Positions 1-64,000 of a stretch of DNA of 64,000 bases are shown here, in pieces. The position numbers were made by a program, and so were the translations under genes. The notes beneath the pieces were generated by a model that was not told where the DNA came from, searched no databases, and saw only the letters and a program-made list of their open reading frames with translations. Origin of the DNA: Bryobacter sp. CoA8 C33 (lineage in GTDB: Bacteria > Acidobacteriota > Terriglobia > Bryobacterales > Bryobacteraceae); NCBI GenBank assembly GCA_019931185.1, contig JAINDK010000023.1, positions 62,001 to 126,000 of the forward strand, read 5' to 3'. Positions within the stretch are counted from its first letter, which is position 1; every line of letters starts with the position of its first letter.

Positions 1-534
1 AGAATGGTGATCACGAACTTGTCGGCGACCTCGGTGGTGGAGCATGTAGCGGGCAAGTATGGAGCATCGGTACTTCGGGTTCCGGTGGGGCGGCAGCATG
101 CGATGGATGCAATGGCGATGTATCCGGCTGACCGGATCGCGATCGCCGGGGAGGGAACGGGAGCGGTGATGCTGCCGGAGTTCCGGTTTGTCTATGACGG
201 CATGGCGAGCCTGCTGGCACTGGCGAGCCACATGCATGGGGAACGGGCGTCGCTGAAGAAGCTGCTGGCCGGGATGCCGCGTTTCGATATGAGGAAGGCG
301 GAAGTCGAGTTGGACGCCAAGCGGATCCCGGAGTTGATGACGGAACTCGAGGAGCGCTATGAGGGGGCGCAGAAGAGTACGCTCGATGGCCTGCGGGTGG
401 ATTTTGAAACCGGCTGGTTTCATGTGCGCGTATCGAACACGGAGCCGGTGGTACGCGTGATCGCGGAGGTTCGGGAAGGGAACGCGGAGGAACTAATGTC
501 GAAGCTGCTTGATGTGGTGCGCAGCTATGCGTGA
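1..534 (+). CDS. Phosphohexomutase (phosphomannomutase/phosphoglucomutase family), C-terminal part
   Basis: This is the last 177 codons of a gene that begins before the window, since the frame is open from base 1. The family interconverts hexose-6-phosphates and hexose-1-phosphates through a phosphoserine enzyme in the cytoplasm. Visible are the tail of domain II/III with a sugar-binding-loop-like GEGTGAV and the C-terminal phosphate-binding loop SNTEPVVRV, which is characteristic of domain IV. The active-site serine and metal loop lie upstream and cannot be checked. The loop GEGTGAV departs from the usual GEESGH and from GEGSSGG in the gene just downstream, so substrate preference may differ. 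Its stop overlaps the start of a paralogue by 8 bases, implying co-transcription and translational coupling. Superfamily is secure; exact substrate is not. Confidence 0.85.
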   Translation, partial: RMVITNLSATSVVEHVAGKYGASVLRVPVGRQHAMDAMAMYPADRIAIAGEGTGAVMLPEFRFVYDGMASLLALASHMHGERASLKKLLAGMPRFDMRKAEVELDAKRIPELMTELEERYEGAQKSTLDGLRVDFETGWFHVRVSNTEPVVRVIAEVREGNAEELMSKLLDVVRSYA

Positions 535-1882
535 GCACAAGTTGAAAGTGGGTGTGTCGGGGGTGCGCGGCGTGGTGGGCGAGTTCCTGACGCCGCTGCT
601 GGCGGCGGATTTCGCACAGGCGTTTGGGGCCTATGTGGGGAGGGGGCGGGTGGTGCTCGGGCGGGATACGCGCTTCACGGGGCCGATGATCGAACATGCC
701 GTGGCGTGCGGGCTGCTGGCAGCCGGCTGTGAGGTGGTGAAAGTAGGGGTGCAAACCACTCCGACGATGCAGATCTATATCGCCGAGACGGGGGCGGTGG
801 GCGGTATTGCCGTGACGGCTTCGCACAATCCCGCCGAATACAATGCGCTGAAACTGTTTAATGGCGAGGGGCTGTTCTTCAATCACTATGAGCGGACGGA
901 GCTGCTTGACTTATTCCACCAGGGTGAGTTTCAGGTGGCGACGAACGAGCAGATGCTGGGCATTGTGGTGGACGATGTGACGCCGTGGAAACGGCATATC
1001 GACCGCGTGTTGAAGCACGTGGAGGTGGAGCGGATCCGCAAGCGGCGCTTCCGCGTGGCGCTCGATGGGGTAAATGGGGCGGGATCGCGGATGAGCGTGT
1101 GGTTTCTCGAAGAGGTTTTGGGCTGTGATCTGCATGCGATTCATGTGGATCCAACCAAGACCTTTCCGCGCGAGGCAGAGCCGAAGCCGGAGACGCTGGG
1201 CGAGTTGATGCTGCTGGTGCGGGCGCATGGATGTGACGTCGGCTTTGGCCAGGACCCGGATGGAGACCGGCTGGCGGTGTGCGATGAGCTGGGCGTGATG
1301 ATCGATAACGACGACATGCTGGCGTTGGCGATCGAGGCGGCGCTGGCCAAGCAGGGCGGCGATGTTGTGGTGAATCTGACGACATCGAACGTGGTGGAGG
1401 ATGTCGCGGCCAAGTATGGGCGAAAGCTGTACCGGGCGGCGGTGGGTGAGGCGAATGTAGTGGATCGGATGAAGCGTGTGAATGCCTTGATCGGGGGGGA
1501 AGGTTCGAGCGGAGGCGTGATTTTTTCGGGCACGCATCTGTGCCGGGACAGCTACACGGCGATGGCGCTGTTGCTGGACCGGATGGCGGGCGAGGGGGCG
1601 AAGCTTAGTGAATTGGGCCGGGCTTTGCCGCGCTATCACCGGCGCGGGGGCAAAGTGCAATTCGCTCACGGCAAGCTGGGCGGGCTGATGCTGGCAATGG
1701 AGCGGCAGTATCCGGCGGCTGAGCTGGAGCGCAGCGACGGGCTGAAGTTGAATCTGGAGGATGGCTGGATTCACCTGCGTGCCTCCAACACGGAGCCGAT
1801 CTTGCGCGTTGCCGTGGAGAGCCGAAGCGAGGCGCGGGCCGAAGAAATGTTTCAGCGGGCGATGACACTGCTAAAGGGTTGA
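527..1882 (+). CDS. Phosphohexomutase (phosphomannomutase/phosphoglucosamine mutase family)
   Basis: A complete 451-aa alpha-D-phosphohexomutase, the normal length of the family. It carries the phosphoserine loop TASHNPAEYN, the metal-binding loop DPDGDRLAV, the sugar-binding loop GEGSSGG and the C-terminal phosphate loop SNTEPILRV, in the expected order. It should isomerise a hexose (or hexosamine) 6-phosphate and 1-phosphate for cell-envelope or glycan precursors. I chose the ATG at 527 (MREHKLKVGVSG) rather than an in-frame ATG 18 bases upstream, because homologues begin just before the KVGVSGVRG motif. It overlaps the upstream paralogue by 8 bases. GlmM, ManB/AlgC or Pgm activity cannot be told apart from the sequence alone. 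Confidence 0.9.
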   Translation: MREHKLKVGVSGVRGVVGEFLTPLLAADFAQAFGAYVGRGRVVLGRDTRFTGPMIEHAVACGLLAAGCEVVKVGVQTTPTMQIYIAETGAVGGIAVTASHNPAEYNALKLFNGEGLFFNHYERTELLDLFHQGEFQVATNEQMLGIVVDDVTPWKRHIDRVLKHVEVERIRKRRFRVALDGVNGAGSRMSVWFLEEVLGCDLHAIHVDPTKTFPREAEPKPETLGELMLLVRAHGCDVGFGQDPDGDRLAVCDELGVMIDNDDMLALAIEAALAKQGGDVVVNLTTSNVVEDVAAKYGRKLYRAAVGEANVVDRMKRVNALIGGEGSSGGVIFSGTHLCRDSYTAMALLLDRMAGEGAKLSELGRALPRYHRRGGKVQFAHGKLGGLMLAMERQYPAAELERSDGLKLNLEDGWIHLRASNTEPILRVAVESRSEARAEEMFQRAMTLLKG

Positions 1883-1931
1883 GGGCATTGGGAGAGCGGT
1901 AGCGCGGAAACTGTGACAAGGTGGAATTGAG

Positions 1932-4658
1932 ATGGCAAGACCTGACGTAATCGATTTGGAAGACTTTCCGCGGCGGCGGCGGACGGGGCAGGAGCAAAGC
2001 GGCGGGTTCGGGCGCTTAGGCTGGTTGTTGTTGGCGCTTATTGTGCTGGGGAGCGGCGGGACGATTGCCCGGTGGGTGATCGACTGGGCATGGTGGCAGG
2101 AGATGGGGCAAGGAGAGACCTGGCAGCAGATCCTGCTTTATGCCTGGATGCCAAGCGTGGTAGCGGGGTTGGTTGCTTTACCGGTTTTGGGGATGCTCTA
2201 TGCGCGAGGACGGCGTGGTGTCCTAACGGCGCCAAAAGCTCTGCTGGCGCTGGTGGGATCGATGATTCTGGGTATGGTCCTGATTGACGACTGGATGGTG
2301 GCGCGGTTCTTGGGATCGTTTGGAGTGGTGGCTGATGGTTGGCGTGATCCCGTGTTCGGGCATCCGATCGGATTTTATTTCTTCCAGCTTCCGTTCTATG
2401 AAATGGTGCTGCGCTACCTGCAGGGGTTGCTGGTGGTGGGGTTCATTGTGTATTGGGTAGGCAGCCGGTTTGAGCTATTGCGGGAAGGGTTTTCCCGGAT
2501 GCAGGCCGAGGATGGAGTGGACCTCCGGGTACTGAACTTGGGGGACGTGCTGAGCGGATTGCCGGTGCGGGTGGTGGTGGCGATTTTCTTTTTGTTGCTG
2601 GCTGGGCGGGCTTATCTGAGCCGTTACGATGTGCTGCGTCAGGACCACAATTTCATGGTGGGGGCGGATTATGTGGATGTGAACATTGTGCTGCCCCTGC
2701 TCTGGGGGCTGGTGGGAGCTTGCGTGGCGGGCGCGGCACTGGTGATGGCGCGCCGGGTGGGTTTGGCGGTGGGTCTTATAGTGCTTGTGTATTTGGCGGT
2801 GGGGGCGGTGCCGAAGGCGGTGAATGCCATCAGCGTCCGGCCGAATGAGATCAGCCTGCAGAAGCCATACATTGCGCGCCATATCGAGGGCACGCGAGCG
2901 GCCTTCGGGTTGGCCGAGCAGTTGAAAGAGCGGGATTACGACGCGAAGATGACGGGGAAATTCGAGCCTGCGAAATACCAGACGCTGCTTGAAAATGTGC
3001 GCTTGTGGGACTGGCAGGCATTTCATGACACGATTTCGCAGATCCAGGCGCTGCGGACCTATTATGTGTTCGCCGATACGGATGTGGACCGCTATCGCGA
3101 TGAAAAAGGCAACCTAAGGCAGGTGTTGGTGAGTCCGCGCGAATTGGATGTGCAGAAGCTGCCCGATGCACGAAGCCGCTGGATCAATCCGCACTTCATT
3201 TACACGCATGGCTATGGGATGGTGATGGCGGAAGCGAACCGGATCACGAGCGACGGATTGCCGCATTTGCTGATGCGCGACGCGCCGCTTGTATCGGAGG
3301 CGAACGCACCGAAAGTGAAGCGGCCGGAGATCTATTTTGGCGAGGCGGTACACGAGCCGGTGTTTGTGCGGACGGCGCAGGCGGAGTTCAGCTATCCACA
3401 GGGCAACGCGAACGTGCAAACACGGTATGAGGGCAAGGGGGGAATTCCCATCAGCGGATTGGGCATGAGATTGGCGGCGGCGGTGGCCTATGCGGACTGG
3501 AATGTGCTGTTGACAAATCTGCTCACAAGCGAATCCCGGATGTTGATTCATCGCAAGGTGGCGGAGCGGGTGGGCCGTTTGGCTGAGTTCGTCGCTTGGG
3601 ATGCCGATCCGTACCTGGTGGTGACCGAGCAGGGCCGCCAGGTTTGGATGATCGACGGCTATACGGTGAACTCAATGCATCCATATGCCCGAATGGCGAA
3701 TACGCGGTTTGGGCGATTGAATTACATTCGCAACAGCGTGAAGGCGACCGTGGATGCCTATGACGGTACGACAGTGCTGTATGCGTGGGATGAGAAAGAC
3801 ACGGTGCTGCAGAGCTATCGCTGGATCTTCCCTAAGCTGTTTCGCCCCAAGACGGAAATGCCTGCGGATTTGCGGTCGCATACGCGGTATCCGGAATCGC
3901 TGTTCCGGGTGCAGTCGGAAATCTACCGCACCTATCACATGCAAGATCCGGAGGCCTTCTATAATCGCGAAGATCCCTGGGATCTGGCGCGCACCGCTGA
4001 AGGCATGGACGGACGGACGGAAGCCGCGCAGCCGACCTATATGATGGCGTTGCTGCCGGGACAAAGCGAACCGGAGTTTCTGTTGTTGCAAACATTCACG
4101 CCGCGGGGCAAGCAGAATCTGATCGGCTTGATGGCCGCGCGCTGTGATGGGGAAAGGCTGGGAGAGATCGAGGTCTTGCGCTTGTCCAAGCAGGAATTGA
4201 TCTACGGGCCGATGCAAGTAGCGGCGCGGATCAATCAGGATCAGACGATTTCGAAGGATTTGACTTTGTGGAACCAGCACGGCAGCAAGGTGATCAAGGG
4301 ACAGATGTCGGTATTGCCGATGGGCGGGCAATTCTTATACGTAGAGCCGATCTACATTCAATCGAGCAACGCGCCGATGCCGGAGCTGAAGAAAGTGGCG
4401 GTGGGCTATGGAAATCAGATTGGCTATGGAAACACCTATGCCGAAGCGCTGAGCCAGTTGGGGCAAGGCGAAATGAAACTCGGCGAAGCGGCGACGGCAG
4501 CGGTGGTAGGGGGAAAGATAGAGCAGCCGGAACCGGGAGAGGGACGAATCGAGAAGATCCGTCAGCGGCTGAAGCGATACCGCGAACTAATGGGAGAAGG
4601 AAAATTTGTGGAGGCGGCGCGGGAATTGGAAGCGGTTGAATCCGAAGTAAAGCCCTAA
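1932..4658 (+). CDS. UPF0182 family membrane protein
   Basis: A 908-aa protein matching the UPF0182 (PF03699) family in length and layout. A short basic cytoplasmic tail with RRRR is followed by about seven hydrophobic segments within roughly the first 290 residues, starting at GWLLLALIVLGSG. A large, hydrophilic region of about 550 residues then follows, probably extracytoplasmic, containing family-like sequence around RYDVLRQDHNFMVGADYVDVN. The C-terminal 60 residues are rich in Glu, Lys and Arg, as in relatives. The biochemical function of UPF0182 is not known. It lies 49 bases after the mutase gene in the same direction and may be co-transcribed. Its stop overlaps the convergent neighbour by 4 bases. 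Confidence 0.9.
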   Translation: MARPDVIDLEDFPRRRRTGQEQSGGFGRLGWLLLALIVLGSGGTIARWVIDWAWWQEMGQGETWQQILLYAWMPSVVAGLVALPVLGMLYARGRRGVLTAPKALLALVGSMILGMVLIDDWMVARFLGSFGVVADGWRDPVFGHPIGFYFFQLPFYEMVLRYLQGLLVVGFIVYWVGSRFELLREGFSRMQAEDGVDLRVLNLGDVLSGLPVRVVVAIFFLLLAGRAYLSRYDVLRQDHNFMVGADYVDVNIVLPLLWGLVGACVAGAALVMARRVGLAVGLIVLVYLAVGAVPKAVNAISVRPNEISLQKPYIARHIEGTRAAFGLAEQLKERDYDAKMTGKFEPAKYQTLLENVRLWDWQAFHDTISQIQALRTYYVFADTDVDRYRDEKGNLRQVLVSPRELDVQKLPDARSRWINPHFIYTHGYGMVMAEANRITSDGLPHLLMRDAPLVSEANAPKVKRPEIYFGEAVHEPVFVRTAQAEFSYPQGNANVQTRYEGKGGIPISGLGMRLAAAVAYADWNVLLTNLLTSESRMLIHRKVAERVGRLAEFVAWDADPYLVVTEQGRQVWMIDGYTVNSMHPYARMANTRFGRLNYIRNSVKATVDAYDGTTVLYAWDEKDTVLQSYRWIFPKLFRPKTEMPADLRSHTRYPESLFRVQSEIYRTYHMQDPEAFYNREDPWDLARTAEGMDGRTEAAQPTYMMALLPGQSEPEFLLLQTFTPRGKQNLIGLMAARCDGERLGEIEVLRLSKQELIYGPMQVAARINQDQTISKDLTLWNQHGSKVIKGQMSVLPMGGQFLYVEPIYIQSSNAPMPELKKVAVGYGNQIGYGNTYAEALSQLGQGEMKLGEAATAAVVGGKIEQPEPGEGRIEKIRQRLKRYRELMGEGKFVEAARELEAVESEVKP

Positions 4659-5725
4659 GCCGTAGCTCGATGATCAACGTCCGTTCGATTTGCCCGATTG
4701 AGGGCCAATTTTTCCTCAGTGGCTGTCAGGGCCTGATTGAGTGAATCGCCGAAAGACTCGTGTGCCCCCCAAGAAAAAACCACTGAAAACGTGCCGAGAG
4801 TTTCCATTTGGTAATTCCAAAGCGACTCTGATATGGACGTGAGTTTGGCGTGGGCGGCGTCACCGCTGACGTCAGGAAAAAGCAAGAGAAATTCATCATC
4901 GGCGCGCCTGGTGAGAAAGCCACCTTGAGAAACCAGACCAGCCATCAGGCTGTCGATTGTATTGAGCAATTCTTCAGCAATTGCCGAGCCATGAACTTCT
5001 TCAAATTCCATGTAATAGTTAATGCTGATCGCAAGCGACATTCCGGTAAATGACCCTTTGTACTCAAGAAGTTGGGCAAGAACACTGCGAGGATGAACTC
5101 CGGCTGGTATCGGAATCGACAAATCGGCTGGTTGCGCACTTTCCACAACGGGACCCGCAACTTTAGTTTCCGTGCGGAAGCCGGTTTCCGGTATGTTTTC
5201 AGAGAATTCATCCAACACTTCCTCGAGGAAATCGTCGAAATTCGCCGCGGGAGCCGGGGCGGATGAATCCTCCGAGTTGAGTCGAATTCGAACGACGTTA
5301 GGAGGAAGTTCACCATCCACCACCGCAGCTTGTTGACTCGGCTCTTCCACTATGGGGGTAGCTTGCAAGGAAGGGGATGGGTTGAGTTGACGTTCTAAAT
5401 CGGAGTCTGAGAAGGATCCTCGGCGCGCTGGAAGGAGCGGTTTCTGCGCGGCTGCCAATTCAGTGGATTCCGTATTGACGACTATGGCCTTCAAGTTTAA
5501 CTCACGAAAGGACTTTGACTGCTCGGCCAACGCACGTAGCAACTTTGTATTATCCTTCTCGACCCGCTGGACCACCTCCTGGTGCCGGGCCATCAGGTCG
5601 ATGTGGCGTTCGCGAAGTCGTTCGTTCATGCCCTTCAGGTAATCCACCATCACCGCCACCGACATGAGGGCAAGCAACACGAGAACCCAAAAAACCACCT
5701 GCAGTTCATAGCTGCTTGAAATCAT
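4655..5725 (-). CDS. Membrane-anchored protein with degenerate GGDEF domain
   Basis: A 356-aa protein with one N-terminal membrane segment (about residues 8-28), then a charged, probably coiled-coil stretch (about 30-75), a low-complexity Pro/Ser/Glu linker (about 100-210) and a C-terminal domain that resembles a diguanylate-cyclase fold. Where GGDEF should be it reads RADDEF (about residues 274-279), followed by LLLFPD as in true GGDEF domains. Loss of both glycines argues against c-di-GMP synthesis, so it may be a GTP- or c-di-GMP-sensing or purely structural version. The ATG at 5725 has a GGAG eight bases upstream; an in-frame GTG lies one codon earlier. It is convergent with UPF0182, and no partner gene is evident. 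The GGDEF-fold call is by pattern, not by search. Confidence 0.6.
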   Translation of the reverse strand: MISSSYELQVVFWVLVLLALMSVAVMVDYLKGMNERLRERHIDLMARHQEVVQRVEKDNTKLLRALAEQSKSFRELNLKAIVVNTESTELAAAQKPLLPARRGSFSDSDLERQLNPSPSLQATPIVEEPSQQAAVVDGELPPNVVRIRLNSEDSSAPAPAANFDDFLEEVLDEFSENIPETGFRTETKVAGPVVESAQPADLSIPIPAGVHPRSVLAQLLEYKGSFTGMSLAISINYYMEFEEVHGSAIAEELLNTIDSLMAGLVSQGGFLTRRADDEFLLLFPDVSGDAAHAKLTSISESLWNYQMETLGTFSVVFSWGAHESFGDSLNQALTATEEKLALNRANRTDVDHRATA

Positions 5726-5817
5726 CACATGATCTCCGACATCTCAATGGTACGAGTTGTCGGGGAGGGGTGAAATAGGACTCGTAAACTAGGTTCTTTG
5801 AGAAAACATCTTAGTCC

Positions 5818-6771
5818 CTATGGGGTGAGCAGGACCTTTAGTACGCGAGGGCTTTGCGCGTGAGCGAAAGCTTCCGGAGCGCGGGCGAGCGGATATTGAG
5901 CATGAATCATGGGATTGAGGATGAGGCGGCGGGAGCGGAGCAGACGGAGGGCGGGAGCGAAGCGGCCACAGCGGGATCCGATCAGCGAGATCTCATTGAC
6001 GATGACGCGAGCCATGTCGATTGGGAAGCGGTCATTGACGGTGGACTTGAGGATGATCGTGCCGCGTGGGCGCACGAGGGTGAGGGCGGACTGAAGCCCT
6101 TCAGCGGAGCCGGTGGCATCGACGACGTGAGTGAAGGCGGCCGCGGGTAAGCTGGGTTGATGGCGGTCGAGGAGGCGGGTGGGCAAGGGGAGAAGAGCAA
6201 GTTTGCTTGCATTTCTGCCCAGCAGGGTGGTGTCGCAGCCGTGGATGTGGAGGACCTGTGCGATAAGTAGTCCCAGCTTGCCGTCGCCGAGCACAGCGAC
6301 GCGGGCTCCGCGTGGGAAGCGGACTTGATCGAGGATCTCACAAGCAGCGGCGATCGGTTCGGTGAATACGGCGTGCTCGTCGGGGATGGAGTGTGGTAGG
6401 GGGAATAGGTTTGCGGTCGGCAGCGTGAGGTACTCCGCGAAAGCTCCCGGATGGCCGAGGATGCCAAGGACGGTGCGCTTGAGGCAGTGGCGACCGAAGC
6501 CGGAGCGGCAATCCGCGCAATGCCCGCAGGCGAGATTGATCTCGCCGACCACGCGCTTGCCGGTGAGGTTGGGGTCGCTCGAGGCGACCACATCGGCGAC
6601 GAACTCGTGGCCGGGTATACCGGCGAAACCGTAATAGCCGCGAAGGAGTTCAATATCGGTGTTGCAGATGCCGGCGAGGCGGAGGCGCAGCAAGGAGAAG
6701 CCCTTCCGGAGGCGGGGCCGTGGCGTTTCGATAAGAGAAATCGCGCCGGAGGCGATGTGAGCGGCGAGCAT
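5818..6771 (-). CDS. Zinc-dependent alcohol dehydrogenase-type oxidoreductase (MDR family)
   Basis: A 317-aa medium-chain dehydrogenase/reductase. Near the N-terminus ICNTDIEL and GHEFV provide the catalytic-zinc Cys and the His-Glu pair. The run CGHCADCRSGFGRHC gives the four cysteines of the structural zinc lobe. VAVLGDGKLG is the dinucleotide-binding Rossmann turn. The fold and NAD(P)-dependent alcohol or polyol oxidation are well supported; the substrate is unknown. At 317 aa it is a little shorter than the usual 340-360, with both zinc sites retained. It is divergent from threonine synthase across only 24 bases, so the two share or interleave their promoters. Confidence 0.85.
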   Translation of the reverse strand: MLAAHIASGAISLIETPRPRLRKGFSLLRLRLAGICNTDIELLRGYYGFAGIPGHEFVADVVASSDPNLTGKRVVGEINLACGHCADCRSGFGRHCLKRTVLGILGHPGAFAEYLTLPTANLFPLPHSIPDEHAVFTEPIAAACEILDQVRFPRGARVAVLGDGKLGLLIAQVLHIHGCDTTLLGRNASKLALLPLPTRLLDRHQPSLPAAAFTHVVDATGSAEGLQSALTLVRPRGTIILKSTVNDRFPIDMARVIVNEISLIGSRCGRFAPALRLLRSRRLILNPMIHAQYPLARAPEAFAHAQSPRVLKVLLTP

Positions 6772-6795
6772 CGTTTCTATAATGGGGAATCTAAC

Positions 6796-8100
6796 ATGCG
6801 ATCATTCTTGGCCTGCTTTGAGGCCGCTTGTGGAGCGGAATACCCGGTAACGGAAGTGATTTACAACTGCCCGAAGTGCGGCGGTTTGCTCGAAGTCCGA
6901 TATGAGGGCGAGCGAGGCGACCCCTGGACGCTGAAGCAGACTTGGCGCGAGCGGCGGATGAGCAATCAACCGCTCGATCAGAGCGGAGTGTGGCGTTACC
7001 GCGAGATGTTCCCTTTTCTCGAGGATGAGCGTCATGTGATGACGCTGCGGGAAGGGAACACGCCACTGCTCGACGGGTGTCTGGCGGCGAGCTATGCGGG
7101 GGTGCGGCGGATTCGTTTCAAACATCAGGGGTTTAATCCGACGGGAAGCTTCAAGGACAACGGGATGACGGCGGGCACAAGCCAGGCGGTTCGGCTGGGA
7201 ATGAAGCGGGTGGCCTGTGTGTCGACCGGGAACACGAGCGCGTCGATGGCGGCGTATGCGGCGATGGCCGGGCTGGATCCAATCATTCTAATCCCGAACG
7301 GAAACATCGCGTTTGGCAAACTGGGACAGGCGCTCGATTACGGCGCGAAAACGCTGCAGGTAGAGGCGAATTTCGATCAGATCCTCGCGCTGGTAAGGGT
7401 GCTGGCCGAGAAGCTGGGAATCTATTTGCTGAACAGCGTGAACCCATTCCGGATCGAGGGCCAGAAGTCGATTGTGATCGAAATGATGGATCAACTGGAT
7501 TGGGAAGTGCCGGATTGGATCGTGGTGCCGGGTGGAAATCTGGGCAACATCAGCGCGTTTGGCAAGGGTGTGCGGGAGATGTTGGAGTTGGGGCTGATAG
7601 ACCGGCTGCCGAAGTTCGCCGTGGTTCAGGCCGAGGGGGCGAGCCCCTTCTATGAGTTTATGAAAGACCCGAAGGAGGGCGGCTTTACAGCCAATACGCA
7701 TCCGGAAACGCTGGCGACCGCGATCAAGATTGGCGACCCGGTGAGCTGGCCGAAGGCCTGGCAGACGGTGGGTGTGAACGGAGTGGTGGAGAAGGCAAGC
7801 GAGCAGGAGATCGCCGATGCGAAAGCGGTAATCGGGCGCTGCGGAATTGGATGCGAGCCGGCCAGCGCGGCGACACTAGCAGGAATCAAGAAGCTGGTAG
7901 CAGCGGGACGGATTGGCCCCGAGGACCGCATTGTGGCCGTATTGACGGGCAATGTGTTGAAAGATCCCGACTACATCTACCGCTATCACACGGGGCAGTT
8001 GAAGGATCCGGCTGGGCGGGATCTCATCGGCAACTTCGCCAACCCGCCGGTTGTGGTGCCGAACGACGTCGAAGTAATCGCGAAGCTTTTGGGCGCCTGA
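6796..8100 (+). CDS. thrC: Threonine synthase
   Basis: A 434-aa PLP enzyme converting O-phosphohomoserine to threonine. The PLP lysine sits in TGSFKDNG (about K120), with STGNTSASMAAYAAMAG and PGGNLGN loops typical of the family. The N-terminus has a short zinc-ribbon-like cysteine set (C7, C12, C25, C28 with CPKC) seen in a subset of threonine synthases. I chose the ATG at 6796, preceded by GGGG, because this is where homology begins; the open frame upstream lies inside the divergent dehydrogenase gene. A TATAAT at 6778-6783 lies just upstream of the start. It is convergent with argG, with six bases between the stops. Confidence 0.93.
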   Translation: MRSFLACFEAACGAEYPVTEVIYNCPKCGGLLEVRYEGERGDPWTLKQTWRERRMSNQPLDQSGVWRYREMFPFLEDERHVMTLREGNTPLLDGCLAASYAGVRRIRFKHQGFNPTGSFKDNGMTAGTSQAVRLGMKRVACVSTGNTSASMAAYAAMAGLDPIILIPNGNIAFGKLGQALDYGAKTLQVEANFDQILALVRVLAEKLGIYLLNSVNPFRIEGQKSIVIEMMDQLDWEVPDWIVVPGGNLGNISAFGKGVREMLELGLIDRLPKFAVVQAEGASPFYEFMKDPKEGGFTANTHPETLATAIKIGDPVSWPKAWQTVGVNGVVEKASEQEIADAKAVIGRCGIGCEPASAATLAGIKKLVAAGRIGPEDRIVAVLTGNVLKDPDYIYRYHTGQLKDPAGRDLIGNFANPPVVVPNDVEVIAKLLGA

Positions 8101-8106
8101 GACGGG

Positions 8107-9462
<1,356 letters not shown>

Positions 9463-9512
9463 TCATGGTAACCAGAGCGAAGTGGGGTTAAGCTGGTTTT
9501 TCCGGCAAAGAC

Positions 9513-10355
9513 ATGGAACGAAAAACAGACATTGTACGGATGAGCGGGGTGGAGATCCATCTGGGAGCGCCGGATGATCTGAATGTGAACTGGGTAGGTC
9601 AGCAGGAATCGATGCGGCAACTGCTGGCGGCCTGGCTGGTGCTCGACGAGAGAGATTTGCCGATGAACCCGCGTCTGGTGGGTAAGCCCGGTGTCGGCAA
9701 GACAACATTGGCGTGGGCGGCTGCCCAGGGGCTGGGCCAGCAGGTGTACATCATGCAGGCCACCGTGGACACGCGGCCCGAGGATCTGATTGTGACTCCG
9801 GTGCTTGAGGAGCAGGGCAAGTTGCGGTATGTGGCCTCACCGCTGGTGACGGCGATGATTCGCGGTGGGGTGGCGATTCTTGACGAGGGCAACCGGATGA
9901 GCGAGAAGAGTTGGGCGAGCCTGGCGCCGCTTCTTGATACGCGCCGTTACGTCGAATCGATTGTCGCGGGAATCAAGATCAAGGCACATCCACTTTTTCG
10001 CTTCGTGGCGACAATGAATGACGACGCGAGCACGTTTGACCTGCCCGAGTACATACAGAGCCGGTTGCAACCGCAGATTCTGCTCGACTTCCCCGAGAGG
10101 GAAGAAGAGCTGGCGATCCTGCGGGAGAACCTGCCCTACGCCGACAGCGAGATTCTCGAATACGTGACGGACTTTCTGCAGCAGGCGCATCAGGCCGAGG
10201 AGCGGTATTCGATTCGGGATGGCGTCAACATCGTGCGATATGCGCTGAAACTGAGGGCCGCCGGGGAGTCCACTTTTCATGAGCGGGTGGCGTTGCCTCT
10301 GGCGGTGAAGACCATCCTGGGTATGGAAGCCATGCGTTATGCCGGAAGCAAATGA
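9513..10355 (+). CDS. MoxR-like AAA+ ATPase
   Basis: A 280-aa AAA+ ATPase of the MoxR/AAA_5-type clade. Walker A GKPGVGKT lies at about residues 57-64, Walker B VAILDEGN at about 120-127 and sensor 1 VATMND at about 165-170, with a likely arginine finger in YIQSRLQP. MoxR proteins act as chaperone-like ATPases, usually beside a VWA-domain partner. No VWA gene follows here; the next gene is an unrecognised 611-aa protein that overlaps it by 17 bases, so the two are almost certainly translationally coupled and probably work together. An alternative start is the ATG at 9540; neither start has a clear Shine-Dalgarno. Confidence 0.85.
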   Translation: MERKTDIVRMSGVEIHLGAPDDLNVNWVGQQESMRQLLAAWLVLDERDLPMNPRLVGKPGVGKTTLAWAAAQGLGQQVYIMQATVDTRPEDLIVTPVLEEQGKLRYVASPLVTAMIRGGVAILDEGNRMSEKSWASLAPLLDTRRYVESIVAGIKIKAHPLFRFVATMNDDASTFDLPEYIQSRLQPQILLDFPEREEELAILRENLPYADSEILEYVTDFLQQAHQAEERYSIRDGVNIVRYALKLRAAGESTFHERVALPLAVKTILGMEAMRYAGSK

Positions 10356-12174
10356 GGATCATCCGGTTGCGGTAGACAGTTTGCGGCGGGGGCGATTCCG
10401 CTACTTTCCGGTTGCTCCGGGGCGGATGGAGTTTGCCATGGAGGTGCGCCGGACTATGCTGCGGGAGCGGCCGGCCCTGGTGGCTATCGAGTTGCCCGCT
10501 TTCTTTGGGGGATGTTTGCCCGAAGCGGCGCGGCGTTTTCCCGAAATCAGCGCGCTCGTGTATCCCGACCGCCTCGAGGATGGGCAGGCTTTGATCTACT
10601 GCCTGCTTGAGCCTTGCGATGCTTTTGTGGAAGCCTACCGGACCGCGCATGAGATCGGGGCGGAGGTGATGTTGATCGACCCGGCGGTGGGGGAGCGCCC
10701 GCACTTGCCCGATGATTATCCCGACAGCTTCGCGGTGCAGCGAATCGGGCTTGCTGCTTATGTGGAGCGCTACCGGCTGTTTCCACAGCAACGCAATGAT
10801 GAGGTGCAGGATTTTGCCGCGGGTCTGGCCTGGAAGCTGCAAGGGGCGGCCCCGGACAAGGAAGTTCTTGTCGTGGTATCGCTGAATCTGCTGGATCCCT
10901 TGCTCGACGCCATGGAAACGCCGCAGGATCCGCCCAGACGGACAACGCTGGCGGAATCGGTGGAATTGGTCAATGTGCATCCGGAAAGTCTGGGTGAAGT
11001 GCTGACGGAGTATCCGGCGCTGCAGCAACGCTACGAATACTGGCGCAAGCAAATGTCGGATGTGCGCTTGGTGGACCGCCCGGCGGCGCAGTACGATACG
11101 TTGCGCCGGGCAGAGGTCGACTATGAGACGAATACGGGCGACAAGATCATGCCCTACCAGCGCAAGATGCTGGCCAAGTTTACGCGCAACCTCGCGCATG
11201 TGAGCGGATATCTGACGTCGACACTATACGAATTGACGTTAGCGGCGCAGTCGATTGTCGATGACAACTATGCCTGGGAGGTTTGGCAGGCGGGAAGCAG
11301 CTATGGATTTCAGGATGAGGAGGCAAAGATCGAGACGCTGCGGCTGAGCGGGGAGGAAGTTTTCTTTCAGACTCGCAAGCTCAAGTTGCGCCGGCGTCTG
11401 CCGCGGCCGAAGCAACGCATGAAGCCACGCTCTCTCAAAGAGCGGCCGCGGGAAGACAAGCCGGGAGAATGGGCGCGCGAACTGAATGGGAATGCGATTT
11501 GCTCCTATCCGCCCGAGGATATGGTGATTGAGGACTTCGGACGTTTTCTCAAGCGCAAGGCGCATTCGCTGCTGACCGGGGAGCACACGCGAACCGAGCC
11601 GTTTCAGACTTCGCTGCTGGACGGCATCGACATGCGGGAAACCCTGCGCAACTGGCACGAGCGGAAGATCTACGTCAAGCGGCTTGAGCGGTCCGCGGGT
11701 GATGTGACGAGTCTGGTTGTTGTCTTTGATGAGGACCGGGATGACCGCTACCGTTACCTGACGACGTGGCTGGGAGAGCACCAGAACGAGTCGGATATGG
11801 CTTTTTATTCGACCGAGCCATTCGCGAAACTGGTGGGCCCGGGGATTGGAAGAGCGGAGTACGGCGGCTACCTGATGACGCTGCCCTCGCGGCGGCTTTG
11901 GGATGTTTGGCGGGATCCGGATTATGATTTCGCCGAGACGAAGGCGGAGCGGTTATTGATGGCGGCGCTCGACTACTCGACGGCGCGCTACGTTGTCTAC
12001 GTCGGGCCAAGGCCGCCGCGGAGCATTTTTCATTCCATCGCGGCGCAACTGCGGCGGCAGATTGTCTTCATTCCCATCGGGCAACTATCGCTGGCGCGGC
12101 TAAAGAAGCTGCGTGTCGTGCATGTCCTGGACGGCTATGAGCGGCGGGCCGTGGCCAAGGACTTTATCTGGTGA
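10339..12174 (+). CDS. Uncharacterised protein coupled to a MoxR-like ATPase (weak TraB/DUF5682-like N-terminus)
   Basis: A 611-aa soluble protein with no signal peptide or membrane segment. I do not recognise a firm family. The first 60 residues, with EFAMEVRRTMLRERPALVAIELP, have the pattern of DUF5682/TraB/ChaN-like proteins, in which an N-terminal strand ends in an acidic metal-site motif; DUF5682 proteins are also encoded beside MoxR-type ATPases. The middle (about residues 365-390) is a basic stretch rich in Arg and Lys. The last 130 residues form an alpha/beta segment with ARYVVYVGPRPP. It overlaps the ATPase by 17 bases. The gene pair suggests an ATPase/client or ATPase/effector unit; the function is unknown. 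Confidence 0.75.
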   Translation: MPEANEDHPVAVDSLRRGRFRYFPVAPGRMEFAMEVRRTMLRERPALVAIELPAFFGGCLPEAARRFPEISALVYPDRLEDGQALIYCLLEPCDAFVEAYRTAHEIGAEVMLIDPAVGERPHLPDDYPDSFAVQRIGLAAYVERYRLFPQQRNDEVQDFAAGLAWKLQGAAPDKEVLVVVSLNLLDPLLDAMETPQDPPRRTTLAESVELVNVHPESLGEVLTEYPALQQRYEYWRKQMSDVRLVDRPAAQYDTLRRAEVDYETNTGDKIMPYQRKMLAKFTRNLAHVSGYLTSTLYELTLAAQSIVDDNYAWEVWQAGSSYGFQDEEAKIETLRLSGEEVFFQTRKLKLRRRLPRPKQRMKPRSLKERPREDKPGEWARELNGNAICSYPPEDMVIEDFGRFLKRKAHSLLTGEHTRTEPFQTSLLDGIDMRETLRNWHERKIYVKRLERSAGDVTSLVVVFDEDRDDRYRYLTTWLGEHQNESDMAFYSTEPFAKLVGPGIGRAEYGGYLMTLPSRRLWDVWRDPDYDFAETKAERLLMAALDYSTARYVVYVGPRPPRSIFHSIAAQLRRQIVFIPIGQLSLARLKKLRVVHVLDGYERRAVAKDFIW

Positions 12175-12637
12175 GGCAGCCCTCTTCAAAGATGCAGATT
12201 TCGCTAAGGTTGGGCTACGGCTGTCTATGTTGAGGTAGACTTTTCAGGGAAATGCGCAGCACTCATTCCAGCACTATTTGATTGCAGCCTGAGCGAGGAG
12301 AGGACTAGTGCTGCCTGTTCTGTTGCTTGCCTGCTGGAGCCTTGGTGAGTGTGTGGCGCTGTTGCGGTGGGATTTGGCAAACAACGGGCTTTACGAAGAA
12401 TTGCGATGCAACGATTTGCTGCAATTCGAGCGGAAGCCGGCCGGGGAAGATCTCAATCTGACGGCGAGCTACGGCTACCTATGATTGTGTCAAGTGGTTT
12501 TGCGAAGATTCTCGCGGAGCGCTTGTGAGGCCGTAGGCGAACAGAGCGTGGCTTGGCGATATCGGGAGAACAGCACGAGCTTCGGACCGGGTCAAGGCCC
12601 CGCGGGGTGAGCGGCGAGGATGCTGTGGGTGGGCGGT
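12175..12637. other. Gene-poor interval next to a decayed IS110 element
   Basis: About 460 bases without a convincing conserved gene, between the 611-aa protein and the transposase relic. The only candidate is a 58-codon reading frame at 12308-12484. No tRNA, terminator or clear repeat was seen. The position beside a truncated insertion sequence suggests that it is debris from an insertion or deletion. Confidence 0.5.
12308..12484 (+). CDS. Possible short protein or gene remnant
   Basis: A 58-aa reading frame starting at GTG, preceded by a purine-rich GGAGAGG that could be a ribosome-binding site. It begins LPVLLLAC, which resembles a very short lipoprotein signal with a lipobox Cys, and continues into a charged stretch ending ASYGYL. 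It has no recognised family. It may be a genuine small lipoprotein, or the surviving start or end of a gene broken when the neighbouring insertion sequence moved in. Confidence is low because a frame of this size is common by chance in GC-rich DNA. Confidence 0.25.
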   Translation: MLPVLLLACWSLGECVALLRWDLANNGLYEELRCNDLLQFERKPAGEDLNLTASYGYL

Positions 12638-13301
12638 TTACTTCTTCGGAACGCGTTTGTGTTGTTGGACTCTTGCGGGAAGATCTTCGAGGCCGCGGGC
12701 GGGGAGCATGGCGAGTTCGCCTGGCGGCAAGAGGAGATTGGGCGGCAGGTTCTCGCGTTCATAGAGTGCTGCGAGGGCGGAAACCGCTTTGGAGCGCAAG
12801 CCAGAGCCTAAGGGGCGGGGCGTTGGGAGCCTTTGGTGTAACCGCCTTTACGCTTTTCTCCCATGACCTGGATGCGGAGGCGGCTGAACTTGGCCGCGAG
12901 AGTGGAGGGCATGGCGTAGTGGTAGCATTCGCTGTTGCTGAGCATGTGCCAGGCGATGACGACAAGCTTGTGGGCGAGGGCGACGATGGCGGGGTTGCGG
13001 GAGGCGGTTTGAGCGGCTTCGACCATCATCAAGCGGGCGTGGCTGGAGCCTTGTTTGGTGATGCGGCCGTGATGGGACTTAGAGCCGGACTGGTAAGTTG
13101 AGGGAGTGAGTCCAAGATAGAAGGCGGCGTATTTGGGGGAGGGAAAGCGCGTGGTGTCGCCGAGGGCGGCGAGGAGGGATTCGGCGACGGTGAAGTCGAT
13201 GCTGGGGAGGGTCATCAGCAACTGGACGCGCGGGTCGTGCCAGGCATGGTTGGCCATGGCCTGGGTGATGGGGGCGATTGCGGCTTCGATGGCAAATCAG
13301 A
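12638..13301 (-). pseudogene. IS110-family transposase relic (5'-truncated, probably frameshifted)
   Basis: The frame 12808-13301 encodes the C-terminal Transposase_20 region of an IS110/IS116/IS902 transposase: LMTLPSIDFTVAESLLAALGD, then FYLGLTP, a KSHHGRITKQGSSHARLM stretch and ALAHKLVVIAWHML. The N-terminal DEDD nuclease domain is absent; an in-frame stop and unrelated sequence precede the conserved part, so the 5' half was lost. The frame ends at a TAG at 12808, but the next frame continues at once as a plausible C-terminal tail (SGLRSKAVSALAALYE through VQQHKRVPKK) to a TAA at 12638. That suggests a single-base frameshift near 12815. The transposase-domain call is firm; the frameshifted tail is inference. 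Confidence 0.7.
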
Positions 13302-13553
13302 GTAGCGAAATCAGGGGTCGGCTTTGCGCTGGCCTCGCTCCAGGGGCAGGCCGGTGCTAAAGCCTTGATCCCGCCGGGGTTGCACGGATGCTTGTACGAT
13401 TCCGGCAAAAGATCCCGTAGTACCGGCAAGGAGCGGGATTGGGAAGCCTGCTCCCCGAAGGCCGCACAAAATCGGATACGATTTCGTGGGAGCCAAGGAG
13501 CAAGGAAGATGTCGAGCAGCAAGCAGAGTTGGTGAGCGGGATCCGGCAGATGG
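13302..13553. other. Non-coding interval between IS110 relic and glycosyltransferase
   Basis: About 250 bases with no supported gene. It lies where the missing N-terminal half of the IS110 transposase should be, but no frame matches that domain. No terminal inverted repeats were evident, as expected for IS110 elements, which often lack them. It may be the junction left by a deletion. Confidence 0.4.
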
Positions 13554-14291
13554 CTAGTGGAAGAAGATACGGTACAGGTCGAGAAAGGCTTTGAGAAAGT
13601 CGTAGGGCTTGACTTTGGAGCCATCGACATCGCGCCAGTAGGGCAGCGAGAACTCATAGATGGCCTCGGTGGCGGCGGGGGCCGTTCCCGGAGGGAGTTG
13701 CTGGAAGCGATGGATGATTTCTACATCGAAGATCCAGCGCGAGACGAACGGGGTGGCAAAAAGGGTCCGCAGGTAAGGGGTACGGCGGAAGATCTTGGCG
13801 CCGCATTGGGTGTCGTAGATCGGCAGATGGAGCAGGACGGAGACTATGGTGGCAAAGACACGGCCGAGGTAGTGGCGCTCGGGTTTACGAAAGATCTCGC
13901 GGCCGAGGAGTTTGACGCGGGCGCCAAAGATCATGACGAAGCGGGAGTTTTGCTCGAGTACGCTGAGCATGTCGATCGCGGTGGAGAGGGGCGTGGCGAG
14001 GTCGGCGTCCCAGAAGCCGATCGCCTCCACATCGAGGTGATCGATAGCATGGAGCATGCCCTGGCGTACGACCCCGGCCTTGCCCTGATTGACCTGGTTG
14101 TCGAGGACGGTGGCCTGGGTTGGGATTAAGGCGGCAAGGCGCTCGAGTACTTCAGCGGTGCCGTCGCGGCTGCCATCATTGGCGAAAATGAAGTGGATGT
14201 TGGAATGCTTTCGCGCAAATTTGACAAAGACCTCGGGCCGCAACCTCTCGGCCTCGTTGTAGCAGGGAATAACGAGAGCGCAGGAAATCAA
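13554..14291 (-). CDS. Glycosyltransferase family 2 (polyprenyl-phosphate hexose synthase-like)
   Basis: A 245-aa GT2 enzyme. The GT-A fold signatures are VIPCYNEAERL at the N-terminus, NDGSRDGTAEVL, the DXD-type WDADLATP and TQCGAKIFRR. The TQCG motif and overall length resemble dolichyl-phosphate glucosyltransferase (Alg5) and bacterial polyprenyl-phosphate sugar transferases, which load a sugar onto a lipid carrier at the inner membrane face. There are no C-terminal membrane helices. The start is TTG at 14291 in the tetranucleotide TTGA, overlapping the upstream acetyltransferase stop by 4 bases, with AAGGAA just upstream. It is the last gene of the leftward heme operon. Acceptor and donor are unknown. 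Confidence 0.85.
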   Translation of the reverse strand: MISCALVIPCYNEAERLRPEVFVKFARKHSNIHFIFANDGSRDGTAEVLERLAALIPTQATVLDNQVNQGKAGVVRQGMLHAIDHLDVEAIGFWDADLATPLSTAIDMLSVLEQNSRFVMIFGARVKLLGREIFRKPERHYLGRVFATIVSVLLHLPIYDTQCGAKIFRRTPYLRTLFATPFVSRWIFDVEIIHRFQQLPPGTAPAATEAIYEFSLPYWRDVDGSKVKPYDFLKAFLDLYRIFFH

Positions 14292-14752
14292 GTAAGTGTT
14301 CCTTCAAACATCAGGTAATGGCTCTGTTCCATGCCGAGGCGGCGATAGGCTTGCTGGGCGGTAAGGTTGGTGTTTTCGACGTAAAGGCGAAAGCCGCAGC
14401 AATTTGACGAGGCGGCCAGGGACCGGACGCCCTCGTACAGGCTGCGATAGACGCCTTGGCCGCGCCACTCAGGAAGTACATAAACACTCTGGATCCACCA
14501 GAATACCTTGTTGCGCCAGTCACTCCACTCAAATGTGATCATGAGTCCACCCACGGGACTGCCGTCGATTTCGGCGACAACATAGAAGCCGAAATGGGGT
14601 TGGTTGAAGAGTCCCTGGACGCCGGCGTTGATCAGGCTGGAATCGAGACTAAGCTGTTCGGTCTCCCAGGCCATGGCCACGTTGAAAGCGGCAATGGCGG
14701 AGATGTCGCGCGGTTCAGCGCGACGGATGAGGATGCTGTTGGAGGATGGCAT
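14288..14752 (-). CDS. GNAT-family N-acetyltransferase
   Basis: A 154-aa GNAT enzyme that transfers an acetyl group from acetyl-CoA. It contains VAEIDGSPVGGLMI (strand 4), VYVLPEWRGQGVYRSL (the CoA pyrophosphate loop, Q/R-x-x-G-x-G/A type) and ENTNLTAQQAYRRLGM, the usual C-terminal signature. I chose the ATG at 14752 (MPSSNSILIRRAEPRDI); the longer open frame upstream runs antisense-like through cobA-hemD and lacks homology. It overlaps the end of the cobA-hemD gene by 38 bases and the next gene by 4. The substrate is unknown; it is carried in a tetrapyrrole operon with no obvious biochemical link. Confidence 0.85.
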   Translation of the reverse strand: MPSSNSILIRRAEPRDISAIAAFNVAMAWETEQLSLDSSLINAGVQGLFNQPHFGFYVVAEIDGSPVGGLMITFEWSDWRNKVFWWIQSVYVLPEWRGQGVYRSLYEGVRSLAASSNCCGFRLYVENTNLTAQQAYRRLGMEQSHYLMFEGTLT

Positions 14753-16163
14753 CGATGATTCCCGTGGTGGTGTGAGGTTTCGCTTCGACGGAAGGCTGGA
14801 CGCCATGCAGCAGAAGAGTTTGTGTTGTGATCGGGCCGATCGAGGCGATGCGATAACGGTGAATCGCCTCGGGCGGATTGAGGGCCAGAAAGTTCTTGAC
14901 GGTGGAAGAACTGGTGAAGGTGATCCAATCGGCTTCCGGTGCGGGGCCGGAATCCGGCACGACCGTGCGGTAAGCTTCGGCGATTTCAACGACGGCGCCC
15001 TGCGCGAGCAGGGCCTGAGGGACTGTGTCGCGGGCGGAGGCGGCGCGAGGGATGAGAACGCGTTTACCGGCTAGCGGGAAGCCGGCCAGCGCCGAGAGGA
15101 GACTTTCGGCGACATACTCGGCGGGAAGCACATCGACCTTGAGGTGCATGTCTTCGATCGCCCGGCGCGTGGCGGGGCCGATGGCGCAGATCCGGGCGCG
15201 GAGCGCACGCAGGTCACGAGGGGACTGGCGCAGGCGGGTGGCAAAGGACTCAACGGCATTGACGCTGGTAAAGATGAGCCAATCAAAGGACTCGAGCTTG
15301 GCGATGGCCTGATCGAGGGACTGCCAGGAGGAGGGGGGAGCGATGGCAATGGTTGGGTACTCGAGCACTTGAGCGCCCAAGGCTGTAAGTTGGTCGGCCA
15401 TGTCGCGAGACGCTTTCAGCGCCCGCGTAACGGCAATGCGGACGCCGTGCAGAGGAAGGCGCTCATGCCAGTTGAGCCTGGCGCCGAGTTGCGCGACTGG
15501 GCCAATGATGATCATGGCGGGGGCGAGGATCTTCTTGGCGGCGAGGGAGGAAATCGTGCCGACGACGGTATGTTGCTCCGGGCGTGTCGCCCAGGTGACA
15601 GCCGCGGCTGGAGTATCGGCGGGGCGGCCGGAGGCAATGAGCGCGGCGGCCAGTTCCGGATAGTGGAAAGCGCCCATGAAGATCGCGAGTGTATCGACGC
15701 GAGCCACTTTGGACCAATCGATTGAGTCCGGATGATGGCCGGTGAGGAAGGCGACGCAACTGGAATAGTCGCGGTGGGTGAGTGGGATGCCAGCATAGGC
15801 GGCGGCGCCGATTGCCGAGGAGATTCCCGGCACGACTTCAAAAGGAATACCGGCGGCGGCGAGAGCTTCGCATTCCTCGCCCCCACGGCCGAAAAGATAA
15901 GGGTCGCCGCCCTTCAGCCGGACGATGCGCCGCTGTGAGTGGGCGAGATCGATCATCAGAGAGACGATGTCTTCCTGGGGAACGGAGTGATTGTCGCGAA
16001 CCTTGCCGACATAGATTTTTTCGGCCCGGGTGGCGAGGCGAAGTGCCTCGGGGCTGGCGAGATGGTCATAGAGAACGACGTCGGCGGACTCGAGGAGAGC
16101 CTTGGCTTTAAGGGTGAGCAGGTTGGGGTCGCCGGGGCCGCTGCCGACAAGATAGACCTTCAC
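14715..16163 (-). CDS. cobA-hemD: Fused uroporphyrinogen-III C-methyltransferase / uroporphyrinogen-III synthase
   Basis: A 482-aa bifunctional enzyme. Residues about 1-240 are an SAM-dependent uroporphyrinogen-III methyltransferase (VGSGPGDPNLLTLKA, RLKGGDPYLFGRGGEE, GIPLTHRDYSS and the PAMIIIGPVA end). Residues about 245-480 are uroporphyrinogen-III synthase (ITRALKASRDMADQLTALGA-type opening, FTSVNAVESF, FTSSSTVKNF). It closes hydroxymethylbilane to uroporphyrinogen III and methylates it to precorrin-2, the precursor of siroheme and cobalamin. It follows hemC with a 4-base overlap. The same operon lacks the oxidase/ferrochelatase needed to finish siroheme. The fused arrangement is known from several phyla. 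Confidence 0.93.
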   Translation of the reverse strand: MKVYLVGSGPGDPNLLTLKAKALLESADVVLYDHLASPEALRLATRAEKIYVGKVRDNHSVPQEDIVSLMIDLAHSQRRIVRLKGGDPYLFGRGGEECEALAAAGIPFEVVPGISSAIGAAAYAGIPLTHRDYSSCVAFLTGHHPDSIDWSKVARVDTLAIFMGAFHYPELAAALIASGRPADTPAAAVTWATRPEQHTVVGTISSLAAKKILAPAMIIIGPVAQLGARLNWHERLPLHGVRIAVTRALKASRDMADQLTALGAQVLEYPTIAIAPPSSWQSLDQAIAKLESFDWLIFTSVNAVESFATRLRQSPRDLRALRARICAIGPATRRAIEDMHLKVDVLPAEYVAESLLSALAGFPLAGKRVLIPRAASARDTVPQALLAQGAVVEIAEAYRTVVPDSGPAPEADWITFTSSSTVKNFLALNPPEAIHRYRIASIGPITTQTLLLHGVQPSVEAKPHTTTGIIDAILQQHPHPSR

Positions 16164-17041
16164 CCGAGGACCTCGTGGGCCCCCTGGGAGCGGAGGCCGT
16201 CGGCGACTTCACGGCCGAGTGAAACCGGATCAGCCCCAGCGGCTGAGAAGCGAATGACGCGCTGACCGTTGGGGGAGGCAACAACGGCCTCAAGATGAAG
16301 CGAAGATGCTTCTTGACGGGCGAATGCGCCGAGGGGGATCTGGCAGCCGCCACCGAATTCGCGCAGGCAGGCGCGTTCGGCTTCGACGGCGCGCAGAGTT
16401 GGTGTGTGTGTAAGCAAGCTGGCGCGGTGGTCGCCGAGGCGCGCCTCAATTGCCAGAGCGCCCTGGCCGACGGCTGGGCAGAGGCGGTGCGCCGGGAAGC
16501 GCTCCGTGATGCGATTTGCCCAGCCGAGCCGGCGGAGGCCGGCGCAGGCGAGCACGATCGCCTGGTATTGGCCTTGGTCGAGCTTACGCAGCCGGGTGTC
16601 GAGGTTACCGCGAATGGACTGTATGTCGAGATCAGGCCGAAGGGCTTTCAACTGCGCCTGCCGGCGAAGGGCGCTGGTGCCAACGACGGCGCCAGCCGGC
16701 AAATCCTCGAGAGTATGGCCGATGATGGCGTCGAATGGATCCTCCCGCTCGGGAACTGCCACGAGTTCCAGCCCCTCTGGCAACTGAGTCGGTACATCCT
16801 TGAGGCTGTGCACGGCAATGTCGATGCGGCCCTCGAGCAGGGCGTCTTCCAGTTCCTTGGTGAATAAACCCTTTGTCGAGCTCTGGGCGCCGAGACGGGC
16901 CAGCGGGACATCAGTGATCTTGTCACCGGTCGTATGAATGACTTCGATGCGCGATTCGAGTCCACGCGCCTTGAGCAGGGCCTGGACGTGATTGGCCTGC
17001 CAGAGGGCGAGCAAGGAACCGCGGGAGCCAATGGTGATCAT
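16160..17041 (-). CDS. hemC: Porphobilinogen deaminase (hydroxymethylbilane synthase)
   Basis: A 293-aa enzyme that polymerises four porphobilinogens into hydroxymethylbilane. It opens with GSRGSLLALWQANHV and contains EDALLEGRIDIAVHSLKDVPT, with the catalytic aspartate (DIAVHSLKD). It also has FGGGCQIPLGAFA, whose cysteine (C-x-I/V-P) holds the dipyrromethane cofactor. Length is slightly below the typical 305-320. The start ATG overlaps the hemA stop in ATGA, and the 3' end overlaps cobA-hemD by 4 bases, so the operon is tightly coupled. Confidence 0.95.
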   Translation of the reverse strand: MITIGSRGSLLALWQANHVQALLKARGLESRIEVIHTTGDKITDVPLARLGAQSSTKGLFTKELEDALLEGRIDIAVHSLKDVPTQLPEGLELVAVPEREDPFDAIIGHTLEDLPAGAVVGTSALRRQAQLKALRPDLDIQSIRGNLDTRLRKLDQGQYQAIVLACAGLRRLGWANRITERFPAHRLCPAVGQGALAIEARLGDHRASLLTHTPTLRAVEAERACLREFGGGCQIPLGAFARQEASSLHLEAVVASPNGQRVIRFSAAGADPVSLGREVADGLRSQGAHEVLG

Positions 17042-18312
17042 TTGTCTTTCTCCAGACGGAAGATTCGGCGAATGGCGCCCACCGTGGGGCCGGGGTCTCC
17101 TTCGGCGCCGGTGCGGCGCAACTCAGCGATGGCTCCATGGGCGATCTTATTGATAATGGCGCGCGTGAGGGCGTCCATGGCTTCTTCCTGGGCCGGGTTG
17201 AGGGGGCCAAGGCGAGAACGGTGGCGTTCCATCTCGGCGGCGCGGATTTCTTCGAGCCGGCCCTGGAGGCTGACGATTGCTGGGGAAACCTCGCGTTCGC
17301 GGAGGCGGCTCTCGACCCACTGAATTTCCTCCTCAATGATGCGCGATGCCTTTTCGGCCGCCTCGGCGCGCCCGCGGAGGTTTCTTTCGACTACTTTCTG
17401 CAGGTCATCAATATCGTAGAGAAAGACATTGTCGATTTCGTTTACGGCAGGCTCGACATTTCGCGGCACGGCGATGTCGACGATGAAGACGGGCTTGTTG
17501 CGGCGAGCTTTCATGACGGTACGCATGTCTTCGCGGGTCAGGATGGGTTCGCGGGCGCCGGTGGAAGTGATGATGATGTCGACGCTGGGCAGAGTCTGTC
17601 TGAAGGTGGAGTAATCGATCATCCAGCCCTCGAAGAGGCGCGCCAACTCGACGGCACGGTCGTAGGTTCGGTTGGTAACGTAGATTTGGCGGGCGCCGGT
17701 GTTGCGCAGGTGGCGGGCGGCGAGTTCGCTCATCTTGCCCGCGCCGATTAGCATGACTTTCGAGCCGGCGAGGTTGCCAAAGATCTCACGGGCGAGTTCG
17801 ACGGCAGCGTAGCTGACGCTGACCGCGCTTTCGCCGATTTCCGTCTCCGAGCGGACCCGTTTGGCGACATGGAAGGCGCGCGTGACGAGGTGCTCGAGGT
17901 GGCTGTTGATGGTGCCCATCTCTTTTGCCAGCGAGTAGGCGTCCTTCAGTTGGCCGAGGATCTGCGGTTCCCCGACGACCATGGAGTCCAGGCTGGAGGC
18001 GACGCGGAAGAGGTGGCGCACCGCGTCGCGGCCCTCTAATTTGTAGAGATAAGGATCGAGGGCGGATAGAGACAAGCTGGATTGCTTTTCCAGAAAGCAG
18101 GAAAGAGCCTCGTTGAGATTGGCTGAATCCTCGAGGGTAAGGGCGAGTTCGACCCGGTTGCAAGTGGACAGAATCAAGCCCTCCCGGACGCCGGTGTGGA
18201 GTGTGAGCTCGGTGAGGGCGGCTGGGAGAGAGGGGGCGGGGAGGGCAAGTTTTTCGCGCACCTCAACGGGGGCCGTGCGATGGCTGAGTCCACAGATAGC
18301 AATGCGCGTCAT
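17038..18312 (-). CDS. hemA: Glutamyl-tRNA reductase
   Basis: A 424-aa NADPH-dependent enzyme that reduces glutamyl-tRNA(Glu) to glutamate-1-semialdehyde, the first step of C5 tetrapyrrole synthesis. The catalytic cysteine lies in LSTCNRVELAL, the substrate domain includes GEPQILGQLKDAYSLA, the NADPH fold begins VMLIGAGKMSELAARHL, and the C-terminal dimerisation helices are rich in Arg and Glu. I chose the ATG at 18312 (MTRIAICGLSHRTAPVEVRE), where the family begins; the frame upstream lies inside the hemX-like gene. It has 4-base overlaps on both sides. hemB and hemL are not in the window. Confidence 0.95.
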   Translation of the reverse strand: MTRIAICGLSHRTAPVEVREKLALPAPSLPAALTELTLHTGVREGLILSTCNRVELALTLEDSANLNEALSCFLEKQSSLSLSALDPYLYKLEGRDAVRHLFRVASSLDSMVVGEPQILGQLKDAYSLAKEMGTINSHLEHLVTRAFHVAKRVRSETEIGESAVSVSYAAVELAREIFGNLAGSKVMLIGAGKMSELAARHLRNTGARQIYVTNRTYDRAVELARLFEGWMIDYSTFRQTLPSVDIIITSTGAREPILTREDMRTVMKARRNKPVFIVDIAVPRNVEPAVNEIDNVFLYDIDDLQKVVERNLRGRAEAAEKASRIIEEEIQWVESRLREREVSPAIVSLQGRLEEIRAAEMERHRSRLGPLNPAQEEAMDALTRAIINKIAHGAIAELRRTGAEGDPGPTVGAIRRIFRLEKDK

Positions 18313-19139
18313 CGGGCGAGTGTGTTCCTCAAGCCAACGTGCGTGATCCAGGTCAGGGCCGAAAAGCCAAGGAGGCTGAGGGCCATGAAGGCCGTACGGC
18401 GTCCGCGCCAGCCCTGATGGCTGCGGAGAAAAATCATGCTCAGGTAGAGAATCCAAGTGAAAAGCGCGAGTTGGACATTATGGTTGCTAAGCCAGAGAGT
18501 GCCGCTTTCCACATAAGCCCAACTGCTGCCGGCCAGCACACCGAGCGTGGTGAAGACAAAGCCAAGACCCATGGTGCGGTTAATCATGCTGTCGAGCGTG
18601 CCGAGGGCCGGCAAACGCGACGCGCCGGCTAGGTCCTTGCGTTTGAGCTTCCGTTCCTGAATGAGGTAAAACAGTGAAGCCCCGGCGGTGAGACAAACGC
18701 TGGCAATGCCGCAGAGGATGAGAGTAACGTGAACAATCAACCAAGCGCCACGGACGCGCGGACTGGTCCAAGCGGGAACAGGGCTTTCCGTGGACGCGAC
18801 CCAGGCCATCAAGCTAATGACCGGGAAAAGTAGTATTCCGATTGAATAAAAACTGTAGCGCCAATGCGCAACCAGGCAGAGAAGAGAAAGAAGAAACGCG
18901 AAAAGGCCGACCGACTCGAAAAAGTTGTCCACCGGGAGGTGTCCAACTGAAACGGAGCGTTCCACGATGGAAACGAAATGGAAAATGGTGCCGACGGAAA
19001 AGCTGGCCAAGAGGGGTAGTCCTGGGGCAAGGGGGGGATTGGAGTGCCGGTGCTTTAGGAAAAGCCAAAGAGTACGGAAGAGGCCAGCGGCATAGAAAAT
19101 GGCAGCGATTCGCAGCCAAAACAGGCTCATATCCGGCAT
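18309..19139 (-). CDS. HemX/CcsA-like cytochrome c assembly membrane protein
   Basis: A 276-aa polytopic protein with about eight hydrophobic segments. It resembles the cytochrome_C_asm (CcsA/ResC/HemX) fold, with paired histidines and aromatic residues near the ends of helices (FHFVSIVERSV, LIVHVTLIL, WLSNHNVQL, WITHVG). The tryptophan-rich WWD loop typical of true heme-handling CcsA is not evident at SSWAYVESGTLWLSN. This favours the HemX type, which in Bacillus lies next to hemA and modulates glutamyl-tRNA reductase level. Here it is the first gene of the operon and overlaps hemA by 4 bases, in keeping with that role. Confidence 0.8.
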   Translation of the reverse strand: MPDMSLFWLRIAAIFYAAGLFRTLWLFLKHRHSNPPLAPGLPLLASFSVGTIFHFVSIVERSVSVGHLPVDNFFESVGLFAFLLSLLCLVAHWRYSFYSIGILLFPVISLMAWVASTESPVPAWTSPRVRGAWLIVHVTLILCGIASVCLTAGASLFYLIQERKLKRKDLAGASRLPALGTLDSMINRTMGLGFVFTTLGVLAGSSWAYVESGTLWLSNHNVQLALFTWILYLSMIFLRSHQGWRGRRTAFMALSLLGFSALTWITHVGLRNTLAR

Positions 19140-19338
19140 TATTCTCAGTATAGGGTGTCCAAGCTAAAGATTCCCTGCCTAGGGCCGAATATGGATTGAG
19201 GAAAGTCAGTTGCGTTCAAAGTCGGTAACGAAATGGCGATCGGACTCTGGCAGTGAAAATGCAGGGCAGGATCATGTGACGCTGCATCCGCTGAACTACA
19301 GCCGAAAAATTCTCGGGTTAAGTGTGGAACCGAAGAAG

Positions 19339-20520
19339 ATGAAGATGACACTCGACCCGAAGCGAACCGGCAAAGACGCCTCTTTCCTGGAATATCGCCT
19401 GAGGCAATTGATAGCCGGGCAGGACGATGCGATTGGTCAGATTGTAAACATCTTCCAGATGTTTACGACCGGCTTAAACTCCCCGGGCCGGCCGGTTGGG
19501 AGCTTCTTGTTTCTTGGACCAACGGGTACGGGAAAGACAAGGCTGGTTGAGGCAGCGGCGGAATGCCTGCTGAGACGGCCAAGTCCCATCAACAAGATCG
19601 ACTGTTCAGAGTTCCAGCACAGCCATGAGATTGCCAAACTGATTGGGAGTCCGCCGGGGTACCTAGGGCATCGGGAAACGCATCCGGTACTGAGTCAGGA
19701 AATGTTGAACCAGTACTGGACGGACGATATGAAGCTGAGTTTTGTCTTGTTCGATGAGATCGAAAAGGCAAGTGATGCACTGTGGAACCTGCTGCTGGGG
19801 ATTCTCGACAAGGGCGTATTGACATTGGGGGACAACCGAAAGGTTGATTTTTCGCGCGCGATGATTTTCATGACCAGCAATCTTGGGGCAGCTGAGATGA
19901 GCCGGATCGGTGATCCCAAAATGGGATTCGCGCGTGCTCTGGGGGGGGAGAAACTGGCGGATGCGGAGTCGGCCCGGCAGGAGAAAAAGCAGAACCGGAC
20001 GGGTCTAGAGGCAGCGCGAAAGAAATTCACGCCGGAATTCATGAACCGTTTGGACAAGATTGTGGTGTTCAAGAATTTGTCGGACAAAGATCTGAGGCGG
20101 ATTTTGGACATTGAACTGGCAATCTTTCAGCAGCGGTTGCTGGCTGGGGCGAATGCGAGTAAATTTGTATTCGCGGTAACGGAGGAGGGCAAGCAGTTTC
20201 TGCTTGAGCAGGGGGTCGACCCCCGTTATGGTGCCCGGCATTTGAAGCGGAGCATGGAACGGTTGCTGGTTCAGCCGCTTTCGAATCTGCTGGCGACCGG
20301 ACAGATTGAGGATGGCGATTTGCTGCGGATCGATTTTGACCCGCGGGAACGGGAATTGAGCTTCACCAAAGAGGCAGAGGGGCTGCCGATCGGCACGATG
20401 TTCGAGATGATCGACACGAGTGTACCGGTGCAACTGGCGACTCTGGCGGCCGTGGTCAGCCAGGAGACACCCCGGGCAAGCGCTGCGGTTCCGCTGCAGA
20501 AACTGAAGGGGAAGATCTAG
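19339..20520 (+). CDS. Stand-alone ClpB-D2/Clp-type AAA+ ATPase
   Basis: A 393-aa AAA+ protein corresponding to a single Clp/Hsp100 D2-type module. Walker A GPTGTGKT is at about residues 60-67, a substrate-gripping pore loop GYLG at about 107-110, Walker B FVLFDE at about 135-140, sensor 1 MTSNLG, an arginine finger in EFMNRLDK and sensor 2 in GARHLKRSME. It lacks the Clp N-domain, the D1 ring and the ClpX zinc finger, and I see no clear ClpP-docking loop. It may unfold or remodel a specific protein. The start is uncertain: ATG at 19339 (GGAA upstream) or 19345; a longer in-frame extension to 19210 lacks domain content. It is divergent from the heme operon. Confidence 0.8.
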   Translation: MKMTLDPKRTGKDASFLEYRLRQLIAGQDDAIGQIVNIFQMFTTGLNSPGRPVGSFLFLGPTGTGKTRLVEAAAECLLRRPSPINKIDCSEFQHSHEIAKLIGSPPGYLGHRETHPVLSQEMLNQYWTDDMKLSFVLFDEIEKASDALWNLLLGILDKGVLTLGDNRKVDFSRAMIFMTSNLGAAEMSRIGDPKMGFARALGGEKLADAESARQEKKQNRTGLEAARKKFTPEFMNRLDKIVVFKNLSDKDLRRILDIELAIFQQRLLAGANASKFVFAVTEEGKQFLLEQGVDPRYGARHLKRSMERLLVQPLSNLLATGQIEDGDLLRIDFDPRERELSFTKEAEGLPIGTMFEMIDTSVPVQLATLAAVVSQETPRASAAVPLQKLKGKI

Positions 20521-20527
20521 ATTCCGG

Positions 20528-22276
20528 TCAGGCGGCGCATTCCGCGCGACCCAACTGTAGGCTGAATTGTTCGTTGTCACCCCAGTCCATGTAAAAGTCA
20601 GGATCGAGTTCCATCGGCTTGGCTAAGTCGGCGGTCAGGGCGCGGAAAGTTTCGACCTTAAACCGCATGACGTATTCGCGGAAGAGTTCATCCGGTTGGC
20701 GGTTGTCGATGTAGTGAGCGATGACTCGCTGGACGGCTTCCGGGGCAGTTTTGGCGGGAATACTCTGGATCGTGAAGCCATATTTGAGCATGCCTTCGCG
20801 GTCCTTGCCTCCCCCGAGAAGCATCTGATAGTAGGGGACTTCGCGGCCACCGATTTTACGCACATTGCCAAAAAAACCGAAGTCGCCCAGCCAATGCTGG
20901 CCACAGGAATTGGGGCAACCGCTGGCCTTGATGTGAAGGCGGCGTACCAGGGGGTCGGGGTGATTGGCGACGGTGTGGCGCAAGGCTTCACCCAAGCTCA
21001 TGGTCTTGGTGATTCCGAGATTGCAACTCCAAGCGCCAGGGCAGGTGACGATATCGTCGATCTCATCGGCGCCAGCCTCGGCAAGCAGAGCTTGCTTGAG
21101 AATGGCGAAAACTTCCCGCAGACTCGACTGTTGGACCCAGGCGATTGAAAGGTTCTGGTCGATTGTAATCCGAACAAGTCCGTCGCCGGCGGCACGGGCG
21201 ACTTGGGCCACGGCGCGCATTTGCTGAGAAGTCATGTTGCCCTGGGGAACCTTGATGGTGACGACGGTGTTGCCGGCGTGGCGTTGGGGACGGACATTGG
21301 TGCGAAGCCATTGCTCGTAGTCGGGCGGCAAGTCAGGGAGCACATTGAGCAGGGGCTCACGGCCCAATGGGCGGGGGCTGGAGGAATATGCGCCGAAATC
21401 TTCCGGAACGAAAGAGGGTGCCTCGATCCCGCCGTTGGCGAGGATGTCAGCATATTCAATTTCGACCTGCTCCTTGAACCAGTCCCAGGAACGTTCGCGA
21501 ATGATGAATTTCAGGCGGGCCTTGTGTTTGTTCTTGCGGTTGCCGTATTTGCCAAAAATCCGGATCACTGCTTCGCAGCGATTGACCAGGCGTTCGGCGG
21601 GAAGGAACTCATCGAGCACTTGCGCCTCGCTTGGCAGGGGCCCGAGACCGCCTCCGGCAACAACGCGGAAACCTGGTTTGCCATCTTGAATTCGAGCACT
21701 GAAACCGAGATCGTGAATGCCGCCAGCCATACAATCCCCGGCACAGCCGGAGAAGCTGATTTTGAACTTGCGGGGGAGATTGTCGGTCAATTCCTTATGG
21801 AGGAAGGCGTAAGCGGTCTGGCGGACGTAAGGCGAGATGTCGAATAGTTCGTCTGGACAAATGCCGGCCAGGGGGCAGCCGGTGACGTTACGGACAGTGT
21901 TGTAGCAGGCCTCACGGGTGGTGAGGCGCACGGCGGCTAACTCGGTGAGCAGGTCGGGCACCACGGCAAGGGGCACGAAGTGGAACTGCATATTCTGGCG
22001 CGTGGTGAGGTGTCCGCGTCCACCAGCATACTTGTCGGCGATGTCGGCCATCCGCTCCATTTGAGCGGAAGTAGCGAGGCCACCGGGGACTTTCGTGCGG
22101 ATCATCTGGACGTTCGGCTGGCGCTGACCATAAACACCACGCCGCAGGCGGAAAGCACGAAACTCGTCGTCAGTCAGCTTGCCGGAAAGGTAGTCATTGA
22201 CTTGGGAGCGGAACAAAGAGATGTCAGCGGCGACCGTCTGGTCAAATTGCAGTTCGACGGATGTTGGGGTCTGCAT
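20528..22276 (-). CDS. Siroheme nitrite/sulfite reductase
   Basis: A 582-aa ferredoxin-type nitrite/sulfite reductase with the two-fold NIR_SIR/ferredoxin-like repeat. The C-terminal half has the canonical Fe4S4-siroheme ligands: CPGAWSC (about C412 and C418) and ASGCPNSCGQHW (about C454 and C458). The N-terminal half also carries the same spacing, TGCPLAGIC (about C134 and C140) and SGCAGDC (about C178 and C182), where many family members have no cysteines. The enzyme reduces nitrite to ammonium or sulfite to sulfide by six electrons. I chose the ATG at 22276 (MQTPTSVELQF). The siroheme precursor genes lie just upstream on the same strand, separated by the AAA gene. Nitrite versus sulfite cannot be decided. 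Confidence 0.88.
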   Translation of the reverse strand: MQTPTSVELQFDQTVAADISLFRSQVNDYLSGKLTDDEFRAFRLRRGVYGQRQPNVQMIRTKVPGGLATSAQMERMADIADKYAGGRGHLTTRQNMQFHFVPLAVVPDLLTELAAVRLTTREACYNTVRNVTGCPLAGICPDELFDISPYVRQTAYAFLHKELTDNLPRKFKISFSGCAGDCMAGGIHDLGFSARIQDGKPGFRVVAGGGLGPLPSEAQVLDEFLPAERLVNRCEAVIRIFGKYGNRKNKHKARLKFIIRERSWDWFKEQVEIEYADILANGGIEAPSFVPEDFGAYSSSPRPLGREPLLNVLPDLPPDYEQWLRTNVRPQRHAGNTVVTIKVPQGNMTSQQMRAVAQVARAAGDGLVRITIDQNLSIAWVQQSSLREVFAILKQALLAEAGADEIDDIVTCPGAWSCNLGITKTMSLGEALRHTVANHPDPLVRRLHIKASGCPNSCGQHWLGDFGFFGNVRKIGGREVPYYQMLLGGGKDREGMLKYGFTIQSIPAKTAPEAVQRVIAHYIDNRQPDELFREYVMRFKVETFRALTADLAKPMELDPDFYMDWGDNEQFSLQLGRAECAA

Positions 22277-22281
22277 AAACC

Positions 22282-22309
22282 TTGTATACCCTATCAAGAT
22301 TACTATGAT
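22282..22309 (+). promoter_or_regulatory. Candidate promoter for the Oar-like receptor
   Basis: A TTGTAT at 22282-22287 and a TATGAT at 22304-22309 with 16 bases between them resemble a housekeeping -35/-10 pair; the -10 is good and the -35 poor. It would give a leader of about 90 bases ahead of the receptor start at 22408. Confidence 0.3.
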
Positions 22310-22332
22310 GCTGGCTGGGATGGGGAAAAAAT

Positions 22333-22343
22333 CTGTTCAACAG
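22333..22343. promoter_or_regulatory. Small palindrome in receptor leader
   Basis: CTGTTCAACAG is a perfect 5-base inverted repeat around a single base, located between the candidate promoter and the receptor gene. It could be an operator half-site pair, or chance. Confidence 0.2.
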
Positions 22344-22363
22344 TTTATAAAGGAGTTGCGATA

Positions 22364-22391
22364 ACCTGAAAGTATCCCCCTTCAGGTTTTT
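22364..22391 (+). terminator. Leader hairpin followed by T-tract
   Basis: ACCTGAA at 22364-22370 pairs with TTCAGGT at 22381-22387 across a 10-base loop, and five Ts follow. It lies 17 bases before the receptor ATG, inside the presumed leader, so it looks like an intrinsic terminator or attenuator. It may also simply separate transcription units. Confidence 0.45.
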
Positions 22392-22407
22392 CAAGACAAA
22401 TCTCAAT

Positions 22408-25400
22408 ATGAAACAGACACTTCGACTTGCGCTCACTCTGTTATGCGCCCTCCCTCTTCTGCTGGCACAGGCGGACGCGAACAAAGGCCAGATCGTCGGC
22501 ACTATTACTGATCCGAATGCGGCGGTGATTGCTGGCGCAAAGATCTCCCTCAAGAATCTTGGAACGGGGGCGACGCGCGAGCTGAGCTCAGCCGGGAACG
22601 GGACTTATCGTGCAGTGCTGCTCGATCCGGGGCAGTACGAAATTTCAGCAAACGCGAGCGGCTTTGCGGAAAACAAGCGGACGGGCGTGGTTTTGAACGT
22701 CGGCTCGACGGTTACGGTGGATATCCGGATGAGCGTGCAGTCGACGAGCACGACAGTGGATGTGGGCGAGACATTGCTGCAGGATGCGGTACCGGTGGCC
22801 AGTGCGCTGGTGAATAGCATTGCGATCACGAACCTGCCGATCAATGGGCGGCGTTTTCAGGATTTTGTATTGCTGACGCCGATGACGGCTGTGGAAGGTT
22901 CGACGCGGAACCAGATTTCGTTTGCCGGACAGCGCGGCATCAACTCAAACATCATGTTGGACGGCGCGGATTACAATCAGCCGTTCTTCGGCGGGATTCG
23001 TGGCGGGGAGCGCTCGACAAGCATCATTACGGTGCCGCAGAGCGCGATAGCCGAATTTCAGGTGCTGGCAACGGGCTATTCCGCCGAGTATGGGCGCTCG
23101 ACCGGGGGCGTGATGAATACGATCACGAAGTCGGGAACGAACGATTTGCATGGGGAAGGTTTTTATCAACTGCGCCACCGAGCCTTGAGCGCGAAGAATC
23201 CGGTCGTAAACGTGAGGCCGAGCGAAACGCTGCAGCAGTTCGGTGGCGGAATCGGTGGGCCGATCAAGAAAAACAAGCTGTTCTGGTTTCTGGCGGCGGA
23301 AAGCCAGTACTCGGAAACGCCACGGCAGGTGGTAATCCCCTCTATCAATGGAGTGGCTGTGACGTCCCGGAATACCGAAGCGATCAGTCTGATTCGGGGA
23401 TTTGAAGGGCCCTTTCTACAAACGAACCGGGCGACGGCGATGACCTCGAAGGCCGACTACAGCTTTGCCAAGGGCCATCGTTTGACGCTGCGCTACAACT
23501 TTAGTGATTCGATTGAGAAGAACGCGATCACGGTGGGTGCGGCGGTGAACCCGATCACGAACATCTCGGTGCAACAGGAAGGTAATGAACTGGACCGGAT
23601 TCACAACGGAACCATGCAATACACGCACATCGTAACGCCATCGATCGTGAATGACTTCAAGTTTTCCGGTTCGCATGAGGTGCGGCCGCGGACGGCCAAC
23701 AGCGAGTCACCGAGCGTGACGCTACAAAACGTGACGAGCTTTGGGGCGCGCAGTTTTCTGCCGACGACGCAGTTCGACCGGCGCTGGCAGATCACGGATT
23801 CGGTGACGGTGCTGCGCAGCAAGCACAGCGTTAAGGCTGGATTTGACTATAGTTTTCTGCCTACGGCGCAGTCCTTCGGATTCAACCAGTTTGGTGCCTT
23901 CAACGTGAATGGTGTGATCGCATCGGTTTTGAATATCGCGGGAGGCAATGGGGCAAACGGCGGCAACCGTTTTGATGACCCGAACGTTAGCTACACGCGG
24001 CAGATTGGGAACCTGCTGGCGGACTTTTCGGCAAAACAGATCGCGGCGTTCGTGCAGGACAGCTACCGGGTAACGAACCGGCTGACTCTCGATTTCGGAT
24101 TGCGCTGGGAAGGGCAGGTAAACCCGAAGGTTGAGGCAAACAATACGGCGGCGCTAGCGCGCGTGGAGGGTGTGCGGTTTCCGATCGGGAACATAGTGAG
24201 CCCGCGGTCGATCAACAACACGATGAATCAGGTTGCGCCACGGTTTGGGTTTGCCTGGAATCCGCTGACGGAAAAATTCCGCACGGTAGTACGCGGGCAT
24301 ACTGGGGTATTTTACGCGGCGACTCCCTTGCTGACTTTTTCGAGTCCGACGAACAACTTCCGCAACCCGGCCGGTGACGTTTCCATCACGGTGGGCGGCG
24401 CGGGAGCGGTGAAGACGGTGTATCAGAGCTTCTTGGAGGCGGGAGTAGACCTCAACCGGACACCGCTGGGCCAACTGCCTGTGATTCCGCTCGAGACGGT
24501 GCAGCGGGCGGCGGCGATTGCTTTGGGCGGAACAGCGCGCGACCCGTTCGTGGGGGCGAGCTTCACGACGACGGCGCCGAATTTCCGCAATCCGCGCTCG
24601 TTCCAACTGGGTTTTGGGACGGAGACGGAATGGTTCAAGAACTTCACGGCGGGCGTGCAATTCAACTATGTGAACACGGTTGGACTGAACCGTAACCGCA
24701 ATTACAATATGCCCGCTCCGGTGGTGCGGGCAGGAGACCAGAGTTTACGGCCCGATTATGGGTTGGTGGGTGGCGGCGTTCTGCGGCCTGTGACAACGGT
24801 GACGAACTTGACGGTGCGTGAGCCGAGCGCCCGCTCGATGTACCGGGCGATGACGCTGCAGGCACAATACCGGACCAAGAAGCTGCAGTTCCAGACCTTC
24901 TACACGCTGGCGCAGAGCTACTCGGATGATGACAGTGAGCGCGACGCGGGTGGGTTTCTGCACATGGACAGCTTCAATCTCGCCAGTGAGTATTTCTGGA
25001 GCGCGATGGATATCCGCCACAACTTCACAGGCAACGCGGTGTATCAGTTACCCTGGGGCTTCGAGATTTCCGGGATCGTCCGCGCGCGGTCGGGTTTGCC
25101 GTACAACGGCGTAGCTGGTACAGACCTGAACCGAGATGGCGTCAACAACGACCGTCCCTTCCGAGGACCGGGAGACCCCTTCCCGCGGAACTACTTCCGG
25201 AATCGTGGATTCGCGACTTCGGATCTGCGGATTTTGAAGAGTTTTCTATTCAAGGAGCGCTACAAGCTGCAGTTCTCGGTGGAGGCATTTAACCTGTTGA
25301 ACGCGGACAACGTGGTGTTCGGAGGCACGACGGGAATTTATGGCGGCGGCTTGCTGGCAAATGGGACAACCGCTCCGGTCGCAGCCGACTTCATGAGGCT

Positions 25401-25488
25401 GCGCAATGCAGATGGATCATATTTCCGCCAGAACGCGCAATTGGGCAATCCCCGGCAGTTGCAAGGCGGTTTGCGGTTCTTCTTTTAG
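22408..25488 (+). CDS. TonB-dependent receptor, Oar-like, with carboxypeptidase-regulatory-like domain
   Basis: A 1026-aa outer-membrane protein. A signal peptide (about residues 1-21, ending LLLAQA) is followed by a CarboxypepD_reg-like beta-sandwich of about 80 residues (GQIVGTITDPNAAVIAGAKI). A plug region follows with NLPINGRRFQDFVLLTP, GQRGINSNIMLDGADYNQPF and YSAEYGRSTGGVMNTITKSG, and then a long beta-barrel ending in Phe (GGLRFFF). This is the receptor type greatly expanded in Acidobacteriota and likely to take up large or polymeric substrates, energised by TonB-ExbB-ExbD. The start has little Shine-Dalgarno. It is followed by a strong terminator and preceded by a leader hairpin, so it appears to be transcribed alone. 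Confidence 0.93.
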   Translation: MKQTLRLALTLLCALPLLLAQADANKGQIVGTITDPNAAVIAGAKISLKNLGTGATRELSSAGNGTYRAVLLDPGQYEISANASGFAENKRTGVVLNVGSTVTVDIRMSVQSTSTTVDVGETLLQDAVPVASALVNSIAITNLPINGRRFQDFVLLTPMTAVEGSTRNQISFAGQRGINSNIMLDGADYNQPFFGGIRGGERSTSIITVPQSAIAEFQVLATGYSAEYGRSTGGVMNTITKSGTNDLHGEGFYQLRHRALSAKNPVVNVRPSETLQQFGGGIGGPIKKNKLFWFLAAESQYSETPRQVVIPSINGVAVTSRNTEAISLIRGFEGPFLQTNRATAMTSKADYSFAKGHRLTLRYNFSDSIEKNAITVGAAVNPITNISVQQEGNELDRIHNGTMQYTHIVTPSIVNDFKFSGSHEVRPRTANSESPSVTLQNVTSFGARSFLPTTQFDRRWQITDSVTVLRSKHSVKAGFDYSFLPTAQSFGFNQFGAFNVNGVIASVLNIAGGNGANGGNRFDDPNVSYTRQIGNLLADFSAKQIAAFVQDSYRVTNRLTLDFGLRWEGQVNPKVEANNTAALARVEGVRFPIGNIVSPRSINNTMNQVAPRFGFAWNPLTEKFRTVVRGHTGVFYAATPLLTFSSPTNNFRNPAGDVSITVGGAGAVKTVYQSFLEAGVDLNRTPLGQLPVIPLETVQRAAAIALGGTARDPFVGASFTTTAPNFRNPRSFQLGFGTETEWFKNFTAGVQFNYVNTVGLNRNRNYNMPAPVVRAGDQSLRPDYGLVGGGVLRPVTTVTNLTVREPSARSMYRAMTLQAQYRTKKLQFQTFYTLAQSYSDDDSERDAGGFLHMDSFNLASEYFWSAMDIRHNFTGNAVYQLPWGFEISGIVRARSGLPYNGVAGTDLNRDGVNNDRPFRGPGDPFPRNYFRNRGFATSDLRILKSFLFKERYKLQFSVEAFNLLNADNVVFGGTTGIYGGGLLANGTTAPVAADFMRLRNADGSYFRQNAQLGNPRQLQGGLRFFF

Positions 25489-25512
25489 ACTGGATCAGGA
25501 AAAAGCAAGTAC

Positions 25513-25555
25513 AGGGGCGGGGCCACTGAAAGGGTGGCGCCGCCCCTGTTTTTTC
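25513..25555 (+). terminator. Rho-independent terminator after receptor gene
   Basis: CAGGGGCGG at 25513-25521 pairs with CCGCCCCTG at 25541-25549, with a second inner stem GCCAC/GTGGC, and six Ts follow immediately. A weaker A-run on the other side means it could also serve the convergent gene that ends at 25598. Confidence 0.9.
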
Positions 25556-25597
25556 CCGAGAGGAAGAAAGGAGAAGGATGAAACCTCGCGGGGAGCC

Positions 25598-27343
25598 TTA
25601 GGGATTGAATTGAGCGGGGTAACGCACTACGGTGTAGTTGCGCAGGAAAACCGTATCGGAGCTGGCGGAGTTGAGCCGAGCCCGAAAGGAGATCGTGGCG
25701 GCAGCCGTTGGCGTGATGGTCACATTGCCGGACAGGCCCGAGAAAGCGCTCCCGGGGACTGAACCTGCGGTTCCGAAGCTGTAAGTGCCGAAGGAGGCGC
25801 CGGTGGGGAAATAGCCGCCGGAGGCCTTGACGAAAGCGAGGGAATCCGTGTTGGCGAAGCTCCGGTTGAAGACGGAGGTCGAGCCGATGAAGACCTCAAC
25901 CGTGAAGCCGCTGGCGGAGCCGGAGTGCTCGAAATTCAAACTGATTTCGATGCGGTCACCGGAGTCGAAGAACTCAGCGGGGATACCGCAGGAGCCGATT
26001 TGGACATTCGTGGTGGAACTGGTTGAGCCGCCACCCACGCTACAGAGCACCATGGGAAGAGAATGAATTTGGTTGGCTTCAAAGGTTTTGCGGGCGCGTT
26101 GGGGCCGGTTGTACCAAAAGTCACCGGTGACAGGGTTGGAGGGGTCGGAGCTGGTGGCGGAACCGGGGTCATTGTAGGCGGCTGTGGTGGATGTACTGGC
26201 GGCAACGAAACGGCTCGCGAGGATCGTTCCCGTACTGCCCACGCTGGCGAGAATGGTCGATCCGTTCGAGGCGAGCCATCGGGTAAGGTCGGTTGAGCCT
26301 TGTCCCGTGCCGGCCCGAAGGGTGAGATTGGCGGAAGGCAAAGTTGTTCCAAGGCCGAGGCGCCGGTTTGTGGCATCCCAGAAGAAACTTGCCAGGTCTT
26401 CCGCCAGAAGCCCGCTTGTGTTGATGAAGGGGACAGAACCGGCGGAGAAACCGGTAAACAGACAAGTGTTCCAGACAGCATCCTGACCGTTGGAAACAAG
26501 GCAGCGATTGGTCTGGCCGAGAGGCAGCCTCATCCATCGGGGGGTCGAGCCCTGACCAGAAATCAGGTCGCCGCGCTGAACGGTTTCGGGCACGGTATCG
26601 GAATGCAAGCTGCTGAGAAGGTTGTGAGGAGCAGTACCAAAAACACCAGTCCGATAAGTGGCGCGGAGGACATCCCCAATTTGCGGTTGGGCGCCCGTGA
26701 CGAAGGTGATCGTGTTACTCGAGATTGTATAGTCGACAGATGGACTGAGGCGGAGGCCATTGCGAAACAGTTCCAGGCTGTTGCCTGGCTCAGGACTCGC
26801 GGCGAGCGTGAAAACGAGATTGGAGCCATTGATGAGGCCCACTGGAGTTTCCAGATCGACAAAAGCACCGGTGCCATTCTCGCCAATCAGGCCACCGCCG
26901 GAATTACCACCACCAGCTGTTGGAGCTGAGACGAAGCCGCCCGGCAAGAGAACCGCGCGTATGTCAGCCAATTTCAGAACCGACGAACTGGGAGGGACAG
27001 CCCAGATTTCCGAAAAAAGAACACGACCGCCACTGGAAAACTTAACGGAGTAATAGGTTGTATTGCTGTTGGTCGTAGGCGCGAGCTGGGCTTGAAGGAT
27101 GCCGTCGGTAATTCTAACGACCTTGCTGTTTTGGCCAATAATGGCGCCGTTGTTTGTAGAAAAGCTGCGCCAATCGATTATGGCGAGACCATTGAAGCGC
27201 TTACCGTCGGCCAAGTAGACGACATCCTGAATGCGCGTGAGCACGGGTTGGGCCTGGAGTGCCTGGGAGGCGGCCAAGCTGAAAAAGACAACAAGAGGTA
27301 GAGCGCGCACGAAGTGCCGCGTCAAGAATTGGAACATAACCAT
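25598..27343 (-). CDS. Secreted protein with phage tail-fibre-like repeats
   Basis: A 581-aa protein with a signal peptide (residues about 1-32, ending SQALQAQ). I do not recognise a named family. The middle has tail-fibre-like pieces: LELFRNGLRLSPSVDYTISS, FWDATNRRLGLGTTLPSANL and GDFWYN, patterns common in phage tail fibres and spikes and in trimeric surface proteins. The C-terminal 130 residues look like a beta-rich receptor-binding or jelly-roll domain. There is no S74 chaperone peptidase motif. Ser, Thr, Gly and Asn dominate. The start at 27343 is preceded by GAGGAAGAAAGG. It lies between two TonB-dependent receptors, convergent with the first, so a cell-surface role is likely. It is more likely an adhesin-like exported protein than a prophage gene, because no phage genes adjoin it. 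Confidence 0.65.
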   Translation of the reverse strand: MVMFQFLTRHFVRALPLVVFFSLAASQALQAQPVLTRIQDVVYLADGKRFNGLAIIDWRSFSTNNGAIIGQNSKVVRITDGILQAQLAPTTNSNTTYYSVKFSSGGRVLFSEIWAVPPSSSVLKLADIRAVLLPGGFVSAPTAGGGNSGGGLIGENGTGAFVDLETPVGLINGSNLVFTLAASPEPGNSLELFRNGLRLSPSVDYTISSNTITFVTGAQPQIGDVLRATYRTGVFGTAPHNLLSSLHSDTVPETVQRGDLISGQGSTPRWMRLPLGQTNRCLVSNGQDAVWNTCLFTGFSAGSVPFINTSGLLAEDLASFFWDATNRRLGLGTTLPSANLTLRAGTGQGSTDLTRWLASNGSTILASVGSTGTILASRFVAASTSTTAAYNDPGSATSSDPSNPVTGDFWYNRPQRARKTFEANQIHSLPMVLCSVGGGSTSSTTNVQIGSCGIPAEFFDSGDRIEISLNFEHSGSASGFTVEVFIGSTSVFNRSFANTDSLAFVKASGGYFPTGASFGTYSFGTAGSVPGSAFSGLSGNVTITPTAAATISFRARLNSASSDTVFLRNYTVVRYPAQFNP

Positions 27344-27558
27344 AAACCTTTCTTCCTCGTGGCGGTGATGTGGCAGAGGCACTCCGGAACAGTCGGGAAG
27401 GGATTCCGGAGGCATCATCAAACGCCATTACTCGGAGATGATGTTAGGCATATGAGCCCTGCCGACTGGGTTGGAGGAAAGGCAAGCGATGAGAATAAAG
27501 CTCTGAAAGAAAATGACTTATTAGCAGGAAAAAAGATATCAAAAAGACGTGAATGATA

Positions 27559-30129
27559 TCAGAAGTCAAGGCTGATGGTAATTCGGAAGCTACGGCCGTC
27601 GTTGAGAGTATTTGTGATTTTCCCGAAGGCGGGGTTGGATAGATCGGCGATCGGCTCGGCGAATTGGGGGGTGTTGGACAAGTTCAGGGATTCGGCGCGG
27701 AAGCTAAGAGAACGGTCTTGGCGCAGATTGAATCGCCGCTCCAGGGCAGCATTCCAGTTACGGAGAGGGGCGCGGCGAAACACATTCGAGCCGAGATTGC
27801 CCCTACTGTCCTCGACGGTGAGATAGCGGAAGGCGGAAATAGGGAGCATCTGTCGGGAGGAGTCGGGATGATTGATGGAGCGGCCGAGGATGGAGGGATC
27901 GAGCAGAACGGGCCGGTCACCGGAAACACCATCGACATTGCCGTAGCCTGGGGCATCGGAGCCAGTGATGACGGTGAAGGGGGTGCCGGAGCGGCCCACG
28001 AGTACGCTTGATAGGCGCCAGGAGCGGAGCCAGCGATGACGGGAAGAAATCTGGTAGGTGAGATTAGCGGTGGCGGCGTGGGATTGGTGGAAAGCACTGG
28101 GAGCGCGAAGGTCACCCACCACATCATCCAGGGTCTGGGAGTGACCCTGGCTGGCATCATCGCCGGCGGCGATGCTGAGAAAAGAGGCGCCCGTATCGAT
28201 CGCTTTAGAGAACCAGTAGGCGCCACTGAGAGTCCAACCGCGGGTGGTAGGCAAGGTGTACTGGACTTTGCCCGCATCGTAGTAGGCGCGAGATAGGTTA
28301 TCGACGGCGCGGTAGTCAAAATAGCGATTATCGGGGCGGCGATCATTGATGGTTGCTGTGTTGACAGCAATGCCGGGAATGCGTTGGGCGCGGTTGGCGT
28401 ACTGCATGTAGAGCAGCTTCCAGGTTCGGCTGCCGATGTAGGCGAATTCGAGGCGGCCCAGATTCGCCGCCAGGGGACTCTGCCAATGGAGGGTGAATTG
28501 ATGAGAGTAAGGAGTGGCGAGATGGCGGGGATAAGAAAAGACAATGGCGCGGCCATTCGGCTCCAATACGATACCGCGCAAGAGATCGAGCAGAGGAGGC
28601 GCCTGATTTTCGATTTTCTGAAAAGCGGGGGGATTCCAGCGCAATTGAGAGAGCGTGGCGGGAGGAATGTCGCCGAACTGGGTGGAGTAAGATGACCGCA
28701 AAACACCGGTACGGCGCGGCAGACGCCAAGCGAATCCGAAATTGGGAGCCAGGTTATTGCAGTCGCAAGCAAAAGGAATATCAGTGAGGGAGTTGACCTC
28801 ATTGAGGCTCATTTGCGGCTGGTAGCGGAGGCCGAAGGCGAGATCGAAGGCGGGGTGCAGGCGCCAATTGTCCTGGAAGAAGACAGAGGGCTCGTTGCGG
28901 CGGAAGCCGCGGGTGATTCCGCCGAGGCCGAAGGAGTAACGGTTGACGATACCAAGCCGGAAATTCGTGATGGCGTCGCGACCGAAGTCATTGCGGAAAT
29001 AAATGTTGCCCCGGTTGGAGGAGACCTCCGCACCGTTGTACTGCAGGCGGGTAAATTCAAAGCCGGCCGAAAAAGTATGACGGTCGAGGCGGTGCTGAAC
29101 GCGGAGGGCTTGGCGAAAGCGGTTGAAGACACGGTCGATGGGAATGGAGGAGCCGGGGCCGAGCTTGTCGAAGGCGGTGCCGATTTGCACCTGCGGACCA
29201 ACAGCATTTGGCTCTGGAACGAGGAGTGTGGTGTTGCGGACGAAGCTGGAGGTGAAATCGAGATTGGCGCGGGCGCTGGGTGTCCAGGTCCAAGTGAGCC
29301 GGGCGTCGTGGGACCTTGTGGTGGTGTCGGGATTCTGGCCGGCGACAAGTTGGAAGGCATCGACCTGCTGGCTGGTCCAGGATTGGCGCGCGGTGAAGCG
29401 GTGTTTGCCGCGGATGTGCTCAAGCCGAGGCGAGGCTGAGGTGGTATCGAGGCGCTGTGGAGCATTGGTATTGAGGGCGCGGGCTTCGATATCGGGGCGA
29501 TTTGGGACCTGGTTGGGCCAAGCGGCAAGGAAGCGACTGATCACGGCGCAAATGGCAGGGTCGGGGGAAAGGCAGGAGCGCTCGGAGGCGAGCGGAACGA
29601 GGATGTTGCCGTTGACATAGCCGCCACGGATCTCGTCAGAGGCCTCGATAGTGAGAAAAGTTGATTTGTTCAAGGGAGTGAGGAGGCGGAATCCCGCGTG
29701 ATTTTCGCGGGCAGGGAGGACAGAGCCGACCTGGAAGAAGCTGCGCGAGGAGAGCAGGGAATTGGAGTGAGTCCAGTACAAGCCGCCATGCAGGTTTTTT
29801 CCCGGGCGGGACGGAGCGAGGTGGGGAGGGTTGGAGGGGCTGACGCCGAATTCCGCGCCGAAGAATCGGCTGGCGGCGTGGAACTCGGTGATCGCCGTTG
29901 CCGTCATGCCGAAGCGGATGCCGGATTCTTTTTGTGCGTTATTGTCGATAGCGGTGATGAAGATGTTTTCGTTGCGGCGCGACTCGCCGCTTTGGGTGTT
30001 GACACGCCCGAGTAGGTTAACAGGGGCGGACTCAGCGGCTGGTTTGGGCTCAGCCGGCTTGGGTGTGGGGGCGGGCTGTTGAGCCTCGGCTAGGACCCAA
30101 GGCGCAAGAACGAGGAGAAAGACCTTCAC
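27559..30129 (-). CDS. TonB-dependent receptor-type outer membrane protein without CarboxypepD domain
   Basis: An 856-aa outer-membrane protein with a short signal peptide (VFLLVLAPWVLAEAQ), then a Pro/Ala/Lys-rich spacer and a plug-like segment (RRNENIFITAIDNNAQKESGIR, broken here for brevity into NENIFITAIDNN). It continues into a long barrel with aromatic girdles (SVFFQDNWRLHPAFDLAFGLRY is typical Oar-like barrel sequence) and ends in the barrel signal RITISLDF. Unlike the receptor at 22408, there is no carboxypeptidase-regulatory-like domain and the plug appears reduced. The start is GTG at 30129, with CAGGAG unusually far upstream. It lies 54 bases after the spermidine-synthase fusion on the same strand, and may be in one unit with it. 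Confidence 0.8.
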   Translation of the reverse strand: MKVFLLVLAPWVLAEAQQPAPTPKPAEPKPAAESAPVNLLGRVNTQSGESRRNENIFITAIDNNAQKESGIRFGMTATAITEFHAASRFFGAEFGVSPSNPPHLAPSRPGKNLHGGLYWTHSNSLLSSRSFFQVGSVLPARENHAGFRLLTPLNKSTFLTIEASDEIRGGYVNGNILVPLASERSCLSPDPAICAVISRFLAAWPNQVPNRPDIEARALNTNAPQRLDTTSASPRLEHIRGKHRFTARQSWTSQQVDAFQLVAGQNPDTTTRSHDARLTWTWTPSARANLDFTSSFVRNTTLLVPEPNAVGPQVQIGTAFDKLGPGSSIPIDRVFNRFRQALRVQHRLDRHTFSAGFEFTRLQYNGAEVSSNRGNIYFRNDFGRDAITNFRLGIVNRYSFGLGGITRGFRRNEPSVFFQDNWRLHPAFDLAFGLRYQPQMSLNEVNSLTDIPFACDCNNLAPNFGFAWRLPRRTGVLRSSYSTQFGDIPPATLSQLRWNPPAFQKIENQAPPLLDLLRGIVLEPNGRAIVFSYPRHLATPYSHQFTLHWQSPLAANLGRLEFAYIGSRTWKLLYMQYANRAQRIPGIAVNTATINDRRPDNRYFDYRAVDNLSRAYYDAGKVQYTLPTTRGWTLSGAYWFSKAIDTGASFLSIAAGDDASQGHSQTLDDVVGDLRAPSAFHQSHAATANLTYQISSRHRWLRSWRLSSVLVGRSGTPFTVITGSDAPGYGNVDGVSGDRPVLLDPSILGRSINHPDSSRQMLPISAFRYLTVEDSRGNLGSNVFRRAPLRNWNAALERRFNLRQDRSLSFRAESLNLSNTPQFAEPIADLSNPAFGKITNTLNDGRSFRITISLDF

Positions 30130-30183
30130 TGGATTGCAGTACCGTTAATCTCCTGACGATATCGCAAACGGTTGGCTGAGCGG

Positions 30184-32214
30184 TCAGTCACGCTTCCAAA
30201 TCTGAAAGAGATTGGAGTAGTCATCGGTCCAGGCGCGAAGTTCCGGACGGGGGGGGGCGGGCGCACCGGCGGATGAGACCAATGGAAGAGTGGAAATAGC
30301 TGTGCCGGGGCGGTAGACGAGGACCCAATCGGAGGAAAAGACCTGAGCATCATCAATTTCTTCGTTATCGACCATGAGGGTGGAAAGCCCGAGGCTGGTG
30401 GCGATGCGTTCGACGACCGGCCCGAGGCGCAGGTGTTTGTTGGAGATGTGGACGGCGAGAACGCCATGGGGGGCCGACAGATGGCGAAAGTAAAGCTGGA
30501 AGGCTTCGCGCGTCAGCAGGTGGACGGGGATGGAATCGCCTGAGAACGCATCGACGGCGAGCACGTCAAAATTTTGGATGGGATCGCGTTCAAGCGAAAG
30601 ACGGGCATCGCCCAGGACGACGTCACAGGTGCCGCGACAACCCTTGAGGAAGCGGAACTCCGAGCGGGCGATGTCGAGCACCAGCGGATTGATTTCATAA
30701 ATGCGGTAGTAATCTCCTTTGCGGGCATAGGAAGTGAGCGTGCCGGTACCGAGTCCAATCAAGCCGACGCGATGGCCCATGTGCCAAGTGTTGGCGATGG
30801 CGAGACCGACGCCGGAGGTGGGACCGTAGTAGGTGGTGGGGAGCAGATAACGATCATCGCTGAGAAATTGCAGGCCATGATTGATGGTGCCGTGGATCAG
30901 AGTTCGGGTCCAAGTCTCCCGGTCGGCCCCTTCGGTGGAATCCTGAACGCGGAGAGAACCGTAATAATTGCGAACGATGACGCGGCAGTGCTCCGTCGTG
31001 GCACGAATCTCGACAACGGCAAGAACGACAGCGCCGACGGAAGCGGCTGTCCAGAGAACATCACTGGCCCAATGGGCGCGGTAAAGCAGCATGAGGGCGG
31101 CGAAGCTGAATAGAGCCAGGGCGATGTAGAGTTCAAAATAGCCGGTGAGGGCGATTGGGGCGAGGATGGAGATGAGAAAGCCGCCGATGGCGCCGCCGAC
31201 CGACATCATCAGGAAAAAACTGGTGAGATAGCCTGGATGCGGTTTGCGGCGGGCCAGTTCCCCATGGCAGAAAGTACAAAAGACGAGGAGAGAAACAGCG
31301 GCGGCGCCAAGTTGATAGTGGAGCTTGGTATCGGAATCCGATTTGTAGATACCAAAGAGCAAGGCGGCAAGCAGGATCGGTGTGACGATGCGGAAGAGCA
31401 GGGGACGATAGAACCGGTCGGAATCAAAGACCAGGATGAAGCTGAGCAGGTACATGGAGAGGGGGATGACCCAAAGAAAAGGAATCGATGCGACATTCTG
31501 GACCAGGTGATTGGTGAAGGCGAGGAAGAGCATCGAGGGGAGAGCGGCGAGAGTAATCCAAGTCAGGTAGTCTTTAGCCGTTGGTGGTGCAGGGACACCA
31601 AGGTAGGGAAGGCTATTGGGTTGGGTGGGGGCATCTGAACGAGTCGCCTGCCAGGCCGTGTAAACGCAGAAGAGACCGAAGGCGGCAAAGGCGCCATGCC
31701 AGCTATAGGCCTGTAGGCGGGCCGGCAGGAAAGGCTCAATGCCAATTGGGTAGGCGAGCAGGGCGAGCAGACTAGCGAGATTGGAGAGGGCAAACAGGCG
31801 GTAAGGGGGTGCGGATTGGTGCACGCGGGAGTACCAAGCCTGAAGTAGAGGACTAGTGGAGGAGAGCAGGAAGTAAGGCAGGCCGATGCTGACAGTCAAA
31901 ACGGCGAGGATGGGGAGAATGGGCGCGGAGTCCCCCGCGGGCTTGAGCCAATCGGGTGGGAGCGAGGGGGTAAAAAGGACGGCAAGGGCGAGAAGCGTCG
32001 AGTGGAGCAGAAACTGCTGACGGGAGTTCAAGCGACGGATGGTCCAGTGGGCATAGGCGTAGCCGGCGAGCAGGAGGATCTGGAAAAAGAGCATGCAAGT
32101 GTTCCAGACAACGGCGGAACCTCCGAACCAGGGAAGGATGAGTTTGGCGATAAGGGGCTGGACGAGGAAGAGAAGGAAAGCGCTAAGAAATACAGTTGCG
32201 GCGTAAATGGCCAT
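30184..32214 (-). CDS. Fused MFS-like membrane / spermidine synthase-like protein
   Basis: A 676-aa polytopic protein. The N-terminal about 430 residues form a dozen or so hydrophobic segments starting LSAFLLFLVQPLIAKLILPW, a signature of the fused MFS/spermidine synthase family. The C-terminal about 240 residues are a spermidine-synthase-like Rossmann methyltransferase fold with VGLIGLGTGTLTSYA, a dcSAM/SAM-binding YEINPLVLDIA and FDVLAVDAFSGDSIP, where the acidic aspartate sits. The family may make or export polyamines or related aminopropyl compounds, but the activity is not established. Upstream on the same strand is a Cys/Met PLP enzyme 25 bases away; downstream is a receptor. Confidence 0.85.
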   Translation of the reverse strand: MAIYAATVFLSAFLLFLVQPLIAKLILPWFGGSAVVWNTCMLFFQILLLAGYAYAHWTIRRLNSRQQFLLHSTLLALAVLFTPSLPPDWLKPAGDSAPILPILAVLTVSIGLPYFLLSSTSPLLQAWYSRVHQSAPPYRLFALSNLASLLALLAYPIGIEPFLPARLQAYSWHGAFAAFGLFCVYTAWQATRSDAPTQPNSLPYLGVPAPPTAKDYLTWITLAALPSMLFLAFTNHLVQNVASIPFLWVIPLSMYLLSFILVFDSDRFYRPLLFRIVTPILLAALLFGIYKSDSDTKLHYQLGAAAVSLLVFCTFCHGELARRKPHPGYLTSFFLMMSVGGAIGGFLISILAPIALTGYFELYIALALFSFAALMLLYRAHWASDVLWTAASVGAVVLAVVEIRATTEHCRVIVRNYYGSLRVQDSTEGADRETWTRTLIHGTINHGLQFLSDDRYLLPTTYYGPTSGVGLAIANTWHMGHRVGLIGLGTGTLTSYARKGDYYRIYEINPLVLDIARSEFRFLKGCRGTCDVVLGDARLSLERDPIQNFDVLAVDAFSGDSIPVHLLTREAFQLYFRHLSAPHGVLAVHISNKHLRLGPVVERIATSLGLSTLMVDNEEIDDAQVFSSDWVLVYRPGTAISTLPLVSSAGAPAPPRPELRAWTDDYSNLFQIWKRD

Positions 32215-32239
32215 TGTCGCTTATGGTAACCGGAATTTC

Positions 32240-33427
32240 CTAGGGAGCGGCAAGAGCCTGGTCGAGATCGGCGAGAATATCGCTGATGTCTTCAATGCCG
32301 ACTGAGAGACGCACGAGGTTGTCGTGGATTCCGAGCCGGGCGCGTTGGCGTGGTGGGATGTCGCGGTGGGAGGCGATGGCGGGATAGAGCGCCATGGTGT
32401 GGACGTCACCGAGGCTCGTGGCGGGAACGATCATGCGGAGGCGATCGAAGAAAGCGAAGACGGCTTGGCGATCAGCATCGCGAATTTCGAAAGAAACCAT
32501 GGCGCCGAATTGGCCGGCGGGAAGGAGCCGGGCCGTGGTTTCGCGGTCGGGATGATGATCGAGGCCCGGGAAGTATACGGCTTCGACGGCTGGATGTGTG
32601 AGCAGGTGCCGCGCGACGTGGATTGCATTTTGGTTCTGGCGCTCGAAGCGAAGCGGGAAGGTCTTGATGCCGCGCATAGTGAGGTAGCACTCGAAGGGGC
32701 CGAGGATGGGGCCATAGATGCGGGAAAGAGCGCGGACGGGCTCAAAGTGTGCTGAGTCGCAACTGACGATTCCGCCGATGACATCGCCATGGCCGGAGAG
32801 ATATTTCGTGGCGCTGCTGAGGGAAATGTGGGCGCCGAGTTCCAGAGGGCGCACCAGAGCGGGTGTGGCGAAAGTGTTATCAACGATCAGACAGGCGCCG
32901 GCGGCATTGGCCAGTTCCGCGATGCGGTCGATCTGACCAACGCGCAGTAAGGGATTGGAGATGGATTCCATCAGGATGACGCCGGGCTTTTCGTTTTCAA
33001 TCGCCGCGGCAACGGCGTCGAGATTGGTGATGTCGACGAAGCTGGAGGTTGTGCCGAAAGGCTCAAAGACCTGCTCCAGCAGCTTCACCGTTGCGCCGTA
33101 GAGAGCATTGGCTGCAAGGACATGCTTGCGGCGATCGACGAGAGCGGCGGTGATGGCGATCTGCAGTGCGCTCATGCCGGAGGCGGTGGCGAGGCTGCCG
33201 TGGGCGCCTTCGAGATCGGAGACGAGTTCTTCGAGGGCGGCGTTTGAGGGATTGTCGTAGCGGGAGTAAGCGTAGCCCTCGAGTTCCTTGGCAAAGACTT
33301 TGTCGATCGATTCGAGGGAATCGTAAAAGAAACTTGCGGCTGTATGGATCGGGGTCGTAACCGGGATGGGACGGCCCGGGATGCGCTTGCGGTCACCGGA
33401 GTGAACCGCTTTAGAATGAATTTTCAT
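32240..33427 (-). CDS. Cys/Met metabolism PLP enzyme (cystathionine gamma-synthase/gamma-lyase family)
   Basis: A 395-aa fold-type I PLP enzyme of the MetB/MetC/MetZ/methionine-gamma-lyase group. The PLP lysine is in SLSSATKYLSGHGD (about K208); YSRYDNPSN and VDNTFATP are the substrate-phosphate and PLP-ring motifs. It catalyses alpha,gamma (or beta) elimination or replacement on sulfur amino acids. I chose the ATG at 33427 (MKIHSKAVHSGD); the longer open frame upstream overlaps a divergent gene and lacks homology. The precise reaction (synthase, lyase or O-acetylhomoserine sulfhydrylase) is unsettled. Divergent starts lie 26 bases apart. Confidence 0.85.
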   Translation of the reverse strand: MKIHSKAVHSGDRKRIPGRPIPVTTPIHTAASFFYDSLESIDKVFAKELEGYAYSRYDNPSNAALEELVSDLEGAHGSLATASGMSALQIAITAALVDRRKHVLAANALYGATVKLLEQVFEPFGTTSSFVDITNLDAVAAAIENEKPGVILMESISNPLLRVGQIDRIAELANAAGACLIVDNTFATPALVRPLELGAHISLSSATKYLSGHGDVIGGIVSCDSAHFEPVRALSRIYGPILGPFECYLTMRGIKTFPLRFERQNQNAIHVARHLLTHPAVEAVYFPGLDHHPDRETTARLLPAGQFGAMVSFEIRDADRQAVFAFFDRLRMIVPATSLGDVHTMALYPAIASHRDIPPRQRARLGIHDNLVRLSVGIEDISDILADLDQALAAP

Positions 33428-33453
33428 TGATTCTGCTCGCGAAGGGAGTAAAT

Positions 33454-33738
33454 GTGCGCGGACTACTGGACTGGCGGGCGCCGATCTGGGCCCAGGCGAT
33501 CGTGTCGACGCTATCGCTGCTGGTAGCGGTGATGCGGGTAATGGGTTCGTTTCGGCGGAGGGGCCTGGCCGACATTTCTTTGTTGCTCGTATCCGGGGCG
33601 TTGTTGATCGCAGTTGCGTACAGCGGACTGCGGGCGATGCGCACGGGCCGCAGCGACTGGGGCTGGGGAGCGGTGATGGGATATGGCGTATTTGGGGCGG
33701 TGCTGCTGGGCATGGGGCTGTTGCTGGCAAGCCGTTAG
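33454..33738 (+). CDS. Small membrane protein, unknown function
   Basis: A 94-aa protein with three hydrophobic segments: about residues 10-28 (IWAQAIVSTLSLLVAVMRV), 39-57 and 70-90, with basic loops between them (RRRG). The start is the GTG at 33454, preceded by GAAGGGAG with good spacing; an upstream in-frame TTG lacks this. No family recognised. It is convergent with cysS, whose stop is two bases away, and divergent from the PLP enzyme. Confidence 0.6.
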   Translation: MRGLLDWRAPIWAQAIVSTLSLLVAVMRVMGSFRRRGLADISLLLVSGALLIAVAYSGLRAMRTGRSDWGWGAVMGYGVFGAVLLGMGLLLASR

Positions 33739-33739
33739 G

Positions 33740-35140
33740 CTATTTGCGTTTCCAGCGAACTCCGTCCTTGGTGTCTTCAAGGATAATGCCAGCCTCGAGC
33801 AATTGGTTACGAATATCGTCGGCCCGCGAGAATTGTTTGGCTTTTTTCGCGGCCGTGCGCTCGGCGATGAGAGCTTCGATGGAGGAGTCGTCGAGGAGGC
33901 CAGCGGTCATAGTTGGTTCGAGGACGGCGAAGACCTGATCAAAGCGGGCCAGCAACTGAAGCGCTTCGGCTCGGTTGCCAGCAACGAATACGCCCTGGTC
34001 GAGCAAGGTGTTGGTTTCGCGCACGTACTCGAAAACCGCAGCCAGAGCTTCGGCGGTATTGAGGTCATCGTCCATGGCGGCTTCGAATTTATGGAGTGCG
34101 AAGCGGCTCAGTTCGCTGATGGACTCGTTGAGGCCATCGCTGAGCCGGCCGGATTGAAGGCGCAATTTGTAGTTGCGGAGGCGCTCGATCGAGCTTTGCG
34201 CCCCTTTGAGGGAGTCGAGCGTGAAGTTGAGTTTCTTGCGGTAGGGCACGCTCATGAGAACGAAGCGGAGGGCCTCGGGGCTGTAACCCATGTCGATCAG
34301 TTCGCGCAGCGTATAGATGTTGCCGAGACTCTTCGACATTTTTTGCATGTCGACATGGAGGTGTTCGCAGTGCAGCCAGAAGCGGGCGAACGGCTTGCCC
34401 GTGGCGGCTTCGGATTGGGCGATTTCGTTTTCGTGGTGGGGGAAGGCGAGATCGACGCCGCCGGTGTGGATATCGAGAGTGTCGCCGAGATACTTCATGG
34501 CCATCGCGGAGCACTCGATATGCCAGCCGGGGCGGCCGGCGCCAAAGGGAGCGTCCCAGCACGGTTCGGCGCCCTTTCTTTGTTTCCACAGTACGAAATC
34601 GCGGGCATCGTCCTTGTCGTACTCGTCGTTGTCGACGCGGGCCCCGGCCTGGATGCCGCTAAAGTCATGATGGGAGAGCTTGCCGTAGGAGGGAAATTTG
34701 CTGATGCGATAATAGACGCTGCCGTCGGACTCGTAGGTAAATCCCTTTTGCGCAAGCGTGGAAATCAGATCCACCATTTCCTGGATATGCTCGGTGGCGC
34801 GGACGATGCGTTCGGGTTTCTCGAGTCGCATGGTGGCCATGTCCTCAAGAAAAAACTGTTCGTATTTGCGGGTGTACTGCTCCATGGGTACGCCCAACTC
34901 CATCGATTTACGGATGATCTTGTCCTCGACATCGGTGATGTTCATGACATGCTCGAGGAGGAAGCCGCGGTAGCGCAGCCAGCGGCGTAGAGTGTCGTTG
35001 AAGGTAAAGGTGCGGAGGTTGCCGATGTGGGCGTAATTGTAGACGGTGGGCCCGCAGGAATACATGCGGACCGTGTTGCCGTTGGCGGGAGAAAAAGGTT
35101 CGACCTTGAGGGTCAGTGTGTTGTAGAGGCGGAGGCCCAT
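33740..35140 (-). CDS. cysS: Cysteinyl-tRNA synthetase
   Basis: A 466-aa class I aminoacyl-tRNA synthetase that charges tRNA(Cys). The HIGH-type motif is in VYNYAHIGNLRTF (AHIGN), preceded by the zinc/substrate motif CGPTVYN. The KMSKS motif is in MQKMSKSLGN. GWHIECSAM and HHENEIAQSE, which supply further zinc ligands, are present. The start is the ATG at 35140 (MGLRLYNTLTLKVEPF), matching family N-termini; the frame upstream is not conserved. The C-terminus includes the tRNA-binding alpha-helical domain (SRADDIRNQLLEAGIILEDT). Confidence 0.95.
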   Translation of the reverse strand: MGLRLYNTLTLKVEPFSPANGNTVRMYSCGPTVYNYAHIGNLRTFTFNDTLRRWLRYRGFLLEHVMNITDVEDKIIRKSMELGVPMEQYTRKYEQFFLEDMATMRLEKPERIVRATEHIQEMVDLISTLAQKGFTYESDGSVYYRISKFPSYGKLSHHDFSGIQAGARVDNDEYDKDDARDFVLWKQRKGAEPCWDAPFGAGRPGWHIECSAMAMKYLGDTLDIHTGGVDLAFPHHENEIAQSEAATGKPFARFWLHCEHLHVDMQKMSKSLGNIYTLRELIDMGYSPEALRFVLMSVPYRKKLNFTLDSLKGAQSSIERLRNYKLRLQSGRLSDGLNESISELSRFALHKFEAAMDDDLNTAEALAAVFEYVRETNTLLDQGVFVAGNRAEALQLLARFDQVFAVLEPTMTAGLLDDSSIEALIAERTAAKKAKQFSRADDIRNQLLEAGIILEDTKDGVRWKRK

Positions 35141-35157
35141 GAGCGGGAATGAAACTT

Positions 35158-37676
<2,519 letters not shown>

Positions 37677-37719
37677 GAAAAGACTGTAGAATCTTTAGGA
37701 AGATCCCGGAACCAACAAC

Positions 37720-38043
37720 GTGACACCCATTGCCCTGATATTGCAGGCCGCCCCGAATCAACTGCTCGGACTCTTGCCCATTGTGGCGATGTTCGGCATC
37801 ATGTATTTTCTAGTGATTTTGCCCGCGCAGAAACAGCGGAGGCAGATGAAAGAGATGCTGGCGGGTCTGAAGAACGGGGACGAAATCGTGACCAATGGCG
37901 GCATCATAGGCACGATTTTTGCGATGAACGAAGAGGATCAGACGATCGTAATCCGCGTCAAGCCAGACGGCGTGAAGCTGCGACTGGCGCGGCAGAGCGT
38001 TGCCAGCGTGCTGAACCCGGAAGGTGGAGCCGCCTCGAAATAG
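37720..38043 (+). CDS. yajC: Preprotein translocase subunit YajC
   Basis: A 107-aa single-pass protein of the SecDF-YajC complex. It has an N-terminal hydrophobic helix (LLPIVAMFGIMYFLVI), then the LPAQKQRRQMKEML motif and a beta-rich domain with DEIVTNGGIIGTI, all typical of YajC. GTG start at 37720. It is followed 57 bases later by secD, and the run tgt-yajC-secD-secF is conserved. Confidence 0.95.
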   Translation: MTPIALILQAAPNQLLGLLPIVAMFGIMYFLVILPAQKQRRQMKEMLAGLKNGDEIVTNGGIIGTIFAMNEEDQTIVIRVKPDGVKLRLARQSVASVLNPEGGAASK

Positions 38044-38100
38044 GGCCGCCGGAGCCGGTACAGAAAGTCCGGCAGGAATTTAAGCAGGAAGGTTTTCGTA

Positions 38101-39711
38101 ATGGATAGAAGTTTGTGGATCAAGATTGCGTCGATTCTTGGCGTGACCTTGGTATGTCTCTACGGCATTATCGGCATTCCCAAGAATCAGCGTGAATTGG
38201 TGGACAATTTCAACAACAATATCAAGCTCGGTCTCGATCTGAGGGGCGGAAGTCAACTGGTGCTGCAGGTGCAGGTGCAGGATGCTTTCAAGGCCGAAGC
38301 CGATCAGTTGATGGATCGCCTCAAGACCGAACTGCGGACCGCCAGTATCGACTATGGCTCCTTTGACCGCAACGAGCCGGGTTCCATCGAGGACGCCGAC
38401 AAGATTGAAATCATTGGCAAAGGCATACCGATTGCCAAGGCGGGAGAGTTTCGCCGCCTGATCGGGGAACGGTTTCCGGAATGGAATGTGACGAGTACCT
38501 CGAGCAGCGACTACAAGATGACGCTGAAGCCGACGTCGGCGTTGGAGTTGCGGAAGAAGACGGTAGCCAGCGCCATCCGCACAATCGAAAGCCGCATCGA
38601 CGGCCTGGGGCTGGCGGAAGCGAGCGTGCAGCAGCGCGGGGCGGCAGAGACAGAGCCGGAAATCCTCGTGCAGATGCCCGGAGTGGACGATCCGGCGCGC
38701 ATCAAGCAAATTCTGCAAACGGCGGCGCTGCTGGAACTCTATCAGGTAGAGGAAGGACCCTTTCCATCGCGGGAGCAGATGCTCAATCAGTTCAATGGAA
38801 TCCTGCCGCCAGGCACGAAGGCTGTGCGGGGCATGGGTACGCAGGAGAGTTGGTTTTTGTTGAAGCGAGCGCCGGTGATCACCGGGCGCGACCTGCGGGA
38901 TTCGCGCTCGGCGCAGGACCCCATGAATAATGGCTGGGTCACGACATTCGTGCTGAGCCAGGACGCGGCGGGACGATTCGGCCGATTCACGGAAGCCAAT
39001 ATCAACAAGCGTCTGGCGATCGTGCTGGACGGGCAGGTGCGGAGCGCGCCGACGATCCAGAACAAGATTTCCGACAACGGGCAGATCACCGGCGCGGCGA
39101 CGCAGCAGGAAGCGAATGACCTCGCGTTGGTGCTGCGGGCGGGTTCGCTGCCGGCGAGCGTTGTGTACCTCGAGGAGCGCACGGTCGGACCCTCGCTTGG
39201 TGCGGATTCGATCCGCGAAGGTCTGGTGAGCGGCACCGTCGGACTGGCCGCCGTGGTGCTCGTGATGCTGGTCTATTACAAGAAGGCGGGAATCAATGCG
39301 ACCGTAGCGCTGATTTTGAATGCGATCATTCTGATTGCAATTCTGGCGTTCGCGGGCGCTACCCTGACTTTGCCAGGCATTGCCGGTATCGTGCTGACCA
39401 TCGGCATGGCCGTTGACTCCAATGTACTGATCTTTGAGCGGATCCGTGAGGAGCTAAGCGGAGGTAAAGCGGTTCGGGCCGCGATCGATGCGGGCTTTTC
39501 GCGAGCGTTTTTAACCATCATCGATACGCACGTAACGGCCGTGGTTTCAAGCGCATTTTTGTTCATCTTCGGAACGACCAATGTGAAAGGCTTCGCCGTG
39601 ACGCTGATCATCGGTTTGCTGGCGAATGTCTTCACCGCCGTGTTTGTGTCGAAGGTGATCTTCGATTGGGAACTGAGCGGCAACAAGAAGCTAACGACCC
39701 TGAGCATCTAG
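38101..39711 (+). CDS. secD: Protein translocase subunit SecD
   Basis: A 536-aa RND-like component using proton motive force to help protein export. It has an N-terminal membrane helix (IASILGVTLVCLYGIIG), the GLDLRGGSQLVLQ motif of the periplasmic P1 domain and about five C-terminal helices. The conserved D-x-x-x-x motifs GMAVDSNVLIFERIREE lie in the core. Starts at the ATG at 38101 with AGGAAGG in the spacer. Downstream secF is separated by 123 bases. Confidence 0.95.
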   Translation: MDRSLWIKIASILGVTLVCLYGIIGIPKNQRELVDNFNNNIKLGLDLRGGSQLVLQVQVQDAFKAEADQLMDRLKTELRTASIDYGSFDRNEPGSIEDADKIEIIGKGIPIAKAGEFRRLIGERFPEWNVTSTSSSDYKMTLKPTSALELRKKTVASAIRTIESRIDGLGLAEASVQQRGAAETEPEILVQMPGVDDPARIKQILQTAALLELYQVEEGPFPSREQMLNQFNGILPPGTKAVRGMGTQESWFLLKRAPVITGRDLRDSRSAQDPMNNGWVTTFVLSQDAAGRFGRFTEANINKRLAIVLDGQVRSAPTIQNKISDNGQITGAATQQEANDLALVLRAGSLPASVVYLEERTVGPSLGADSIREGLVSGTVGLAAVVLVMLVYYKKAGINATVALILNAIILIAILAFAGATLTLPGIAGIVLTIGMAVDSNVLIFERIREELSGGKAVRAAIDAGFSRAFLTIIDTHVTAVVSSAFLFIFGTTNVKGFAVTLIIGLLANVFTAVFVSKVIFDWELSGNKKLTTLSI

Positions 39712-39834
39712 CTCGGTACAAGAATTGAAAGAAAGTCTCTCGCCGTTAAGCGGTACGATTTCTCCTTCCGGCGGGAACCAGAAAGGAATTGCCGGTGTCC
39801 AAACCGCTTGGGCATCGGGCAAAACTCAGGCAGC

Positions 39835-41040
39835 ATGCAGATTTTTAAGGACACAAATTTTGACTTTCTCGGCAAAAAGGTACCTTTTATCGGGCTATCG
39901 CTTTTGCTGACCTTAGCCGGGCTGGTCAGCCTTGTGATGAAGGGTGGCCCCCGCTACGGAATTGATTTCAAGGGTGGGACGCAGATTTACGTAAAGTTTG
40001 CCGACAAGCCGAGCGAGGATCAGGTACGCACCGCGTTGAGTAAACGCATTCCCGGGGCGATCTCGGTGGTGGCCGTTCAGGGCACAAATGAATTGATCAT
40101 TCAGACGGAAATCCAGAACGAACGGGAATTGCAGTCCACGCGTCAGAGCATTGAAGAGGTGCTGATAAGCGTGTTTGGATCGACGCCGGACAAACTGGAT
40201 TTTGCTGGCGCCGGGGCTGGGCGATTATTCGATCGGCTGAACCTTCCCTTGCAAAAGGCGGGCGTGTTCATTTCCGATGAGGACTTGCGCAAGCTGATTG
40301 GCGGAGTGTTGAGCGTGCGTGACAAGCAGAAAGGCGGTATGCTGGCCAGCTTTGATGAATTGAGTGGCGTACCTGGCATGACGCCGCAAATTCTGAGTGT
40401 TTTGAAGCAGGAAGCATACCTCGGAAAATACGTTGTGCGAAACACCGAAGTGGTCGGGCCGAAAGTGGGCAGTGAACTGCGTACGCAAGCTTTGCTCGCA
40501 ACCCTTTACGCCCTCGGGGGAATGTTGATATATGTAGGCCTGCGATTCGAGTTTGTGTATGGCTTCGCGGCCGTCATCGCGGTTTTTCACGACACGATCA
40601 TCACTATCGGACTTTTTTCTCTGTTCGATAAAGAGATTTCCTTGACAGTGATTGCCGCCCTGCTTACATTAGTTGGTTACTCGATGAACGACACGATTGT
40701 GGTTTTTGACCGCATTCGTGAAAACCTCCAGAGAGGCCGCAAGGGTGATTTGACCGCGCTCGTCAATCGCAGCATCAACGAGACGTTGAGCAGAACGATC
40801 ATGACTTCGGGCCTCACATTTCTGACGGCTGTGGCGCTGTGGTTGTTCGGAGGCCAGGTGTTGAACGGATTTTCGTTCGCCTTGGTGGTTGGCATTCTGG
40901 TTGGTACGTATTCGTCGATTTTTGTGGCAAGCCCGATTCTGATCTTCTGGCAGGACTTCTCCAAGAAGCGTGGTGGCGATCAGAAGACCGGTGGCTCCAG
41001 CCCGGTAGTAACAACCGCGAAAAAACTCGCGGCGAAATAA
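39835..41040 (+). CDS. secF: Protein translocase subunit SecF
   Basis: A 401-aa partner of SecD with six membrane segments. The start of the family is seen in MQIFKDTNFDFLGKKVPF, then YGIDFKGGTQIYV, HDTIITIGLFSLFDKEI and SMNDTIVVFDRIREN. I chose the ATG at 39835; a TTG nine codons upstream is also in frame. A longer linker region (about residues 130-190) contains QNERELQSTRQSIEEV and a helix-hairpin-like LRKLIGGVLSVRDKQKGG, a little longer than the compact forms of the family. A TonB gene follows 69 bases downstream. Confidence 0.93.
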   Translation: MQIFKDTNFDFLGKKVPFIGLSLLLTLAGLVSLVMKGGPRYGIDFKGGTQIYVKFADKPSEDQVRTALSKRIPGAISVVAVQGTNELIIQTEIQNERELQSTRQSIEEVLISVFGSTPDKLDFAGAGAGRLFDRLNLPLQKAGVFISDEDLRKLIGGVLSVRDKQKGGMLASFDELSGVPGMTPQILSVLKQEAYLGKYVVRNTEVVGPKVGSELRTQALLATLYALGGMLIYVGLRFEFVYGFAAVIAVFHDTIITIGLFSLFDKEISLTVIAALLTLVGYSMNDTIVVFDRIRENLQRGRKGDLTALVNRSINETLSRTIMTSGLTFLTAVALWLFGGQVLNGFSFALVVGILVGTYSSIFVASPILIFWQDFSKKRGGDQKTGGSSPVVTTAKKLAAK

Positions 41041-41109
41041 CAACCATGACCCCCCCGGAACTCCGGTGCGAAAAACGGTGTCTAGGTGAAGGGAAAGGAT
41101 AAAAAAGGG

Positions 41110-41859
41110 ATGTTCGAGCAAAGCCTGATCATAGAAGAGGGGGGAACCAGGAAAGCGAGTTCCGTTTTCATTTCGTTCCTGATCCAAGTCTCGCTGATGA
41201 CGGTCATCGTTATTCTGCCGTTGATCTATTACGAATCGATCAGCGCGGCAGCTCTGGGCAGCAGCCTGGTGGCTCCGCCGCCGCCGCCACCCCCGCCGCC
41301 CCCGCCGGCGCCGGTTCAGGCCGTGAAGGTGAAAGTCATTCCGAAGCAGTTCAACGCAAACGTATTGATGGCGCCCAAGCAAATCCCGAAAGAAATCGCA
41401 ATGATTCGGGAAGACGACCTTCCTGTTGCGACGGGAGTCACCGGCGGGGTGCCGGGAGGTGTTCCTGGCGGTGTTCCGGGTGGTGTGATGAGTGGATTGT
41501 TGAGCTCGATTCCAGGTCCCCCGCCGCCGCCGAAAAAAGAAGATCCGCCGAAGCCGAAGCCGCCCGCGGCTCCGATTCGGGTGGGTGGTAATGTGCAGAG
41601 CGCGAAACTGATACGGCAACCCCGTCCCATGTATCCACCTCTTGCCCGTCAGGCGCGCATCTCCGGCGTTGTAAAATTCAATGCCGTGATTGCCAAGGAC
41701 GGCACCATCCAAAATCTGCAGATGATATCTGGTCACCCTCTGCTCGTGCAGGCGGCGACTGAAGCTGTACGGCAGTGGGTCTACCAGCCCACGCAGCTGA
41801 ACGGCGAACCCGTCGAGGTGATTACGACGATTGACGTGAACTTCACGTTGAGCCAGTAG
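41110..41859 (+). CDS. tonB: Energy transducer TonB
   Basis: A 249-aa TonB-family protein. The N-terminus MFEQSLIIEEGG is followed by a membrane anchor (about residues 18-45). A proline block follows (eleven Pro in a row, about 56-68), then a GGVPGGVPGGVPGGV repeat and a second Pro/Lys block. The C-terminal TonB domain is about residues 165-249 (RQPRPMYPPLARQARISGVV, then AVRQWVYQPTQLNGEPVEV). It spans the periplasm to drive outer-membrane receptors with ExbB-ExbD. The ATG at 41110 has AAAGGA upstream. First gene of tonB-exbB-exbD-exbD-lipoprotein. Confidence 0.93.
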   Translation: MFEQSLIIEEGGTRKASSVFISFLIQVSLMTVIVILPLIYYESISAAALGSSLVAPPPPPPPPPPPAPVQAVKVKVIPKQFNANVLMAPKQIPKEIAMIREDDLPVATGVTGGVPGGVPGGVPGGVMSGLLSSIPGPPPPPKKEDPPKPKPPAAPIRVGGNVQSAKLIRQPRPMYPPLARQARISGVVKFNAVIAKDGTIQNLQMISGHPLLVQAATEAVRQWVYQPTQLNGEPVEVITTIDVNFTLSQ

Positions 41860-41928
41860 TCCATCCACGTAGCCCAAGTCCAAAAACAAGTAGTCCTTTA
41901 AACCCAACAACTCGCAGGAGATATTTGC

Positions 41929-42654
41929 ATGCTTCTCACTATGCAAACCATGGGCTTCCTTTTGCTTCAGGAAGTCGGATTTGACGCCATCACGATGTGG
42001 AACCAGATGGGTTTCCTCGCCAAGGCCGTCGTTGTGATTCTATTTATTATGTCGGCGTGGTCGATTGGGGTCATGATTGACCGCCTAATCGCCTTTAACG
42101 CCGCCAAGACTCAAAGCCGCCAGTTCGCACCGGCCGTGGCTGGCGCCTTGCGCGAAGGCAAATTGGATGAAGCGATCAAGATCGCTGACCGATACAAGAA
42201 ATCCCACCTGGCCAAGGTGGTGGTAGCCGGCTTGCAGGAATTCAAGGCCCATCAGTTGAGTTCGGAGATTTCCGGTGAGACGATTGAAGCGTCCAAGCGG
42301 GCTCTCGAGCGGGCGGAGGCGATTGTGCATGCGGAATTGAAGCGTGGCGTATCGTCGCTGGCGACAATTGGTTCCACGGGTCCCTTCGTCGGTCTGTTCG
42401 GCACCGTCGTAGGTATCGTGAACGCCTTCAAAGGTATCGCCAGTGAAAAGGCAGCCGGTCTCGGCGCCGTAGCCGGTGGTATTTCGGAAGCTCTCGTAAC
42501 AACTGCTATCGGTCTGTTCGTGGCTATCCCGGCCGTCATGATGTTCAACTACTTCACGAACAAAGTGGAAGCGTTTGACATCGAGATGAACAACTCAAGC
42601 TCGGAACTGCTCGACTACTTCATCAAGCGTTCGCAGGCTGCCCGCCGCGCCTAG
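41929..42654 (+). CDS. exbB: ExbB/TolQ/MotA-type proton channel subunit
   Basis: A 241-aa inner-membrane protein with three hydrophobic segments (about residues 30-50, 140-165, 175-200). The MotA/TolQ/ExbB core reads FVGLFGTVVGIVNAFKGI, then GGISEALVTTAIGLFVAIPAV. With ExbD it forms the proton-driven motor that energises TonB. The Shine-Dalgarno CAGGAGAT lies 9 bases before the ATG. Direct neighbours are tonB upstream and two exbD genes downstream. Confidence 0.93.
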   Translation: MLLTMQTMGFLLLQEVGFDAITMWNQMGFLAKAVVVILFIMSAWSIGVMIDRLIAFNAAKTQSRQFAPAVAGALREGKLDEAIKIADRYKKSHLAKVVVAGLQEFKAHQLSSEISGETIEASKRALERAEAIVHAELKRGVSSLATIGSTGPFVGLFGTVVGIVNAFKGIASEKAAGLGAVAGGISEALVTTAIGLFVAIPAVMMFNYFTNKVEAFDIEMNNSSSELLDYFIKRSQAARRA

Positions 42655-42757
42655 TCCTTCGGGAACTAAAAGAAGATCCATGCGAGTATAGCCGTGAGCG
42701 GGCTGGCGGATCCAGCCCGCTCCGGTGGGTAAACAGCATGGGAAAGGGAACACCGAT

Positions 42758-43195
42758 ATGGCAAGAAAGAAAGCTCCACCGCCCGTATCCGACATCAACG
42801 TTACTCCGATGGTCGATGTAATGCTCGTCATGCTGATCATCTTCATGGTTATCACGCCCATGTTGCAGAAGGGTGTGAGCGTCGAAAAGGTGCGGACCAA
42901 GAATCCGATCGCCATGAAAGATGCCGACAAGGAAGACGCCATCCTAGTGAGTGTGACCCGCGCCGGTGACACTTATTTGGGTACAACCCGCATGGCCCCG
43001 GATCAGATGCCAACCAAAATCAAGGACATGCTGACGAATAAGCCGGAAAAAGTTGTTTACATCAGCGCGGACCGGCGGGCCAAATATGAACGTGTGGTTA
43101 CCGTGATTGATGAAATCCGCAATGCCGGAGTCGAGCAGCTCGGCATGATCGTCGAGGATATGCAGGGCTCACAATCGGCTGGCGAATCAAAGTAA
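42758..43195 (+). CDS. exbD: ExbD/TolR-type biopolymer transport protein (first copy)
   Basis: A 145-aa single-pass protein. After a short cytoplasmic tail it has the ExbD motif SDINVTPMVDVMLVMLIIFM, in which the Asp in VDVMLV is the proton-path residue. A periplasmic domain of about 100 residues follows (VSVTRAGDTYLGTTRMAPDQ). Start at ATG 42758 with AAGGGA upstream; an upstream GTG is not supported. It is one of a pair of ExbD paralogues in this operon. Confidence 0.92.
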   Translation: MARKKAPPPVSDINVTPMVDVMLVMLIIFMVITPMLQKGVSVEKVRTKNPIAMKDADKEDAILVSVTRAGDTYLGTTRMAPDQMPTKIKDMLTNKPEKVVYISADRRAKYERVVTVIDEIRNAGVEQLGMIVEDMQGSQSAGESK

Positions 43196-43228
43196 AGAAC
43201 TTTACGAGAAAATTTAGGAGATCCATAT

Positions 43229-43657
43229 ATGGGAATGGCAATGGGCGGCAAGGGGGGACCTGCAGCCGACATCAACATGACTCCGATGATCGATGTACTC
43301 CTGGTACTGATCATCATCTTCATGGTGATCACACCGTTGACGCCAAAGGGGCTGGAAGCGCGCGTGCCGCAGCCGCCTCCACCGAATCAGCCGCCGCCGC
43401 CGCCCGAATTGGACCGCACGGTGGTTGTGATTATTGAAAAAGACAAGAGCATGAAGATCAATCAGGAGTCTGTCCTGTTTGAAAATTTGTCCAAGCGGCT
43501 TGAGGACATCTTCAAAACGCGCGCGGAACGCGTTTGCTTTGTTAAGGGTGATCCCGACCTCGAATACCAGGAAGTGGCCAAAGTGATTGACGTCGCCAAG
43601 GGCGTTGGTATTGATCAGGTTGGGTTAATGACCAAGAAAGTCGAAGAGGGCAATTAG
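43229..43657 (+). CDS. exbD: ExbD/TolR-type biopolymer transport protein (second copy)
   Basis: A 142-aa ExbD paralogue. It carries ADINMTPMIDVLLVLIIIFM with the same motor Asp. The periplasmic domain begins with a proline-rich linker (PPPPNQPPPPPE) that the first copy lacks. Strong Shine-Dalgarno AGGAGA before the ATG at 43229. Tandem exbD genes with one exbB are common in Acidobacteriota and may let the motor form heteromers. Confidence 0.92.
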   Translation: MGMAMGGKGGPAADINMTPMIDVLLVLIIIFMVITPLTPKGLEARVPQPPPPNQPPPPPELDRTVVVIIEKDKSMKINQESVLFENLSKRLEDIFKTRAERVCFVKGDPDLEYQEVAKVIDVAKGVGIDQVGLMTKKVEEGN

Positions 43658-43689
43658 CCACCGGCTCCAAAAGAGAGGATATCGTCAAA

Positions 43690-44544
43690 ATGCTGCGCTT
43701 TCTCAAATCCCACGCAAGGGTGCTCTCCACGGCGCTGGTTACGCTGGGTCTGCTCGCATTCACCAGCGGATGCGAAAAGCTGAAGGCTCGCGACGCTCTG
43801 AATAAGGGTGTCGCTGCCTACAAAGCGACCAAGTATGAAGAAGCTGCCCGGAAGTTCAAGGAATCGATCGATGCCGATCCGACCTTCGATGTGGCCCGTC
43901 TTTACCTGGCCACAAGCTACATGAGCCAGTGGATTCCTGGAGCAGATTCACCTGAGAACAAAGCCTTAGCCAAGCAGGCCGAGGACGAGTTCATGAAGGT
44001 TCTGGAACGCAACCCGAAAGAAAAGCTGGCGATTGAGTCCATTGCTTCGATGCGTTACAACCAAGCGAATTCATTTCCCAACTTGGATGACAAGTTAAGA
44101 GTGATGGATGATGCCAAGGTTTGGTATACAAAATTGGTCGACGTCGATCCGTCTAATTCGAAGGCGTACTACAGCTTGGGTGTCATTGCTTGGTCAAAGT
44201 GGTATCCGAAATACAAGATGGCCCGGGAAGCCGCCAAGATGAAGGAAGATCCCGGCCCCATCAAGGATAAGAAGATACGCGAAGAACTGAAGGCCAACTA
44301 TGCAGCACTGGTTGAAGAAGGGATTGGATATCTCAATAAGGCGGTTGAAATTGACAAGAATTACGATGACGCAATGGCCTATTTGAACCTCCTCATCCGT
44401 GAACGGGCCGACCTGGCCGATAACGTTGATGACTATAAAAAGGATATCGCCACGGCCGATAGCTGGGTCGCGAAAGCTCTCGAGGCGAAGAAGTTCAAGG
44501 CAATCGAACTTGAAAAGAAGAGCAAGGGGATCAAAGCCGAATAG
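43690..44544 (+). CDS. TPR-repeat outer lipoprotein
   Basis: A 284-aa lipoprotein: an N-terminal signal with lipobox (TLGLLAFTSGC) and then tetratricopeptide-type helix pairs (ALNKGVAAYKATKYEEAARKFKESID, then YSLGVIAWSK and GIGYLNKAVEIDKNYDDAMAYL). TPR lipoproteins act as scaffolds. Its position after tonB-exbB-exbD-exbD and before a strong terminator suggests that it belongs to the Ton operon and interacts with that machinery or its receptors. The exact role is unknown. Confidence 0.8.
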   Translation: MLRFLKSHARVLSTALVTLGLLAFTSGCEKLKARDALNKGVAAYKATKYEEAARKFKESIDADPTFDVARLYLATSYMSQWIPGADSPENKALAKQAEDEFMKVLERNPKEKLAIESIASMRYNQANSFPNLDDKLRVMDDAKVWYTKLVDVDPSNSKAYYSLGVIAWSKWYPKYKMAREAAKMKEDPGPIKDKKIREELKANYAALVEEGIGYLNKAVEIDKNYDDAMAYLNLLIRERADLADNVDDYKKDIATADSWVAKALEAKKFKAIELEKKSKGIKAE

Positions 44545-44574
44545 CTTCGATCTGATCAGTGGAAAATATGAAAA

Positions 44575-44602
44575 GGGCGGATTTTTCCAATCCGCCCTTT
44601 TT
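44575..44602 (+). terminator. Rho-independent terminator ending the Ton operon
   Basis: GGGCGGATT at 44575-44583 pairs perfectly with AATCCGCCC at 44589-44597 across a 5-base loop, followed by TTTTT. The preceding AAAA also makes it partly bidirectional. It closes yajC/secDF-tonB operon transcription ahead of rel. Confidence 0.92.
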
Positions 44603-44629
44603 GCTTTGGGATAATAAGGCTAAGGGTTA

Positions 44630-46822
44630 ATGGAGCGCTCTCCGGTCAGGGAAGATGCCGTCGAGAAAGCCTTTGGAAGGCTGGAGCAGACTTATGCCGC
44701 CAACCGCCCCAAGGACGATTTGGAGCGCGTGCGAATGGCTTTCGAATTCGCCTATGCACAGCACGCAGGCCAGCTGCGCAAAAGCGGTGAGCCCTATATC
44801 ATTCATCCGGTGGCGGTAGCCCAAATCTTGGCCGACATGAACATGGATCTCGTCTGTATTCAGACGGCGCTACTGCATGATGTGGTCGAAGACACCAGCG
44901 TTACGGTTGAGGAGATTCGCCGGCGCTTCGGCAATGAAGTAGCGGTTTGCGTGGATGGGGTGACAAAGCTCGGTAAAATTCACCTCTACTCGCGGGAAGA
45001 GCAGCAGGCCGAGAGCGTGCGCAAGATGCTGCTGGCCATGGTGCACGATATACGCGTGATTCTCGTCAAGTTGAGTGACCGCCTGCACAACCTGCGGACC
45101 ATCGGAAGCTTGCCGCGGGACAAGCAAAACCGAATTGGCCAGGAAACACTGGACATCTACGCCCCGATCGCGCATCGCCTGGGCATGGGGAAAGTGCGGG
45201 CTGAACTGGAGGATCTGGCTTTTGGCGCGATTGACCCGGAGGCGCACTCGGATATCGTCAGCCAGATTGAGAATAAGCGAAAGGCATCACAGGAGTTCCT
45301 TGAGGGGATCCGCAAGAGTCTGGAGCAAAAGCTGTCGCGGGAATTAATTCCGTCGCGCGTGGAAGGGCGGCTGAAGCGGCCGTACTCTGTTTACGTAAAG
45401 CTCAAGAAGCAGAAGATCCCGATCGAGCAGGTATACGACTTGCTCGCTCTGCGTATCATTACGGATTCGCTCAAGAACTGCTACGCGGCGCTTGGTGTGA
45501 TTCACAATGAATGGCCCCCGATTCCTGGGCGAATTAAGGACTTTATTGCGATGCCCCGGCCGAATGGCTACCAGAGCCTGCATACGAGCGTGATGGGGCC
45601 GGGTGGGCAAGCATTTGAAGTCCAGATTCGGACCGAAGAAATGCACCGATTGGCGGAGGAAGGCGTGGCTGCGCACTGGAAGTACAAGGAAGGCAGACGC
45701 GGCAAGACCACCGAAGAACAGTATGTGACCTGGATGCGGCAATTGGTGGAGTGGCAGCAGGAGATGCGCGATCCGGGTGAGTTCATCTCCACGCTTAAGG
45801 TGGATCTTTACGCCGATGAAGTGTACGTGTTTACGCCAAAGGGCAAGGTGGTGGTATTGCCGCGGGAATCGACTCCAGTCGATTTTGCTTATGCCATTCA
45901 CAGCGATGTCGGCAATGCCTGCGTGGGGGCAAAAGCAAATAACCGGATTGTGCCACTCAAGCATGCGCTCAAGAATGGCGACATTGTGGAGATTCTGACA
46001 CAGCCGGGCCACATGCCGAGCAAGGACTGGCTCAGCTTTGTCAAGACATCGAAGGCGCGCAACAAGATCAAACAGATTATCAATGCCACGGAGCGGTCCA
46101 AGGCGATTGAAATCGGGGAGAAGTATTTCGAGAAGGAGGCCCGGCGGCTTTCGATTCCCATATCCCGTCTGGATGAGAGTGTCCTGGCTCAGGTTTTGGC
46201 CGATTATGGCGTGGGCAAGCTGGAAGATCTGTTCGCCAACCTTGGCTATGGCAAGATCGAGGCCCGGCCGATCCTGTTGCGTTTTGCCCTGGATCGCGCG
46301 GCGGAGGAGGATAAGGCTGCGGCGGAACTGCCGCCCCCCCCTCCGCTTGACAAGGATGCACGGGATCTGACTCTGCGCGTTAAGGGATTGAATGATGTCC
46401 TGATCTATCGGGCGAGTTGCTGCAATCCCCTTCCGGGCGAGGCTATTGTTGGTTACATTACGCGCGGCAAGGGTGTAGCAGTGCATAGCCTGAACTGCAC
46501 GAATGTCCAAAATCTGCTTTACGAGGTGGAGCGGAAGATCGATGTGGAATGGGCGAAGTCGCACTCGGAAAATGAGAGTTTTGATGTTCAGATTTCCATC
46601 ATGACGGACGACAGACCGGGAATGCTGGCCCAGTTTACACAAGTGTTGTTCAGCGAAAGTTCGAATATTCGCAGCCTGGAGGCGCGCGGCGACGAGGAGC
46701 GCGGGGGGGATGGAGCGATCGTGGAAATGAAGATTGAAGTCCGGGATAAACGCCAACTGGAGAAAATCCTCGGCGCCCTGCGTCGCATCCCTGGAGTTAG
46801 AGACATCGAGAGGAAGTCATGA
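44630..46822 (+). CDS. rel: Bifunctional (p)ppGpp synthetase/hydrolase
   Basis: A 730-aa RelA/SpoT homologue. The hydrolase HD domain is intact (AGQLRKSGEPYIIHP, LLHDVVEDT, HD at about 83-84). The synthetase domain is intact (MPRPNGYQSLHTSVMG, FEVQIRTEEMHRLAEEGVAAHWKYKEG, both parts of the usual catalytic core). It is followed by a TGS domain (VFTPKGKVVVLPRESTPVDFAYAIHSDVG), a zinc-finger region with ASCCNPLPGE and a C-terminal ACT domain. It makes and degrades the stringent alarmone. The ATG at 44630 sits 5 bases after TAAGGG. Its stop overlaps a DUF971 gene in ATGA. Confidence 0.95.
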   Translation: MERSPVREDAVEKAFGRLEQTYAANRPKDDLERVRMAFEFAYAQHAGQLRKSGEPYIIHPVAVAQILADMNMDLVCIQTALLHDVVEDTSVTVEEIRRRFGNEVAVCVDGVTKLGKIHLYSREEQQAESVRKMLLAMVHDIRVILVKLSDRLHNLRTIGSLPRDKQNRIGQETLDIYAPIAHRLGMGKVRAELEDLAFGAIDPEAHSDIVSQIENKRKASQEFLEGIRKSLEQKLSRELIPSRVEGRLKRPYSVYVKLKKQKIPIEQVYDLLALRIITDSLKNCYAALGVIHNEWPPIPGRIKDFIAMPRPNGYQSLHTSVMGPGGQAFEVQIRTEEMHRLAEEGVAAHWKYKEGRRGKTTEEQYVTWMRQLVEWQQEMRDPGEFISTLKVDLYADEVYVFTPKGKVVVLPRESTPVDFAYAIHSDVGNACVGAKANNRIVPLKHALKNGDIVEILTQPGHMPSKDWLSFVKTSKARNKIKQIINATERSKAIEIGEKYFEKEARRLSIPISRLDESVLAQVLADYGVGKLEDLFANLGYGKIEARPILLRFALDRAAEEDKAAAELPPPPPLDKDARDLTLRVKGLNDVLIYRASCCNPLPGEAIVGYITRGKGVAVHSLNCTNVQNLLYEVERKIDVEWAKSHSENESFDVQISIMTDDRPGMLAQFTQVLFSESSNIRSLEARGDEERGGDGAIVEMKIEVRDKRQLEKILGALRRIPGVRDIERKS

Positions 46823-47148
46823 GCAGAAACGAACCCGAGCATATCGCCGTGTCGAAATCCAAAGGCATCGAAATCGACTGGCATGATGGGACTCACAGCA
46901 GCTACAACCTCGCGTTCTTGCGGGATAACTGTCCCTGCGCGGTGTGCACGGGAGCGCACGGTACCGAACCGCGAAAAACGAACTATCAGAACCCGAGTCC
47001 GTTTCAGATGTACAAGCCAGCACTAAAAATGCTGAGCTGTGAAGCAGTGGGCAAGTATGCTTTGAGGGTGAATTGGAACGATGGACACTCGAGCGGAATT
47101 TATAGCTTCGAGTACTTGCGACAGTTGGCTACAACAAGCGGAAGTTGA
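46819..47148 (+). CDS. DUF971 (gamma-butyrobetaine hydroxylase-like N-terminal) protein
   Basis: A 109-aa protein of the DUF971 family. Core sequence: IDWHDGTHSSYNLAFLRDNCPCAVC, in which cysteines of the CPCAVC type with a following His bind metal, and WNDGHSSGIYSFEYLR near the C-terminus. In other bacteria this domain occurs alone or fused to Mrp/ApbC-type proteins involved in iron-sulfur handling. It overlaps rel by 4 bases, so translation is coupled. Its 3' end overlaps the convergent TonB gene by 20 bases. Confidence 0.85.
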   Translation: MSRNEPEHIAVSKSKGIEIDWHDGTHSSYNLAFLRDNCPCAVCTGAHGTEPRKTNYQNPSPFQMYKPALKMLSCEAVGKYALRVNWNDGHSSGIYSFEYLRQLATTSGS

Positions 47149-48274
47149 CTTCGACCGTGGCTTGCACCGGGACGGCAGCACCATCCTTGAAGCCTGGCTT
47201 GAAACGCCACTTCATTACGGCCTCAATGGCCTTTTCGTCGAGACCCAGACCAAGTGGGCGAATTACGCGAATATCACGAGCTTTGCCGGTTGGATCGACA
47301 ACGATGGCGAGCACCACTGTACCCTGAAACTTCGCTTTTCGGGCTTCTTCGCTGTATTCCGGCTCCACCTTGAACAGAACCGAAGGCGCGGAGACGCCAC
47401 CACCCACGCGGTAGGCCCCGCCACCAGTGCCGCCGCCTGAACCAGGACCAAAGCCAGCGCCACTTCCCGATCCCACGCCACCGCCTCTGCCAGATCCAAA
47501 GCCACCGGATCCAGAACCCTGGGAGGGTGCGCTTAGCCCGGAAAGAGGGTCACCCAACATGGGCAAGTTCACTTTCGGCAGCGCTTCTGCCTGGGCGATA
47601 ATCGTAGGCTCCATCACCAGTTTTGGCTGCTCGACGCGCTGCAGTTGCGGTGGCACGAATTGCTTCGGCGCGACCTTCGGCAATTTACCCTTGCTGGGAG
47701 GAGTTACCTCGCGGGCGCCGCCGCCACCGCCTCCTCCCATCGATTGCTTCTTGGGCGCGGTCTTGGGAATGTACTCGCTCAGCGGCGCGGCGAGAGGAGT
47801 GATGTCTCTCACCGCCTTCTGTACTTCCTTGTTCGTACTTAGAAAAATCAGCAAAGCGACGACAGCGCAGTGGATCAACACAGAACCAAACGCGCTGCGT
47901 GATTCGTTGCCCGCGGTTTGACCCCAAATGTCCTTGACAGCAACGGGACGCGCCGTCACATCGAGCGGCTGCATTCTGGGAGGGTTGATCGTTTCCTTGA
48001 TGTTCCGCCAAAGAGAAACCAGGACATGTTCTTCCTTCAAGCCGGAAAGTGTACCCGCCAAATGGTCATCGACAGGACGCGAACTCATCTCAAGCGGCTG
48101 CAGCTTGGGAGGATGGATCGTCTCCTTGATGTTTCGCCACAGGGAAACCAAGACAGGATCTTGCTTCATGCCGGAGAAGGCCTGGGTCAATTGATCTTCT
48201 GGGCTAGCCACATTTTGTTGTTTTTCCGTGGGAATCACGTTATTCTCTGCCCGTTCTACCGACGATGTCCTCAT
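47129..48274 (-). CDS. TonB-family protein with duplicated N-terminal motif
   Basis: A 381-aa protein. A C-terminal TonB domain (about 300-381, with VEPEYSEEARKAKFQGTVVL and MKWRFKPGFKDGAAVPV) follows a membrane anchor at about residues 129-147 (GSVLIHCAVVALLIFLS). In between lie glycine-rich runs (GGGGGGG, GSGSGGFGSGRGGG) and a proline/lysine segment. Before the anchor, in the presumed cytoplasmic tail, is a tandem repeat of about 42 residues: VLVSLWRNIKETI-PP occurs at about 41-56 and 84-99, each followed by LQPLEM/MQPLDV and RPV. Similar single copies are seen in acidobacterial TonB proteins. It is convergent with DUF971 and stands apart from an ExbB/ExbD pair. Confidence 0.82.
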   Translation of the reverse strand: MRTSSVERAENNVIPTEKQQNVASPEDQLTQAFSGMKQDPVLVSLWRNIKETIHPPKLQPLEMSSRPVDDHLAGTLSGLKEEHVLVSLWRNIKETINPPRMQPLDVTARPVAVKDIWGQTAGNESRSAFGSVLIHCAVVALLIFLSTNKEVQKAVRDITPLAAPLSEYIPKTAPKKQSMGGGGGGGAREVTPPSKGKLPKVAPKQFVPPQLQRVEQPKLVMEPTIIAQAEALPKVNLPMLGDPLSGLSAPSQGSGSGGFGSGRGGGVGSGSGAGFGPGSGGGTGGGAYRVGGGVSAPSVLFKVEPEYSEEARKAKFQGTVVLAIVVDPTGKARDIRVIRPLGLGLDEKAIEAVMKWRFKPGFKDGAAVPVQATVEVNFRLL

Positions 48275-48402
48275 TTGCTCCCGCCCTTTGTCGCCTGCAT
48301 CGACATTGTGCTATCAGATTGACGCTGGAAGAGGACTTGCCGTTGCACCCGAATATGATTTTTGGAAGAACTATCGGATGTGCCTATATGTTACCACGCT
48401 GG

Positions 48403-49071
48403 CTAATCTGGCCTAGCGGCAGTGGGAGTGTCGAAAAACACCACGTGGCGGTAGGCTCCTTCCACGACTTCTTCAAACTTGTACAACTCGACCGGGAGGC
48501 GAAAACTTCCCTCACTACTTTGATGCACAAGAAGGCGATGAGCTTGAGAAGTTTCGGGTCCAATCAAAAAATTCAGAGTTGAATCACCCGCCGTGAGCGA
48601 GCAGGAGGCGGAATTGGCCAACGTGTTGCGAACCACAATCTCCAACTCCATCCGTCCAAACCGGCCGGAGACAATTGAGCGGACACTGACGATGAATACT
48701 CGTGGTGTAGCCACGACTTCCAGCGGATTGGCAATCCGCTCGAGGCATCCGCTCAGGCTCAACTCGTTCGAACGGTCAAAGCGAAGCAGCCCGCTCAAAT
48801 CTTCACTATCCAATTTGATGTCATTGACTTTCAATGGGCCACTGCACGCGCTACGGTCTCGCTTGATGCGCAGGTGGCGATTGCGATGGGAACCAGGAAG
48901 AGAAAGAAGGAACCTACGCTCGCCGGAGCGAGATGGCGGGAGTTCCTCGTGCCGCAAGGACTCGTTGGAAAAGGTCGGATCGGAATCCATGGCGGCAAGC
49001 AGAAAAGCCTGCGTCGAGAAGGCGAGAAAAGGGATTTGCAACAAAAACAACCCAACGCATTTCAATGTCAT
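48403..49071 (-). CDS. Secreted hypothetical protein
   Basis: A 222-aa protein with a signal-peptide-like N-terminus (LKCVGLFLLQIPFLAFSTQAFL) and a beta-strand-rich remainder containing a cysteine pair (SGCLERI, ASCSLTAGDS) and FDTPTAARPD at the end. I do not recognise a family. The start is the ATG at 49071; the longer frame upstream overlaps the divergent membrane gene. Coding is supported by the signal peptide and by the neighbour starting divergently 28 bases away, but it could be an antisense frame. Confidence 0.5.
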   Translation of the reverse strand: MTLKCVGLFLLQIPFLAFSTQAFLLAAMDSDPTFSNESLRHEELPPSRSGERRFLLSLPGSHRNRHLRIKRDRSACSGPLKVNDIKLDSEDLSGLLRFDRSNELSLSGCLERIANPLEVVATPRVFIVSVRSIVSGRFGRMELEIVVRNTLANSASCSLTAGDSTLNFLIGPETSQAHRLLVHQSSEGSFRLPVELYKFEEVVEGAYRHVVFFDTPTAARPD

Positions 49072-49099
49072 CCGAACAGCTAGAAGTGGAAGTAGTAAT

Positions 49100-50215
49100 A
49101 TGACGTACGCGCGAGCTCGTTTGTGGTTGGGGATCAGCGGTGTTGGGATAATGGTTCTTGTCTCTATCATTACTCTTTGGTCTAATTGGCCGCACCGTAT
49201 ATTTGATGGTTTTGAACAAAACATTGTTCACGACTCGCTCGGCCTGGCGTGGATTGTGGCGCTTTACGCAGCGATCCATATTCCCCTAGACTATATTGGC
49301 GGCTACTGGCTGCCTTGTCACTACTCCCGACAGTGCCTGGTCTTTTCCTATTTTGCTTCGCAGTACATCCGTGGACTTCTGGTGCAGAGTCTTTTCTTTA
49401 TCGTTTCGGGAACCATTCTGCTGCAGGTAGGCCGGACAGGCGGCCGGGGCGCTGCGCTTTTGTTTCTGGCCACTTTGATGTTATTGATGATTGAGTTGCA
49501 GGACCGGTTGGCCGCTTTTGTTGCGGGTCTCAAGATAAGTGGTGAGGAATCGCGCGACGGCCGTAGAGTTTTGATGTTTTCGGGTATGGACTCCGGCTTT
49601 TCCGGGGGCCTTGCCGGCCTGCCGGGACGGGAACGTGTCGTGGTTCCATCGATATGGAGGCGCATGCTGCCACAATCTGCATTGGATGCGACTCTCGAAC
49701 GGCGGTACGCGGCGCTCGCGACGGGAGCCAGGCTCCGTGGCCTTTTGGTGGCCATGGGCTGGAATCTGGTTGGTTTTTATCTGAGCTCGACCCTCCCCGC
49801 GGCGGGCGTGAGCACCTTGGCCGAGTTATTTACGACAGCGCTTTATTTCACATTCTGGAGTTTTCTGGGTCTGCTCTTGTTGCCGACGCTAAGCCGGTTT
49901 GGCGTTTATGAACTAGATCAGTTCGCCCGGCGGCATGGCATGAGTGAGAACGAATTTGTGCTTACGGTGCGGGAACTGGATCAGTTGCAGGACGACGAGC
50001 CCAAGAGATCCATGGGGGTGGAAGCGATTTTTCATCCGGTACCGAGCGTGGAATCCCGCATCGAACGCTTTCGCGGTGACTGGCGACGTCTGGGGGCTTG
50101 GAATGCGGCACGTTACGCGCTGTTCTTGAGCTGGCCTTGTCTCGGGTTCTTGAATCGGGCAGTACACTGCAACTCGGGACGCCCAGAACTTTGGGTGATG
50201 CTGCCGGTCGATTAA
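49100..50215 (+). CDS. Polytopic membrane protein with M48-peptidase-like C-terminus but no HExxH
   Basis: A 371-aa protein with about five or six hydrophobic segments (LWLGISGVGIMVLVSIITL at the start, then WIVALYAAIHIPLDYIGGYW, LLVQSLFFIVSGTILLQV, LYFTFWSFLGLLLLPTL). The C-terminal region HPVPSVESRIERFRGDW resembles the sHPsleeRI motif that ends M48 peptidase domains, but I see no HExxH zinc motif, so it is probably not an active protease. I chose the ATG at 49100; the long upstream frame is antisense to the secreted protein and lacks homology. It ends 4 bases into the convergent esterase. Confidence 0.6.
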   Translation: MTYARARLWLGISGVGIMVLVSIITLWSNWPHRIFDGFEQNIVHDSLGLAWIVALYAAIHIPLDYIGGYWLPCHYSRQCLVFSYFASQYIRGLLVQSLFFIVSGTILLQVGRTGGRGAALLFLATLMLLMIELQDRLAAFVAGLKISGEESRDGRRVLMFSGMDSGFSGGLAGLPGRERVVVPSIWRRMLPQSALDATLERRYAALATGARLRGLLVAMGWNLVGFYLSSTLPAAGVSTLAELFTTALYFTFWSFLGLLLLPTLSRFGVYELDQFARRHGMSENEFVLTVRELDQLQDDEPKRSMGVEAIFHPVPSVESRIERFRGDWRRLGAWNAARYALFLSWPCLGFLNRAVHCNSGRPELWVMLPVD

Positions 50216-50835
50216 GACAGCAGGAAGTCGCGCGACCCTGCCCAGATTTCTTCCATTACATCGGTCAGTTCGTGGCCGGAGTGCAATTCGATCAGGCTGA
50301 CCGACGGGGATCCCGCGACGAACTCCCGGCTGAATTCGACCGGGACGACATCATCAAGAACGCCGTGGAATACCAAGGCTGCTTGGGGAAACCGCGGTTC
50401 GGCGGGATATTGCAGACCATCCGCAATCAACTCATAACCAATGGGCTCCGGCCGCCCCGTCGCATAGTGCATCATTTCGATCGCGCCTGCTTCCCGCCAG
50501 TGGGCCATGGTTTCGGCTCCAAGCCGCCGCTCCCAACGCTCCGCGAAGCCAAATGCGGGGGCAAGCAAAACACCCCGGTCTATTTGCGAATTTCGTTGCA
50601 TGGCCAAGGCGGCGAGGTAACCACCCATGCTTGAACCGATCAGCCGGACCGGGCCGTCGTCGAGTAAATCTTCAATGATGTTGAGCTGTGAGGTGACCGT
50701 CAGGCGGCGAAAGCCTTCCTTCTCAAGATGCGGAACCTCTACTTGCTGGCCCGCCTCGCGCAGTTTGGCAGCGAAGAAAGCGGCCTTGCGGGAGGACGGT
50801 GAGGAGGCAAAGCCGTGGAGATAAATAAATTTCAT
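50212..50835 (-). CDS. YqiA-type esterase (UPF0227 alpha/beta hydrolase)
   Basis: A 207-aa alpha/beta hydrolase of the YqiA/UPF0227 type. It starts FIYLHGFASSPSSRKA, has the nucleophile elbow GSSMGGY and the catalytic His in LHSGHELTD, and a likely Asp in GVLDDVVPVEF. Such enzymes hydrolyse short acyl esters. It is coupled by a 4-base overlap to the downstream secreted protein gene at 50832 (transcribed first) and convergent with the membrane gene on the other side. Confidence 0.88.
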   Translation of the reverse strand: MKFIYLHGFASSPSSRKAAFFAAKLREAGQQVEVPHLEKEGFRRLTVTSQLNIIEDLLDDGPVRLIGSSMGGYLAALAMQRNSQIDRGVLLAPAFGFAERWERRLGAETMAHWREAGAIEMMHYATGRPEPIGYELIADGLQYPAEPRFPQAALVFHGVLDDVVPVEFSREFVAGSPSVSLIELHSGHELTDVMEEIWAGSRDFLLS

Positions 50836-51707
50836 GGATTGAACTTAAGCTCCGCGTCGGCGCCGAACTTCTGGAAATTGGAGTATTCATAGCGAATCTC
50901 CATCACCAGTGCGCCGTTGATGTGGCGCTGGTACAGCACGGAAACGGGAAGAACCGTGCCGAACCGCGAAGGCTCGTAGGTGATGGCTCCGTTGTCTTCG
51001 ATCATCAACTGGCCATCGGACAAGCGTGAATTCAACTCGATTCGGAGAGGGGTCGTCGAATCGGACCTTACCCATAACTTGCCCTCAAGCGGTTGCCGGG
51101 AGACGTGTTTGCCATCGAAGATCGTGACGCCAGCGGTATCATCAGTCCGGGAAAAACGATAAACCTGTACCCGATCCGCGCCGATGAATTCCCGGCTGAT
51201 TGGCTCAAAGCGGAACTTGTCGACTTCGCCGAACCGGAACAACAACAGTGAGAGACTGTAATCGGTCGCCAGACCGTTCAACCCGTAGCGCGTAAATTCC
51301 TCCATCATGCGCAGTCGCTCCCGTTCATTGTCGCTCTTCAGGCCAAAGGCCAGGCGTTCCCGGGCTTTCTTGGGCGGGTTGACCGTGCGCCCGTCGACAG
51401 TCATCACCTTGCGCAATTCATACCAGACCGGTTGTTGCTTGCCGCGGAGCGCAAAGCCCATCTCCGAGTGGATCTTGCGCTCGCTCACCTTCGGCTGTAT
51501 TGGCTTAAGCGCGGCCTCGCCGAACCGGATGCGCATTCGTGTTGAGTACTGAATCGATTTCTGGTGCAATGTCTCGCTGCCTATCAGATTCGGGAGCTGT
51601 TCGGCAAAGGATTGGGCTTGGCTGGCCAAGCGAGCGCGGTCCAGCACCGGGTCCTGCGCGAGAAGCCACGCTGGTAAAAGAAAACGGAAAGCGAATCTCA
51701 GGCCCAC
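50832..51707 (-). CDS. Secreted hypothetical protein
   Basis: A 291-aa protein with a signal peptide (FRFLLPAWLLAQ, about residues 6-17) and a beta-rich body with MGFALRGKQQPVWYELRKVM and RPLGKLWVRSDSTTPLRIE-like segments, reminiscent of periplasmic/outer-membrane LolA-like beta folds. No named family. It starts at GTG 51707, only 13 bases from the divergent S15 hydrolase start. It overlaps the esterase by 4 bases and probably shares its transcript. Confidence 0.6.
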   Translation of the reverse strand: MGLRFAFRFLLPAWLLAQDPVLDRARLASQAQSFAEQLPNLIGSETLHQKSIQYSTRMRIRFGEAALKPIQPKVSERKIHSEMGFALRGKQQPVWYELRKVMTVDGRTVNPPKKARERLAFGLKSDNERERLRMMEEFTRYGLNGLATDYSLSLLLFRFGEVDKFRFEPISREFIGADRVQVYRFSRTDDTAGVTIFDGKHVSRQPLEGKLWVRSDSTTPLRIELNSRLSDGQLMIEDNGAITYEPSRFGTVLPVSVLYQRHINGALVMEIRYEYSNFQKFGADAELKFNP

Positions 51708-51720
51708 TACAATCAGACTA

Positions 51721-53580
51721 ATGCGTGTTGCGATTCTTGTCTTCTGCTACGCGGCGATTGTTGTCGCCCAGGGCCTCGACTACGTTAAGGCGAATTACAC
51801 CAAGTACGAGTTCCGCATCCCGATGCGCGATGGCAAGAAGCTGTTCACCAGCGTCTATATCCCCAAGGATAGTGCGAAAAAATATCCAATTCTGCTGAAC
51901 AGGACTCCTTACAGTGTTGCGCCCTATGGCGCGGATCAATACAAACCAGATTTGGGGCCGACACCCCTGTTTGGGCGGGACGGCTTTATTGTGGCCTACC
52001 AGGACGTACGCGGCCGCAATATGAGCGAAGGTGAATTCATCAACATGACTCCCCACCGCGCGGTGAAGGCAGGCTCTGGCGATGTCGATGAGTCGACCGA
52101 CACCTATGACACGATCGAATGGCTGATCCGCAATCTTCCCCAACACAATGGCCGAGTTGGCACCTGGGGCATCTCCTATCCGGGCTTTTATACGGCTGCT
52201 GGCATGATCGATGCCCACCCGGCGCACAAACTAGCCAGCCCACAGGCGCCCATCACGGACTGGTTTACTGGTGATGATTTTCACCACAATGGAGCATTGT
52301 TCCTCCCCCATGCCTTTAACTTTCTCTATTCTTTCGGCCAGCCGAGGCCCGAGCCCACGCTTCCCAATCGAAAGGAATTCGACCACGGCACGCAGGATGG
52401 CTATCGATTCTTTCTCGACATGGGGCCCTTGTACAACGCCAATGAGCGCTACATGAAGAACAATGTTCAGTTCTGGACGGACATGATGAAGCACCCGAAC
52501 TACGACGAATTCTGGCAGTCGCGCAACCTGCGGCCCCATCTGAAAAACATCCGGCCCGCGGTTTTGACCATTGGAGGTTTTTTTGATGCCGAGAATCTCT
52601 ACGGCGCCCTCGAAGTCTTCAAGAGTGTCGAGAAGCAAGGCTCGACAAACGGCAATCGCATTGTAATGGGGCCTTGGTTTCATGGCGGCTGGGCCCGTGA
52701 TGCCGGTTTGAGCCTGGGCGACATCAGCTTCAACGCCAAGACCAGTGACTGGTACCGGGAAAACGTGGAGTTGCCCTACTTCAAGCACATTCTCAAGGAC
52801 GGGCCCGATCCGCAACTGCCAAAGGCAACGATGTTCGAGAGCGGATCGAATGTCTGGCGGCAATATGATGCCTGGCCCCCGAAACAGGCTGTAGCAAGGA
52901 CTCTGTACTTTCACGCGGACGGCAAGCTTTCCTTTTTCCAGCCGGAGAATACCGCTGGCTTTGATGAGTACGTGAGCGACCCAGCGCATCCCGTGCCCTA
53001 CATTCCGCAGATCGCCAACAGAATGACGCGGGAGTACATGGTGATGGATCAGCGGCACGCCTCCACGCGGCCCGATGTCCTGACCTATGTCAGTGAGGAG
53101 TTGGACCAGGATGTGGTTTTGGCCGGCCCAGTGCGGCCCACGATTTTTTTGTCGACCACGGGTACGGATGCCGACCTGATCGTAAAGCTGATAGACGTCT
53201 TCCCGAATGATTTTCCCGATCCCAATCCGAATCCCAAGGGGGTCAGCATGGGCGGCTATCAGATGCTGGTCCGCGGCGAGGTCTTCCGGGCGCGCTTCCG
53301 CGATAGTTACTCGACTCCCAAACCGTTTACGGCGGGCCAGCCAGAAAAGGTGGAATGGATTCTGCCGGACGTGCACCACAGCTTCCGAAAAGGGCACCGC
53401 ATCATGATTCAAATCCAGAGCAGCTGGTTCCCCCTGGTGGATCGCAACCCGCAGAAGTTCGTGCCGAACATTAACGAGGCGCGTGAAGCGGATTTTCAAA
53501 AAGCAACACACCGGATCTTGCGGGACCGCGCGATGCGAAGCCGGGTCGAAGTATTGGTGATGCCTAGTTTGACAAATTAG
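51721..53580 (+). CDS. CocE/NonD-type S15 hydrolase (X-Pro dipeptidyl-peptidase family)
   Basis: A 619-aa exported alpha/beta hydrolase. A short signal peptide (VAILVFCYAAIVVAQ) is followed by the S15 core with VAYQDVRGRNMSEGEF, the nucleophile elbow WGISYPG (Ser about 152) and GPWFHGGW with a conserved His. The C-terminal about 200 residues match the S15 beta-sandwich domain (TYVSEELDQDVVLAGPVRPT, GHRIMIQIQSSWFP). Relatives hydrolyse acyl esters or release X-Pro dipeptides. Substrate is unknown. Located 13 bases from a divergent gene. Confidence 0.9.
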   Translation: MRVAILVFCYAAIVVAQGLDYVKANYTKYEFRIPMRDGKKLFTSVYIPKDSAKKYPILLNRTPYSVAPYGADQYKPDLGPTPLFGRDGFIVAYQDVRGRNMSEGEFINMTPHRAVKAGSGDVDESTDTYDTIEWLIRNLPQHNGRVGTWGISYPGFYTAAGMIDAHPAHKLASPQAPITDWFTGDDFHHNGALFLPHAFNFLYSFGQPRPEPTLPNRKEFDHGTQDGYRFFLDMGPLYNANERYMKNNVQFWTDMMKHPNYDEFWQSRNLRPHLKNIRPAVLTIGGFFDAENLYGALEVFKSVEKQGSTNGNRIVMGPWFHGGWARDAGLSLGDISFNAKTSDWYRENVELPYFKHILKDGPDPQLPKATMFESGSNVWRQYDAWPPKQAVARTLYFHADGKLSFFQPENTAGFDEYVSDPAHPVPYIPQIANRMTREYMVMDQRHASTRPDVLTYVSEELDQDVVLAGPVRPTIFLSTTGTDADLIVKLIDVFPNDFPDPNPNPKGVSMGGYQMLVRGEVFRARFRDSYSTPKPFTAGQPEKVEWILPDVHHSFRKGHRIMIQIQSSWFPLVDRNPQKFVPNINEAREADFQKATHRILRDRAMRSRVEVLVMPSLTN

Positions 53581-53604
53581 AAGAATTCTAAAATAATAAG
53601 AGTT

Positions 53605-54051
53605 ATGAAAGAGAAGGCCGCCGTTGCCACCACGGAACTGCGGGAACGTTGTCGCGCGGCCGGCTTGTCGTTCACTCATCAGCGCTTGGTGATCTACCAG
53701 GAACTGATGGCCATGGGGGATCACCCCGCCCCGGAAGATGTTTATGAACGGGTTCGCCGCCAGATTCCTTCTCTTTCCTTGGCTACGGTTTACAACAACA
53801 TCAAGATCTTTGTGGAGCATGGCTTGCTGCGCGAAGTGAGCGTGCATCATGGATCCTTGCGGCTCGAGAATAATCTTGAGCCTCATCATCATCTGGTTTG
53901 CACCCAGTGCAAGGCGATCGAGGATTTGTCCGAGGACGATTTCGAGCCGATCCGGCTAAAGAAATCGCTCCCAAAGGGCTTCTCCGTGCATCGCTTTACT
54001 GTGGAAGTGCTCGGGCTTTGCCGGAAGTGTGCGGCAGCAAACCGGCATTGA
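53605..54051 (+). CDS. perR: Fur-family transcriptional regulator, PerR-like
   Basis: A 148-aa Fur-family repressor. The winged-helix portion includes TVYNNIKIFVEHGLL; the dimerisation portion has the metal site NLEPHHHLVC and two CxxC zinc pairs (CTQC at about residues 97-100 and CRKC near the end). In peroxide-responsive members, His oxidation releases DNA. Location directly before ahpC and ahpD supports a PerR role. Its AT-rich upstream region (53581-53604, ATTCTAAAATAATAA) may be an autoregulatory Per-like box, but does not match the consensus well. Confidence 0.82.
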   Translation: MKEKAAVATTELRERCRAAGLSFTHQRLVIYQELMAMGDHPAPEDVYERVRRQIPSLSLATVYNNIKIFVEHGLLREVSVHHGSLRLENNLEPHHHLVCTQCKAIEDLSEDDFEPIRLKKSLPKGFSVHRFTVEVLGLCRKCAAANRH

Positions 54052-54079
54052 TCCAAAATTTAAAGTGAGGTAGAAAATT

Positions 54080-54616
54080 ATGCTTGGAGTGGGACAGGCT
54101 TTCCCTGGTTTTTCTGTAACGGCCACGGTCAGCACGGACAAGAACAAAGCGTTCGAGACCATTTCGGATTCTTCTTATGGTGGTAAATGGAAGGTTTACT
54201 TCTTTTGGCCCAAGGACTTTACTTTTGTCTGCCCGACTGAGATCGCGGCTTTCGGCAAGCTGAATCAGGAGTTTGCGGACCGTGATGCGCAGGTGCTCGG
54301 TGGTTCAACCGACAGCGAATTTGTACATCTGGCCTGGCGTAACAACCATGAGGATCTAAAGAATCTTCCCTTCCCGATGCTGGCGGACGTGAAGCGGGAG
54401 TTGAGCACTGCCCTGGGAATTCTCGATCCGAACGCGGGTGTATGCCAGCGCGCCACCTACATAGTGGATCCGCAGAACATCATCCGCTTCGTCATGGTGA
54501 ACGACTTGAGCGTGGGCCGCAATCCGCAGGAAGTGATTCGCGTTCTCGATGCTCTCCAGACGGATGAACTGTGCCCCTGCAATTGGAAACCCGGCGAGGA
54601 AGTGATCAAGCTCTAG
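54080..54616 (+). CDS. ahpC: Peroxiredoxin AhpC
   Basis: A 178-aa two-Cys peroxiredoxin that reduces H2O2 and organic peroxides. The peroxidatic Cys is in FTFVCPTE (about C51), and the resolving Cys is in ELCPCNW near the C-terminus (C165 or C167). It starts 28 bases after perR with GTGAGGTAG upstream. Followed after 78 bases by ahpD, whose product probably reduces it, since no AhpF is present in the window. Confidence 0.95.
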   Translation: MLGVGQAFPGFSVTATVSTDKNKAFETISDSSYGGKWKVYFFWPKDFTFVCPTEIAAFGKLNQEFADRDAQVLGGSTDSEFVHLAWRNNHEDLKNLPFPMLADVKRELSTALGILDPNAGVCQRATYIVDPQNIIRFVMVNDLSVGRNPQEVIRVLDALQTDELCPCNWKPGEEVIKL

Positions 54617-54636
54617 CGGGAGTTTTTTATCGGACA

Positions 54637-54671
54637 GGGAGAAGGCGGCATCCTGCCGCCTCCTTTCTCCC
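54637..54671 (+). other. Intercistronic hairpin between ahpC and ahpD
   Basis: GGGAGAAGGCGGCA at 54637-54650 faces TGCCGCC at 54654-54660 and TTCTCCC at 54665-54671, giving a long imperfect stem with a tight loop. There is no downstream T-tract, so it is better read as an mRNA processing or stability element that could raise ahpC relative to ahpD than as a simple terminator. Confidence 0.6.
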
Positions 54672-54694
54672 GCCAAACAGGACGAGACAGAATC

Positions 54695-55231
54695 ATGAGT
54701 TTTCAAAAAATGCTGGATTCACTTCCTCCTTACGGGAAGGATATGAAGCTGAACCTCAGCTCACTTATCAATCAGCCAGAACTGACACCCGTGCAGGCTT
54801 GGGGCACATTGGTTGCCGCGGCGATTACCTGCCGCAACGCGGTAGTGACAGAAACTATTTTTTCCGAAGCGGAGAAATACCTAAGCCCCGAACAGATAAA
54901 TGGGGCCAAGGCGGCGGCGACCGTTATGGCGATGAACAACGTTTACTACCGCTTCCTGCATCTGACGCCAAATGAAAAATTTGCCACAATTCCGGCGCGG
55001 CTCAGAATGAACATCATGCGCAGCCACGGCGCCGATCATTTGGATTTTGAGTTGTGGTGCACCGCCGTGAGTGCGATCAACAATTGTGCTACCTGCGTCA
55101 GTTCCCACGAAAAAGTACTGCGGGATAAGGGTGTCGGAGAGGAAACGATTCTTGCCAGCGTCCGGCTGGCTGCGGTCTTGCACGCCATCGCCACCGTGCT
55201 GGATGCCGAGAGTGTCGAGCCAGTTTATTGA
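54695..55231 (+). CDS. ahpD: Alkylhydroperoxidase AhpD
   Basis: A 178-aa AhpD-like protein of the carboxymuconolactone decarboxylase superfamily. It has the catalytic disulfide and proton relay: CATCVSSHEK (C131, C134 and H138), preceded by a conserved Glu (FELW). In other bacteria AhpD reduces AhpC through a lipoyl partner. Starts at 54695 after ACAGGACGAGAC. Overlaps the convergent SDR gene by 7 bases at the 3' end. Confidence 0.92.
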   Translation: MSFQKMLDSLPPYGKDMKLNLSSLINQPELTPVQAWGTLVAAAITCRNAVVTETIFSEAEKYLSPEQINGAKAAATVMAMNNVYYRFLHLTPNEKFATIPARLRMNIMRSHGADHLDFELWCTAVSAINNCATCVSSHEKVLRDKGVGEETILASVRLAAVLHAIATVLDAESVEPVY

Positions 55232-55974
55232 TTGCCTTTACCTGCCTGAGCGGTGCCACTGTCCTGGAACGCAGCGCCTCCAACGGGGACCATGGCTCCT
55301 CCGTCGGCCATGAACGCGGTGCCTGTGATGAACGAGGCATCATCGCTGGACAGAAAAGCGGCGGCCCGGGCGATTTCATCCGCCTTGCCGAGACGATTCA
55401 AGGGATGCACCCGTGCGCAAGCGGCTAGCGTTGCCTCGGGGTCGGGAGTGAGAGAGGCGCTCCAACGAAGCATAGGCGTATCGATCGCTCCCGGACATAA
55501 ACAATTGCAGCGGATCCCCGCGGCAGCATAGTCAAGAGCAATGCTCCTTGTCAGGCCGAGAAGAGCGTGTTTTGAGGTTACATAGGCGCAACTGTTGGCA
55601 ACGGCGGCAACGGATTGGACGCTGCCCACGAGCGTGATGGCGCCACCTGGGGGCATTTTCGGCAGAACCGCCCGGCATACCCGGAATGCTCCATTCAAAT
55701 TGACCTCCAGTGTGCGCTGCCAAACCTCGTCCGGCGTGCTCACGGCCGTGCCGTATGTTTGGACCCCGGCGCTGTAGACCAAGATGTCAACCCGCTCAAC
55801 AGGAATCAGGGCCTTGCGGATCGAATTCTCATCGGTGAGATCCACGGAGGGTAGCTCACCTTGCAGGTCCCAAACCAAAACCTGGGCTCCTTCGCTCGCC
55901 AGTAACTCCGCTGTCGCTTTTCCGATGCCACTGGCTCCACCGGTCACGATTGCTGTCTTCCCGCTGAACCTCAT
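55225..55974 (-). CDS. Short-chain dehydrogenase/reductase
   Basis: A 249-aa classical SDR. The cofactor motif is TGGASGIG, NAG is replaced by YSAGVQ, and the catalytic Ser, Tyr and Lys are in GSVQSV and YVTSK. Motifs such as NCLCPGAIDTPML and GTAFMADGG are typical of SDRs acting on sugar acids or polyols, for example 2-keto-3-deoxy-L-fuconate or glucose-type dehydrogenases. The start is the ATG at 55974 (an upstream in-frame GTG exists). Divergent from the Gfo/Idh/MocA gene, with 46 bases between; convergent with ahpD. Confidence 0.88.
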   Translation of the reverse strand: MRFSGKTAIVTGGASGIGKATAELLASEGAQVLVWDLQGELPSVDLTDENSIRKALIPVERVDILVYSAGVQTYGTAVSTPDEVWQRTLEVNLNGAFRVCRAVLPKMPPGGAITLVGSVQSVAAVANSCAYVTSKHALLGLTRSIALDYAAAGIRCNCLCPGAIDTPMLRWSASLTPDPEATLAACARVHPLNRLGKADEIARAAAFLSSDDASFITGTAFMADGGAMVPVGGAAFQDSGTAQAGKGNQ

Positions 55975-56020
55975 CACGCTTACTGTATGATGACACTCAG
56001 CAAGTCTGGAGAGTGTTCTG

Positions 56021-57319
56021 ATGTCATCTCTTTTCCCTTCCCGGCGTTATTTTCTTGGAGCAGCGACGGCGTTGTCCGCCAGTCGCGTAATGGGCGCCAA
56101 TGAGCGCGTCCACCTTGTTCAGGTTGGCCTCGGTGGCCGAGGCCGCGACCATGTCAATACCTACGCTTCTCTGCCAAATCTCGTCAACATTGTTGGCGTC
56201 TGTGACGTCAATCAAGCGGCGCGTGAGCGCGGCCAGCAACTCGTGATCAAGGCCGGCGGAAATAAGCCCCGCGAGTACGACAACATGAAGAAGGTGTTTG
56301 CTGACAAGGACGTCGACGCCGTCTCCATGGCGACGCCAAACCATTGGCATGCCCTGGGAGTCATCTGGGCCTGTCAGGCTGGAAAAGATGTCTATGTCGA
56401 GAAACCCGCCTCTCACAACATCTACGAAGGGATGAGGATGGTGGAAGTCGCCCGCAAGACCGGCCGCATGGTGCAGGTGGGATCACAAAGCCGCAGCACG
56501 GCTCACAAAATCCGCGCGATGCAAATGTTGCGCGAGGGCGTGATCGGTAAGATCTATCTTTGCCGGGCCCTTTGCTATAAGCGGCGTAAGTCGATCGGGC
56601 GTGCACCGGAACTCGCCTCACCGCCCCCCGGCGTCGATTGGGATCAATTTCTCGGTCCGGCGCCGATGCGCAAATTCACGGAACTGCGATTTGCTTACAA
56701 TTGGCACTGGTTCTGGGACACCGGTAATGGGGACATCGGCAACCAGGGTGTGCACGAAATGGACATCGCCCGTTGGGGGATGGGCGTCGAGTGGCCGAAG
56801 AATGTTGTTTCAACCGGCGGCAAATTCGTTTATGACGACGATCAGGAAACTCCCAACACACAGATGGCGACATTTGATTACGGCAACGGCCAGCAGATCC
56901 AGTTTGAGGTTCGCGGCTTGCCGAGTGGTCCGGAGTGGCCGCTCAAGAAGCGCGGCGCCAATACGATCGGCAACATCTTCTACGGCTCGGAGGGAATTCT
57001 TGCCGTCGACGCCAACGGATACGAAGTGTACAAGGGCGAGGAGTTGCAGTTGAGCGAAGAGGGCAAACCGCAGGGCCGCATCTGGGACACCGCCCCCCAC
57101 ATGGAAAACTTCCTCAAGGCCATCAAGAGCCGTAACCATAAAGATCTGAATGCCGACATTGAGATCGGTGCTCTTTCAGCCGGCCTTTGTCATCTCGCCA
57201 ACATCAGCTACCGTACGGGCAAGAAGCTCGAATTCGACGCGGGGCGCATAAAATTCGTCAATGCCCCCGACGCCGACAAGCTGATCACTCGCGATTACCG
57301 TAAGCCTTATGTCGTCTAA
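56021..57319 (+). CDS. Gfo/Idh/MocA-family oxidoreductase with Tat signal
   Basis: A 432-aa exported NAD(P)-dependent sugar oxidoreductase. A twin-arginine signal (SRRYFLGAATALSAS, about residues 7-21) precedes the GLGGRGRDH cofactor motif. The catalytic EKPASHN motif and FRYNWHWFWDTGNGDIGNQGVHEMD-type core (in pieces FAYNWHWFWD, GNQGVHEMDIARWG) are present. Members oxidise sugars or sugar acids; export with pre-bound cofactor is common in this sub-family. It overlaps the MetE-like gene by 11 bases, so it is the first gene of a three-gene unit. Confidence 0.9.
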   Translation: MSSLFPSRRYFLGAATALSASRVMGANERVHLVQVGLGGRGRDHVNTYASLPNLVNIVGVCDVNQAARERGQQLVIKAGGNKPREYDNMKKVFADKDVDAVSMATPNHWHALGVIWACQAGKDVYVEKPASHNIYEGMRMVEVARKTGRMVQVGSQSRSTAHKIRAMQMLREGVIGKIYLCRALCYKRRKSIGRAPELASPPPGVDWDQFLGPAPMRKFTELRFAYNWHWFWDTGNGDIGNQGVHEMDIARWGMGVEWPKNVVSTGGKFVYDDDQETPNTQMATFDYGNGQQIQFEVRGLPSGPEWPLKKRGANTIGNIFYGSEGILAVDANGYEVYKGEELQLSEEGKPQGRIWDTAPHMENFLKAIKSRNHKDLNADIEIGALSAGLCHLANISYRTGKKLEFDAGRIKFVNAPDADKLITRDYRKPYVV

Positions 57320-58319
57320 TCCTGAAATTCTTACTACCACCGTTGGTTCCTATCCGGTTCCGGACTGGCTCGCGGCGCTGCCCAGCGAGCAGGCCCGCCT
57401 CGATGCCACGCGCGTCGTCTTCGATATCCAAAAGCAGGCGGGTATTGACCTGCCCACCGATGGGGAACTCTATCGCTTCGATATCAATCACCCCGACACG
57501 AACGGGATGATCGAATACTTCATCCGGCCCATGGGCGGTATCCGTTCACAAGTCGGGCGGACCGATCATGAAGCCTTCGCCGCCAAACAGACCATGGGAT
57601 TCCGCCGTAAGGCGGCGGGCGTCGTCGAAGGGCCGCTGTCGCAAGGTTCGTTGAATCTGCTGGGCGACTGTGAACTGGCAGCTAGCGTCGCTGGTGGCCC
57701 ATTCAAGTTCACAGTGACCAGCCCCTACATGCTGTCGCGGACTCTGCTCGATCATCATTACGGCAGCTTTGAGGCGCTCACGATGGCCATCGGAGAAGTG
57801 CTGGCCGGCCAGGTCCGGGACCTTCCTTGCGCCTGTGTCCAGGTGGATGAGGCAAACATTCCTGGCAACCCTCAGGATTGGCCGCTGGCAGCGAAATCCA
57901 TGAATCTGGTGCTCGATGCGATCACCAGCACCCGCGCTGTTCACTTGTGCTTTGGCAACTACGGCGGGCAGACCATTCAAAGAGGCCACTGGCAGCAGTT
58001 GATCGAATTTCTCAACTCGCTTCACGTTGACCATCTGGTGCTCGAGCTGGCTCACCGTCCCGTTGATGACCTGGACTCGCTCAAGCATGTCGCCAGTCAC
58101 ATCCGGATTGGAATCGGTGTGGTGGACATCAAGGTCAACCACATTGAGAGTCCCGAGGAGATCGCCCGCTCCATTGATCGCGCCGAAAAAGCGCTGGGGC
58201 CGGGCCGGATTGGTTGGATTCACCCGGACTGCGGGTTCTGGATGCTGAAGCGAAGCGTAAGCGATCGCAAGATCGAAGCTTTGGTAAAGGGCCGCGATCT
58301 TTACCTTGGCCGCAAATGA
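57309..58319 (+). CDS. Cobalamin-independent methionine synthase-like protein (MetE C-terminal family)
   Basis: A 336-aa TIM-barrel protein matching the catalytic C-terminal half of MetE. It begins LTTTVGSYPVPDW, has the folate/homocysteine cues VHLCFGNYGG (a His/Cys zinc-type position) and IHPDCGFWMLKR (a Cys ligand). There is no N-terminal MetE half. Stand-alone MetE-core proteins are methyltransferases of varied substrate. It lies between an exported oxidoreductase and an oligogalacturonate-lyase-like gene, which is unusual for methionine synthesis and suggests a demethylation/methyl-transfer role in catabolism. Overlaps both neighbours. Confidence 0.82.
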   Translation: MSSNPEILTTTVGSYPVPDWLAALPSEQARLDATRVVFDIQKQAGIDLPTDGELYRFDINHPDTNGMIEYFIRPMGGIRSQVGRTDHEAFAAKQTMGFRRKAAGVVEGPLSQGSLNLLGDCELAASVAGGPFKFTVTSPYMLSRTLLDHHYGSFEALTMAIGEVLAGQVRDLPCACVQVDEANIPGNPQDWPLAAKSMNLVLDAITSTRAVHLCFGNYGGQTIQRGHWQQLIEFLNSLHVDHLVLELAHRPVDDLDSLKHVASHIRIGIGVVDIKVNHIESPEEIARSIDRAEKALGPGRIGWIHPDCGFWMLKRSVSDRKIEALVKGRDLYLGRK

Positions 58320-59407
58320 TCGAATACCTGGATTCGCTTTCCGGTGCGCGGGTTCGCCAGTTGACCGACGAGCCCGCCATCAGCCATCCTTCTTACTTTC
58401 TTCAATCGAGTTTCCTGCCTGGAGACGACCGGCTTTTCTTTACTTCCTACCGCTCGGGCTCGGCGCAAATCCATGAGCTTCCCGTCGATGGCAGTGAGCC
58501 GCCGCGTGCTCTGACCGGTGGCCCAGTGGGAGTGCATCCGTTTTCGCCCGCCTTGCACCCAACCGGCGAAGAATTGTGCTTTGTTCGCGCGGGGGGCATT
58601 TATCGCCTGCACTTGAAAAGTGGTGTGGAAACTCAAATTGCCTTCCGCGAAGGCGCCTCGATCGGCGAATGCTCCATCAGTGCGGATGGCGCCTGGTTGA
58701 CTGCCGCCGCCAAGATCGACGGGCAGAACGGAATTCTGACCGGAGAGTGGAGCGGAGCAAACTGGCGGTTTCATCCCTATCCGCGGACGATTATCCATCC
58801 GCAATTTCATCCACTCGAGCCCGAGTGGATCGAGTTTTCCGGAGACCCGGCGCCCCGGATGCACCGCATGCGCCGCGATGGCTCCGGGCTGGAGTGTCTT
58901 TATCAACACGGCAATGACGAGTTTGTGGTGCATGAGACGTTTTTGGGTCAGACCGGCGACATTGTCTTTACCGTGTGGCCATTTTCGTTGCGGCGCCTCA
59001 ACTGGGAGACGCGTGAAATTTCAACAATCTGTGATTTCAATTGCTGGCACATTGCCCCGAATCGCGCCGGCACCCGTGTGCTGTGTGACACCAATCATCC
59101 GGACCGAGGCATCCACATCGTCGATGTTGCCAGTGGAAAGCCGCACTATGTCTGTCGCCCGGAGGCAAGCAACGGCGGTTCCCAGTGGCGCACTTCGCGC
59201 TATGCGCTGAAAGAAGATTTTGACGCTGCCCGCAGCGCGGCCAAGTCGGCCGCGACGCTGAGTTGGATGGAGGCCGGCACGGACACCGTCTACGGCCCGC
59301 AGTGGACTCACCCGCACCCCAGTTGGAGCCACTCGGAAACGCGCATCGCCTTTGCCAGCGACCGCAGTGCAACGACCCAGGTCTACATCGCGGAATTGAA
59401 CGGATAA
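58316..59407 (+). CDS. Oligogalacturonate lyase-like beta-propeller protein
   Basis: A 363-aa protein without a signal peptide, with repeated blade-like motifs (LPGDDRLFFTSYRSG, ALHPTGEELCFVRAGGIYRLHL, SISADGAWLTAAAK, CWHIAPNRAGTRVLCD, ETRIAFASDRSATTQVYIAEL) typical of a seven-bladed WD40/PD40 propeller. The order of blades and clustered His residues (THPHPSWSHSE) recall cytoplasmic oligogalacturonate lyase (PL22), but this is a weak match, so a TolB-like propeller remains possible. ATGA overlap with the MetE-like gene. Confidence 0.6.
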   Translation: MIEYLDSLSGARVRQLTDEPAISHPSYFLQSSFLPGDDRLFFTSYRSGSAQIHELPVDGSEPPRALTGGPVGVHPFSPALHPTGEELCFVRAGGIYRLHLKSGVETQIAFREGASIGECSISADGAWLTAAAKIDGQNGILTGEWSGANWRFHPYPRTIIHPQFHPLEPEWIEFSGDPAPRMHRMRRDGSGLECLYQHGNDEFVVHETFLGQTGDIVFTVWPFSLRRLNWETREISTICDFNCWHIAPNRAGTRVLCDTNHPDRGIHIVDVASGKPHYVCRPEASNGGSQWRTSRYALKEDFDAARSAAKSAATLSWMEAGTDTVYGPQWTHPHPSWSHSETRIAFASDRSATTQVYIAELNG

Positions 59408-59483
59408 ATTTTTGGTTTCAATGCGCGAAATCTATTGCGGGGGGCATCATTTCTTACGACACTCAAATTGAAGTTTTTGTTTT

Positions 59484-59501
59484 GGAGGAATTGGGAAGTT
59501 G
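59484..59501 (+). promoter_or_regulatory. Ribosome-binding site deciding the speA start
   Basis: GGAGG at 59484-59488 lies 10 bases before the TTG at 59499-59501. There is no in-frame ATG nearby upstream of the conserved sequence, so the TTG start is the best choice for speA. Confidence 0.7.
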
Positions 59502-61445
59502 AACCTGAAGCTGGCCGATCCGGCCGCCGCCTGGGAGCCAACCGAGCGTTGGACTACGACTGATGCCGCGGAGTTGTACGACGTGGCGAGTTGGGGTAAG
59601 GGCTATTTCACTGTTGGTGAAAATGGCAATCTACAAGTGCACCCCGAGAAAGAGGCAGCCCGCAAGCTGGACTTGAAAAAGCTCGTTGACGAGCTTGGCA
59701 TGCGCGGCATTCAGGCGCCCATTCTGATTCGCTTCGGCCAAATCCTCAAGCACCGCCTCGCCGAGATCCATCAGGCATTTCTGACTGCCATTGCGGAGCA
59801 CAACTACAAGAACAACTACATCTGTGTTTTTCCGATCAAGGTGAACCAGCAGCGCCAGGTAGTCGAGGAAGTTTACGCCTATGGCCGGCCCTTTGGCTTC
59901 GGTCTCGAGGCTGGCTCGAAGCCTGAATTGCTTGCTGTACTTGGCGTCGCCGACAACGAAACACCGATTGTCTGCAATGGCTTCAAGGACGACGAGTACA
60001 TAGAGATGGTCACGCTCGCCCGCAAGATCGGCCGCAACATCACTCCGATCGTGGAGAAGTACACCGAACTCGAGCTGATCATCAAGTATGCCCAAAAAGT
60101 GGGTGTGCGGCCCTCAATCGGGATCCGCATCAAGCTGGCCAGCCGTGGTTCTGGCCGTTGGAAGAGTTCGGGGGGCTATCGCTCCAAGTTCGGGCTCACC
60201 GTCAGCGAGGCACTCCGCGCGGTGGAACACTTAAAAAGCCTGGGTATGGAAGACTGCCTGAAGCTCTTGCACTTTCACTTGGGAAGCCAGATTACGAACA
60301 TCCGCCAGATTAAAGCCGCGGTTACTGAGGCTGCCCGCTGCTATGCCGGCATGAAGAAAGCCGGGGCGGGGCTTGAGGTCATGGACGTGGGGGGCGGGCT
60401 GGGCATTGACTACGACGGTTCCCAGACGGACTTCGAGTCGAGCGTGAACTACACGCTGCAGGAATATGCGGCCGACGTTGTCTATCACATCCAAAATGTC
60501 TGTGATGAGGCCGAGATCGATCATCCGGTCATCATGACCGAGAGCGGGCGGGCGATTGCCGCCTACCACAGCCTGCTGGTTTTTAATGTGCTGGGAGTCA
60601 GCGGGTTCGGTACCGAAGAAGTACCGATTTCACTGCCCGAGGACGCCGAGCAGCCCCTGATCGACCTTTATGAGGCGTTGAAGAGCTTGAGCCAGAAGAA
60701 TGTTCTTGAGACCTTCCATGATGCTCAGCAATCCTTGGATAGCGCGCTGAATCTGTTTAGCCTTGGTTACATGTCCCTCGAGCAGCGCGCGCAATGCGAG
60801 AGCTTGTATTGGGCGATCGGCCGGAAAATTCAGCGTCATCTTGCCAGCATGGACGAAATCCCCGAGGAACTTGAGAATCTCGACGCCATGATGTCGGATA
60901 CCTATTTCTGCAATTTCTCCCTGTTTCAGTCGATGCCCGATTCCTGGGCCGTTAAGCAGTTGTTCCCGCTGATGCCCATTCATCGCTTGGATGAGCGGCC
61001 TGCCTCGAATGGTATTCTCGGCGATATTTCCTGTGATTCCGACGGTAAGATCGACATGTTCATTGATCGCCGCGACGTCAAGAAATTTCTGCCCCTTCAC
61101 AGCTACAACGGATCGCCCTACTACCTAGGTGCCTTTCTCGTCGGTGCCTATCAGGAAATTCTCGGCGATCTGCATAACCTGTTGGGTGATACCCACGCCG
61201 TGCACGTCACGCTGGATGAACAGAATGAAAATGTGATTGAAGCCGTTATCCGCGGTGATACCGTTCGTGAGGTTCTCGACTACGTTCAGTTCTCCAGTAA
61301 GGATTTGCAGGAGAAGTTCCGCCGAGATGTGGAACTGGCTGTACGTCAAGGCAAGATCGGCTATGAGGAGTCAGGCCGCCTGCTGCGTTTCTACGAAGAA
61401 GGAATGCACGGTTATACCTATCTCGAAGACGTGCACGAGCGCTAG
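59499..61445 (+). CDS. speA: Biosynthetic arginine decarboxylase
   Basis: A 648-aa PLP enzyme (alanine-racemase-like TIM barrel followed by a beta domain) converting arginine to agmatine. The PLP lysine is in FPIKVNQQRQVVEE; HFHLGSQITNIRQIK and ESGRAIAAYHSLLVFNV are the phosphate and substrate motifs; MSDTYFCNFSLFQSMPDSWA precedes the C-terminal dimer region. Start is TTG at 59499. It begins the polyamine path; agmatinase or AguA/B is not seen in the window. Convergent with the 61447 gene. Confidence 0.95.
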   Translation: MNLKLADPAAAWEPTERWTTTDAAELYDVASWGKGYFTVGENGNLQVHPEKEAARKLDLKKLVDELGMRGIQAPILIRFGQILKHRLAEIHQAFLTAIAEHNYKNNYICVFPIKVNQQRQVVEEVYAYGRPFGFGLEAGSKPELLAVLGVADNETPIVCNGFKDDEYIEMVTLARKIGRNITPIVEKYTELELIIKYAQKVGVRPSIGIRIKLASRGSGRWKSSGGYRSKFGLTVSEALRAVEHLKSLGMEDCLKLLHFHLGSQITNIRQIKAAVTEAARCYAGMKKAGAGLEVMDVGGGLGIDYDGSQTDFESSVNYTLQEYAADVVYHIQNVCDEAEIDHPVIMTESGRAIAAYHSLLVFNVLGVSGFGTEEVPISLPEDAEQPLIDLYEALKSLSQKNVLETFHDAQQSLDSALNLFSLGYMSLEQRAQCESLYWAIGRKIQRHLASMDEIPEELENLDAMMSDTYFCNFSLFQSMPDSWAVKQLFPLMPIHRLDERPASNGILGDISCDSDGKIDMFIDRRDVKKFLPLHSYNGSPYYLGAFLVGAYQEILGDLHNLLGDTHAVHVTLDEQNENVIEAVIRGDTVREVLDYVQFSSKDLQEKFRRDVELAVRQGKIGYEESGRLLRFYEEGMHGYTYLEDVHER

Positions 61446-61446
61446 G

Positions 61447-62217
61447 CTACTCAATCCGGAAGTCCCAGATCATCAGGTTCACTTGCCCTTCGGTGAATTC
61501 AATCCAAGCGTATTCACCCATGGTCAAATCTGCCTGCGGCCAGACTTTGAAAAGCCCTTCGTCCAACTGTTGCCGGAAAATCTCCAGCTCCTTGCGCTCC
61601 TCAAATCTTTCTTTGCTGACTGGGATGCTTTGTACGATTTCGACAATGCGTGCTCCCTTTTTGGGAGTTAGCTGGACCAGAGCGAATTGCTGCGGTTTTG
61701 ACAGCCGCAGGTAGAACTCTGGCCGCCGCTCGGCGTAAGCAATCGCCGCGCGCTCTCCGGCAAGCTCCACCGTGCTCTTGCCGGCCACAATTGGGATTGG
61801 TGAGAGCAGCTTGAGCGTTTGCCGCTTCTTGTCGGTCACTAGTGTCGATTCGGCAAGCTTGAGCGTAATGATCTTGCCGTCGTTGCCCAATTTGTAGAGG
61901 CCCGGCTCCTCGGGAATACTCGCGACGATGCGGCGCATTTCCCGCTCGAGGGCGGCCTCTTCGGCGACGACCTGCCGTTCCTTGCGCGCGGATTCCTCTC
62001 GCACTGACAGCTCCTGCTGTGTCTTTTTCAAGTCGATGAGCTCGAGCGGGATTTCTTCCCAATCCCCCCGTTCCACCGAGTAGTAGCGGACCCGGTCGCC
62101 TTCCACTTTGTGCTCCCGCACCATGTGGTGGCCCCCATCCTTCAAGTACAGGCGATAGTTTTGCGCGGCAACAGCCGTAAGCGCCATGATCAGGATGCTT
62201 TGCAAAAAACGCCCCAT
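61447..62217 (-). CDS. Secreted hypothetical protein of acidobacterial type
   Basis: A 256-aa protein with a signal peptide (LQSILIMALTAVAAQ). After it comes a short repeat-like domain with YLKDGGHHMVREHKVEGDRVRYY and VERGDWEEIPLELIDL, a pattern I associate with secreted acidobacterial proteins. A Lys/Glu-rich coiled-coil stretch (about residues 60-95) follows, and then a beta-rich C-terminal region ending in VNLMIWDFRIE. Start ATG at 62217. Function unknown. Divergent from the aldo/keto reductase by 29 bases. Confidence 0.65.
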   Translation of the reverse strand: MGRFLQSILIMALTAVAAQNYRLYLKDGGHHMVREHKVEGDRVRYYSVERGDWEEIPLELIDLKKTQQELSVREESARKERQVVAEEAALEREMRRIVASIPEEPGLYKLGNDGKIITLKLAESTLVTDKKRQTLKLLSPIPIVAGKSTVELAGERAAIAYAERRPEFYLRLSKPQQFALVQLTPKKGARIVEIVQSIPVSKERFEERKELEIFRQQLDEGLFKVWPQADLTMGEYAWIEFTEGQVNLMIWDFRIE

Positions 62218-62246
62218 GCCCACAGCATACAAAGGAAAATGAAGCT

Positions 62247-63215
62247 ATGAAGTACCGTAAGCTGGGACGTACCGGAATTGAAGTCAGCGACATTGGCTAT
62301 GGCGCCTGGGGAATTGGCGGAAAACAATGGCTCGGCGGCGACGACGGCGCGAGTCTCGCGGCCCTGCGGCGAGCAATGGATCTGGGGCTTAACTGGATCG
62401 ATACCGCCTTGGCCTATAACGAAGGTCACAGCGAAGCACTGATTGCCCGGGCAATCCGCGACTGCGGCCACCGGATCTATGTCGCCACAAAAATTCCTCC
62501 GAAGAACCGCATCTGGCCAGCCGCACCCGGCGTCGGAATCGAAGCAGTATTTCCCTATCAGTACGCCATCGAATGCACCGAAACCAGCCTGCGGAATCTT
62601 GGCATGGAACAAATCGATCTGCAGCAATTCCATGTCTGGAATCCGATCTGGTTCTTCCAGGAGGAATGGCGCCGGGCGATCGAAGATCTCAAGAAGAGCG
62701 GAAAGGTGCGCTGCTTTGGCGTCTCGATCAATGATCATCAGCCGGAGTCGGCCCTGGACCTCGTCTCCAGTGGATTGATTGACACCGTGCAGGTGATCTA
62801 CAACGTCTTCGATCAGACTCCAGAGCGCTGGCTTTTCCCCGCCTGCGAGGAGCATGGCGTGGGTGTTCTGGCGCGCGTTCCGCTTGACGAAGGCGCTCTC
62901 TCCGGCACGCTGTCCGCTGAAACCAGCTTCGAGCCGGATGATTTCCGTGCCTGGTATTTCCGCGACGGCCGCCTTGCTCAGGTCCTTGATCGCGCAGCCG
63001 AACTGGCCGCTGCCACCGCAGGCATCGCCGGCACTCTGGCCCAGCGCTGCCTGCGATTTTGTCTCTCTCATCCGGCGGTCTCCACCGTGATTCCAGGCAT
63101 GCGCCGCATCGCTACCGTCGAGTCAAATTGTGCTGTCAGTGACCTCGGCCCTCTCCGCCCGGAAGAACTCGCCATCATGCGCCGTCATGTCTGGCTTAAG
63201 AACTACTATCGCTAG
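62247..63215 (+). CDS. Aldo/keto reductase
   Basis: A 322-aa NAD(P)H-dependent (alpha/beta)8 barrel reductase. The start RKLGRTGIEVSDIGYG, the catalytic Asp, Tyr and Lys (NWIDTALAYNEGHSE, IYVATKI) and the His (LQQFHVWNP) are intact, with the cofactor end VIPGMRRIATVESN. Substrate unknown. 31 bases before leuS, in the same direction. Confidence 0.92.
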   Translation: MKYRKLGRTGIEVSDIGYGAWGIGGKQWLGGDDGASLAALRRAMDLGLNWIDTALAYNEGHSEALIARAIRDCGHRIYVATKIPPKNRIWPAAPGVGIEAVFPYQYAIECTETSLRNLGMEQIDLQQFHVWNPIWFFQEEWRRAIEDLKKSGKVRCFGVSINDHQPESALDLVSSGLIDTVQVIYNVFDQTPERWLFPACEEHGVGVLARVPLDEGALSGTLSAETSFEPDDFRAWYFRDGRLAQVLDRAAELAAATAGIAGTLAQRCLRFCLSHPAVSTVIPGMRRIATVESNCAVSDLGPLRPEELAIMRRHVWLKNYYR

Positions 63216-63246
63216 GCGCGCTACCCTGAACCTTTAGCTCATTCCA

Positions 63247-64000
63247 ATGCCCGAAAAGCAATACCAACACCAAGCCATCGAAGAAAAATGGCATGCCCGC
63301 TGGGAGCAGGATCCCACACTGTACAAGACGCCAGAGAATCCTACCCGCAAGTATTACGTGCTCGAAATGTTGCCATATCCCAGTGGCCGCCTGCACATGG
63401 GCCACGCCCGCAACTATTCCATTGGTGACGCCTTGGCCCGCTTCATGCGCATGCGCGGCTACGAGGTGCTGCATCCGATGGGATGGGATGCGTTTGGCCT
63501 CCCGGCGGAGAACGCCGCCCTGAAGTCCGGCCGCCAGCCGCGCGAGTGGACTCTGCGAAATATCGCGCAGATGAAAAAAGGCCTCAAGCGCCTTGGCTTT
63601 TCCCTCGACTGGGATCGTGAAGTGGCAACATGCGAGCCGGAATACTACCGCTGGAACCAGTGGTTCTTCCTGCGCATGTATGAGCGGGGACTTGCCTACC
63701 GGAAGGAATCCCTGGTCAATTGGTGCCCGCAATGCGCAACGGTTCTCGCCAATGAACAGGTGGTCGACGGTTGCTGCTGGCGGCATGAGGGTACTCCTGT
63801 CGAACAGCGCAGCCTGGAGCAATGGTTTCTGAAAACAACGGCCTATGCCGAAGAATTGCTCGACGGTATCAGCACCCTGGAGGGCGGCTGGCCCGAACGC
63901 GTCCTTACCATGCAACGGAATTGGATTGGCAAGAGTGAGGGCGCCGAGGTCGATTTCACGATCGAGGGCTCCGCGGACCGGATTCGAATCTTTACCACTC
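63247..64000 (+). CDS. leuS: Leucyl-tRNA synthetase, N-terminal part (runs off the window)
   Basis: The first 251 residues of a class I aminoacyl-tRNA synthetase. The HIGH-type motif is in [16 protein letters not shown] (HMGH). [13 protein letters not shown], the leucine-site [16 protein letters not shown] with zinc-knuckle cysteines, and the start of the editing (CP1) domain ([13 protein letters not shown]) follow. ATG at 63247. The gene continues past the end of the window, so the KMSKS motif cannot be seen. Confidence 0.95.

Follow-up and report, generated by a model that had tools for sequence, protein, structure and literature searches.

A one-chain siroheme reductase from an acidobacterium with a putative second metal site in its N-terminal half

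The window analysed here, a 64,000-nucleotide stretch of the genome of Bryobacter sp. CoA8 C33, encodes a siroheme reductase of 582 residues (20528–22276, minus strand, as are all reductase coordinates below). Its two pseudo-symmetric halves each carry the cysteine pattern C-x5-C ... C-x3-C. We favour, with moderate confidence, a reading of this protein as a one-chain, NirA-type assimilatory sulfite reductase that joins a catalytic siroheme-[4Fe-4S] centre to an ancestral, non-catalytic cluster in the N-half. The computations establish the homology of the ligand positions, their joint presence or absence among relatives, their inferred ancestry, the decay of the mate residues in the opposite half and the genome context. 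The reductase is a variant inside a known superfamily, and its N-half metal site is putative.

The length of the product was counted from an ATG at 22276; a TTG start at 22297 is also possible and would lengthen the reading frame. Both features that define the superfamily were found, namely two NIR_SIR_ferr and two NIR_SIR Pfam domains in one chain, and a C-half C-x5-C ... C-x3-C motif together with a basic anion-binding set in the N-half. Pfam and a profile comparison place the N-half, a ferredoxin-like half domain plus a NIR_SIR domain, at residues 40–290 (21407–22159) and the C-half at residues 318–545 (20642–21325). Eleven cysteines are present in total (124, 134, 140, 178, 182, 234, 412, 418, 454, 458 and 580). 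Every NCBIfam model stayed below its cut-off, the best being the NirA family NF007126 (263 vs. 523 bits). Ferredoxin-nitrite reductase NF007125 scored 236.2 bits against a curated cut-off of 594, CysI TIGR02041 118.8 against a curated 756.55, DsrA 50.5 against 392.85 and DsrB 70.6 against 341.5. Identity as CobG was rejected on the same grounds (TIGR02435, 152.1 vs. 234.8 bits). Pfam detected in the reductase neither the inserted ferredoxin domain that marks DsrA and DsrB nor a fusion to F420H2-oxidase and ferredoxin domains of the Fsr type, and both halves belong to a single open reading frame.

The first-pass annotation had placed eight cysteines in the two halves, and all eight positions proved correct. 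Profile comparison of the N-half (40–290) with the C-half (318–545) returned an E value of 8.4e-33 and set C134 (21875–21877), C140 (21857–21859), C178 (21743–21745) and C182 (21731–21733) opposite C412, C418, C454 and C458, respectively. Because all four stand in register with the C-half ligands at this E value, the N-half pattern exceeds what chance would give. An independent genome whose reductase is 87% identical (L031) carries the same four N-half cysteines, which rules out a sequencing error. Chance cysteines and sequencing error were thus both rejected, on the register of the halves, on L031 and on the joint retention described below.

An AlphaFold2 model of the reductase (pLDDT 89.3, pTM 0.90) was used for a structure search, in which residues 35–282 matched the sulfite reductase domain of Methanocaldococcus jannaschii Fsr (Z 21.9, 2.2 Å over 231 residues); chains outside the siroheme reductases and IspG scored low Z values and were not used. 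In sequence, residues 46–193 of the window N-half align with residues 341–483 of the Fsr chain. Counting from the ends of this alignment, rather than from a printed one, Fsr R355, R388, R423, C428, K460, K462 and C472 fall on window R60, R93, R129, C134, K170, K172 and C182, where the Fsr numbers, including that of the siroheme-bridging C472, come from PMC10229431. As judged by this alignment, the window N-half has a complete Fsr-like residue set with the same spacing. Fsr itself is a homodimer of half the size with F420H2 oxidase and ferredoxin domains attached, none of which the window protein has, and on an actinobacterial NirA-type sequence (L152) it aligns with the C-half instead (341–485).

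Relatives were drawn from 93 genomes of the phylum with a match, sequences being taken from 30 loci and 20 further stretches, and from 111 plasmid records with a match, 16 of which were fetched among the 60 matches listed. After removal of near-identical sequences, those shorter than 440 residues, L001, L112 and L130–L140, 154 rows were aligned; the main set of 151 rows (the window and 150 non-identical relatives) excludes L013, L028 and L153. The listing of clades and states omits L013 and L028 (partial), L130 (CysI-like), L131 (partial), L132, L133–L140 (NirB-like) and the window copies L001 and L112.

The C-half motif is invariant: C412-x5-C418 (21023–21043) and C454-x3-C458 (20903–20917) are present in all 151 rows. 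The N-half core, defined as C134, C178 and Cys or His at 182, is complete in 107 rows, absent from 37 and partial in 7. Among the complete rows, 31 have four cysteines, 56 read C-x-C-C and 20 read C-x-C-H, the His at 182 in these 20 being compatible with another metal. Residue 140 is not Cys in 120/151 rows, which counts against a four-Cys cluster, and the 178–182 spacing is x3 in 71 of the core rows and x4 in 36, while the C-half spacing is fixed. The C-x-C-H rows and the losses at position 140 show that the family does not, as a rule, have a strict four-Cys cubane. A three-Cys [4Fe-4S] cluster, a [3Fe-4S] cluster or zinc would each fit some of the rows.

The core is held by all three haloarchaeal rows fetched (L146, L148 and L150, each CDCC at 134/140/178/182), and Thermus oshimai (L141) reads CSCH at these positions. 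It is absent from Deinococcus L147, Cytobacillus L149, Streptomyces L152, proteobacterial L143–L145 and, by alignment, tobacco nitrite reductase. The full four-Cys set is kept in 15/15 rows of one acidobacterial clade and 4/4 of another. In six relatives at 80–87% identity, C134, C178 and C182 are present in 6/6, C140 in 2/6 and Ser140 in 4/6 (counts of cysteine positions and of close relatives include the window twice, as WIN and L001). The earlier suggestion that the arrangement might be normal for an acidobacterial subfamily was therefore close but too narrow, because haloarchaeal rows have the core and Thermus has it as Cys/Cys/His; on the same evidence, a uniquely acidobacterial oddity was rejected. 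Some acidobacterial clades have the four-Cys set as their normal state; in the clade of the window reductase it varies. Absence of the N-half cysteines from close homologues, which the annotation had named as the outcome that would count against it, was found for C140 only.

The remaining three positions come and go together, the core being all-or-none in 144/151 rows. Independent pairs were compared on a quick LG+G4 tree of the 151 rows, built with the four cysteine columns excluded and with the far rows on long branches. Pairs differing at 134 changed in the same direction at 182 (C/H) in 6.7 of 7 cases on average (median p 0.016); 178 and 182 (C/H) agreed in 7.7 of 8 (p 0.008) and 134 and 178 in 5.8 of 7 (p 0.031). 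The control C234 had no association with 134 in the independent-pair test on this tree, and C140 was uncoupled from 134 (1.2 of 7 pairs). With the 22 far rows removed and a mixture model applied to the 129 nearer rows, 2 to 4 supported independent changes were left, in the same direction and with no power. Two-state models of the core gave lnL -40.7 with gain and loss both free and -41.1 under loss only, an equally good fit, against a far worse -50.5 under gain only. For the ancestor of all non-CysI rows the posterior of the core comes to 0.93; it reaches 0.996 at the tail-bearing clade and exceeds 0.9999 at Bryobacterales. At the root including CysI it is 0.14, a point against ancestral retention as regards CysI. 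The halves being products of a duplication, the core would most naturally have been retained from the duplicated ancestor. The N-half core is genuine and conserved and has been lost repeatedly, and a second metal site there is supported, at the level of sequence comparison, by ligand homology, joint retention or loss, and inferred ancestry.

These patterns also bear on whether the N-half motif could be vestigial, a metal-free relic decaying at lineage-specific speeds. Loss of C140 within the genus, relaxed 178–182 spacing, repeated block losses and the seven partial rows all agree with such decay. A neutral relic should, however, disappear residue by residue, and the 144 all-or-none rows, the persistence of the core over long divergence (including the haloarchaeal rows) and the four cysteines in every row of two clades all speak against it; we regard a relic as rather unlikely.

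Whether a second site could turn over substrate depends on the residues around it. R60, R93 and R129, the anion-binding arginines of the catalytic site (within 21890–22099), are Arg in 151/151 rows; of the accompanying lysines (21761–21769), K170 is Lys in 151/151 and K172 in 149/151. By pseudo-symmetry, the lining of a second pocket would come from the C-half mates of this basic set. The profile comparison assigns T340, D373 and D408 (within 21053–21259) to R60, R93 and R129, and these mates are not basic: position 340 is Thr in 98/151 rows, 373 is Asp in 58 or Glu in 43, and 408 is Asp in 133/151. The remaining C-half mates of the basic set, R446 and H448, both vary across the 151 rows. Two functional centres, which the first-pass annotation had named as a possibility, are not what these residues suggest, because the substrate positions of site 2 are Thr340, Asp373 and Asp408 rather than Arg; two catalytic centres were accordingly rejected as unlikely. 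The non-basic mates, together with the drifting spacing of the N-half cysteines, point to one working and one non-working centre, and site 2 is probably non-catalytic.

A non-catalytic second site might still hold a complete siroheme-[4Fe-4S] unit exactly as in DsrA, which would make the window protein a single-chain DsrAB. The N-half does contain the full ligand set at Fsr spacing, and DsrAB provides a precedent for a structural siroheme (PMC10229431). We nevertheless consider this unlikely, as the site-2 residues for the siroheme carboxylates and the substrate are acidic or variable, and the siroheme-bridging position is His in 20 rows with drifting spacing around it.

The same His rows raise the question of a structural zinc site built from two or three cysteines together with His or some other residue. 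Cys/Cys/His at 134/178/182 in these 20 rows would suit zinc, as would His at residue 140 in 12 of the 56 three-Cys rows. A fourth ligand is, however, not obvious in 18 of those 56 rows, which have Leu, Ala or Ile at position 140, and a screen of alignment columns for co-variation with the core yielded no extra ligand candidate. The positions also correspond to [4Fe-4S] ligands in every characterised paralogue. Zinc is, in our estimate, distinctly unlikely.

An electron-transfer relay, in which the second cluster would hand donor electrons to the catalytic centre, is very improbable: Fe-S clusters often serve as electron relays and Pfam finds no obvious donor domain in the window reductase, but the block loss of the core in several lineages that retain every catalytic residue indicates that it is dispensable for catalysis, and the maize ferredoxin-sulfite reductase complex (PDB 5h92) functions without an N-half site.

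Under the favoured reading of an assimilatory enzyme with an ancestral second cluster, the window protein would be a one-chain, NirA-type sulfite reductase with ferredoxin as its presumed donor. Its catalytic centre would be of the usual kind, with a [4Fe-4S] cluster on C412, C418, C454 and C458, of which C458 would bridge to siroheme, and with sulfite bound by R60, R93, R129, K170 and K172 from the opposite half. C134, C140, C178 and C182 would form the pseudo-symmetric ancestral site and carry a second iron-sulfur cluster, whose metal type and assembly are inferred. This cluster would be non-catalytic because the basic residues needed to complete its pocket are gone from the C-half, and it would most likely steady the interface between the halves, comparable to the structural centre of DsrAB. 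In most relatives, the N-half site would have three ligands (Cys, Cys and Cys or His), and several lineages appear to have lost it en bloc.

The genome context agrees with a role in assimilation. One protein of the window genome matched the reductase query, and a NIR_SIR search gave two matches that lie in one frame and represent its two halves. The genome also has a cysD-cysN-cysH-tauE locus, and none of its scanned molybdopterin proteins scored above the curated cut-off for a nitrate reductase. Given a sole siroheme reductase, the cysD-cysN-cysH genes and no nitrate reductase above cut-off, an assimilatory sulfite reductase for cysteine synthesis is the most likely and best-supported role, and nitrite reduction is disfavoured by this context. 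Genes for HemA, HemC and a uroporphyrinogen-III methyltransferase fused to HemD (SUMT-HemD; 14715–16163, minus strand; Pfam and NCBIfam), which belongs to the siroheme/heme route, lie about 2 to 6 kb from the reductase. In Thermus oshimai, siroheme, PAPS reductase and ATP sulfurylase genes come after the homologue (40% identity), and a four-plus-four-Cys relative with a C-terminal TusA domain (L178) stands in a string of PAPS reductase, ATP sulfurylase, PLP-dependent synthase and reductase genes. Clustering of the neighbours in 110 loci and the window revealed as recurrent the hem/SUMT genes, a CcsB-type protein and a ClpB-like ATPase, and, beyond the items given here, no recurrent partner gene bearing on function. 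The ATPase, of the ClpB/ClpA D2 AAA type, adjoins the reductase in the window (19210–20520, plus strand, 436 residues); its cluster occurs in 30/111 stretches, and it scores far below the cut-off for full ClpB.

Among characterised enzymes, the window reductase resembles Mycobacterium tuberculosis NirA (1zj8), a sulfite/nitrite reductase that depends on ferredoxin, over the whole fold (Z 39.1 over 475 residues), as well as in its one chain, two halves, C-half cluster motif and the positions of a Tyr-Cys pair. The two are 26% identical over the aligned part, and the N-half of the mycobacterial enzyme differs in lacking the cysteines, with GSPLAGE and SGLQD in their places. Escherichia coli CysI, which works with CysJ, shares the Pfam domains, the C-half motif and the anion-binding residues, but its row (L156) has T/L/P/D at 134/140/178/182. 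The window protein would resemble DsrAB, as described in PMC10229431, in having a cluster site in each half, of which one would work and the other would not; unlike DsrAB, it is a single chain rather than two subunits.

The same article derives assimilatory sulfite reductases from a duplication and fusion, with one of the two copies later losing its cluster motif; in its account both halves were once working centres, and DsrAB retains a structural one (PMC10229431). Loss of the N-half cluster motif is given there as an assimilatory trait, and in the window protein the motif is present. A search of titles and abstracts, in which subscription journals are thinly covered and which is weak evidence for that reason, found no paper that describes a second cluster in the N-half of assimilatory enzymes. 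The window reductase may be a living intermediate between two sulfite reductase classes, and a broad group that keeps the motif would be the missing intermediate that makes the duplication-loss scenario of PMC10229431 testable. For much of the family, iron counts and models of electron transfer based on the plant and E. coli enzymes may not apply.

A more far-reaching joint reading, which we hold to be improbable, would make the protein a fused single-chain DsrAB with one catalytic and one structural siroheme-[4Fe-4S], representative of a broad clade and handing its sulfur over to carriers. If true, it would be a living evolutionary intermediate whose second site has been whittled from four to three to no ligands across bacteria and archaea, and the tail cysteine and the TusA, ThiS and rhodanese fusions described below would deliver reduced sulfur to carriers and not as free sulfide.

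C-terminal tail cysteines are known in DsrC and PAPS reductase. The reductase of the window likewise ends in a tail, probably flexible (pLDDT below 50), with a conserved cysteine three residues before the end (C580, 20537–20539; rows and model). The tail motif [GAPSD]EC[ASGI] occurs in 130/151 rows, with or without the N-half core, and by analogy the C580 tail is a possible sulfur-transfer arm. Several relatives extend beyond it. L187 (3600–5951, minus strand), a four-plus-four-Cys reductase, has a C-terminal TusA domain (E 4.9e-15) and belongs to a string of genes leading from sulfate to cysteine; its acidobacterial genome is a single contig of 2.4 Mb. L188 (3744–5759, plus strand) and L186 have a fused ThiS-type carrier with a terminal GG, and haloarchaeal L146 (2002–4539, plus strand) has fused rhodanese domains. 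In L014, L113 and L142, the GECAG tail motif is followed by domains of about 130–150 residues with weak HEPN/PaREP1 matches only; the 15-row acidobacterial clade with this long GECAG-plus-domain form is the one with four N-half cysteines in every row.

M. tuberculosis NirA contains a bond between Tyr69 and Cys161. This pair, at chain positions 80 and 172 of 1zj8_A, corresponds in the window reductase to Y49 (22130–22132) and C124 (21905–21907), which are kept in 148/151 and 142/151 rows, respectively; by analogy, a Tyr-Cys crosslink may form here as well. A further observation concerns the provenance of one row: L108 (CALQCC020000006.1) is titled Bordetella parapertussis, but its reductase groups inside Bryobacterales, and it is apparently a mislabelled bin.

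Follow-up and report, generated by a model that had tools for sequence, protein, structure and literature searches.

A close point of reference for the protein discussed here is Escherichia coli TonB, in which the SHLS residues occupy positions S16, H20, L27, and S31. The cytosolic part is not equally short in all TonBs. Pseudomonas aeruginosa TonB1 has a long, non-repeated cytosolic N-terminal extension before its anchor, and we know of no report of a repeat unit of the kind described below in that protein. The premise of the initial annotation that classical TonB has nearly no cytoplasmic part thus applies to E. coli TonB but not to TonBs such as P. aeruginosa TonB1. In the Myxococcus GltJ/AgmX-type TonB-like proteins, the cytosolic N-terminus preceding one transmembrane (TM) segment recruits cytosolic partners to an ExbB-like motor, and this region consists of folded zinc-ribbon and GYF domains. 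Membrane anti-sigma factors of the zf-HC2/ZAS type, in which a cytosolic finger is accompanied by an ECF sigma gene, offer a further comparison.

The TonB-family protein considered here is encoded in a stretch of 64,000 nucleotides from Bryobacter sp. CoA8 C33 (hereafter, the window; Table 1). Like E. coli-type TonB, it has an N-proximal SHLS anchor, a periplasmic linker, and a TonB_C domain, and ExbB and ExbD are encoded in the same genome. Its cytosolic part, however, is approximately 125 residues long and contains a repeated motif, compared with about a dozen residues in E. coli TonB; its linker is Gly-rich, and its gene is located outside the ExbBD operon. Judged from the description of TonB1, the long cytosolic extension is common to both proteins while the repeat is found only in the window protein. 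Similarly, the GltJ/AgmX-type proteins, again by description, also have a cytosolic region before one TM segment, which in the window protein is made up of tandem linear motifs.

The assignment to the TonB family in the initial annotation is well supported. Residues 304-380 match Pfam TonB_C (PF03544; E 5e-20, 72 bits against a cut-off of 24.6), NCBIfam TIGR01352 matches the protein (E 2e-13), the domain matches TonB2 among PDB sequences (2k9k; E 3e-10), and Foldseek returns TonB C-terminal domains (best 6i97_D; E 3e-7), with no fold match outside this domain. The anchor lies where it was first placed, and a motif scan identifies S131, H135, L142, and S146 with the exact spacing of the E. coli SHLS residues. 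This motif has a role in binding of TonB to the motor (PMC12204202). Among the 131 unit-bearing homologs, the full SHLS is kept in only 11, and S-x3-H in 67. The linker does not have the Pro/Lys-rich character that is typical, if not strictly defining, of TonB and contains GGGGGGG and repeated GSG instead. The window protein is best explained as a predicted ExbB/ExbD-driven TonB energy transducer.

Table 1. Features of the unit-bearing TonB gene, the motor gene cluster in the window, and paralog loci elsewhere (numbered within each locus).
Feature	Position	Strand	Basis
TonB-family protein, 381 aa	47129..48274	-	ORF and translation; GGGAG a few bases before the ATG start
Unit copy 1 (distal), residues 26-68, EDQLTQAFSGMKQDPVLVSLWRNIKETIHPPKLQPLEMSSRPV	48071..48199	-	Repeat finder, register, unit HMM match
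Predicted amphipathic helix, copy 1, residues 41-53	48116..48154	-	AF2, local pLDDT about 66-78; hydrophobic moment 0.63
Unit copy 2 (membrane-proximal), residues 69-111, DDHLAGTLSGLKEEHVLVSLWRNIKETINPPRMQPLDVTARPV, then AVKDIWG	47942..48070	-	Repeat finder, register, unit HMM
Predicted amphipathic helix, copy 2, residues 84-96	47987..48025	-	AF2, local pLDDT about 79-86; hydrophobic moment 0.67
Transmembrane anchor, residues ~128-146	47837..47893	-	Sequence, motif scan, AF2 helix 124-147
Gly-rich periplasmic linker, about residues 180-291	47402..47737	-	Sequence
TonB C-terminal domain, residues 304-380	47135..47365	-	Pfam, PDB sequence, Foldseek
Second TonB, lacking the unit, at the head of the TonB-ExbB-ExbD-ExbD cluster	41269..41850	+	Pfam TonB_C; own-genome search
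ExbB motor subunit	41929..42654	+	Pfam MotA_ExbB, E 1e-33
Two ExbD genes	42725..43195, 43229..43657	+	Pfam ExbD, E 7e-24 and 8e-24
ECF sigma and finger-TonB, locus L144	611-2370		
ECF sigma and finger-TonB, locus L174 (=L326)	1087-2873		
ECF sigma and finger-TonB, locus L261	1991-3834		
ECF sigma and finger-TonB, locus L269	2054-3834		
ECF sigma and finger-TonB, locus L270 (=L325)	3509-5271		
ECF sigma and finger-TonB, locus L330	779-2670		

The cytosolic region carries a tandem repeat, as initially noted, with a period of 43 rather than approximately 42 residues. At the DNA level, the repeat finder detects a direct repeat of 109 nt (47938-48046 and 48067-48175) with 79% identity and a spacing of 129 nt, i.e., 43 codons. 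When the two copies are aligned in register, 95 of 129 nt and 26 of 43 aa are identical; the stretch VLVSLWRNIKETI (residues 41-53 and 84-96) is the same in both and is followed by xPPxxQPL. Scored against itself, the N-terminal stretch of 123 residues reaches 150, far above the maximum of 44 among 2000 shuffles, and a chance origin of the repeat is therefore excluded.

An alignment of relatives gives the unit consensus (E)xPW-Y/F-xSLxxN-hydrophobic-R/K-D/E-x-F-x-P-P-K-L-P-P-L-x-L/V-T-S-K/R-P-V/I-x-V. The unit can be divided into an amphipathic helix, (P)WxxSLxxN-hydrophobic-(K/R)(D/E), and an extended proline segment, FxPPKLPPLxLTSKPxxV. The hydrophobic moment of the helix part is 0.58 compared with 0.28 for shuffled sequences and peaks at 90-100 degrees. 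In membrane-proximal units, conservation is highest in the proline segment, above that of the helix, with 4.1-4.2 bits for P-P-L, 3.8 and 4.0 bits for the S and P of SKP, and 3.4-3.6 bits for K-L. Since these conserved residues are not just hydrophobic, they suggest a sequence-specific contact. The membrane-proximal copy has an additional VxVKDIWG segment, which has been lost from distal copies. For the window protein and for the tail-anchored family discussed below, AF2 places roughly one helix in each unit and leaves the remaining sequence disordered, at moderate to low confidence; a folded domain for the units was rejected on this basis. Pfam has no match across residues 26-111, the sole NCBIfam match to the unit region (residues 96-106) has an E value of 0.39, and a PDB search with the unit gave nothing better than E 0.07. 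A literature search, mostly at the level of titles and abstracts and covering few subscription journals, returned no description of the motif or of a TonB/anti-sigma fusion. The protein itself belongs to a known kind, TonB, but neither the repeat module nor the tail-anchored family appears to have been described in the literature and databases searched.

On which side of the membrane do the units reside? Since the TonB domain has to lie in the periplasm and the protein has a single anchor, the repeats are expected to face the cytoplasm. In the motif scan, 5-14 residues separate the end of the last unit from the anchor in all 131 unit-bearing TonB homologs, by which the opposing outcome named beforehand, a periplasmic repeat, is ruled out. 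Two other architectures agree: a basic RDLRRSR stretch precedes the C-terminal TM segment of the tail-anchored proteins, and in some TonB paralogs, whose genes adjoin an ECF sigma gene, the unit is preceded by an anti-sigma-type finger; both support the cytosolic side. Cytoplasmic sidedness, as proposed in the initial annotation, is thus strongly inferred from these arrangements.

In these paralogs, an H-x3-C-x2-C anti-sigma-type finger is followed by the unit, the anchor, and the TonB domain, and the ECF sigma gene overlaps the TonB gene. The sigma genes are identified by Pfam, and the finger gives only weak zf-HC2 matches (best E 0.005). Within the window's family, about 7 of 121 genomes contain strong matches to the finger-bearing form. 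The six loci in Table 1 have the cytosolic finger and the ECF sigma gene in common with zf-HC2/ZAS-type anti-sigma factors, and the finger-bearing TonB may itself be an anti-sigma factor. Unlike these factors, the window protein has neither such a zinc finger nor a sigma gene as neighbor and does not classify as an anti-sigma factor.

In a phylum-wide search of 396 genomes, 44 that belong to the window's class carry the unit, and the only matches outside this class are two short ORFs that are probably spurious. With a broader model, 222 of 299 genomes of the class carry it; the motif, for which the initial annotation had pointed to Acidobacteriota, is thus class-wide. Applying the unit HMM to 148 homologs gives one unit in 72 proteins, two in 35, three in 23, four in one, and none detected in 17; weak copies may be miscounted because the threshold was 6 bits. 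One unit adjoining the membrane is the common state in the class, and the main feature is the unit, not its duplication. Two loci are mentioned separately: L295 (4107-6167) encodes a 687-aa protein with three TonB_C stretches, adjoining a one-unit TonB, while L059 (1462-2451) has one in-frame TAG between the unit and the TonB body, reflecting either a pseudogene or a sequencing error.

All seven sampled genus-mates, which are 81-87% identical to the window protein, have a single unit. The two window copies have RNI and QPL in common, and the genus-mates have neither. Since these residues are private to the window, its second copy is most readily read as recent and lineage-specific, having arisen in its own lineage or having been homogenized there. 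On a quick tree computed from the protein with the repeat columns removed, the one-versus-many copy state changed at least 17 times, an approximate number. One old duplication common to all is ruled out by the single-copy genus-mates, the private RNI/QPL, and the many changes needed on the tree. Moreover, repeat periods differ among homologs (about 38, 43, and 45-53 aa). These changes with different periods indicate that multiplication of the unit has repeatedly been tolerated or favored. dN/dS between the two window copies is about 0.2 (dN 0.16-0.22, dS 0.71-0.82). Among orthologs, it is 0.07-0.31 for distal units and 0.66 for one middle unit of a three-unit clade, rough estimates given lengths of 90-129 nt and dS near or above 1. 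At this resolution, distal copies too are under purifying selection, with one weaker case.

The unit also occurs without a TonB domain: a second family carries it in three copies and lacks TonB_C. Its members, of ~230-260 aa, consist of the three units, a variable linker, the basic stretch, and the C-terminal TM segment. The check proposed in the initial annotation was whether the unit always precedes a TM anchor and a TonB domain; it precedes the anchor in all 131 TonBs, but the TonB domain is not a constant companion. Of the 150 genomes of family f2, 36 encode a tail-anchored protein of this kind, with matches that span almost the entire model at E below 1e-60. Exactly three units were found in each of the 20 proteins read (L305-L324), which come from many genera; they are spaced about 41-43 aa apart and are conserved while the linker varies. 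These proteins have no SHLS motif, and their units are about 60-80 residues from the anchor. None of the 20 matches Pfam or NCBIfam, and no neighboring gene is common to more than a few of the loci. The existence of this family favors a function that is separable from force transduction.

We tentatively favor the reading that the unit is a cytosolic docking motif for a putative cytosolic or membrane-peripheral partner, with the repeats tuning avidity. In this model, TonB would be anchored with its N-terminus in the cytoplasm and driven by ExbB/ExbD. Each unit, with its short amphipathic helix and extended proline segment, would act as a linear docking motif, and binding to the putative partner would position or regulate the Ton complex. 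Extra tandem copies would raise avidity or hold several partner molecules together. The tail-anchored three-unit proteins would present the motif without force transduction and are probably scaffolds or competitors for the same putative partner. The anatomy of the sequence, the recurrence of the unit, its place ahead of the anchor, the selection on it, and its presence in a second family are observed; docking and avidity are inferred from them. Isolated helices in disordered sequence are as expected of docking motifs, and both this feature and the exact conservation of three units alongside a variable linker count for docking. On the other hand, no partner was found among the gene neighbors, which vary by lineage, in some members of the class the units are degenerate (family f3) or escape detection altogether, and an amphipathic helix adjoining the membrane may simply rest on lipid or ExbB.

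The last point leads to a different role, in which the unit lies against the inner leaflet or against the ExbB pentamer on its cytoplasmic side and determines TonB-ExbBD coupling or stability, with extra copies being spare or cooperative. In the window, the ExbB and ExbD genes are about 4.5 kb from the unit-bearing TonB gene, in a cluster headed by the second TonB, and this ExbB is likely the motor of both TonBs. The same proximity to ExbBD, together with TPR, RelA, and GBBH-N genes, is seen in four Bryobacteraceae loci, the window included, and is consistent with a motor-side role. The TonB gene is located by ileS-lspA in 10 of 10 loci examined of families f2 and f92; no conserved operon partner was found among the loci examined, whose neighbors are mostly housekeeping genes. 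(Upstream of the window gene, long ORFs overlap on opposite strands at 48403-50215 (48403-49224, minus; 48593-50215, plus), and the gene model there is uncertain because the plus ORF has only a weak M48-N match in Pfam.) The constant distance of the last unit from the anchor, the retention of VxVKDIWG in the membrane-proximal copy, and the amphipathic helix also fit this role. However, units are found up to three repeats from the membrane, the tail-anchored proteins without SHLS hold them far from the anchor, and conservation peaks in the proline segment and not in the helix. Collectively, a motor-side role seems rather unlikely, and the initial suggestion that the repeat sets motor stoichiometry found no support in the analysis.

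The occurrence of one unit type in two membrane protein families raises the possibility that units bind each other, such that TonBs, and TonB with the tail-anchored proteins, cluster in the membrane. A one-unit TonB accompanies the tail-anchored protein in 30 of 32 genomes and is present in 33 of the 63 genomes that lack this protein (Fisher p 3e-5, from a hand count of match spans and a test that ignores shared ancestry). We nevertheless consider self-association improbable: in AF2 models of chains with two or three units, the units do not pack together confidently, and the unit is proline-rich, has a net charge near zero, and, apart from its single short helix, contains nothing that resembles a coiled coil. 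Functionless extra copies that arose by neutral slippage of tandem repeats within a disordered tail would account for the highly variable copy number, the young window copy, and the faster middle copies of the three-unit clade, but this reading is likewise improbable given a dN/dS of about 0.1-0.3 in other distal copies and the invariant three units of the tail-anchored proteins.

Returning to docking in a wider frame, the units may represent a hitherto undescribed cytosolic linear-motif system, confined as far as searched to one acidobacterial class, that links proton-driven Ton motors to a cytoplasmic partner. Its units would be multiplied in tandem and would also be present in tail-anchored adaptors, and some lineages would have added an anti-sigma-type finger by fusion. 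We regard this broader proposal as possible, with considerable reservation. If true, Ton complexes would own a regulatory or positioning arm inside the cell. TonB has been studied almost wholly from the periplasmic side. A conserved and repeatedly multiplied cytosolic motif that also occurs in a distinct family of membrane proteins implies that Ton motors of an abundant bacterial phylum have a partner or regulator in the cytoplasm. The unit peptide, about 35 residues long and present in one to four natural copies, would be a concrete bait for the putative partner, and the natural copy-number series would provide ready material for a test of avidity.
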